A DNA stretch of 35,335 nt, taken from NCBI GenBank assembly GCA_020356065.1, contig CP070632.1, positions 1,730,287-1,765,621 on the forward strand. The letters run 5' to 3'. The translations under genes were made by a program, and so were the position numbers. This stretch comes from Nitrospiraceae bacterium. GTDB taxonomy: Bacteria > Nitrospirota > Thermodesulfovibrionia > UBA6902. Shown one piece after another: positions 1 to 35,335 of this stretch (its first letter is position 1; each line of letters starts with the position of its first letter). The notes under the pieces were generated by a model. It saw only the letters and a program-made list of their open reading frames with translations. It searched no databases and was not told where the DNA came from.

Positions 1-546
1 TAAAAAGACGTTAGACCACTTCTTGGTAAAATATATTTTTGATTGACAGGTGCCCACTATATGGGTGTCGGTATTAGAGTGAATACGCGATATGATGTCA
101 TGTGCTGATTTCAGAGAAAAATATTGAATCTATGAGAAAGATTATTCTCTTTAAGAAGAATAAGGGATCAGGTTTAAATTCGAACATTTTAAAATGTCAT
201 TACCAAAAAAAATACACTTGGATAAGAAATCGGGGTTAAGTCTTGAACTATAAAGATTGTATCTGAAAAGTGCTAAAATTAAAAAACTGACCTCATGGCG
301 AGTGGTAACAAACTCAAAGTCTACCTCATCATGGGTACTATCAGAAAATATCTTTGCAATTTCAGTACCTTTAAAAAAGGTACCGCAGCCAGTGTCTTAT
401 GCACTCCGTGTTGTTACTTGATGTCAGATATAATTATTCTTCAAGCCAAAAGCAGCAAATTTTATTATGATAAGCAATAAAATGAGACCTGCAACCCTGA
501 ATTAAATTCTCCGGCAATTAAGGATTGTCAACGAAAATTTAAGAAA
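1..546. other. left-edge stretch without a supported gene
   Basis: I see no protein-family signal, tRNA or obvious terminator here. A 61-codon open frame at 295-480 (+) has no ribosome binding site, low-complexity content and no recognisable family, so I do not call it. The sequence is AT-rich and lies downstream of rph, which reads toward it. A TTGACA hexamer occurs at 43-48 but no matching -10 box follows at normal spacing. Confidence 0.5.
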
Positions 547-1263
547 CTATTCTCCAAGCGCCTCTTTTTGAATAGCTACAATCTTTTGAATGCCTGATTC
601 GGCAATGCTCAACATCTCCTGGAGATGTTCACTGCTGAAGGGATTGGTCTCTGCTGTGCCCTGAACTTCAATAAATTTTCCCCCGCCAGTCATAACAACA
701 TTCATATCCACTTCTGCCTTTGCGTCTTCTTCATACGGCAGGTCAAGACGCACATCCCCATCTATGATCCCGACACTTACCGCTGCAACATAATCCTTAA
801 CAGGTTGTGTCTCTATTAAGCTGTTATTCATCCCGTAGGATATAGCATCCTTCAGGGCAACAAATGCTCCTGTGATCGATGCAGTTCTGGTACCCCCGTC
901 TGCCTGAATCACATCACAATCAAGCCAAATTGTTCTCTCACCGAGGGCCTCAAGATCAACGACCGACCTCATTGACCTGCCTATTAACCTCTGGATTTCA
1001 TGTGTCCTACCTCCTATCTTACCCCTTGCCGATTCCCTGACAGTCCTTGTATCAGTCGACCTGGGCAGCATTGAGTATTCACCTGTGACCCAGCCTCTGC
1101 TCATATCTTTTAAAAAAGGCGGCACCTTTTCCTCAATGGATGCGGCGCAGATAACTTTTGTATCTCCCATCTCGATCAGGACAGATCCCTCTGCTGATTT
1201 CAGATAATTTCTCGTAATTTTAATATGTCTTAGTTCATCAAATTTTCTGCCGTCAGGTCTCAT
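547..1263 (-). CDS. rph: ribonuclease PH
   Basis: RNase PH is a phosphorolytic 3'-5' exoribonuclease that trims tRNA 3' ends, using phosphate and releasing nucleoside diphosphates, as a cytosolic hexameric ring. The 238-residue product has the normal family length. It starts MRPDGR, typical of the family, and carries the conserved blocks [32 protein letters not shown] and [19 protein letters not shown], which form the phosphate and RNA binding face. The C-terminal EVQGTAE block is also present. It is the last gene of a minus-strand run after the amidase, GerMN protein and murI, with a 38-bp gap to murI, so it is probably co-transcribed. The call is secure. Confidence 0.97.
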
Positions 1264-1301
1264 CTCATCTCCTCTGTAATTAATTCATTATTTAATGTTC
1301 A

Positions 1302-2111
1302 CTACCCGGCCAACCTCACTTTGGAAATCCTTTCAATCGGATGTTTGAGGAATTTTTCACCCGTTATCACAAACTTTTCCGGAAAATCGGTTACATAAAA
1401 TTGCATTTCAGGTGTATTTCCTTCATGACGAAACAATCCCTTATCAGCGAGAATACTTCTCACTTCCCTTGCCGTTTCTACGGCCGAGTCAATCAGGGGC
1501 ATTCCCGTTATTTTCGCTATTACATTACTTATCATCGGATAATGTGTGCATCCAAGAACAATAACACCCGTCCTGTCAGGACTGATGGGCGATAAATATT
1601 TTCGAGCCGTAAGGTTGACAATTTCCCCATCAAGCCATCCCTCTTCGATCAATGGAACGAACAGAGGGCAGGCAAAACCCGTTACTTCAACAGACTGGTC
1701 TATCGCCTTAATGGCCCGTTCATACGCCCTGCTGTTGATGGTTGTCTCTGTACCGATAACAGCCACCTTTTTCGAACCTGCCTTTGCCACTGCAGCCCTT
1801 GCGCCAGGTTCAACAACTCCTATAACAGGAATGGGAAACTCCCTGCGAAGCAAATCAAGACTGATGGCAGAGGATGTATTACAGGCAACTACAAGGGCCT
1901 TTATCCCTTTTGAAACCAGAAAGGAAGCATTTTCGAATGAATATCTCTCAACTGTTTCTGCAGACCTTACCCCGTACGGAATTCGAGCCGTATCTCCAAA
2001 ATATATTATGTTCTCTCCGGGTAAGTACCTCATTACTTCTTTCATCACGGTGAGCCCACCTACACCCGAGTCAAATATGCCTATCGGTCTTTCATCAGAT
2101 AATTCCGGCAA
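1302..2111 (-). CDS. murI: glutamate racemase
   Basis: Glutamate racemase interconverts L- and D-glutamate by a cofactor-independent two-cysteine mechanism and supplies D-Glu for the peptidoglycan stem peptide. The 269-residue protein shows the N-terminal PIGIFDSGVGGLTV block, the first catalytic cysteine in VACNTSSA (about C77) and the second in LGCTHYP (about C188, with H190 next to it). IIYFGDTARIPYG is also conserved. The start overlaps the end of the upstream GerMN gene by 17 bp, which points to translational coupling inside an envelope-related operon with the amidase. Length and motifs are ordinary for the family. Confidence 0.97.
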   Translation of the reverse strand: MPELSDERPIGIFDSGVGGLTVMKEVMRYLPGENIIYFGDTARIPYGVRSAETVERYSFENASFLVSKGIKALVVACNTSSAISLDLLRREFPIPVIGVVEPGARAAVAKAGSKKVAVIGTETTINSRAYERAIKAIDQSVEVTGFACPLFVPLIEEGWLDGEIVNLTARKYLSPISPDRTGVIVLGCTHYPMISNVIAKITGMPLIDSAVETAREVRSILADKGLFRHEGNTPEMQFYVTDFPEKFVITGEKFLKHPIERISKVRLAG

Positions 2112-2670
2112 TCTCTTCTCCTATCGGTATCGAAATATCAATATGTCCTCCAAGACTGTCAACCTCCCTGCCCTCTATCAAGATCTTCATGGCAGTCAGT
2201 CCGGGAACGCTAGACCTGATACCATTGAACAGAGCGGCCAGAAATGTTAATTCCTGAGCAATGTCCATATCATAATTTTTCTTTAACTCATCACTGAAGT
2301 CCATATATATCACACCGTTTCTGTCCAGATATAGATCAAGAAGTTTCACATCATTCTCCTCAACCATTTTTTTGATGGTATCCTCAGCGAGAACAAGCAT
2401 CCTGTCTTTCCTGGACATTGTTCCACTCTTCACTAAAGGAATGCTCTCTCTGGTTTTATAAAGCCTTCCGGTTTTTCTCAACTTTTTTTTGTGTTCATGC
2501 AAGGCCTGTCTGGCCTCAATCTCAGTTATAAACGTAGACTCAAAGGCAAATTTATCCTTCAGAAAAAAATAGCTTGCTCCTGCGCTCAGAGCATAGGCAA
2601 GCAGCAGAATTATTGCAGAATACCAGAGTCGTGCTCCGGTTTTCTTCTTACCCTTTTTCATCTTCTTCAT
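2095..2670 (-). CDS. GerMN-domain membrane-anchored protein
   Basis: The 191-residue product has a lysine-rich start, one transmembrane segment (about residues 10-33) and a C-terminal GerMN domain with the pattern VYLDRNGVIYMDFSDEL-like. This domain is known from spore germination protein GerM but is widespread in non-spore formers, usually next to amidases. I chose the ATG at 2670 because AGGGA lies about 10 nt upstream; a longer frame to 2862 would run far into the amidase gene. A second ATG at 2661 is possible. It overlaps the amidase by 23 bp and murI by 17 bp. A role in the periplasm close to peptidoglycan turnover is inferred from context only. Confidence 0.8.
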   Translation of the reverse strand: MKKMKKGKKKTGARLWYSAIILLLAYALSAGASYFFLKDKFAFESTFITEIEARQALHEHKKKLRKTGRLYKTRESIPLVKSGTMSRKDRMLVLAEDTIKKMVEENDVKLLDLYLDRNGVIYMDFSDELKKNYDMDIAQELTFLAALFNGIRSSVPGLTAMKILIEGREVDSLGGHIDISIPIGEEIAGII

Positions 2671-3631
2671 ATCTGTAAAATCCCTGATATAGCGTGTTCG
2701 CAATCTCAGCCTTAAGATCTTCGATATAAGAAGCATCCTTAAATGAAGGAAGCTCAATAATAAGTGAGGCAGACTCAATTTGAGACAATATTCCATACGG
2801 AAGGGGTCTGACAGACACCATATCAGCTCCAAATGCATTCGATATTTCTTCCCTGATGACACTGACCAGTCTGGCTGATTGATTAAGATGTTCCTCCTGA
2901 CCCCTGTTTTTTATATAGGGTTTTACCATATCCGGGATATGACCTGTAATGACCGGCATATAAAGTACAATTTCGCTGTGATTGCCAACATGAATACTTA
3001 TAAAAACATCTGCATCTTTATCATTGGTGAGTCTTATTCTGTCTTTCTGACTCATAAATATGTCACTTCTCCTGGTCAGAATGCTGCGTGACGCTCCCCT
3101 GTTAATGAGTGCCTCCAGTTTTCTTGCTATATCAAGAACAACGTGTTTTTCAATATATTGCGCATTTCTTACGCCTTCCTCATAACCACCGTGCCCCGGA
3201 TCAATCACAATTGTCTTGCTCTTCAGCATTTCTGAGTCTTTATCTTCCTCGGGAATGACAAGGGGAAGAAACGCGTTCTGCTTGACCTTTAAATGCACGT
3301 CTATAACAAGCCTTGTAGGGTGTTTTAAGGTGAAAACTTTAAGTCCGCGGAAGTCTCCAGGAGAGAATGTTACACTTTTTTTATCGATCCTTTTGTATTC
3401 AAGAACTTTCTTCTCAGCTATGATCGCAAACTCCGACGTAGGAAACCTTACCAGGACATCTGTCCCTCTCTGATACACATGGGCATTTTCAATTATGTTT
3501 TCTTCTCCTTCCAGCACGATTCTCACAAAATCAAGGTGATGGCTGGATCTCATCTTAAGGACATTGGTATCGGCTGACAGGCAACAGGGCCAGATCATGA
3601 TGAGTGCCATAACACATACATATTTTTTCAT
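2648..3631 (-). CDS. N-acetylmuramoyl-L-alanine amidase (AMIN + Amidase_3)
   Basis: This secreted zinc amidase would cut the bond between MurNAc and L-alanine in peptidoglycan. The 327-residue protein has a signal peptide ending near LSA-D (residue 20), an N-terminal AMIN-like domain (about 24-115) and a catalytic Amidase_3 domain (about 138-320). Zinc ligands are visible as H147 in IDPGHGG, E161 in YIEKHV and H214 in ISIHVG, and the general-base glutamate as E293 in LIIELPSF. The ISIHVG motif replaces the common ISIHANA, a mild deviation. It heads the amidase-GerMN-murI-rph run, with overlaps or short gaps between genes. It resembles AmiC, but I leave the symbol empty because family assignment inside Amidase_3 is uncertain. 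Confidence 0.9.
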   Translation of the reverse strand: MKKYVCVMALIMIWPCCLSADTNVLKMRSSHHLDFVRIVLEGEENIIENAHVYQRGTDVLVRFPTSEFAIIAEKKVLEYKRIDKKSVTFSPGDFRGLKVFTLKHPTRLVIDVHLKVKQNAFLPLVIPEEDKDSEMLKSKTIVIDPGHGGYEEGVRNAQYIEKHVVLDIARKLEALINRGASRSILTRRSDIFMSQKDRIRLTNDKDADVFISIHVGNHSEIVLYMPVITGHIPDMVKPYIKNRGQEEHLNQSARLVSVIREEISNAFGADMVSVRPLPYGILSQIESASLIIELPSFKDASYIEDLKAEIANTLYQGFYRYEEDEKG

Positions 3632-3811
3632 ATGCCAATATTAGCATTTCCTGCTGTTGATATTCCATGATATCTTGCCGTATACGATTTAGCTCAATAT
3701 TGCTTAACAGTATCTCAACAGCAGATTAACAGTTGTTAAAGCCTGACATCTCACGTTTAAAATAATTTCAAACAACCGTTGAGCTGTTGCGGAACTACTT
3801 TGAACTATTCC
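3632..3811. repeat. intergenic AAC/GTT-rich short-repeat cluster
   Basis: This 180-bp gap between gmhA and the amidase contains repeated short words built on GTT/AAC: AACAGTTGTTAA at about 3727-3740, and CAAACAACCGTTGAGC, GGAACTACTTTGAACT at about 3769-3806. A similar cluster lies at about 11915-12070, in part in reverse orientation, including CACTACTTTTGATCA there against AACTACTTTGAACTA here. The gap must also hold the amidase promoter, but I cannot pick convincing -35/-10 boxes. Confidence 0.4.
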
Positions 3812-4390
3812 TTATCTATGGGATTCGAACAGTATTTCTTCCACCATCTGGCAGAGAACATGTCCAAGCGTAATATGGGTCTCCTGAACCCTGGGTGTAT
3901 CATTTGATGGCACAGCAAAAACGTAATCAGACATCGAGGCAAGCTTGTCCCCTTTTGCTCCTGTAAGCGCAATAACCTTTAGCCCCTTCTTTACTGCAGT
4001 TTCAACAGCCTTGATTACATTAGGAGAGGTACCGCTTGTGCTGATTGCAATAACTACATCACCATCCTGTGCAAGGGCCTTCAGCTGCCTTTCGAATATA
4101 CTTGTATAATCATAATCGTTCGCGATTGATGTTAGCACGGCAACGTCAGTATTAAGGGCTATTGCGGGAAAAGCAGGACGCTCCCTTTGAAACCTGTTAA
4201 TAAACTCAGCCGCAATATGTGATGCATCACAGGCGCTGCCTCCGTTTCCGAAAAGCAGGAGCTTGCTGCCGTTGTTAAGGGTATCTGCAATCAGTCTGGA
4301 AACCTCTATGATGGTCTCAATATATTCATCAACAAACTGCTGTTTTACCGACATGCTGTCCTTAAAAGACTTAAGGATCTTTTCTCTCAC
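3812..4390 (-). CDS. gmhA: phosphoheptose isomerase (SIS domain)
   Basis: GmhA converts sedoheptulose 7-phosphate to D-glycero-D-manno-heptose 7-phosphate, the first step of ADP-heptose synthesis for the LPS inner core. The 192-residue product is a single SIS domain of normal length. Motifs include FGNGGSACDASHIAAEFINRF, AISTSGTSPNVIKAVE and the C-terminal ETHITLGHVLCQMVE, which carries zinc ligands in the family. It lies 3 bp downstream of the LptM-like lipoprotein gene and is probably in the argH-lipoprotein-gmhA run. Its presence is a direct argument for an LPS-type outer membrane. Confidence 0.95.
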   Translation of the reverse strand: MREKILKSFKDSMSVKQQFVDEYIETIIEVSRLIADTLNNGSKLLLFGNGGSACDASHIAAEFINRFQRERPAFPAIALNTDVAVLTSIANDYDYTSIFERQLKALAQDGDVVIAISTSGTSPNVIKAVETAVKKGLKVIALTGAKGDKLASMSDYVFAVPSNDTPRVQETHITLGHVLCQMVEEILFESHR

Positions 4391-4393
4391 TCC

Positions 4394-4885
4394 CTACCTC
4401 TCCTCAGTTACTATCTCTATCACCGTGGAAAATTCACTTTCTGACGTTCCGATCGCAGAGATTCTGTAACGGTATCTGGATTTCATTTTTATCCTTTCAT
4501 CAATAAACGCTGGGACAGTGGTTTTACCTGCCTCTATAAATCCATTACCGTCATCACGGTACACCATGTAATACGCTACACCCTGCCCTTCAATTTCATC
4601 CCATGAAAGAACGACCGATTCGCCCGTAAACACTCCCACCAGTCCGGACGGGACGCCGGGTCGGTCAATATCAATATCTTTTCTCTCTTTTGACAGGTTA
4701 TCTCCCTGTTTTCTTTCCTTAAAATTGACATTCGTTTCTTCTTCTGAAACGTCATGGGGAGAAGGAAGAAAAGGATCCCCCCTTCTGCCGCATGAAACGA
4801 TAGAGAGTATCACGAGCAGATTAACGGCATATATAAAGGAGCAAATGAAATATCTCAACCTGCTTTTGTTGTATAAAAAATTCAC
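4394..4885 (-). CDS. LptM-like lipoprotein with fibronectin type III domain
   Basis: The product of about 163 residues has a basic start, a hydrophobic stretch and a lipobox ILSIVSC, with the lipidated cysteine at residue 32. This is followed directly by GRRGDPFLPS, which resembles the CGxxGPLxxP signature of LptM (YifL), the small lipoprotein that assists LptD maturation. After a charged linker comes a fibronectin type III-like domain (about residues 75-160: SWDEIEGQGVAYYMVYRDD, RYRISAIGTSESEFST). I chose the GTG at 4885, 10 nt past the argH stop. An upstream ATG at 5011 would bury 42 residues inside argH and spoil the signal peptide. E. coli LptM is far shorter, so the Fn3 extension is notable. 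Function is inferred. Confidence 0.7.
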   Translation of the reverse strand: MNFLYNKSRLRYFICSFIYAVNLLVILSIVSCGRRGDPFLPSPHDVSEEETNVNFKERKQGDNLSKERKDIDIDRPGVPSGLVGVFTGESVVLSWDEIEGQGVAYYMVYRDDGNGFIEAGKTTVPAFIDERIKMKSRYRYRISAIGTSESEFSTVIEIVTEER

Positions 4886-4895
4886 TGTTAAAATA

Positions 4896-6266
4896 TTACT
4901 TCTTATTCCTGATTCTTTTGATACGGGCCAATACCTGTTTTGGAGATGTACCTGCGAATGATGTCTTCCCCCTGATAGAAGCGCCAACGGTAATATGTTC
5001 AGAAATATCACTGGTGATACGTTCTGAATGCCTCTTTAACTCCTGTATATCAAGGTTTTCAAGGGTCTTACCTTTATCAATACAGTAACTGACTATATTT
5101 CCGGTAACTTCATGGGCCTCCCTGAAAGGCATTCCTTTTTTTACGAGATATTCAGCAATGTCTGTTGCCGTAAGAAAACCTGCAATCGTAGCTTCCTTCA
5201 TTTTTTCCCTGTCAAAACGCATCTTCTTCATCATCTGACAAAGTACATCAAGACACGACTTTACCGTATCTACAGTGTCGAACATCGGCTCCTTGTCCTC
5301 CTGCATGTCCCTGTTATATGCAAGAGGCAGACCTTTCATCATTGATAAAATTGATATAAGATTTCCATAGACCCTGCCCGTCTTTCCCCTCACCATTTCC
5401 AGGATATCCGGATTTTTCTTCTGGGGCATGATACTCGACCCTGTTGTGAACGCATCTGGCAGGTGAACAAACCCGAACTCCTCACTGTTCCATAGGATAA
5501 ATTCCTCTGACAACCTGGAAAGATGGAGCATGAGAAGACTCGATGCAGACATGAATTCAGCAACAAAGTCCCTGTCCGAGACCGAATCAATACTGTTTTC
5601 AGAAACAGCGGGAAATTTTAAAAGTCTTGCGACATACTTCCTGTCTATGGGAAATGAAGTGCCTGCCAGGGCCGCAGAGCCAAGAGGCAGGACATTAATC
5701 CTCTTCAGACAGTCGGCAAACCTTTCCCTGTCCCTCTCCAGCATCTCATAGTATGCCAGCAGGTGATGAGAGAGTAAGACAGGCTGTGCCCTCTGGAGAT
5801 GTGTATATCCGGGCATAACTATTTCTACGTGTTTGCCCGCAAGCGATACAAGCACACGTTGGAATGCCTTTATCAATTTCATTATTTCTCCGGTCTCATC
5901 ACGTAAATAAAGTCGTGTGTCCAGGGCCACCTGGTCGTTCCTGCTCCTGGCAGTGTGAAGCATGCCTCCGACAGGTCCTATCTTTTTTATGAGAGCATGT
6001 TCTATGTTCATATGCACATCTTCAAGATCATCACGGAACCTGAATGTTCCGCTCTCTATCTCCTCACTGATGTCCATTAGACCTTTCGTGATCAGCTTTG
6101 CGTCTTTTGCAGGAATAATCTTCTGCTTTGCAAGCATGCTTACATGCGCAATACTCCCCTCAATATCATATTTCCAGAGCCTGACATCAAAGGAAATTGA
6201 CGATGTAAAGTCATCTACAATCTTTTCAGTTTTCTCCCTGAATCTTCCTGACCAGAGCTTTTTCAT
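4896..6266 (-). CDS. argH: argininosuccinate lyase
   Basis: ArgH cleaves argininosuccinate to arginine and fumarate, the last step of arginine synthesis, as a cytosolic homotetramer. The product is 456 residues from the ATG at 6266 (MKKLWSGRF), the usual family start. The fumarase/aspartase signature GSSIMPQKKNPD sits at about residues 276-287. LHTARSRNDQVALDTRL and PGYTHLQRAQPV are also intact. No good Shine-Dalgarno precedes the ATG; an alternative upstream ATG at 6287 is less family-like. A gene for a LptM-like lipoprotein follows directly, then gmhA. Confidence 0.97.
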   Translation of the reverse strand: MKKLWSGRFREKTEKIVDDFTSSISFDVRLWKYDIEGSIAHVSMLAKQKIIPAKDAKLITKGLMDISEEIESGTFRFRDDLEDVHMNIEHALIKKIGPVGGMLHTARSRNDQVALDTRLYLRDETGEIMKLIKAFQRVLVSLAGKHVEIVMPGYTHLQRAQPVLLSHHLLAYYEMLERDRERFADCLKRINVLPLGSAALAGTSFPIDRKYVARLLKFPAVSENSIDSVSDRDFVAEFMSASSLLMLHLSRLSEEFILWNSEEFGFVHLPDAFTTGSSIMPQKKNPDILEMVRGKTGRVYGNLISILSMMKGLPLAYNRDMQEDKEPMFDTVDTVKSCLDVLCQMMKKMRFDREKMKEATIAGFLTATDIAEYLVKKGMPFREAHEVTGNIVSYCIDKGKTLENLDIQELKRHSERITSDISEHITVGASIRGKTSFAGTSPKQVLARIKRIRNKK

Positions 6267-6272
6267 GAGAGT

Positions 6273-6302
6273 AAGATAAAACTTCATATTGCGTATAGTC
6301 AA
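6273..6302 (-). promoter_or_regulatory. possible sigma-70 promoter for argH, perhaps leaderless
   Basis: On the minus strand TTGACT (6297-6302) is followed 18 bp later by TATCTT (6273-6278). A start site about 7 nt further would fall at or next to the argH ATG at 6266, which lacks a Shine-Dalgarno sequence. This would make a leaderless mRNA. The -10 box is only a partial match, so this is tentative. Confidence 0.3.
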
Positions 6303-6345
6303 GCACAGCTTGCATTATGAACATAACACATTTATGATTAAACTG

Positions 6346-7263
6346 ATGAAAATAACGGGTCTCGGACAGTGCGCGCTTGATCACTCATTTGTAGTCGATT
6401 CCCTTCCTGAACCGGACACCAAAAAGGAAGTGATGCAATGGGAAATTAACGGCGGAGGTCCTGTAGCTACGGCGCTTGTCAGTCTTTCAAGACTCGGGAT
6501 GGACTGCTCTTTTTATGGAGTGGTTGGAGATGATGAAGCAGGTTTTAAAATAAGAGACGCACTCAAACGTGAAAACGTACAGACAAATGGCCTGATTTCC
6601 CGCACTGGTTCAGATTCACAGGCAGCATTTATTGCCGTGGAAAAAACAACAGGAACAAGAACAATATTCTGGAAGCGTCCGTCTGCTGAGGCCTTGAAGC
6701 CGGAAGAGCTTGCTGCTGATTTTCTTGAAGATGCTGCCTTCCTCCTTTTGGACGGATTGATGGAAGAAGCTTCTCTTCATGCTGCAGACATGGCGAAAAA
6801 AAAATCAGTTCCTGTAATGCTAGATGCAGGAAGAGTGAGAACGGGAATGATCGATCTTGCCTGCATGTGCGATTATGTCGTCTGCTCCGAGGAATTTGCA
6901 AGAGAGTTTTGTGCAGACCTGGGAGAATTCAACCCTGAAAAAGCTTTACGTAAAATGAAATCATTCAGAAATAGAGCGGTAACCATCACCCTTGGAAGCA
7001 AAGGAAGCTATACTCTGTCAGGAGAAGATATATTTTATACTCCGTCTTTCAAGATTGATGTTCTTGACACGACCGGCGCCGGTGATGTGTTTCACGGGGG
7101 ATATATCTATGGTCTGCTGCAGAAATGGGAACTGAAAAAAGTTACAAGATTTGCATCTGCGGTTGCCGCGCTTAAATGCAGAAAGCTGGGAGGAAGAGCG
7201 GGCATCCCCGGATTAAAAGAAGCTGAAGATCTGATGTCCGCCGGTGAGGTCAACAGCAAATGA
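6346..7263 (+). CDS. PfkB-family carbohydrate kinase
   Basis: This ribokinase-like enzyme would phosphorylate a sugar or nucleoside with ATP. Starting at the ATG at 6346 (MKITGLGQCALD) gives 305 residues, normal for the family. The N-terminal substrate-binding block NGGGPVATALVSLSRLG and GVVGDDEAGFKIRD are present. The C-terminal PfkB signature DTTGAGDVFHGGY is at about residues 241-253, with the catalytic aspartate near 247. Upstream ATGs at 6289 and 6334 are possible but add residues without family similarity. It is divergent from argH with an 80-bp gap. The substrate cannot be read from sequence; candidates include fructose-like sugars. Confidence 0.9.
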   Translation: MKITGLGQCALDHSFVVDSLPEPDTKKEVMQWEINGGGPVATALVSLSRLGMDCSFYGVVGDDEAGFKIRDALKRENVQTNGLISRTGSDSQAAFIAVEKTTGTRTIFWKRPSAEALKPEELAADFLEDAAFLLLDGLMEEASLHAADMAKKKSVPVMLDAGRVRTGMIDLACMCDYVVCSEEFAREFCADLGEFNPEKALRKMKSFRNRAVTITLGSKGSYTLSGEDIFYTPSFKIDVLDTTGAGDVFHGGYIYGLLQKWELKKVTRFASAVAALKCRKLGGRAGIPGLKEAEDLMSAGEVNSK

Positions 7264-7634
7264 AAACTGTACATTACCGTAAATCAGGAATAGACAGCAT
7301 TTGCAAACAGTAACAGAACGATAATTATGTATAACGTTACTCCGATTACTATTCTTTTCATATCGATAATCTTATGGCATATTCCCCACCTGTCCAGAAA
7401 CTGTCCCGGATAACTCAACGCAACTAATATGCCAATATTTCTTAATTTCCTAACAACCTGTAATTTAATAATATTCAAGACACAAAAATCAAGGGGTCAA
7501 TTCATTGCGAGTTTTTTTATGTATCGTTTCTCATTCGCTTTAATCATTATTTGATAATGTTCTCTGATGATGAATATCAATTTTAACAATAAAACGTACC
7601 GAATAATTATCTGCTATAATATCGTCTAAAAATC
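7264..7634. other. intergenic stretch with one candidate micro-ORF
   Basis: No clear gene occurs in this 371-bp gap. On the minus strand 7361-7284 encodes a 25-residue peptide starting MKRIVIG followed by one hydrophobic stretch, the shape of a small membrane protein. It has no strong ribosome binding site, so I leave it uncalled. The plus-strand sequence just before the DUF1614 gene is AT-rich (TATAAT occurs at 7615-7620) and may hold its promoter. Confidence 0.35.
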
Positions 7635-8291
7635 ATGTATTTTCTCCCTGTTTCAATTGCGATATTTTTTTTATTTCTGTTTCTGGTTCCCTTCTTCATT
7701 TTCATGCTTCCAGCTGTTGCCTTTGCAAAACTCGGGCTGAGTCCATTTGCCGGCCTGATTTTTTTCTGGGTCTGCCTTATGGGCAGCCTTATTAATATTC
7801 CTGTATACAGGAGAGAGCTTGATACATATTGCGAAACAGATGATGTAGCTGATGTATTTAACAGGTTCTTCGGGATACGGATCCCCAAATTTCAGCAGCA
7901 GATCATTTCCTTAAATCTTGGTGGTGCCATCCTTCCCGGTCTGCTCAGCATGTTTCTCCTCTCAAAAGTCAATCTTCATGCAGTAATACCTGCAACAATC
8001 ATAACATCAGTTTTCTCATATTCCCTGAGCAAACCTGTCAAGGGGGTCGGAATTGTGATTCCGGCATTTATCCCTCCGATAATTGCTGCAGTTGCGGCAT
8101 TAATTTTCGCGCAAAAAGGCAATGCTCCTGCTGTTGCATATATATCGGGTGTGCTGGGAACACTCATCGGTGCAGATCTTTTAAGGCTTCATCAGTTAAA
8201 AAAGTTCGGCCTGTCATTCCTCAGCATTGGCGGAGCAGGCGTGTTTGACGGAATTTTCATTGTTGGTATAATTTCAGTCTTACTGGCATAG
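7635..8291 (+). CDS. DUF1614 family integral membrane protein
   Basis: The 218-residue protein is strongly hydrophobic with about six to seven membrane segments and matches what I know of DUF1614, a family of unknown function in bacteria and archaea. Its hallmarks are conserved LNLGGAILP, a central VKGVGIVIPAFIPP segment, GTLIGADLLRL with an intramembrane aspartate, and a C-terminal GGAGVFDGIFI. The product is full length. The conserved polar residues inside helices suggest a channel, transporter or enzyme, but no function is established. It lies 69 bp upstream of the flavin reductase-like gene and may be co-transcribed with it. Confidence 0.8.
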   Translation: MYFLPVSIAIFFLFLFLVPFFIFMLPAVAFAKLGLSPFAGLIFFWVCLMGSLINIPVYRRELDTYCETDDVADVFNRFFGIRIPKFQQQIISLNLGGAILPGLLSMFLLSKVNLHAVIPATIITSVFSYSLSKPVKGVGIVIPAFIPPIIAAVAALIFAQKGNAPAVAYISGVLGTLIGADLLRLHQLKKFGLSFLSIGGAGVFDGIFIVGIISVLLA

Positions 8292-8359
8292 GAAATAAAA
8301 TGTGCGGGGGCATGTCGTATCATGCACCCTGTAACAGGAAATCATTCAGGAGGTTTCAC

Positions 8360-8884
8360 ATGCAGGAACTGGAAAGACACAAAGCATTTGAACTTGCATC
8401 GCCTTTTCCCTATGTCCTTGTAGTCACACAGGACAAAAGAGACAGACCGAACATCATGGGACTTTCATGGTGGACGTTTACATCCTGGGATCCACTCATG
8501 ATCGGGATCTCCGTTGGCCTTAAAAAATATACTCACGAGTGCCTTGAGAACCATAATGAGTTTGTGATCTGCTTTCCGTCCGAGGGACAGAAAAAGGACG
8601 CCTGGTTATGCGGGACGAAAAGTGGAAGAGATATCGACAAGTTCCAGGAAACAGACTTCAGGCCGGCACACTCAACAGTTGTAAAACCCCCAATAATAGA
8701 GGGCTCAACCGTCGCGTATGAATGTAAAATTACCAAACACGTTGTTACCGGCGACCACACGCTGTTTATCGGAAACGTCGTTGCAATACATGGTAATCCT
8801 GATAAATTAAACCATCTGTATTCGATCCACTACACAAAGCTGATAAGTATCGGCTCAGGCGGTGAAATAAAGATGGATTTGTAG
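8360..8884 (+). CDS. flavin reductase-like FMN-binding protein
   Basis: This is a 174-residue protein of the split-barrel flavin reductase family, whose members bind FMN and often reduce flavins or act as flavoredoxins. The start at 8360 is fixed by a strong CAGGAGGT six bases upstream; an upstream in-frame ATG at 8300 lacks one. Family features include the N-terminal ASPFPYVLVVTQDKRDRPNIM strand pair, GLSWWTFTSWDPLMIGISVG, and a C-terminal VVTGDHTLFIGNVVAIH. It sits between a DUF1614 gene and the multiheme cytochrome, so a link to periplasmic or membrane redox chemistry is possible, though the protein itself lacks a signal peptide. Confidence 0.88.
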   Translation: MQELERHKAFELASPFPYVLVVTQDKRDRPNIMGLSWWTFTSWDPLMIGISVGLKKYTHECLENHNEFVICFPSEGQKKDAWLCGTKSGRDIDKFQETDFRPAHSTVVKPPIIEGSTVAYECKITKHVVTGDHTLFIGNVVAIHGNPDKLNHLYSIHYTKLISIGSGGEIKMDL

Positions 8885-8930
8885 GTACACGTTGTGAAAT
8901 ATCGGTAACATATGTGCTAAAGTTATCTAT

Positions 8931-10145
8931 ATGAGTTCATTTCCACGACAAATCTGGCTGTCTGTACTGCTTATTATTATGTTGCTCCCGCATTCTGCAT
9001 TTTCCAAAAAAGCAGATACAATTGATGAACTTGTTGCCATGTATAACATAACACCGTGTGCAGAATGTCACGAAGACAAACATGACGAGTGGAAGTCGTC
9101 AACCATGGGTAATTCTGTCATTGATTCCCGTGTCCTGAGGGGATTTAGGACATTTATAAAAATGGAACTTGACAAGGAAAAAACACTGTCCCGGAAGAAC
9201 CTTACCATATGTTTAAACTGCCATGTACCGCATATTAAAGATGCATCGGAGCAGCTCATTGTAACGATTGCTGATATGGTGATCACATCAATGGAGGACA
9301 GTAATGTCGATAAGCGGGAAGCGGCAAAAAAAGAGTTGTCAAAGCTCAACATTAACTGCCTTGGATGTCATAATCTGAAAGCCACAGGATTTAACTCCCA
9401 GCCCGAACCGGGAGTTATTTATGTACCGAATGATATTAATACCGATGCCCATAAAGAAGCCGGATACAAGACCATAAAATCTGAATTCATGAAGACATCT
9501 GATTTCTGCGCCCAGTGTCATCACTGCCCTCCGGACGTGCCATGGGACAAATGCCCCACTCTTTATACAACGTATATAGAGGATTTCATAGGCAAGGGAA
9601 GAAAAGAGACGTGTCAGGAATGTCATATGCCGGGAGAGGAAAAAAGTCATAAGTTTCTCGGGCCTGATAATTCAGATTTCCTCGAATCAGCAGTGACACT
9701 CACTCTCAATGCCAGGGCCACCAGATATATTGATATTTATGAAGATAAAATGATACCAACACTTGCCCTGAAAATAAACCTGACAAACAACGCGGGACAT
9801 ACCATACCGCACGGCTGAGCATTTACGCCAAAGGCGGTCCTGGATGTGACCGTGAATGATGACAAAGGCAGGCTAATTTTTTCGGATCACAAGGATTTTC
9901 ACGTAGGTGATCTTTATTTCAAGGGAGGCAAAAGGGTGGCAATGGCAGAATGGGATGTCACAGCGACCGAACACTTTGACCTTGGATTAAAGGCCCTTGA
10001 AACTGATGCCCACACATATATCATCCCTCTTGAAGAAAACCTCAAAAAAGTAACGGTTGAGGCGGAATTCCGTTACCTGTATACCAGAGATAAGACATTT
10101 TCTGTGCAAAAAGCTCTCAAGGAAGTTGTTATAGAAAAGTATTAG
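8931..10145 (+). CDS. multiheme cytochrome c, putative selenoprotein (in-frame TGA at 9816)
   Basis: One frame of 404 codons, interrupted only by TGA at 9816-9818 (codon 296). The N-terminus has a signal peptide (cut near AFS-KK, residue 25). Five CXXCH heme sites follow at about residues 43, 94, 143, 193 and 228, so the protein should be a periplasmic electron carrier or reductase. Past the hemes comes the beta-rich C-terminal domain common in such cytochromes, with the motif NAGHTIPHG just before the TGA and AFTPKAVLDVTVNDD just after. No further stop occurs for 108 codons. The frame after the TGA has only a GTG near its start with no reliable ribosome site and would not be exported alone. 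Reading TGA as selenocysteine explains this and agrees with the stem-loop at 9820-9858. A nonsense mutation or sequence error is the alternative. Confidence 0.75.
9819..9858 (+). promoter_or_regulatory. candidate bacterial SECIS element after TGA
   Basis: Directly after TGA (9816-9818), CATTTACG at 9820-9827 pairs fully with CGTGAATG at 9851-9858 (8 bp, one G-U). Inside it CCA (9828-9830) pairs with TGG (9841-9843), AA bulges on the 5' side, GG (9833-9834) pairs with CC (9839-9840), and the loop is CGGT (9835-9838). The loop begins 16 nt past the TGA. In E. coli fdhF the comparable design is a 5'-side bulge and a GGUC loop about 18 nt past the TGA. A competing fold pairs CGGTC (9835-9839) with GACCG (9848-9852). 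The structure was read by eye, not computed. Confidence 0.5.
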
Positions 10146-10378
10146 CCCCTAAAATTCATTAAATAAGACAGGCATGTTAAAAACGTATTCACCGATTCCC
10201 TGGAGACAACTTTCTAAAACACTTTATATAAATATGTTCTTGAACGGTAACGATGAATACAATAAATCTCATCGCTTTTAATAAGTTTTTCAGCATTTCT
10301 GCCTTTATACAATATTTATGTAATATCCATGGTAGAGACACAGCACTTTCTATTGACAAGGAACATTCTGTACGAGTT

Positions 10379-10933
10379 CTATTTTTCAAAAAGCTTAAGA
10401 TATTTTTCATACCCCTCATCTCTCAGTTTATTTACAGGTATGAATCGCAGCGATGCTGAATTAATACAGTAGCGAAGCCCCGTAGGTTCAGGACCGTCAT
10501 CAAAAACATGACCGAGGTGGGAATCGGCGTATTTGCTCCGAACCTCTGTCCTTGTCCTGAAAAAGCTTCTGTCCTCTTTTTCAACTATATTTCCAGGTTC
10601 AAGCGGTTTTGTAAAGCTTGGCCAGCCTGTTCCAGACTTATACTTGTCAGTAGAACTGAACAGAGGTTCTCCGGAAACTACATCTACATATATCCCCGGT
10701 TCTTTGTTGTCCCAGTACTCGTTTTTAAAGGCCCTTTCCGTATCGTCTTCCTGGGTAACCCTGTACTGAAGTGGTGTCAGCATTTTCTTAATTTCATCAG
10801 CTGAAGGTTTCATGTACGTTTTACCCGATGTTCTCTGCGCAGAAACGTCCGTGTCTGAGGCATATGCATTGATCATGCCGATACACAAAAGCACTATCAG
10901 CAGTGTATACACAACAATTTTAATTTTAAACAT
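10379..10933 (-). CDS. msrB: peptide-methionine (R)-S-oxide reductase, exported
   Basis: MsrB repairs methionine-R-sulfoxide in oxidised proteins. The 184-residue product carries an N-terminal signal peptide (cut near AYA-SD), so it should act in the periplasm. The MsrB domain covers about residues 45-170 and includes [37 protein letters not shown] and the active site [11 protein letters not shown] with the catalytic cysteine near residue 156. The CXXC zinc sites of many MsrB proteins are absent, so this is the zinc-free type. The ATG at 10933 is chosen over 10939 because AGGAG (10940-10944) then sits six bases away rather than touching the start codon. Confidence 0.95.
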
Positions 10934-11010
10934 ATTCATCTCCTGATATTATCTGAAGACATGGTAGGTTGGACAATGCCCCACCTGCCGTATCTACATA
11001 AGTATTAATG

Positions 11011-11710
11011 TCAATCCTCATCGCTTTCAATGTCAATATCATCATGAGGTACTCTCTCAATGACCACCCGGGCAACAGGATTTCTCGAGTCAAATATATC
11101 TTCCGGGACATCCCCTATTCCATGAATACCATCATTGATATGGACATACCCCTCTCCATCTTCTTCACCAAGCCCTGCTCCTCCACAAAAGGGGCCGGGA
11201 ATGCTGCTGCACAATTCATCATTCACCTCACTTCCGGCATCATAGCCAGGTGACAGATACATTACTGCTTTATGCCCCCGGGCGCCATTACTCCATTAAG
11301 TGCAATAAATCCGTCATTTGTTGGTATCATCATGGCCGCAATGCTAATGTAATGAAATCCTCCTGTACTTTCAAGCATAATGGTCGTTGTTTCACCGGGG
11401 CCGGGACCGAGAGATCCGTCAGACGTTGCGATATCCGCTACTTTTGGCTTCATTGACATCATCGAGGCAAATGGATCGGTATTCCTGACTCTGCCAATGA
11501 AGCCAGCTATGCACTTGCAGGAGAGCCCGGAGTAAAAAGGCTGACACCTTTTTTATGGTTCAGTAATATGATCCGGGTAAACGTCTGGCCGCTTGTCATA
11601 TTCGTGACGCTGACCTTATAGTCTCCCCTTCCTCTGTCAGTATAACCATTAACACTGAACAAAGCAATTGTCATCAGGCAGCAAAATATTATTAATATCT
11701 TCTGTTTCAT
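11011..11710 (-). pseudogene. spondin_N domain protein, broken by an amber codon and two frameshifts
   Basis: Three reading frames in a row encode successive pieces of one exported spondin_N-type protein. The start at 11710 has GGAGGAG five bases upstream and a signal peptide (MKQKILIIFCCLM). The first piece includes YKVSVTNMTSGQTFTRI and HKKGVSLFTPGSPASA, then TAG (near 11507-11509), after which the same frame continues family-like as LASLAESG. A -1 shift gives NTDPFASMMSMKPKVADIAT and IALNGVMAPGG. A second -1 shift in a run of five G at about 11275-11279 gives HKAVMYLSPGYDAGSEVNDE and GEGYVHINDGIHGIGDVPED up to the stop at 11011. Together these cover the whole domain. Decay is the simplest reading; indel-prone sequencing is the other. 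Confidence 0.75.
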
Positions 11711-11899
11711 AACTGCTCCTCCATTAAATTTAATATGCAGGCAACATGTAAGATTTGGTGCGACACCTCCTTTCATATAAAATTGCCTGTTTTTCGGAAA
11801 ATAAACATTTTCCATGTTCCGTCCATATCTCCTGCATGAGAGAATATCAGGATAAAATCATGTATATATCACGAATAGATAACGTTTGTGTAACAAAAA

Positions 11900-12073
11900 T
11901 ATGGATCAACAGTTCAACCGAAGTTCAAAGAAGTTAAAATTGACATAAACTGACTTAATGCAAAGAAGGGGATTAAATGCCGGAATGAATAAAGAGGGAA
12001 AAAACAACCTTGAACGATTGTTGAACTGCCGTTCACTACTTTTGATCAACGTTAAACAAATGTTATCAATTCT
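11900..12073. repeat. GTTGAAC-rich repeat cluster downstream of histidine kinase
   Basis: The gap between the spondin_N remnant and the kinase gene contains AACAGTTCAACC, AAGTTCAAAGAAGTT at about 11909-11937, and later AACCTTGAACGATTG, TTGAACTGCCGTTC and ATCAACGTTAAAC at about 12005-12058. The two parts are roughly inverted to each other and resemble the cluster at 3632-3811. I see no gene in 11816-12073. The function is unknown; such AT-rich repeats may act as transcript ends or protein binding sites. Confidence 0.35.
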
Positions 12074-13567
12074 CTATCTGCTATTTTCACCCTTGAACAC
12101 AGGCAGTTCAAATGTAAAGGTAGTCCCTGAATTCTGAAAACTCTTTACCTTGATGAAAGTTCCATGCAATTCCAGAATTTTTTTCGTTACCGCAAGCCCA
12201 AGCCCCGAATGTGAGGATTTGGTTTTACGGCTTTTATCTGTCTGGTAGAAACGGTCGAATATGAGTGGAAGATCATTTTCAGGTATGCCGCAGCCTGTAT
12301 CAATCACCTGCACAGTAATAGTGTCTTTATCATGGTTCGTCAGCACGATGCTAACAGATCCTCCTGCAGGTGTATAACGAAGCGCATTGTCAAGGAGGTT
12401 TTCCAAAACTCTCTCGATCATCGCTATATCGGCATATGTAAACGGCAGCTCTTCTCCGATATTTGTTGCAATATCGATATTCCCTTGCTGCGCTGTTAAC
12501 CTGAACTTCTGCACAACATCCTGTACAAGTTCACTTAAACTGAACGGCTCAGAATGCACAACTCTGTCATCTGCCTCGAGTTTGGCAAGTTCAAAAAGGT
12601 CGGATATGAGTTGACTGAGACGTTCACAGTGACTGATGGCTATTTCAAGATAGTTTCTTCTCTCCTCTCCCGACAGGCTGTCATCTTTTAGCAGGAGTGT
12701 TTCCATATATCCTCTCATGGTAGCCAGAGGCGTCCTGAGGTCATGCGATACATTTGCCACAAGATCACGTCTCATCACATCAGATTTCTCCAGTGTTTCC
12801 ATCTGACTGTTGATTTTTTCCGTCATTTTCTTAAATGTAAAACCCAGCCTGTCTATTTCATCGTGACTGCCTGCATGACTGCTTACAGGAAACTGAAGTT
12901 CATCAACAGGCATTCCGCTAGTGTATTTATCCATTACATGTGCAAGGCGCTTTAACCGTCTGGTAAGAAATGCAAAGATGATCAATCCTGCTGCCGATGC
13001 AACGATAAGGCTTATGACCATCACCCGGACACCAAGCTGGAGAATATAACTCCCCTGGATTTTCTGAATAATACTGTCATATGTTTCTCCGCCCAGAATG
13101 ACATACAGATATCCTTCAGGCTTATTCCCCGCTCCAATGGGAGCAGCGGAGAAAACCTTTTTTCCATCCGCGTCCCTTGGATCATCTCCCAAAAAAGGGA
13201 GGGTTACCTGTCCGTTGATCATTTGTTTTACCGGGTTCAGATCAATCCTTTTACGTTTGACCCTGCCGGGATCAGCCGAAAAAGCAAGTATATTGCCTGT
13301 GCGGTCAAGGAGGTAAATCTCGATACTGGGATTTATCACCATAAGCATATGAAATATATTTTTGAGGGCATCCTGATTGACCTGATTATCCTGCATGATA
13401 ATTTTTTCAGATACAATTAGTCTGGCAATTTCCCGATTGAGCTTCTGGTTTACTTCCTGCTGATACTGCTCTGTGGCAAAAACACTGATGATAATGAAAG
13501 CCGTACCTATTAAAAAAAATAACCCGAGCAGCACAAAAGCCAATTTTGCATAGAGAGATCTCAGCAT
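12074..13567 (-). CDS. sensor histidine kinase (HAMP, PAS-free periplasmic sensor)
   Basis: This 497-residue inner-membrane kinase has a first transmembrane segment at about 10-31, a periplasmic sensing region to about 178, a second segment at about 180-202, and a HAMP region. The catalytic core follows: HisKA with H275 in VANVSHDLRTPLATMRGY, the N-box ERVLENLLDNALRYTPAGG, the G1 box DTGCGIP, the F-box FDRFYQTDKS and the G2 box SGLGLAV. The ATG at 13567 overlaps the response regulator stop as TGATG, so translation is coupled; a GTG one codon earlier is possible. The extracytoplasmic region LLDRTGNILAFSADPG resembles PhoR/ResE-type sensors. The signal is unknown. Confidence 0.93.
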   Translation of the reverse strand: MLRSLYAKLAFVLLGLFFLIGTAFIIISVFATEQYQQEVNQKLNREIARLIVSEKIIMQDNQVNQDALKNIFHMLMVINPSIEIYLLDRTGNILAFSADPGRVKRKRIDLNPVKQMINGQVTLPFLGDDPRDADGKKVFSAAPIGAGNKPEGYLYVILGGETYDSIIQKIQGSYILQLGVRVMVISLIVASAAGLIIFAFLTRRLKRLAHVMDKYTSGMPVDELQFPVSSHAGSHDEIDRLGFTFKKMTEKINSQMETLEKSDVMRRDLVANVSHDLRTPLATMRGYMETLLLKDDSLSGEERRNYLEIAISHCERLSQLISDLFELAKLEADDRVVHSEPFSLSELVQDVVQKFRLTAQQGNIDIATNIGEELPFTYADIAMIERVLENLLDNALRYTPAGGSVSIVLTNHDKDTITVQVIDTGCGIPENDLPLIFDRFYQTDKSRKTKSSHSGLGLAVTKKILELHGTFIKVKSFQNSGTTFTFELPVFKGENSR

Positions 13568-14283
13568 CACTCGTCATCACTCCTGAATTCGGCAAATTTG
13601 TACCCTACTCCCCAGACCGTCAGAATATATCGCGGCTGCGCCGGATTATCCTCTATCTTGGCACGGAGACGGTTGATGTGCGAGTTAACTGTATGCTCGT
13701 ATCCTTCATGACTGTACCCCCACACATGGTCAAGTAACTGTGATCTCGTAAATACACGCCCGGGATGCTGAGCAAAATATAAAAGCAGGTCAAATTCTTT
13801 CGTCGTGATATCTACAGGATTGCCATCAACAGTAACTGTCCGCTTTTCGATATCAATAATCATGTCCCCTGCACGGATACTTTCAGCAGCAGCTTCAATT
13901 TCCGTATTCCTCATTTTATCAACGCGGCGAATGATTGCCTTGACTCTTGCCATAAGTTCCATAATACTGAAAGGTTTTGTCACGTAATCATCAGCTCCGA
14001 GCTCCAGTCCGATTACACGGTCCATCTCAGAGGATTTTGAGGTAAGCATTAATATGGGGACATAAGATGATCTGCTCCGCAGACGCTTACAGATTTCCAG
14101 ACCATCAAGACCGGGAAGCATGAGGTCAAGGATGATAAGGTCATACACATTGGCTTCTGCCCTTGTGATGCCGGTAATACCATCAAACGCAACATCAACT
14201 TTGAATGACAGATCTTTCAGGTGCAACTCAAGCAGTTGGGCGAGTTCCCTGTTGTCTTCTATTACGAGTATGCTTTCTTCCAT
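13567..14283 (-). CDS. OmpR/PhoB-family response regulator
   Basis: The 238-residue regulator has a receiver domain (1-120) with acidic pocket residue D10, phospho-acceptor D53 in ILDLMLPG and K103 in VTKPFS. It also has a C-terminal winged helix (about 140-236; KEFDLLLYFAQHPGRVFTRSQLLDHVWGY, VNSHINRLRAKIE, VWGVGYKF). The ATG at 14283 is preceded by GAGG nine bases upstream; a GTG at 14298 also exists. It is co-transcribed and translationally coupled with the kinase that follows. Targets are not visible. Neighbouring genes do not reveal a phosphate or metal regulon. Confidence 0.95.
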   Translation of the reverse strand: MEESILVIEDNRELAQLLELHLKDLSFKVDVAFDGITGITRAEANVYDLIILDLMLPGLDGLEICKRLRSRSSYVPILMLTSKSSEMDRVIGLELGADDYVTKPFSIMELMARVKAIIRRVDKMRNTEIEAAAESIRAGDMIIDIEKRTVTVDGNPVDITTKEFDLLLYFAQHPGRVFTRSQLLDHVWGYSHEGYEHTVNSHINRLRAKIEDNPAQPRYILTVWGVGYKFAEFRSDDE

Positions 14284-14400
14284 AAATGCATGCCTCACAT
14301 GTATGTTTTATTATAATCATCAATTATCACAAAACGATCACAAAACATATCAAAGCGCTATTGAAAAGCGGTCTGTTATTAGCAACTAATAATTAAATTA

Positions 14401-14573
14401 GAGTCTGTTCATAAATTCAAATATGGATCTGTCATTCCCGCGGTTTGTTGAGTGGGTCGGAGTGACTCTTGTGCAGACTCGCATCGAGAATCCAGTTTTA
14501 TAGTGAGTTCTGGATGCCCGACAAAAAATTCGGGCATGACAAAAATAAAAATTGACAGTTTATGGACAAACGC
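14401..14573. repeat. palindromic MITE-like element
   Basis: The core runs from TGTCATTCCCG (14430-14440) to CGGGCATGACA (14531-14541), inverted repeats differing at one position. Inside, GAATCCAG and CTGGATGC form a second inverted pair. Farther out GTCTGTTCATAAA (about 14403-14415) is inverted as TTTATGGACAAAC (14559-14571). The whole looks like a small non-coding mobile element. A related copy lies at 15843-15954 on the other side of the deoxyhypusine-synthase-like gene; both contain ACTCGCATCGA or its complement. Confidence 0.6.
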
Positions 14574-14628
14574 TAATTATAAGAGTTTCTTACTAAGTGT
14601 GAGTCCCTATGCAGATGAATACTCTTAA

Positions 14629-15750
14629 CTAAGCCTGGCTGTCCGATCCCAAATTCCGGTAATCCTTCTTTAACTGCGTCATAAGTTTATGGCGTTTACT
14701 ATTCAGGCTGGATTGAACACGGGGCTTTACCCTGTTGAGGATGTAGCTTGTGAAAAATGGAAGCATCAGGCTGCAGTCTCCATATGACACGATTGTCCTG
14801 GAAAGTGCTGCCGGATCGATCTTACCCCATGAGACCGCTTCTGACGGAGTTGCACCGCTTAGTCCGCCTGTATCGGGCCGGGCATCGGTAAACTGTATAA
14901 AGAAGTCATGCCCATCTTCCGGCAATCCAAGCACTTCCTGGATATGCGGCTCTGTCTGAAGTACAAAGTTCTTGGGGCTTCCTCCCCCGAGCAGCAGTAC
15001 TGCACTCTTACCTTTGCGCTTTTTAATATCATACACATATCCGGTTACTTCATTGATGTCCCGATGCGTGTCAAGATATATGGGTTCGTCTTCAAGCTGC
15101 AGCGCCGCCAGGTTCATACCGATGCTTGAATCAGCAGGGGATGAAGTATGTACAGGTACACCAGCCTCATACGCCACAGCAAGCAGGCTGTTATCTTTCA
15201 GTTCAGGTCGAGACCTGATGATGTCCCTGCCGAAAATTGCATGGATATCAGCACTGGAGCATGGATCAGGAAGGTTATGTCTGTTATTTCGCAACACTTC
15301 ACGTACATAATTATCAGTGTCAAGCAATGCATCGTAATTGAGAAATATGTCGTAAATCCGGATAATGCCCTTTTCCCTGAGTTTTTCATCATCAGCAGCT
15401 GCATGACCCTTACAAAATTCATACCCAAGGATATGGTGAAGATCATGGTAAAGATTAGCCCCTGTTGACACTATCCAGTCCACAAGCCCGGCTTTTATCA
15501 GGGGGATAAGGCAGCTTCTTCCCAGACCGGCAGGCACAAGAGCTCCTGCAAGGGAGACACCGATTCTGACATTTTTTCTGGCAATCTGATTTGCAAAAAG
15601 TTCACAGGCCTTTCTGAAGGATCCCGCGTTAAATGAAAACAGGGCACTGTCCACAACCTCATCAACAGTCATTCCCTTTTTAAGTGAATAAGGCCTCAGA
15701 ACAGCACGGCTCCCAGGGCATCTTTTATTTTTCTTATCTTTTTTCATCAT
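14629..15750 (-). CDS. deoxyhypusine synthase-like protein
   Basis: The 373-residue protein belongs to the deoxyhypusine synthase fold family, which transfers the aminobutyl group of spermidine in an NAD-dependent reaction. In eukaryotes the acceptor is a lysine of eIF5A, which bacteria lack. Bacterial members may instead make homospermidine or modify unknown substrates. Visible hallmarks are SLAGALVPAGLG, VSTGANLYHDLH (NAD region), LLLGGGSPKNF with K260 in the place of the catalytic lysine, and TGGLSGATPSEAVSWGKI. Length is normal. No strong Shine-Dalgarno precedes the start (MMKKDKK). The gene stands alone and is flanked by two related palindromic repeats, which may hint at transfer. Its bacterial substrate is not known to me. 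Confidence 0.9.
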   Translation of the reverse strand: MMKKDKKNKRCPGSRAVLRPYSLKKGMTVDEVVDSALFSFNAGSFRKACELFANQIARKNVRIGVSLAGALVPAGLGRSCLIPLIKAGLVDWIVSTGANLYHDLHHILGYEFCKGHAAADDEKLREKGIIRIYDIFLNYDALLDTDNYVREVLRNNRHNLPDPCSSADIHAIFGRDIIRSRPELKDNSLLAVAYEAGVPVHTSSPADSSIGMNLAALQLEDEPIYLDTHRDINEVTGYVYDIKKRKGKSAVLLLGGGSPKNFVLQTEPHIQEVLGLPEDGHDFFIQFTDARPDTGGLSGATPSEAVSWGKIDPAALSRTIVSYGDCSLMLPFFTSYILNRVKPRVQSSLNSKRHKLMTQLKKDYRNLGSDSQA

Positions 15751-15842
15751 AAGCGAACATAATTAGTATTCCTGTAAAATCTGCTTAAAAAATATGACAT
15801 ATCTTAACATATCCCTGTATTCCGGTAGGCAGGCCTCGGGTT

Positions 15843-15954
15843 TGTCATTCCCGAAGTCTGTTGATCGGGAATTCAGGATATGGCAGGCATATATTATCGA
15901 TGCGAGTTTTCGCGAGAGTCGATTCGACCGGCTCAAAAGACTACCGGAATGACA
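15843..15954. repeat. second palindromic repeat related to 14430-14541
   Basis: TGTCATTCCCG (15843-15853) is inverted as CCGGAATGACA (15944-15954). The inside holds ATCGATGCGAG and further short palindromes such as TTTTCGCGAG. The rest of the gap 15751-16081 is non-coding; an 82-codon frame across it has no family signal and simply reads through the repeat. GGGACAGTACAC at 15981-15992 is the reverse complement of GTGTACTGTCCC at 35242-35253. Confidence 0.6.
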
Positions 15955-16010
15955 CTTCAAAAAAGCGTAAAGAAGAGTTAGGGACAGTACACCAGCTGCG
16001 GAGCAATTCA

Positions 16011-16040
16011 TAAATAAAAAGGACAGCTCAAGTGCTGCCC
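16011..16040 (-). terminator. rho-independent terminator of glgC
   Basis: Read on the minus strand, GGGCAGC (16034-16040), a six-base loop, and GCTGTCC (16021-16027) form a 7-bp hairpin with one G-U pair. TTTTTATTT follows. It lies 42 bp past the glgC stop, the right place and orientation to end that transcript. Confidence 0.75.
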
Positions 16041-16081
16041 CGATGAAAAATAACTGATACCTATGAACGATTAACTACTGA

Positions 16082-17311
16082 CTATCTTTTTACGGTCTTG
16101 CTTTCCGGCTTTTCAGTAGCCACGACAGATATCCCAGAAGGGTCCATTGTAGCACGCCAGTACGGCTCCATGCTTTTGAAGCCTATTCGGACATTCTTCT
16201 CGATGACATTATATGAGTCTATAATGGATTTCTTTATCTTAGATCCCTTTTTCAATACAACACTGTCCATAATGATGGAGTCCCTGATCTCTACTCCGTC
16301 TTCAATAATAACGCCCTTTCTTATGACAGAGTTCACTATTTTGGCCCTGTTAATAACAGCGCCTTCCGCAATGATGCTGTTAATAATCTCTCCACCCATA
16401 ATCTTGGTAGCTGTCATTTCATTTAAAGATGGACGAATGGGCCATAGTTCATTGCTCATATCAAAAACCGGCTTTTCACCGAGCATGTCCTGATGTGCAT
16501 CCCAGAATGCTTCTATCGTTCCCACATCCCGCCAATATCCTTTTTCTTCATAAGACCGGACTCCCGGGATTATGTTCGTTGCAAAATCATAGGCATATAA
16601 TTGATTACCGCCTTTTAACAGGTTCGGGATGACATGCTTGCCAAAATCATTTTCCTTGTTCCTCTCAGCCTGAATGAGCCCCTTGATAAGGACATCAGTG
16701 CTGAAAATATAATTACCCATCGAACAGTATGCCCGTTTGGGATCATCGGGCATGTGCGGAGGATTTTCCGGTTTTTCGATGAAGTTTTTTATTTTTCCAT
16801 CCCTTTTTGTATCGATAATGCCGAAGGAGCTTGCCTGGCTAATGGGAACCGGCATGGCAGCCACGGTAACATCGGCATTCCGTTCAAGATGAAAATCTAT
16901 CATTTGTCTGATATCCATCCGGTAAATATGGTCAGCTCCAAAAACAATAACAAGCTCAGGTTTATGTTGACGAATAAGGTTCATGTTCTGGAACACGGCA
17001 TTGGCTGTTCCCTGAAACCAGTCAGGTCCATATCGCATCTGGGGAGGAACGACAGTAACAAAGTGATCGGTGATGACAGAAGAAAGTACCCAGTTTTCCC
17101 TGACATACTCAATCAGGGACTGTGACTTGTACTGCACCAGAAGATAAATTGATAAAATGTGGGAGTTAACGAGATTACTCAGGACAAAGTCAACGATACG
17201 GTAGCGGCCACCAAATGGTACTGAGGGTTTAGAGCGCTCAAAGGTAAGGGGAAAAAGCCTCTCTCCCCTGCCACCGGCCATAATCATCGCGAGAATTTTT
17301 GGATAAGCCAT
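16082..17311 (-). CDS. glgC: glucose-1-phosphate adenylyltransferase
   Basis: GlgC makes ADP-glucose from glucose 1-phosphate and ATP, the committed step of bacterial glycogen synthesis. The 409-residue protein has the N-terminal nucleotidyl-transferase motif MIMAGGRGERLFPLT, SKPSVPFGGRYRIVDF, PDWFQGTANAVF, IVFGADHIYRMD, and SSFGIIDTKRDGKIKNFIEKP. A C-terminal left-handed beta helix with hexapeptide-like repeats follows (about 300-400). The length fits the family. It stands alone on the minus strand with its own terminator. The GT4 and GH15 genes at 31923-35153 may work on related glucans, but no glgA or glgB is in this window. Confidence 0.96.
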   Translation of the reverse strand: MAYPKILAMIMAGGRGERLFPLTFERSKPSVPFGGRYRIVDFVLSNLVNSHILSIYLLVQYKSQSLIEYVRENWVLSSVITDHFVTVVPPQMRYGPDWFQGTANAVFQNMNLIRQHKPELVIVFGADHIYRMDIRQMIDFHLERNADVTVAAMPVPISQASSFGIIDTKRDGKIKNFIEKPENPPHMPDDPKRAYCSMGNYIFSTDVLIKGLIQAERNKENDFGKHVIPNLLKGGNQLYAYDFATNIIPGVRSYEEKGYWRDVGTIEAFWDAHQDMLGEKPVFDMSNELWPIRPSLNEMTATKIMGGEIINSIIAEGAVINRAKIVNSVIRKGVIIEDGVEIRDSIIMDSVVLKKGSKIKKSIIDSYNVIEKNVRIGFKSMEPYWRATMDPSGISVVATEKPESKTVKR

Positions 17312-17427
17312 ATTAATTACGTATCAAAAAAACATAAAGCTGTCAAATACTTGTCGATTATACTGAAGAGACTGTTAAGATAAATGAATCGCCCGGAAAA
17401 TGCAAGGATTCATATTTTATCCATATT

Positions 17428-17459
17428 TTGTTTTTACAATAATCAGCACGTGATATAAT
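17428..17459 (+). promoter_or_regulatory. probable promoter of htrA-like gene
   Basis: A perfect TATAAT box lies at 17454-17459, about 48 bp before the start codon. The -35 region is poor: TTGTTT at 17428 is 20 bp away and TTTACA at 17433 is 15 bp away. Transcription would begin near 17466. Confidence 0.4.
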
Positions 17460-17506
17460 TTATCTGTAATCGGAAATTTGCATTCATTATAAAACAGGAG
17501 GACTAA

Positions 17507-19051
17507 ATGATCGGATCCTTAAAAAAAGCGATGTTAATTCTATGTGTTTTCACCATACTTGGCTGCGCTGATAAAGCTGACAGGGAAAAGGCCAGGGCCG
17601 GGGAGCCGGGGACTGAACAGACCATTATCAAATCTGCTCCGGAAAAAACAGCTGACCTGACAAAGGATGTGGAGGTCAAGGAGGATAAAACTGTACAGAA
17701 AGAAACTGCATCTGTCAGAGGCTCTGCATTTCTTGATACCCTGAATGCGTCCCTGTCCGATGTGGCTGAAGCAGTCAAGCCATCAGTAGTAAATATTTCA
17801 ACAACAAAAACGATCTCGTCAAAAGAGCACCCCTTTGGGAATTTTCTGGATGATCCGTTTTTCAGACGATTTTTTGGAGACAGGTTACATCCGCATGGTG
17901 AAAAAAGGCAGTATAAATCATCAGCTCTCGGCTCAGGAGTCATCGTAACGGGTGACGGGTACATTCTTACGAATAACCATGTTGTGCAGGATGTTGATGA
18001 GATCAAGGTCGTACTTCACGACAAGCGGGAACTGCCGGGCAAAATCATCGGAACCGATCCCAAGTCCGATCTCGCGATCATAAAGGTAGAGGCAAAAGAC
18101 CTCCCTGCAATTACCATGGGAAGCTCAGAGAAAATGAAGGTCGGCGAGCTGGTTATCGCCATTGGGAATCCATTCAGTCTGGGGCATACAATTACCATGG
18201 GAATTGTCAGTGCAGTAGGACGTTCCAATGTAGGAATAGCGGAATATGAAGATTTTATTCAGACTGATGCAGCAATTAATCCGGGCAATTCCGGGGGCGC
18301 TCTGGTCAATATTTATGGCGAGCTGATCGGAATTAACACCGCCATATTCTCGACAAGCGGTGGTTATATGGGTATAGGATTTGCGATTCCGTCTGATATG
18401 GTGAAGACTATCATGCAGAGCATCATCAAACACGGTAAGGTCGTACGGGGATGGCTTGGGGTCCAGATACAGAATATAACCGATGATCTGGCAAAACATT
18501 TTAATATAAAGGAAGACAGGGGCGCACTGGTTACCAATATACTCGCCGATACACCCGCGGAAAAAGCAGGTTTTCAGAGAGGAGACGTTATAGTTGAGTA
18601 TGAAGGTGAGACCGTCATTGATACGACTGACCTCAGAAATAAAGTAGCGGCCACTCTCCCGAAAACCGAAGTGAAGATTAAGGTTATCAGAGAAGGTAAA
18701 GACAAAGTCATCACGGCCATGATTGGCGAGCAGGAAAGCGATACAAAGAGTCTGGAAGGGAAATTCGAAAATGTACTCTCAGGCGTTCATGTTCAGGAAC
18801 TGACTTCGGATTTGAAAAAGAGTCTCGAGATACCCGAAAAAGCTTCAGGAGTCATTGTCACAAGCATCGAGGAGAACAGCCCTGCTTCCACTCTTCTGAA
18901 AAACAGGGACGTTATACAGGAGATAAACCGGAAGAGCATAAAAGACCTGGATGCCTATAAAGACGTGGTTGCAAAAATTGGCAGCAAAGATAATGTCCTG
19001 CTTCTGGTGTACAGATCAGGAGGATACATTTACATTACGTTGAATCCTTAA
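17507..19051 (+). CDS. DegP/HtrA-type serine protease, lipoprotein form
   Basis: This trypsin-like periplasmic protease and chaperone degrades or refolds damaged envelope proteins. The start at 17507 has AGGAGG five bases upstream. A lipobox TILGC gives a possible lipidated cysteine at residue 20, and the low-complexity charged linker to about 75 fits a membrane-tethered form. The catalytic triad is H158 (LTNNHVV), D188 (KSDLAII) and S262 (NPGNSGGAL). Two PDZ domains follow, at about 310-400 and 415-510 (GWLGVQIQNI; VIVTSIEENSPAS). The length of 514 residues is normal. A 15-bp palindrome lies just downstream. Confidence 0.95.
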   Translation: MIGSLKKAMLILCVFTILGCADKADREKARAGEPGTEQTIIKSAPEKTADLTKDVEVKEDKTVQKETASVRGSAFLDTLNASLSDVAEAVKPSVVNISTTKTISSKEHPFGNFLDDPFFRRFFGDRLHPHGEKRQYKSSALGSGVIVTGDGYILTNNHVVQDVDEIKVVLHDKRELPGKIIGTDPKSDLAIIKVEAKDLPAITMGSSEKMKVGELVIAIGNPFSLGHTITMGIVSAVGRSNVGIAEYEDFIQTDAAINPGNSGGALVNIYGELIGINTAIFSTSGGYMGIGFAIPSDMVKTIMQSIIKHGKVVRGWLGVQIQNITDDLAKHFNIKEDRGALVTNILADTPAEKAGFQRGDVIVEYEGETVIDTTDLRNKVAATLPKTEVKIKVIREGKDKVITAMIGEQESDTKSLEGKFENVLSGVHVQELTSDLKKSLEIPEKASGVIVTSIEENSPASTLLKNRDVIQEINRKSIKDLDAYKDVVAKIGSKDNVLLLVYRSGGYIYITLNP

Positions 19052-19065
19052 GCGATGTGCAAATG

Positions 19066-19101
19066 TTCTTCATGGGCGAATGGCCGTTCGCCCATGAAGA
19101 A
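19066..19101. repeat. 15-bp perfect palindrome after HtrA gene
   Basis: TTCTTCATGGGCGAA (19066-19080) and TTCGCCCATGAAGAA (19087-19101) pair without mismatch around a six-base loop TGGCCG. No T-run follows on the plus strand, so it is not a classical terminator. It probably belongs to a dispersed GGGCGAA...TTCGCCC family, since a related hairpin lies at 19596-19619. It could still stabilise the 3' end of the protease mRNA. Confidence 0.7.
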
Positions 19102-19154
19102 AACATACCACTTGTAAACAGTTATTCAATCCACTAAATCATGTACAATAACAT

Positions 19155-19538
19155 ATGCTTTTAAACCACATAGCAATAGTCAATGCAAGCGAAGAACATG
19201 CTGAAAAGTTCTATGGACAATTTCTTGAGCTTGAGAAAAGCAAGGAATATACTGTGTCGTCCGAACTGGCAGAACAGCTTTTCAGTCTCAGCAGTGAATT
19301 TAAGGCCGTTGTATATGAAAAGGACGGCATACGGTTTGAAATCTTCCTGTATCCTGATTCAGTTCCTGAAAGCTCTGATATAAGACATGCTGCCCTGTTT
19401 GTTGATGACCTCACCGCGTTCCTGGACAGGGCCCGCCGGTTTGAAGTCGAGCACATCATCGGCAAGACTGCAGAAAAAACAGTCCATTTCATCAAAGATT
19501 ATTCGGGCAATATGATAGAAGTAAAACAGAAGCCATAA
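19155..19538 (+). CDS. VOC (glyoxalase/bleomycin-resistance fold) protein
   Basis: The 127-residue protein shows the paired beta-alpha-beta-beta-beta modules of the vicinal oxygen chelate superfamily: LNHIAIVNASEEHAEKFYGQFLEL at the start, IRHAALFVDDLTAFLDRARR in the second module and YSGNMIEVKQ at the end. Likely metal-binding positions are H5 and the terminal glutamate, but the active site cannot be fixed. The reaction is unknown; relatives act on small ligands or bind drugs. No Shine-Dalgarno is evident before the ATG. It lies between two hairpin repeats. Confidence 0.8.
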   Translation: MLLNHIAIVNASEEHAEKFYGQFLELEKSKEYTVSSELAEQLFSLSSEFKAVVYEKDGIRFEIFLYPDSVPESSDIRHAALFVDDLTAFLDRARRFEVEHIIGKTAEKTVHFIKDYSGNMIEVKQKP

Positions 19539-19595
19539 GGGTCCCCTGCCCCGATCTTTAAAAGAGTTGTAATTCGAGTCAAACCAGGCCGTTAA

Positions 19596-19619
19596 AGGGC
19601 GAACGGTTGATCGCCCTTA
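19596..19619. repeat. GGGCGA/TCGCCC hairpin repeat
   Basis: AAGGGCGA (19596-19603) and TCGCCCTT (19612-19619) pair around ACGGTTGA. It shares the GGGCGAA core with the palindrome at 19066-19101. The gap 19539-19952 otherwise has no gene. Confidence 0.55.
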
Positions 19620-19775
19620 CAATTTAATGTTGTCGTTTCACTGCAGACTTCATATTTTTTACTTCATACTTCCCTTGACTATCACATAATCTTTTTTCAT
19701 AATACGGCACACATGGAGGGGGTGTTATGGCCTAAGTTTTTTATCAATCCCCCCCTTTATGACAAATAAGCCAAG

Positions 19776-19925
19776 AAATGCGAAATTCGTCTATCCTGCT
19801 AATAAAGAGCATTTACATAACAGGCAATGTCGTGTTTCTATATTTTATAAAGAGATATGAATTTAATTAACCAGTAATGGATCTCTTGAAAGAGAACTTT
19901 ACCATTAAATACGAGATTCGTCTAT
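19776..19925 (+). promoter_or_regulatory. 19-bp direct repeats upstream of HEPN-like gene
   Basis: AAATGCGAAATTCGTCTAT at 19776-19794 recurs as AAATACGAGATTCGTCTAT at 19907-19925, 17 of 19 bases identical. The second copy ends 27 bp before the ATG at 19953. The shared CGARATTCG part is near-palindromic in the first copy (CGAAATTCG), so an operator for a regulator is possible, as is a target-site or insertion scar. No regulator gene lies beside it. Confidence 0.4.
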
Positions 19926-19952
19926 TAATATGTTAGATCAAGATGAAAGAAT

Positions 19953-20618
19953 ATGTCATTAAGCGAAAAAGTAGAAAAGAAGTTCAAAAGTTTGATTGAA
20001 GAAGGACAAGCAATTCTTCAACGTTCGGGGTGGGATGGTAAAGATTATCATTCCTCTGTCAATGTAGTTGACTATAGACGTTTTCGAACAGAAGCATTAA
20101 ATCTCGTAAAGCGTGTTTGTGGCGAGAACAGTGATCATTACCAAGAACTTAAACGATTAGCTGAACACGAACGTAGTGCTGGAAACTCCTATTTTTTCAA
20201 AGACTGTTTTGGCGCGCTTCAAGCAGCACATAAGGATTATGAAGACGGCCTCCTATTTGATTTGAGAGCCTTGATTGCAGCAGAAGTTTTAGGAGACTTC
20301 GTTGAGCAAGCAGAAGCTTTAGTTTCTCAAGGTTATCATATACCTGCGGCATCACTGTCGGGTGCTGTTTTAGAGGATACACTTCGCAAGTTAGCAAAAG
20401 CCCATGGACTTGATATTCCTGAAAAAACAAAAATTGATCGATTGAATTCAGACTTAGCGCGTGCAGAAATTTATAGCAAACTTGTTCAAAAAAGAATTAC
20501 TGCATTAGCGGATATTCGAAACAACGCAGACCATGGTCATTTTGATAAGTTTTCGAAGGACGATGTTGAGGATATGGTAACTTGGATAAAACGTTTTGCT
20601 GCCGATTATCTGGATTAA
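19953..20618 (+). CDS. HEPN-like protein with an R-x4-H motif
   Basis: I do not recognise a named gene. The 221-residue, largely helical protein has a C-terminal half (about 110-221) that looks like HEPN/DUF4145-type domains: YHIPAASLSGAVLEDTLRKLAKAHGL, then RITALADIRNNADHGHFDKF. R189 and H194 fit the Rx4-6H motif of HEPN ribonucleases. The N-terminal half is a charged helical region. HEPN proteins are often toxins or defence effectors, but many are uncharacterised; no antitoxin-like partner is adjacent. The base composition is richer in A/T at third positions than the neighbouring HtrA gene, the gene has long non-coding flanks, and direct repeats lie upstream, so recent acquisition is plausible. 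Confidence 0.65.
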   Translation: MSLSEKVEKKFKSLIEEGQAILQRSGWDGKDYHSSVNVVDYRRFRTEALNLVKRVCGENSDHYQELKRLAEHERSAGNSYFFKDCFGALQAAHKDYEDGLLFDLRALIAAEVLGDFVEQAEALVSQGYHIPAASLSGAVLEDTLRKLAKAHGLDIPEKTKIDRLNSDLARAEIYSKLVQKRITALADIRNNADHGHFDKFSKDDVEDMVTWIKRFAADYLD

Positions 20619-20636
20619 TTAGTATCCATCTCATGC

Positions 20637-20664
20637 ACTGGAATGCATACCAGCGGTGACGATT
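20637..20664 (+). repeat. short repeat, copy 1 (partner at 21883-21910)
   Basis: Twenty-eight bases beginning ACTGGAATGCATACCAGC match 21883-21910 (ACCGGAATACGCACCAGC) at 22 positions, and five of the six differences are transitions. ATCTCAT precedes both copies, and weaker similarity (ATGTTTTATG / ATTTTTTTATG) extends downstream. The pair brackets the DUF302 and haem-binding genes. They look like old diverged copies of one non-coding element. Confidence 0.45.
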
Positions 20665-20771
20665 TTGCTTGATATGTTTTATGGTATGCAAACTATCTTA
20701 CTGCCTGTAAGTACGCTACATGGTGTGCATCAGTGATCAAGACGTTAGACAAACATAAAAAGGAGAATAAC

Positions 20772-21224
20772 ATGAAAACATTACTACTCGCTTTTCTGTT
20801 AGTGCTGTTCATATCAGTTCCATCATACGCAGCTGAGGGTATGATGGATGTTGAAAGTTCGTTCGGAGTGAAAGAAACGGGAGACAAACTGGAACGCGTT
20901 CTGAAAGAGAAAGGCATGACAATATTTAATAGAGTTAAACACTCTGAAGCAGCTAAACATGTTGGGGTGGATTTACGGGAAACGGAACTCATAATTTTTG
21001 GAAATCCCAAAGTAGAAAGTCCTCTCATAAAGTGTCAGCAAAGCGTTGCCATTGATCTGCCACAAAAAGCATTAATATGGAAAGATAGTGAAGACAAAGT
21101 ATGGATACCATATAACAATCCAGGATATTTGAAAAAAAGGCATAACATTTCCAATTGCGAGGAAGTGATTTCAAAAATAGAGAAGGCTCTTGCTGGCATA
21201 GCAAAGGCTGCATCAACAAACTAG
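20772..21224 (+). CDS. exported DUF302 protein
   Basis: The 150-residue product has a signal peptide (cut near SYA-AE, residue 20) followed by a DUF302 domain. The visible family marks are SSFGVKETGDKLERVLKEKGMTIF, HSEAAKHVGVDLRETELIIFGNPK and DLPQKALIWKDSEDKVWIPYNNP. The start at 20772 is set by AAGGAG nine bases upstream. DUF302 proteins are small alpha-beta folds of uncertain role; periplasmic redox or metal stress functions have been suggested for relatives. The next gene encodes a haem-binding protein, so a shared redox role is conceivable. Confidence 0.85.
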   Translation: MKTLLLAFLLVLFISVPSYAAEGMMDVESSFGVKETGDKLERVLKEKGMTIFNRVKHSEAAKHVGVDLRETELIIFGNPKVESPLIKCQQSVAIDLPQKALIWKDSEDKVWIPYNNPGYLKKRHNISNCEEVISKIEKALAGIAKAASTN

Positions 21225-21403
21225 AGGGTATCACCATCGAGTAAAAGGAATAGAAGTAGCCCTTGAAACTGTTGTGAAATAGATCCAGAGGTAACTTTTT
21301 TGACTGTGTTTTATTTATTGTTTTCAATAAAGTATTATGCTCATTGTGTGCATAAAGGTTCGATCCACAGAGCTTCATGTAGCTATAAATAAAAGCAGTG
21401 AAT

Positions 21404-21862
21404 ATGAGATACAAAATAATCGGTGCCATATTTATATGTATCATTGCCATACAATTCGTACCATATGGCAGAGGCCACGTTAATCCTCCTGTCATTGCCG
21501 AACCCCAATGGGATAGTACGAAAACACGTGAACTGTTTTTTCGATCATGTGGAGACTGTCACAGCAACGAGACAACATGGCCGGGGTACAGCAATATAGC
21601 CCCGATATCGTGGTTAGTCCAATACGACGTTAATCAGGGGCGAAAAGAATTTAATGTATCGATGTGGGGGGTCCAAAGAGAGAATGAAGGTGATGAATCA
21701 ATAGAAACAATTGAAAAAGGGGAAATGCCTCCCTGGTTTTATATAATTTCTCACCCGGAAGCCAGGTTATCAGAAGATGATAAAAAAGTATTTATAAAGG
21801 GACTGCTGGCCACATTTGGCAAAGGAGATGAAGATGATGAGCATGAAGATGATTCTGATTGA
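21404..21862 (+). CDS. haem-binding domain (Haem_bd) protein, CXXCH
   Basis: The 152-residue protein has an N-terminal hydrophobic anchor or signal (IIGAIFICIIAIQFVPYGRG) and a single heme-c site, C49-x-x-C52-H53 (RSCGDCHSNET). The Haem_bd family features TTWPGYSNIAPISWLVQYDVNQGRKEFN and EKGEMPPWFYIISHPEARLS follow. A very acidic tail (GDEDDEHEDDSD) ends the protein. I chose the ATG at 21404; a GTG at 21398 is also possible and no strong ribosome site is seen. It should be periplasmic and membrane-tethered. Its role may be electron transfer; nothing beside it fixes the partner. Confidence 0.88.
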   Translation: MRYKIIGAIFICIIAIQFVPYGRGHVNPPVIAEPQWDSTKTRELFFRSCGDCHSNETTWPGYSNIAPISWLVQYDVNQGRKEFNVSMWGVQRENEGDESIETIEKGEMPPWFYIISHPEARLSEDDKKVFIKGLLATFGKGDEDDEHEDDSD

Positions 21863-21882
21863 GCTTTATCCAAAAATCTCAT

Positions 21883-21910
21883 ACCGGAATACGCACCAGC
21901 TGTGATGATT
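21883..21910 (+). repeat. short repeat, copy 2 (partner at 20637-20664)
   Basis: See the first copy. The element starts 20 bp beyond the haem-binding gene, just as copy 1 starts 18 bp beyond the HEPN-like gene. Confidence 0.45.
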
Positions 21911-22030
21911 CAGGGTGCCACATTTTTTTATGTTCAAATGACAATGAGGCATGTTAATATCTGTTAGTGTTCGATTCACTGACATCTGTGTCAGAAACGA
22001 TCAATCTTATTACGCAGAGGTCATTGTCCT

Positions 22031-22861
22031 ATGAAAAGCACATTGAGATCCTGTTCCATCCTATTATATGTGCTCACTTCCATCAGTTTGATTTCATGCG
22101 GTGATGCAAACATCATTATAGATAATAATGGAGGTATCTTTCCGCCATTCCGCAATACGGATTTTGAAGCCGATGACTCCTTTTCCGAAGAAATAGAGAT
22201 CGGCATCCGCTCCCGCCTGAGATTGAAGGGGATAAATGGTAATATTACGGTTACCGGTTTATCAGGGACTGATTCAGTCATGATTACTGGAACAAAACTC
22301 GTTGGATCAGACAGGATGCAGGATGCTGAAGAGCACCTGCAGGAGCTGGAAGTAAACGTGCAAAGTCCGGCAGACGAAATATCTGTAGAGACGATTCAAC
22401 CTCAAAATAATGAGGGCAGAAAATATGTCTTTGACTATATAATCACTCTGCCGGCAGATTTGAAAGTTCAGATTACGAACACCAATGGCATCATGATCCT
22501 GGAAGACATTGGTAATAACATCACCGTGAACAACACAAATGGAGATGTTACCTTAACGGGTATTACTGGCAGTGCAGAGGTAAATGTAGTCAATGGCATG
22601 ATTGATAGTGACATAACGCTACCTTCAAATGGTACGATCGATCTGAACACCGTGAACGGAAATATCGATCTCACGATTCCGACAGACACGTCAGCAATGT
22701 TATCAGCCGCTGTTTCAATTGGAATTATCAGTGATTCAAATCTTGAGCTTCAGAACGAAGTAAGAACATCTAAATCACTGAGCGCGAAACTGGGAAACGG
22801 GCATGGGACGATTTCTCTGGAAGCAGACGTAACCGGGAATATAAGTGTGTCTGGCATTTAA
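22031..22861 (+). CDS. DUF4097-type beta-helix lipoprotein
   Basis: The 276-residue product has a lipoprotein signal with lipobox LISC (C23). A repetitive beta-strand region typical of DUF4097/putative auto-transporter adhesin-like proteins follows: successive GINGNITVTGL, TNTNGIMILEDIG, NNTNGDVTLTGITG, NVVNGMIDSDI and NTVNGNIDLTIP rungs. Such domains often form a right-handed beta solenoid and occur in envelope-stress or adhesin-like proteins of unknown function. The gene is separated by 51 bp from a putative outer-membrane barrel gene reading the same way. Confidence 0.82.
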   Translation: MKSTLRSCSILLYVLTSISLISCGDANIIIDNNGGIFPPFRNTDFEADDSFSEEIEIGIRSRLRLKGINGNITVTGLSGTDSVMITGTKLVGSDRMQDAEEHLQELEVNVQSPADEISVETIQPQNNEGRKYVFDYIITLPADLKVQITNTNGIMILEDIGNNITVNNTNGDVTLTGITGSAEVNVVNGMIDSDITLPSNGTIDLNTVNGNIDLTIPTDTSAMLSAAVSIGIISDSNLELQNEVRTSKSLSAKLGNGHGTISLEADVTGNISVSGI

Positions 22862-22912
22862 AAAAGGAATGCTTGTCTAATCATTAACAGGGAAATAAAA
22901 GGGGGGCTTATA

Positions 22913-23515
22913 ATGAAGACATGTATGTTGCTCAGCATAATACTGATAATGCTGCCCATTAAGGCAGGGGCACAGGAATCCGGTGGTAAATTCCAACTTG
23001 GATTTGCATCTGCACTTATCATCGGGAAGATAAATCTCTCGGATCTGGATAAATCGTTTGATGACCTGGAGTTCGACGGTCTTAATGGTCTGCACATTTC
23101 CGGGGTCTTCTTTCTTTACAGAATAAGACCATATCTAAGAGTAGGCTTTGAAACACTCGCGGCCAGTTCCGACAAGGACTAGGCCACAACCATGAACTAC
23201 CAGGCTGCCGGTCCGGTTGCAGAACTCTCGTACGGTGATCCATGGTCTATTGCAGGTGGTTTACACGCAGGAGCCTTGATCGCCAACGCAATGGCCCGTC
23301 AGGGTGCGGCCCCATCCAAAGGGGCCAGCTCAGGTACTTTTTTTAAAGGGACCGGAGGGTTTGTGTCACCGTACGCCGGAATCGGTTTCCGCTTTAATCG
23401 GAATGAACTTCGCCTGTTCGTAAAACCTGTTTTTACGTTCGGAGACTCAGACCGTGGCGGCCTGTCAGACTTCAGCGCCTGGTTCGGAGGTATTCGATAC
23501 GCATTTACCTTATGA
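22913..23515 (+). pseudogene. outer-membrane beta-barrel-like protein with in-frame amber codon
   Basis: One frame of 200 codons runs from 22913 to 23515, broken only by TAG at 23180-23182 (codon 90). Before it are a signal peptide (cut near AGA-QE) and amphipathic strands (FQLGFASALIIGKINLSDL, RIRPYLRVGFETLAAS). After it the same frame continues MNYQAAGPVAELSYGDPWS, FVSPYAGIGFRFNRNELRLFV and FGGIRYAFTL, ending with the terminal aromatic pattern of an outer-membrane barrel. GGGGGG lies upstream of the start as a possible ribosome site. A nonsense mutation or base error is most likely; amber recoding has no local support. Confidence 0.7.
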
Positions 23516-23593
23516 GTACAGTGCGTCATCGGGCAGGTACGGTCAATGCGGCATGATGACATCGGATGTGTTTAACATTTTACGGCAAAAAAA

Positions 23594-24376
23594 ATGCTGG
23601 GAGCAATAGCCGGAGACATCATCGGGTCAATATATGAGAGCCGGCCGATCAAATCCAAAGACTTCCCGTTTTTTGGTCCTGATTGCCGCTTTACTGACGA
23701 TACGGTTCTTACCGTGGCAGTGGCGGATTCAATTCTTGAAGGGCGTTCTTATCAGGAATCCATAAGAGAGATAGGCAGAAAATACCCGCATGCCGGATAC
23801 GGCAGCTCATTCATCCAATGGCTTGGCTCAGATACTCCGCATCCATACAACAGCTGGGGCAACGGCTCTGCCATGCGTGTCAGTCCCGTGGGTTTTGCTT
23901 TTGATACAGAAGAGGAAGTACTTGCAGAAGCCCGAAACAGCGCCGAAATCACACATAACCATCCCGAAGGAATAAAGGGGGCTCAGGCAGCAGCCTTATC
24001 AGTATTTCTTGCCCGGACCGGACAGGCAAAGGAAATCATCAGGTCGAGGATCAGCAGGACATTTGGATATGATCTTGACAGGACAATTGAACGAATACGT
24101 TTCATGTATTCTTTTGACATATCATGTCAGAGAACAGTACCGGAAGCTATCATCGCCTTTCTCGATTCTTCCTCATATGAAGATGCGATAAGAAACGCTA
24201 TATCATTGGGCGGCGACAGTGATACCCTGGCCTGTATCACCGGCGGCATTGCCGAAGCTTTTTATAAAGGTGTGCCCGATGATATTGCGGCAAAGGCCAG
24301 GGACATCCTCACTCCGGACCTTCTTCATATAACAGACTCATTCTGCCGTCACTACATACATAAAACAGACAAATGA
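23594..24376 (+). CDS. ADP-ribosylglycohydrolase family protein
   Basis: The 260-residue enzyme belongs to the DraG/ARH family, which removes ADP-ribose from proteins or small molecules with two magnesium ions. The start MLGAIAGDIIGS is typical. Metal-binding aspartates are visible in FTDDTVLT (D35, D36) and GGDSDTLACITGG (D208, D210). The WGNGSAMRVSP and THNHPEGIKGAQ motifs are intact. No ADP-ribosyltransferase (DraT) or nitrogenase gene is nearby, so the substrate is open. It is a stand-alone gene, 79 bp after the barrel frame. Confidence 0.93.
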   Translation: MLGAIAGDIIGSIYESRPIKSKDFPFFGPDCRFTDDTVLTVAVADSILEGRSYQESIREIGRKYPHAGYGSSFIQWLGSDTPHPYNSWGNGSAMRVSPVGFAFDTEEEVLAEARNSAEITHNHPEGIKGAQAAALSVFLARTGQAKEIIRSRISRTFGYDLDRTIERIRFMYSFDISCQRTVPEAIIAFLDSSSYEDAIRNAISLGGDSDTLACITGGIAEAFYKGVPDDIAAKARDILTPDLLHITDSFCRHYIHKTDK

Positions 24377-24467
24377 CAGCCTCTCCTGTTCCCCCCGTTT
24401 CATCACATAAACTAATCGGTTATACTTATACCTATCACTTTAAGAATATTTTAATGCCTGTTGCCAT

Positions 24468-26462
24468 ATGCCTGAATATGATTTTCTCAGATCACTTGTA
24501 ATTATCTATGGTCTCTCTGCCATTGTCGTATACACGCTTGGAAAAATCAGGGTTCCTTCGCTCATTGGATTTCTCCTGGCCGGAGTACTGCTGGGTCCTT
24601 ACGGGCTTGAGTTAATAAGCGATGTTCATCTTGTTGAGGTCTTTGCTGAAATTGGCATTGTCCTTCTTTTATTTACCATAGGTATGGAGTTTTCGCTCAA
24701 AAAGATTCTGTCCCTGAGAAAAAGCATTTTTGCAGGCGGTTTCCTCCAGATTCTGATTACCGGTGTAATCATTTTTCTTCTCAGCCTGGGCTCAGGATAT
24801 GACAGGAACACGTCCATTGTTATGGGAGGATTGATTGCCCTGAGCAGCACCGCCATTGTGCTTAAGCTCCTCTTTGACAGGGCAGAGATAGATTCCCTTT
24901 ACGGTAAGTCAAGCCTTGGTATTCTCATCTTTCAGGACCTCAGCGTGGTCTTCTTTTTACTTCTACTGCCAATGCTCAATGCACACGATGGCGGTATGCT
25001 GAACCTCATTAAGATCCTTGCTGAATCGCTGCTCTTTATAGCAATTGTAATATTATCCGCCCGCCTTCTGGTTCCCAAGCTACTTCATCTGATTGTACAC
25101 TGCAGGATCAGAGAGCTTTTTATCATCAGTATCATTTTCATATGTCTCGGTACAGCCTATCTGACCTATGAGCTGGGGTTTTCACTGGCTATCGGGGCAT
25201 TTATAGCAGGACTGATCGTATCTGAGTCCGAATATTCCTATCAGGCAATCTCGGATATTCTCCCCTTTAAGGACAGCTTCAATGGTCTATTCTTCATATC
25301 AGTGGGGATGCTCATGGATGTACATTTTTTTCTCACCAATGCGGGACAGATACTGCTCTTTGTTCTGATCATTGTCATTGTTAAAATTGGCGCAACCACT
25401 ATCGCTGTACTTCTGACAGGAAGTCACCTGAGGATCGCCCTTCACAGCGCCCTTGTCCTTGCACAGGTCGGCGAATTCGCATTTATTGTTGCTGTATCCG
25501 CATTAAAGCTCAATCTCATCTCAGATACTATATATCAGTATTTCCTTTCATCAGCAATAATAACCATGCTGCTGACTCCTTTGATGGTATATATATCTCC
25601 GACGGTATCAACCTGGGTGACATCAAGAAAAATCCTTGCACGCCTTGAATCCATGAGAGCGCTTGAGCAAAAAAAGGGGATTACCGTTGAAAGGAAATCA
25701 GACCATGTAATCATTGTCGGTTTCGGACTGAATGGAAAAAATCTTGCTCTCGTGTTAAAGGAACTTGAAGTAACATACCTGGTGCTCGAGATGAACAGCC
25801 AGACAATAGAGAACGCACGTAAGCAGGGTGAGCCAATCTATTATGGTGATGCAACAAGCAGGGAAATACTTCACAAAATGAACTTGGAAAAGGCAAAGGT
25901 AATTGTTATCTGTATCATGGACCCGTCGGCTACCAGGAAAATCGTCCTCACTGCAAGAAAGATGAACCCAAACATATATATTCTGGTCAGGACAAGGTTC
26001 CTGTCGGAGGTGGAAGACCTGATACAGACCGGTGCAGATGAGGTCATACCGGCTGAGTTTGAAACGTCGATTGAGCTTTTTTCAAGAGTGCTGAGGTTTT
26101 ATAAAATGCCCAGGGCCCTGATCGGTCAATACGCAGACAGATTCAGAAACGACCATTACCAGATGTTTATCAGGGGAGAAACCCCAAAGAGATATTTTCA
26201 GGATACCATTGCGCTCATGCCGCATATGGATTATGAGAGCTTCATTGTGGAAGAAGGTTCTGTGGCTGCAGATAAGACACTCAGGGAATCATCAATTTAT
26301 GCAAAGACCGGTGCCTTTGCAGTTGCCGTCAAGCGGGGCAATGAAACGATTCATGGTATACGGGCTGATTTTCAGTTACATGCACATGATATTGTATTTC
26401 TAATCGGTGATAAAAAGTCCCTTGAGCACGCAAATGAACTGTTTTTCAGAAAATTAAAATAA
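24468..26462 (+). CDS. CPA2-family cation/proton antiporter with TrkA domains (Kef-type)
   Basis: This 664-residue membrane transporter has an Na/H exchanger-like membrane domain of about 12 helices (1-385; PSLIGFLLAGVLLGPYGLE, ALSSTAIVLKLLFDR, LGILIFQDLSVVFFLLLLP, FSLAIGAFIAGLIVSESEY). A cytosolic TrkA-N NAD-binding domain follows (about 405-525; HVIIVGFGLNGKNLALVL), then a TrkA-C domain (about 575-660). This matches KefB/KefC-type potassium efflux or RosB-like exchangers. No KefF/KefG ancillary gene is visible. The start MPEYDFLRSLVI is family-like, though no strong ribosome site precedes it. Confidence 0.93.
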   Translation: MPEYDFLRSLVIIYGLSAIVVYTLGKIRVPSLIGFLLAGVLLGPYGLELISDVHLVEVFAEIGIVLLLFTIGMEFSLKKILSLRKSIFAGGFLQILITGVIIFLLSLGSGYDRNTSIVMGGLIALSSTAIVLKLLFDRAEIDSLYGKSSLGILIFQDLSVVFFLLLLPMLNAHDGGMLNLIKILAESLLFIAIVILSARLLVPKLLHLIVHCRIRELFIISIIFICLGTAYLTYELGFSLAIGAFIAGLIVSESEYSYQAISDILPFKDSFNGLFFISVGMLMDVHFFLTNAGQILLFVLIIVIVKIGATTIAVLLTGSHLRIALHSALVLAQVGEFAFIVAVSALKLNLISDTIYQYFLSSAIITMLLTPLMVYISPTVSTWVTSRKILARLESMRALEQKKGITVERKSDHVIIVGFGLNGKNLALVLKELEVTYLVLEMNSQTIENARKQGEPIYYGDATSREILHKMNLEKAKVIVICIMDPSATRKIVLTARKMNPNIYILVRTRFLSEVEDLIQTGADEVIPAEFETSIELFSRVLRFYKMPRALIGQYADRFRNDHYQMFIRGETPKRYFQDTIALMPHMDYESFIVEEGSVAADKTLRESSIYAKTGAFAVAVKRGNETIHGIRADFQLHAHDIVFLIGDKKSLEHANELFFRKLK

Positions 26463-26649
26463 TATCGTTCGCTATGCCTGTACAATACTTAATTAATCCT
26501 GATAGCGGCAGCAGCATATAATAAAAGTAATGGCACACCGTATCCTGTAACCATAAAGGATACAAAATAACCAAAATAAAATGATTTAGACGGCTTTGAG
26601 AAATCTGATAAACTTTACAAGTAAAATCTTTAATTATAAGGGAGGATGC

Positions 26650-27545
26650 ATGAAAAAACTGCTTGTTTATCTGCTTTGTATTTTTGTTATGGTCCCTGTG
26701 ACTGTTTTTGCTGAGGGTAATCTGCGTCACTCAATCTTGGTGTCCAAATTTGAGAACCGTTCAAACTGGTCTGGCCAGTGGCAATTGGCAGATACATTCG
26801 GCACCATGCTTACAGACAACCTTCAGCAGACAAATAAATTTATCGTACTGGGTGAAAAGGACAGGAGGCAATTGCTGAGCAGGACTTTAATGCGTCAGGC
26901 AGGACTGCTGGCGGGAAAAAGAAAGCACAAACAGGACAAATGACACCTGCTCAACTTCTGGTCAAAGGTGAAATCACCCATTTCCAGCACTCAACATCAG
27001 GCGGTGAAGGAGGGGTGAGAATCAAGGGTTTTAAACTTGGCGGGGGAAAAGACCAGGCAGAGATAAATGCAGTCATCTATGTAGTTGATTCAACGACCGG
27101 CCAGGTTATTTCATCAAAAAAGCTCGTGGGAAAGGCATCAAAAAGAAGTCTGAGTGTCGGATTTTCAGACAGGGACTGGGGTGCGGATCTTGGAGGTTTC
27201 AAAAAAACAAATGTCGGCAAAGCTGTTGAAGCTGCCATTGATGAAGCAGTAACGTTTATCAGCGAAGAGGTAGAGGAGATACCCTGGGAAGGTACGGTCA
27301 TACTTGTCAAGAAGGGAAAAGTGTATATTAACAGGGGAGAGCGAGACGGAGTGAGCAAGGGACAGAGTTTTGTGGTCGGCTCGGTTGAGGAGCTCAGAGA
27401 TCCGGATACTGGAGAACTTCTTGATGTGTCCATGGAAAAATCAGGAACGGTTGTCGTGGATACTGTTAAAGAGAAAATCTCGATTGCCAGTACGACTGAA
27501 GGTGAGGGAAATATAGAAAAGGGCATGACCGTGATGGTGCCCTGA
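26650..27545 (+). pseudogene. CsgG-like exported protein, frame broken by a -1 shift
   Basis: Two overlapping frames encode one CsgG-family protein. Frame one starts at 26650 (GGAGG five bases upstream) with a signal peptide cut near VFA-EG, then SILVSKFENRSNW and FIVLGEKDRRQL, and stops at TGA 26941-26943. The family text continues in the -1 frame as KKAQTGQMTPAQLLVKGEITHF, KGFKLGGGKDQAEINAVIYVVD and DEAVTFISEEVEEIPWEG up to 27545. The switch falls on GGGAAAA (26913-26919), which in the first frame reads G GGA AAA, the X XXY YYZ slippery pattern. A lost base in the A run would give the same picture. If joined the product is about 298 residues and resembles curli-secretion-like or lipoprotein-like CsgG relatives. 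Confidence 0.75.
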
Positions 27546-28267
27546 CACCTGATATTTTTTTATAAATGCAGTGAACAGGCAGCTTTTATTGCGGACTCTA
27601 TCTGACAGGCACCAAGTTTCGTAAATACATTTCAAGTGGTAGTCACGTTCAGGAAAGCTGAGCCTTTAATCACCCTGCCAAAAGTCCTCAGGGCTTGTCC
27701 TATGTGAGCTTAAAATCAACGCGGGTCTGTTACAGTCTTTCATCTTTCTCAGGCAGCACCGATTCCTGCTCTATCAGAAAGACCCTCTTTGGATCGATCT
27801 GACCCGACTGATAAAAATACTCCTGTACTGTCGCGGCGCGGACTGATTGTCCTTTAATTTATAGAATTGCATTAACTGTTTTGCTGAAATCCTTCCTTCA
27901 TGCATACAACGCACTGAAATAATAACCATTTATCAGTTGCAATAAAAGAGAGGAAATGATATGAGGAAAGTAACCAGTAATGATATCGGGACATCTACTT
28001 ATAAGATATTAAATTTTAAAATAATTCTGGGATATCAAGAAAAAAAGAATGCGGGCCCAGTTAGGGGACATCGCTGAATTTAAAAGGTTGGGCTCTTAGC
28101 GTAGGCAGGGAAAAACCTTTTAATCAGGGACCCTCATTCTTTTTTTCTTAATTAATATTAATACTATTCTATATTACAATGATATGATAAAAATCATGTC
28201 TCCTATACATTATGTTCACTGATTGTTATCTAATCCTGTAACAATACAACATATTATTCCCGGTTCA
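27546..28267. other. 720-bp gene-free region
   Basis: No coding frame with family signal or ribosome site is visible. It contains a striking inverted-repeat element at 28037-28149 (separate entry). The rest is AT-rich without clear terminators for the CsgG-like frame upstream. Confidence 0.6.
28037..28149. repeat. 113-bp palindromic element with poly-T ends (MITE or small RNA)
   Basis: AAGAAAAAAAGAATG (28037-28051) and CATTCTTTTTTTCTT (28135-28149) are perfect 15-bp inverted repeats, extended inward by GGGxCC and GGGACCC. Inside, TTAAAAGGTT (28080-28089) pairs with AACCTTTTAA (28114-28123). On either strand the sequence would end as a GC-containing stem followed by seven T. The unpaired parts (for example GCTCTTAGCGTAGGC) are not symmetrical, so the element is not a simple terminator. 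A non-coding mobile element or a structured RNA with bidirectional terminators both fit. Confidence 0.6.
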
Positions 28268-28861
28268 TCATTCTGCTGCCTCCCCTTCACTCTCAACTAC
28301 CTCTCCCCCCTCCCCTGTTCTCGCCTCATATACAGACATCAGAAAGATTACTGCAAAAGGCTGTGTAAAGAGTGAACCGATAAACGTGGTGCTCCCCAGA
28401 GAAATTACTCCTATGAAGATGATAAAGACAGCAAGATTGTCTGTCCAGCTTCCACTAGTTGTCATGGAAAAACTCTCTTTAACGGCATCAACCAATCCAA
28501 GTTCCTTGTCAGTCATGAGCGGCAACATATACAGACAGCAGTACGCCACTGCCAGTACAACAGCAATACCCGGAATTACAAGAAGCGAAAACCCGGTTAA
28601 GACAACCAGCAGCACCAGAATGCCAAATGCCAATAAGGGGAAGAAAAGCCTCATATGGGAAAAGATGTCCTGCACCTTAGGCTCACGTCCATCTCTTATC
28701 ATCAACAAAATAGATTGCATGTAACCGGCCATGGTAACAGGGGCCAGAATTCCAAGAGTAAAAAAACTCACCGCAATCATGGCCAGTGTCAAGATAATCA
28801 GGGGGGCAATATATTTGAGTGTAAGACGCCATGCTTTTTCGAGATGTGTTTTAAAATCCAT
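28268..28861 (-). CDS. integral membrane protein, unknown function
   Basis: The 197-residue protein has about four to five membrane segments (IAPLIILTLAMIAVSFFTLG, LFFPLLAFGILVLLVVL, VIPGIAVVLAVAYCCLYMLP, LAVFIIFIGVISLGST) and an acidic C-terminal tail. The layout with the central loop LMTDKELGLVDAVKESFSMT resembles DUF975-like or other small bacterial membrane proteins that I cannot name with certainty. The ATG at 28861 has GAGGGG close upstream and is preferred to 28876. The thioredoxin-fold gene ends 27 bp upstream, and both may share a transcript. Confidence 0.7.
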   Translation of the reverse strand: MDFKTHLEKAWRLTLKYIAPLIILTLAMIAVSFFTLGILAPVTMAGYMQSILLMIRDGREPKVQDIFSHMRLFFPLLAFGILVLLVVLTGFSLLVIPGIAVVLAVAYCCLYMLPLMTDKELGLVDAVKESFSMTTSGSWTDNLAVFIIFIGVISLGSTTFIGSLFTQPFAVIFLMSVYEARTGEGGEVVESEGEAAE

Positions 28862-28887
28862 TTTCCCCTCTTGCAAGGATTTTATAC

Positions 28888-29418
28888 TTAAAAATTAACC
28901 TTACTTTCATAAATTCCAATAACATAATCAAGGTAGCGTTTAAACGTCCCGGGTTTAATTTCTTCTGCAAAACACATTTTGTTTCCGTCTGGATCCAGTA
29001 CCGGTTCCATCTGATGATTCAGAAAGAGAAGCAGGCAGTCATCATGGAACTCATGTTTTTCACCAAGGGCCTGTTCATCAGGCGTCAGATCATACGCAAG
29101 GTCTATAAAGATTGGAATAAAGTCTTTATTAATTTTGGCTACAATGCTGTCCCTGCTATATACATTTTTCTGCAGGAAATCACAACGGGGACAGCCTTCG
29201 TGAACAGCAAAATCAACCAGCATGGGTTTTCTTTCTTTTTTTGACTTCTTAATCCCTTCATCGAGTTTATTCCAGTTTACCTTCCATGCATATTGTACAT
29301 CAGGTCTCCTGCTTTCTGTTCCCGCATTTGAGTTATGATGATCTTTTTCAAGAGTAAAAGCAGTCATGCCCGGGATAAGCAAAGATACCGTCACAATTGC
29401 TGATATCACTGTTTTCAT
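28888..29418 (-). CDS. periplasmic thioredoxin-fold protein (CPRC)
   Basis: The 176-residue product has a signal peptide (MKTVISAIVTVSLLIPGMTA) and a thioredoxin-like domain (about 45-170) with the redox motif C76-P-R-C79 in LVDFAVHEGCPRCDFLQ. It fits thioredoxin_7/DUF255-like proteins that reduce or oxidise thiols in the periplasm. NKDFIPIFIDLAYDLTPDEQ and the DDCLLLFLNHQMEPVLDPDGNK strand follow the expected fold. Neighbours are a membrane protein downstream and a cytochrome c upstream, so a role in cytochrome or metal handling is possible but inferred. Confidence 0.82.
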   Translation of the reverse strand: MKTVISAIVTVSLLIPGMTAFTLEKDHHNSNAGTESRRPDVQYAWKVNWNKLDEGIKKSKKERKPMLVDFAVHEGCPRCDFLQKNVYSRDSIVAKINKDFIPIFIDLAYDLTPDEQALGEKHEFHDDCLLLFLNHQMEPVLDPDGNKMCFAEEIKPGTFKRYLDYVIGIYESKVNF

Positions 29419-29562
29419 ACATTCTCTTTTTTACACACCTTTTATGCTCACTTTAGCAAGCATGAAATATTCTACCATACAGCTGAGCCGCCTCTGTATA
29501 AATATGTTTGGCATATTACATTCATGATTACCAATGGGTACTTCATGTGTATATCCTGACTT

Positions 29563-30006
29563 TTAAAGCGTATTCAGGTAAGCAATTATATTAAGCTGTT
29601 CATCATTGGAAAGAAAATGAAAAGAAGGCATCTTATCGAATGATTTATTGAGCTGAATGATAATGTTTTCAGCTGTTACAGGTTTCTTGCTGAATGGTAA
29701 AACTTTCTGTTTCAATACACCCTTGAGTCCAGGTCCCCTCATGACAAATTCGCTTTCAGGCACCGGGAAATCAACATTGTGACACTTACTGCATAATTGT
29801 TCAAAGAGTTTCGCTCCTTCTTTGATACTTTGTAAATCAGTTCTTACAAGATCGTTATTATTATCAGTCTCGCCACTTCGCGACACAAAATCGGACCGAT
29901 CATCAATGGGGGCATGTTTCTGTTGTAAATTTTCAGCCATACTCGAACTGATAAGCATTAATGCTGCAACTGTAATAATAGTTCCCGCTTCACTTATACT
30001 CAACAT
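29563..30006 (-). CDS. monoheme cytochrome c
   Basis: This 147-residue exported protein has a signal peptide and a class I-like cytochrome c domain (about 60-147). Heme attachment is at C72-S-K-C75-H76, and a probable distal methionine is M126 in FDKMPSF. GPGLKGVLKQKVLPF and LSNDEQLNIIAYLNTL match the family. The ATG at 30006 is chosen because GGGAG lies four to five bases upstream; 30018 is the longer option. It should carry single electrons in the periplasm. A gap of 144 bp separates it from the thioredoxin-fold gene. Confidence 0.92.
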   Translation of the reverse strand: MLSISEAGTIITVAALMLISSSMAENLQQKHAPIDDRSDFVSRSGETDNNNDLVRTDLQSIKEGAKLFEQLCSKCHNVDFPVPESEFVMRGPGLKGVLKQKVLPFSKKPVTAENIIIQLNKSFDKMPSFHFLSNDEQLNIIAYLNTL

Positions 30007-30229
30007 GTTCTCCCTCATGTAATTGTCATATGTATCGTATCATTATAAATTAAATTATATGATTTGTTAACTTCATTGAGGAAATTAATGAAGCCCTCAA
30101 TTATGTTATCGATCGTTGAAATAACTATATGATAAGAACAGTTTTATCCGAGACGAAACACGATCAGCTGAAAGACAATCACCTCAGGATTTAAAGGATA
30201 CATCGTCAAGCAACTATATCGAACCCGGG

Positions 30230-30532
30230 ATGAAGTTTGAGAGAGGCGCACTTATAGTTGAAATTCTTAAACTGTTTAACACCTGTTATGATTTTTATAA
30301 CAGACAGTAAGGCTGTCATGGTTAAATGGGCCCGGTTTAGCAGGACATTCATTCACATGTAAAGGTAAAAACATACTAGGGAGAGATTCGAGGTAAGGCT
30401 TTTGGTCTGAATGAGCAGGGTATGCTCAAGCTGGAACTTCCTGACAAACAGGTAATACCCCTGCCTTCAGCGATATATTTCATCTTTTCGCTGAATGATG
30501 AATCAGTGTCACGGTACGGCAGAGAACAATGA
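30230..30532 (+). pseudogene. fossil of a biotin-protein-ligase C-terminus
   Basis: One frame holds ALIVEILKLFNTCYDFYNR, then after several stops VKVKTY and IRGKAFGLNEQGMLKLELPD, ending at TGA 30530. The order and wording resemble the end of the BirA ligase domain plus its C-terminal SH3-like domain (EGRAxGLDExGxLxLE pattern). Four in-frame stops (30308, 30323, 30338, 30377) and no N-terminal half show decay. The surrounding gap 30019-30545 has no intact gene. Confidence 0.45.
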
Positions 30533-30545
30533 CGTTCAAGTTCTC

Positions 30546-30752
30546 TTATTCTTTCGTCTTTTCAATCTCATAGCTTTCGATTCGGCCCTTCTCACCATCT
30601 GCAAACGTTCCAATGATTTCATTGCCGTTAGAGTCTGGTGAGCAGCCGGAACCTGTTTCACATTTAAATGTCCTTACAGATTCACTTCCATTATAGTACT
30701 TTTCCTTGAGAATAACGGTCATTTTTCTCAGGTCCAACCCTAGTTGATTCAT
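30546..30752 (-). CDS. small hypothetical protein
   Basis: This is a 68-residue protein of unknown function. AAAGGA sits about six bases before the ATG at 30752. The sequence is polar with two cysteines (FKCETGSGCSPDSNGNE) and a charged tail (IESYEIEKTKE); no membrane segment or signal is visible. It follows the 122-residue gene by 67 bp on the same strand, so it may be the last member of the cold-shock transcript. No family is recognised. Confidence 0.55.
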   Translation of the reverse strand: MNQLGLDLRKMTVILKEKYYNGSESVRTFKCETGSGCSPDSNGNEIIGTFADGEKGRIESYEIEKTKE

Positions 30753-30819
30753 TTGCTTTCCTTTTTCTGCTTTTTCAGCTTATCTGTCCTGATAAAAAAA
30801 TATGTATGAATTATCTGGT

Positions 30820-31188
30820 TTATGCGTATTGTATGGCAATTTCATACACAATCTTTGAGTGCCCGGGCCGGGGACCATTGTCATCACAGCCAAGTTCTCC
30901 TTTTGTGGATTCACTGTGGTTCCTGATCATCGAGGTTATCACCCGGGACATATCAAACCCGCCGTCAACGCAGTCATCACTCAAACAGTCAACTTTGAAA
31001 AATGCGTAACTGCCGGGACTGAAATTCATTACCCTGTGTATCGGATTGGCTATTCCCTGCTGCTTGTACATCATGCTGATGACGATGCCTGCAACCTCCG
31101 GGTAATGACTGGATATTATACCGGCGTCAAGCCTGCGCTGATTTCTTTCTAAACTTGCTGTCCTTGCCTGACTATGTCTGCTAATCAT
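30820..31188 (-). CDS. hypothetical protein downstream of csp
   Basis: This 122-residue protein is of unknown family. Its ribosome site TAGGAGG lies just before the ATG at 31188 and is excellent, which supports a real gene. The protein has an N-terminal basic part (RHSQARTASLERNQRR) and a middle region IISSHYPEVAGIVISMMYKQQG that looks structured. The acidic stretch DCLSDDCVDGGFDMSRVITSM is followed by a polar C-terminus. It lies directly after the csp terminator hairpin, whose U-run abuts the ribosome site. It may therefore be expressed only by read-through from the csp promoter. Confidence 0.65.
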   Translation of the reverse strand: MISRHSQARTASLERNQRRLDAGIISSHYPEVAGIVISMMYKQQGIANPIHRVMNFSPGSYAFFKVDCLSDDCVDGGFDMSRVITSMIRNHSESTKGELGCDDNGPRPGHSKIVYEIAIQYA

Positions 31189-31201
31189 GTTCCTCCTAAA
31201 T

Positions 31202-31232
31202 AAAAAGGCCCGTTCCCTGGGGAAGAGGCCTT
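31202..31232 (-). terminator. intrinsic terminator between csp and the next gene
   Basis: On the minus strand AAGGCC (31227-31232 complement) and GGCCTT (31205-31210 complement) pair, with an inner TTCCC-CA-GGGAA stem. A T-run (TTTTTATTT) follows. It lies 11 bp past the csp stop. The next gene starts 14 bp further, so the terminator probably sets a high csp to low downstream ratio. Confidence 0.75.
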
Positions 31233-31242
31233 CTCCGGTTTA

Positions 31243-31443
31243 TTACAGTTTTACAACGTTAATCGCCTTGGGGCCTTTCGGGCCGTCTTCAGTGTCAAAG
31301 CTGACCGCATCGCCTTCAGCAAGGGATTTGTATCCATCACCCTGAATAGATGTATGATGTACAAAAGCATCATTACCGTCTTCACAGGAAATAAAACCAA
31401 AACCTTTGTTGTCATTAAACCATTTTACAGTTCCCTGGTTCAT
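31243..31443 (-). CDS. cold-shock protein (CspA family)
   Basis: The 66-residue single cold-shock domain protein is an RNA chaperone that melts RNA structure and can act as an antiterminator. It has the [17 protein letters not shown] block with RNP1 (KGFGFI) and a changed RNP2 ([11 protein letters not shown] in place of VFVHFSAI). [11 protein letters not shown] at the end is typical. AAGGAGGT precedes the ATG by five bases. Its transcript appears to begin near 31556 and to pass a strong leader terminator before reaching the gene. It is followed by its own terminator. Confidence 0.96.
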
Positions 31444-31490
31444 ATCTTATACCTCCTTATCTATCTATTAAAATCTTAGAAGGCCTCAAC

Positions 31491-31527
31491 AAAAAAAGGG
31501 CCGCAAAGATCAAAAATCTTCGTGGCC
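31491..31527 (-). terminator. leader terminator/attenuator in csp 5' region
   Basis: On the minus strand GGCCACGAAGAT (31516-31527), loop TTTTG and ATCTTTGCGGCC (31499-31510) form a 12-bp stem with one A-C mismatch and one G-U, then CCC-free T7 (31491-31497) follows. It starts about 29 nt after the predicted csp start site and ends about 48 nt before the csp start codon, so csp expression must pass it. Confidence 0.7.
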
Positions 31528-31562
31528 TCATCAACAACAAAAACTTCTAAAACTCTGGCTTA

Positions 31563-31592
31563 ATCATAGCACGTCTTTAAACAATCCGTCAA
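31563..31592 (-). promoter_or_regulatory. sigma-70 promoter for csp
   Basis: On the minus strand TTGACG (31587-31592) and TATGAT (31563-31568) are separated by 18 bp, with a TG-type extension (TGC) before the -10 box. The start would be near 31556, giving a leader of about 113 nt. This is the best promoter match I see in the window. Confidence 0.65.
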
Positions 31593-31821
31593 GAAGAATA
31601 ATATGACTTCTTTGATAAAGGGCAGTCCGGCTCTGATTTAATAGCAAATGAAATAAGCAGGGGCAGGGTTTTCCCAGCCGGAATTACAAACACGCGAAAG
31701 TCTGTATTTGCAAACTGCTGAATATACATAGAAAGCAATAGCTTTCAATCATTTCTGGATTTGTTTGATATCTATTTAGCTTGAATTGTGTTACAGTGTA
31801 ATTGACTTTGAAAGTTGAAAA

Positions 31822-31856
31822 GCCTCTCGGCCTTTAAAGCCGTGAGGCATTTTTTG
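31822..31856 (+). terminator. hairpin terminator or attenuator before GT4 gene
   Basis: GCCTCTCGGC (31822-31831) and GCCGTGAGGC (31839-31848) pair with one T-T mismatch around CTTTAAA, followed by ATTTTTTG. It reads in the plus direction 67 nt before the glycosyltransferase start. No gene upstream on this strand needs it, so it may be a leader attenuator or end a short RNA. The minus-strand side also has a short T-run (TTTTC). I see no strong promoter between 31600 and 31820 on the plus strand. Confidence 0.6.
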
Positions 31857-31922
31857 TTTATTAAAATAATTATGAGAAATAATGTGACCTTTACCTCAAG
31901 GTCAGATATGGAGAGATGCATA

Positions 31923-33185
31923 ATGACGATAAATGTAAGTCATGAAAAACTAACAGTGCTGCACATTGCAACCCTTAACCAGCCGATCAGACCGGATCTT
32001 GGTTATGGCCCCATAGAAACGGTCATTCACAATATAGACAAAGGACTCCATTTTTTGGGTCACAGATCGATCGTAGCCTGCCCCGGTGACTCAGTAGTAA
32101 AGGGGGAACATTATGTAACTGTTGAACAAAGTATCGGTGACTATTGGACCGTTAACACTCCGGAACGGAGACAGACCACGAATATGCACTTTTCAAATGC
32201 ATTGTACAGGGCGGGGATGGGTGATATTGATATCATACACACCCATGATGCAAAGGCAGTTGAGTTCATGTATGACAGTGTATTCAACATGCATATACCA
32301 ATTGTCATGACCCTTCATGTCTCCACAAAAGACAGCCTGCTGGGAGGTGCATACCAGCGCTGGTGCAGTCCTCTTCTGTCATCTCCTCTTGTATTTTGCG
32401 TCGCAATAAGCGAGTATCAGAAGGAGCAGTACAGTTACCTGGTAAATGCACAGAATGTTGTGCACCACGGAATTGATGTTGAAGAATATCCCTCAAAAGA
32501 GGATCCGGATAAAGGAAGCTATTTATTCACTATCGGCAGGGTAACCCATGACAAGGGACAGGACAGGGCCATAGAAATTGCGAAAAAAACAGGTTCCAGG
32601 CTTATCATTGCCGGCTGTGTCCAGAACAAACCTGCAGACAGGGAGTTTTTTGCAGGTCTGAAGAATTCCATAGATCTGTCTGTTGAAGTCGGCAAAAATC
32701 CGGTTGATAATGACTATTATGCCAGGGTAATAAAACCGTTACTGGATTGCGACAAACAGATTATCTACATTGGTGAAATCAGCAGCGAGCAAAAAAAACA
32801 GTGGTACCGGCATGCCCGGGCTACCTTATTCCCCATACAATGGGGTGAGCCATTCGGGCTTGTGCTTGTTGAGTCGATGGCATGCGGTACGCCGGTCATT
32901 GCTCTAAATAAAGGAGCTGTCTCTGAAATAGTGGTGGACGGAAAAACAGGGTTTGTGGTAGATTCCATGACGGCCATGATTGAAGCAGTAGGACGTATAG
33001 ACAGAATTGATCCCCGCAAATGCAGGAGGCATGTGCAGAACCATTTTTCTTTAAAAAATATGGCATTGAACTATTCAAGTTTATATCATCATATAATCGG
33101 CAGTCATAAAACAACTGACCGCCACAGCAGCCTGTCAACCGGCCACTCTTCAAAGCCCGCCATCCGTGGGATAAGAGCCGCATAA
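31923..33185 (+). CDS. glycosyltransferase family 4
   Basis: The 420-residue GT-B glycosyltransferase shows the C-terminal Rossmann domain with FTIGRVTHDKGQDRAIEIAKK and the EX7E motif (E309 and E317) in EPFGLVLVESMACGTPVIAL, then GFVVDSMTAMIEA. The N-terminal domain includes HIATLNQPIRPDLGYGPIETVIHNI and IIHTHDAKAVEFM. I set the start at 31923, where GGAGAG lies seven bases upstream; upstream ATGs (31815, 31872, 31908) lack this or overlap the hairpin. GH15 follows after six bases, so both probably act on one glucan. The acceptor and donor are not readable. Confidence 0.9.
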   Translation: MTINVSHEKLTVLHIATLNQPIRPDLGYGPIETVIHNIDKGLHFLGHRSIVACPGDSVVKGEHYVTVEQSIGDYWTVNTPERRQTTNMHFSNALYRAGMGDIDIIHTHDAKAVEFMYDSVFNMHIPIVMTLHVSTKDSLLGGAYQRWCSPLLSSPLVFCVAISEYQKEQYSYLVNAQNVVHHGIDVEEYPSKEDPDKGSYLFTIGRVTHDKGQDRAIEIAKKTGSRLIIAGCVQNKPADREFFAGLKNSIDLSVEVGKNPVDNDYYARVIKPLLDCDKQIIYIGEISSEQKKQWYRHARATLFPIQWGEPFGLVLVESMACGTPVIALNKGAVSEIVVDGKTGFVVDSMTAMIEAVGRIDRIDPRKCRRHVQNHFSLKNMALNYSSLYHHIIGSHKTTDRHSSLSTGHSSKPAIRGIRAA

Positions 33186-33191
33186 GAAATC

Positions 33192-35153
33192 ATGCCCAAA
33201 GATATTCCGGTAAGCAACGGCAATCTGCTTTTCAATTTTGACTCGGATTATCAGATCAGGGATGTGTACTTTCCCTTTATAGGACAGGAGAACCATTCAA
33301 AAGGAGCCCCTTTCCGATTCGGAGTGTGGGTGGATGGACGCTGCTCCTGGATGGGTCCGGACTGGGAAAAGGATTTGAGATATCACGACGACAGCCTTGT
33401 TACTGATGTGTTGCTGAAAAACGAGCCCCTTGGACTGGAACTTAGGTGCCATGACGTGGTTGATGTGGACCTTAATGTATACATTAAAAAGGTTGAAGTC
33501 AAAAATCTCCAGGATAATGAGCGACAGGTAAGGCTATTTTTCTGTCACGACTTTTATCTTTATGGTTATGATATCGGGGACACTGCCTACTTTGATCCAC
33601 GGCCCCGCTCCATTATCCATTATAAAGCCAATCGTTACTTTCTCATTAACTGCAGCAAGTCCGGCAGGGATGGTGTACATCACTATGCCTGTGGTGATAA
33701 AGAGGTGCCGGGCCGGGAAGGAATATGGAAAGACGCCGAGGATGGAGAACTCAGCGGGAATCAGATTTCATGGGGATCTGCAGATTCTGCTATCGGAATC
33801 TGGCTGCATGTGCCTCCGGGAGGGGAAGCCGAAGCTCATTACTGGATCGCTGCAGGAACGCATTACAATGAAGTCGCTCAAATTAACCGGAACGTAATTG
33901 AGAAGACACCCGATGCGTTGATTAAACGCACATCGGATTACTGGGGAGCATGGGTCACAAAGGAGTCCAGGTCCTTTGGAGACCTGCCCGAATCTGTCAT
34001 CGATATATACAATCGCAGCCTTCTTGTTTTAAGAACTCAGATAGACAACAGGGGAGCTATCACCGCTGCAAATGATTCGGATATAGTCCGTTTTGCCGGA
34101 GATACTTATTCGTACATGTGGGGACGCGACGGGGCCTTTGTGGCCGCTGCATTGGCAAAGGCCGGTTACACTCATGTGTGCATGAAATTTTTTGAATTTT
34201 GTTCCCGTGCTCTGACAGATGAAGGATATCTTTATCAGCATTACAATCCTGATGGATCACTTGCCAGTAACTGGCACCCCTGGCTGGTGGATGGAAAGGC
34301 TGTGCTCCCTATACAGGAGGACTCAACAGCCTTGATTCTCTGGGCTCTCTGGATACACTATGAGAGTTCTAAAGACATAGAATTCATCAGGCCGCTCTAT
34401 GATAGTCTTATTAAGAAATCTGCTGACTTTATGGTCTCTAACCGCGATTCCCGGACAAAACTGCCCATTCCCTGCTATGATCTCTGGGAAGAGCGTTATG
34501 GACTGCACACGTTTACTGTAGCCTCCGTGATTGCCGGACTCAGGGCAGCGGCAAACTTCGCGAGACTCTTCCTGGATACCTCACTAACAGAGAAATATGA
34601 CAACACCGCCGAAGAAATAAAAGGGGGGCTCACGAAACATCTCTACCACAAGGGGATGAAGAGGTATGCCCGCTCCGGGTACCGAAAGGATGAAGGCTAT
34701 GAACTTGATGAAGTGATCGATGTCAGTTTATCTGCACTCGTTATTCTGGGAGTATTGCCTCCCAAAGATCCACGGATGGTCGCGACAATGGATGCTATAC
34801 ACCGGAAATTGTGGCTGAATACTTCTGTTGAAGGCTGTGCGCGATATCAGAATGATGTTTATCATCGTCCTGACGACAGCCCGGCCGATATTCCCGGCAA
34901 CCCCTGGTTTATCTCAACTCTCTGGTTAGCAGAATATTGTATAGCCACCGCAGAAAGTCTTCATGAACTGCGAGAGGCCATTCCTTATATCCAATGGTGT
35001 GCGAAAAATGCTCTTCCTTCCGGTGTACTTGCAGAGCAGGTGCATCCGGGAAACAGCTCTCCACTTTCAGTATCACCGCTTACATGGAGCCATTCCTCTT
35101 TTGTTTGGACGGTTCTGAAGTATGCGGATAAATTCAATTCATTAAATAAATAG
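33192..35153 (+). CDS. glycoside hydrolase family 15 (glucoamylase-like)
   Basis: GH15 enzymes release glucose from alpha-glucan ends or hydrolyse trehalose-like substrates. The 653-residue protein has an N-terminal beta domain (about 1-260) and a C-terminal alpha/alpha barrel (about 270-650). Landmarks include YMWGRDGAFVAAALAKAGY, QEDSTALILWALW, the catalytic acid region DLWEER with E433/E434, NPWFISTLWLAEYCIA and GVLAEQVHPG with E615 as the likely catalytic base. No signal peptide is seen, so it is likely cytosolic. It is translationally close to the GT4 gene, pointing to turnover of an internal glucan, perhaps glycogen given glgC in the window. Confidence 0.92.
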   Translation: MPKDIPVSNGNLLFNFDSDYQIRDVYFPFIGQENHSKGAPFRFGVWVDGRCSWMGPDWEKDLRYHDDSLVTDVLLKNEPLGLELRCHDVVDVDLNVYIKKVEVKNLQDNERQVRLFFCHDFYLYGYDIGDTAYFDPRPRSIIHYKANRYFLINCSKSGRDGVHHYACGDKEVPGREGIWKDAEDGELSGNQISWGSADSAIGIWLHVPPGGEAEAHYWIAAGTHYNEVAQINRNVIEKTPDALIKRTSDYWGAWVTKESRSFGDLPESVIDIYNRSLLVLRTQIDNRGAITAANDSDIVRFAGDTYSYMWGRDGAFVAAALAKAGYTHVCMKFFEFCSRALTDEGYLYQHYNPDGSLASNWHPWLVDGKAVLPIQEDSTALILWALWIHYESSKDIEFIRPLYDSLIKKSADFMVSNRDSRTKLPIPCYDLWEERYGLHTFTVASVIAGLRAAANFARLFLDTSLTEKYDNTAEEIKGGLTKHLYHKGMKRYARSGYRKDEGYELDEVIDVSLSALVILGVLPPKDPRMVATMDAIHRKLWLNTSVEGCARYQNDVYHRPDDSPADIPGNPWFISTLWLAEYCIATAESLHELREAIPYIQWCAKNALPSGVLAEQVHPGNSSPLSVSPLTWSHSSFVWTVLKYADKFNSLNK

Positions 35154-35241
35154 TATTCAGCTCATGTCTTTGCTGATGTCAGTCAGCCTATATGTATCGC
35201 ATGAATCAAATTGATATTCACCCTGTGTTCAATTTAAACTA

Positions 35242-35335
35242 GTGTACTGTCCCACAAATAACTGGCAATAATATTGCATAAATCGTGTATCCATTAAAAT
35301 AAGGAGGGTACACGATGAAAGTTGGAAGGCCGACA
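35242..35335 (+). other. possible element edge and start of an unfinished gene
   Basis: GTGTACTGTCCC at 35242-35253 matches the complement of 15981-15992. AAGGAGGG lies just before an ATG at 35315 that opens MKVGRPT and leaves the window. Such a start is seen in transposases or small terminase-like proteins, but seven codons cannot decide. The stretch 35154-35241 has no gene. Confidence 0.4.

Follow-up and report, generated by a model that had tools for sequence, protein, structure and literature searches.

An apparently interrupted multiheme cytochrome gene from a member of the Nitrospiraceae is almost certainly, to judge from its sequence and those of its relatives, an intact selenoprotein gene of the ExtKL/MccSep type, in which the UGA at codon 296 is read as selenocysteine (Sec). 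The gene occupies positions 8931–10145 of the forward strand of the window, by which we mean the whole stretch of 35,335 nucleotides that was analysed (positions 1,730,287–1,765,621 of the 3.17-Mb genome). Multiheme cytochromes with Sec are already recognised as a named selenoprotein family with a solved structure, and are not new; what is new is only the gene itself and the divergent Nitrospirota (Thermodesulfovibrionia) branch to which it belongs. That the in-frame TGA encodes Sec had been put forward in the first-pass annotation, and the proposal is now supported by an alignment column that holds TGA or Cys codons, a conserved SECIS hairpin, the presence of selA, selB and selD, and the occurrence of Sec in a solved homologue.

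From the ATG at 8931 a frame of 295 codons runs to the TGA at 9816–9818 (codon 296), after which 108 further in-frame codons lead to a TAG at 10143–10145; with the internal TGA read through, the product has 404 residues including Sec296. The translation begins with a signal peptide of approximately 25 residues (MSSFPRQIWLSVLLIIMLLPHSAFS; 8931–9005), which implies export, and hydrophobic leaders are also found at the N-termini of aligned relatives. Behind it are five CXXCH motifs, with their first cysteines at residues 43, 94, 143, 193 and 228. The first, CAECH (Cys43–His47; 9057–9071), is invariant in two alignments; the others, recognised from the translation and alignment, are CLNCH (Cys94–His98; 9210–9224), CLGCH (Cys143–His147; 9357–9371), CAQCH (Cys193–His197; 9507–9521) and CQECH (Cys228–His232; 9612–9626). 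The motif GHTIPHGU (residues 289–296; 9795–9818) ends in the Sec codon, and Gly289, His290, Pro293, Gly295 and residue 296 (TGA or Cys) are invariant in the alignment. The segment that would be made by read-through (9819–10142) is a predicted C-terminal β-sandwich (immunoglobulin-like) domain, as indicated by the strands of an AlphaFold model and by a match of the tail to the family profile. An exported cytochrome with five CXXCH motifs, a TGA at 9816–9818 and 108 further codons of family-like content is what the first reading of the DNA had described, and all of this was confirmed, the coordinates being exact.

The read-through protein matches the NCBIfam model NF040886, ‘multiheme c-type cytochrome (seleno)protein ExtKL’, at 285.4 bits (cut-off 250), with residues 23–401 aligned onto model positions 28–422. 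When the protein is cut at the TGA the score falls to 237.2 bits, below the cut-off, and the 108-residue tail alone matches model positions 320–422 (E 9e-7). The model is listed amongst the prokaryotic selenoproteins in a 2026 review (‘Multiheme c-type cytochrome protein ExtKL, NF040886’; PMC13188914). In Geobacter sulfurreducens, a UGA predicted as Sec separates extK from extL, which might be one protein (PMC6148476), and preliminary work has proposed that ExtKL is a selenocytochrome tied to selenite reduction (PMC5877670). The window protein resembles the Geobacter ExtKL (GSU2937-2936) in its five hemes, signal peptide, UGA after GHxxPxG, SECIS and C-terminal β domain. It is, however, only 25–31% identical to members of the main ExtKL branch and lies on a long separate branch; it has GHxIPHGU where the main branch has GHxIPDGUPTPNR, and, unlike its Geobacter counterpart, it is not surrounded by extHIJ genes. 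The closest sequence in the aligned set (L025) is 81% identical. Cys-type homologues from groundwater Nitrospirae (L020–L024) are 60–62% identical to the window protein but have Cys (TGC/TGT) at residue 296; they lack the UGA, and their SECIS hairpin is eroded. A recognised but little-studied family of heme selenoproteins is thereby extended to a divergent branch of the Nitrospirota, where forms with Sec and forms with Cys coexist at approximately 60% identity, outside the Geobacter ext operon. This branch provides a natural pair for asking what selenium adds beside heme.

Solved structures also match. The window protein matches the PDB entries named ‘Multiheme cytochrome c selenoprotein (MccSep)’ (9wt8/9wt9, E ~1e-37); the MccSep entries are 9WT8, 9WTA and 9WTB, with the U325A mutant in 9WT9 and 9WTC. 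The residue given as X or U at position 325 (Sec325) aligns exactly with codon 296. The homology covers residues 24–329 in a single-sequence search and the full length when a profile is used, although MccSep, at approximately 450 residues, is clearly a different protein from the 404-residue one of the window. The AlphaFold model (mean pLDDT 78.8, pTM 0.74) has a helical heme domain followed by the C-terminal β-sandwich. Its best match amongst solved folds is the pentaheme cytochrome c552 of Thermochromatium tepidum (PDB 5ZE8, TM 0.57), a protein to which ExtKL has also been linked in a published comparison (PMC11976967). The two share the layout of a heme domain plus β-sandwich and a related PHxxPxG motif, but c552 has Ala where ExtKL has Sec, and the identity is 20%.

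Of 71 aligned proteins, 60, that of the window among them, have TGA as the codon after GHxxPxG, and seven have a Cys codon (TGC or TGT); three outliers (20–24% identity) have Ser, a gap and Asp. In one further relative (L026), tblastn shows TGA at the aligned codon, which raises the TGA count to 61. Aligning homologues over this codon had been the suggested check, and amongst 68 family members it gives TGA (61) or Cys (7) and nothing else, an outcome in favour of the proposal. On the maximum-likelihood tree, two changes between Sec and Cys suffice, one within the window's own Nitrospirota branch and the other in another lineage of the class. Across the class, matches were found in 154 of 200 genomes and, among the matches listed, most have exactly one TGA. 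In comparison with L025, dN/dS is 0.11 after the TGA and 0.09 before it, by which measure the part beyond the TGA is under purifying selection. The TGA is common to independent assemblies; together with the match of the tail to NF040886 and the dN/dS of 0.11, this argues that the downstream frame is not a chance read-through.

An SECIS-type stem-loop had been noted directly after the TGA, and the comparison bears this out: the element is conserved, with compensatory wobble changes, in members with UGA, and is eroded in those with Cys. The apical hairpin, CGGUC-CUGGAUGU-GACCG, lies at 9835–9852 of the forward strand (bases 20–37 if the U of the UGA is base 1), just 3′ of the UGA and with a G in its apical loop, as looked for in bacterial selenoprotein genes. 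In 57 distinct UGA sequences, CUG at 25–27 and GU at 31–32 are 98–100% conserved, including the wobble base 27, and the pair 24–33, in which both bases are at wobble positions, is C–G in 38, U–A in seven and G–C in two. Of the cells for the five stem pairs, 88% are paired as against 85% in shuffles, and none of 2000 shuffles reached 88%; sliding one side of the stem reduces the figure to 24–66%, and among the seven members with Cys it is only 63%. The folding energy of the window sequence is modestly unusual over 45 nt (z −1.65) and not over 60 nt (z ~0). On the sequence comparison, then, the SECIS-type hairpin is real, and it is the comparative evidence, not the energy of a single sequence, that is decisive.

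With regard to the machinery, a profile search of the genome found selA (629.6 bits), selB (353.4) and selD (328.9), each above its cut-off; selD is itself a UGA gene, with the UGA in the sequence GGUAAKLGP. Both selA and selB map to 3,055,973–3,060,778. A transposase gene is situated between them (L091:7475-8692), and the pair is nearly adjacent in the relatives read. The first-pass annotation had pointed to selA, selB, selC and selD as the genes to look for; three are present, but selC was not found. No tRNA-Sec was detected in the genome by the Rfam model RF01852, by ARAGORN around the RF01852 hits and the sel loci, by Rfam near selAB, by a custom model for which 18 tRNA-Sec genes from this bacterial family were used, or by three patterns, and it was likewise not found in three genus mates. 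In a control genome (G008) tRNA-Sec was recovered by the custom model and by the third pattern. The same genome has, beside the canonical tRNA-Sec, a selC*-like long tRNA-Cys with anticodon GCA (L154:1500-1592); tRNA-Cys genes of the selC* type have been reported for Nitrospirae (PMC7609411).

Most other genera of the family have canonical tRNA-Sec genes (72–75 bits), and these, where they share a contig with selA, are mostly found 2–15 kb from it on the downstream side. The genome considered here consists of many contigs joined by gaps of 100 N, approximately one per 9 kb in the stretches read, and one such gap (genome 3060853-3060952; L091:10854-10953) lies 51 bp after selB. Genera g1, g2, g10, g12 and g15 have no recognisable tRNA-Sec despite having selA, selB and UGA genes, and in all ten genomes examined without one, the assembly is interrupted by a contig end or 100-N gap, either no more than approximately 2.1 kb beyond selB on its downstream side or within one of the two genes selA and selB. 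Because the assemblies break after selB, we read the absence of tRNA-Sec as an assembly hole rather than as evidence against Sec. This genus and some of its sister genera (g2, g10, g12 and g15) do retain selA, in most cases selB, and selenoprotein genes with UGA; that they might decode Sec with a tRNA of unrecognised structure seems improbable, and a missing contig is the likelier cause. In several relatives, a conserved gene of approximately 355 codons (product motif NCNISDAxxWGYYxPCGLLLR) adjoins selB or is close to the gene for tRNA-Sec (L203–L206 and L201, downstream of selB; L123:951-2018).

The UGA might instead be a true stop, the locus then being two genes or a pseudogene, with the downstream part either translated from the GTG at 9846 or dead. 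Standard annotation does divide such loci, extK and extL being two genes in Geobacter (PMC6148476), and a two-gene structure is likewise reported for the ExtKL homologue of cable bacteria in a text that is silent on selenium (PMC11976967), an example of how genes of this type still get split at the UGA. Against this, a position that holds only TGA or Cys in 68 members, a conserved SECIS, a dN/dS of approximately 0.1 downstream of the TGA, and a solved homologue that is a single chain with Sec at the aligned position together make a true stop hardly credible. It might also be supposed that the UGA is decoded as some other amino acid, by stop codon recoding or by near-cognate insertion of Trp or Cys. 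The failure to find tRNA-Sec in the genome would fit this, as would the occurrence of selC*-type tRNA-Cys genes in the same bacterial family (G008; PMC7609411). The genes selA, selB and selD are nevertheless intact, the SECIS is retained only where the codon is UGA, the adjoining flavin reductase and DUF1614 genes terminate normally and the homologous structure contains Sec, so that decoding as another residue is very unlikely.

A further alternative concerns the kind of cytochrome rather than the codon. The protein does match Pfam PF22113, at 31.8 bits, barely above the cut-off of 30, from which it might be taken for a decaheme outer-surface cytochrome of the MtrC/OmcA type. This reading was rejected, and we give it practically no credence: there are five hemes and not ten, the decaheme model TIGR03507 scores only 11.3 bits against a cut-off of 209.3, the top fold match is the pentaheme c552, and NF040886 covers residues 23–401.

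If the gene is, as we conclude, of the ExtKL/MccSep type, insertion of Sec in this organism is predicted to follow the usual components: SelA would charge tRNA-Sec using selenophosphate made by SelD, and SelB would bind the SECIS hairpin after the UGA and deliver Sec-tRNA-Sec to codon 296. The product would then be exported, receive five c-type hemes and fold into the heme domain and the C-terminal β-sandwich. Since the GHxxPxG-U motif would stand at the entry of the sandwich, the selenolate, as a reactive residue, is probably close to one heme. From the AlphaFold model, the match to c552 and the invariance of His290, Pro293, Gly295 and residue 296, we infer that the selenolate would lie beside the hemes, where the two domains meet, and participate in a redox step fed by the heme chain; a catalytic role for the Sec residue is predicted. 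The protein is likely to be a periplasmic heme/selenolate oxidoreductase, that is, an electron-transfer or reductase protein. By analogy with the Geobacter work, selenite or a related oxyanion might be guessed as its substrate, although the lack of an ext operon around the gene makes any role carried over from Geobacter uncertain.

The neighbours of the selenocytochrome gene are genes for a DUF1614 protein, a flavin reductase and MsrB. The flavin reductase-like gene (8300–8884, forward strand; PF01613, E 6e-33) is 47 bp upstream and possibly co-transcribed; an exported MsrB (SelR domain, PF01641) is encoded convergently at 10382–10939 of the reverse strand. Flavin reductase is also the immediate neighbour in L025 and L026, and in no others. 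A search for a conserved operon partner across 13 loci gave only housekeeping genes, plus the flavin reductase in three very close relatives. As for the extHIJKL conduit, extH (rhodanese), extI (porin) and extJ are not adjacent to the window gene; the genome has a single PF07396 porin, at 1376814, approximately 360 kb away, with no cytochrome or obvious rhodanese gene amongst its neighbours. The genome does encode a second UGA-containing ExtKL paralogue, 43% identical, at 1,437,849–1,439,054 (within L092:7838-9058, genome 1437837-1439057). On its upstream side is a divergent LysR gene, an arrangement that has been described for the ext clusters of Geobacter (PMC6148476). Downstream of this second copy is a gene for a lipoprotein with a weak match to the SPOR domain, slightly below the Pfam cut-off.
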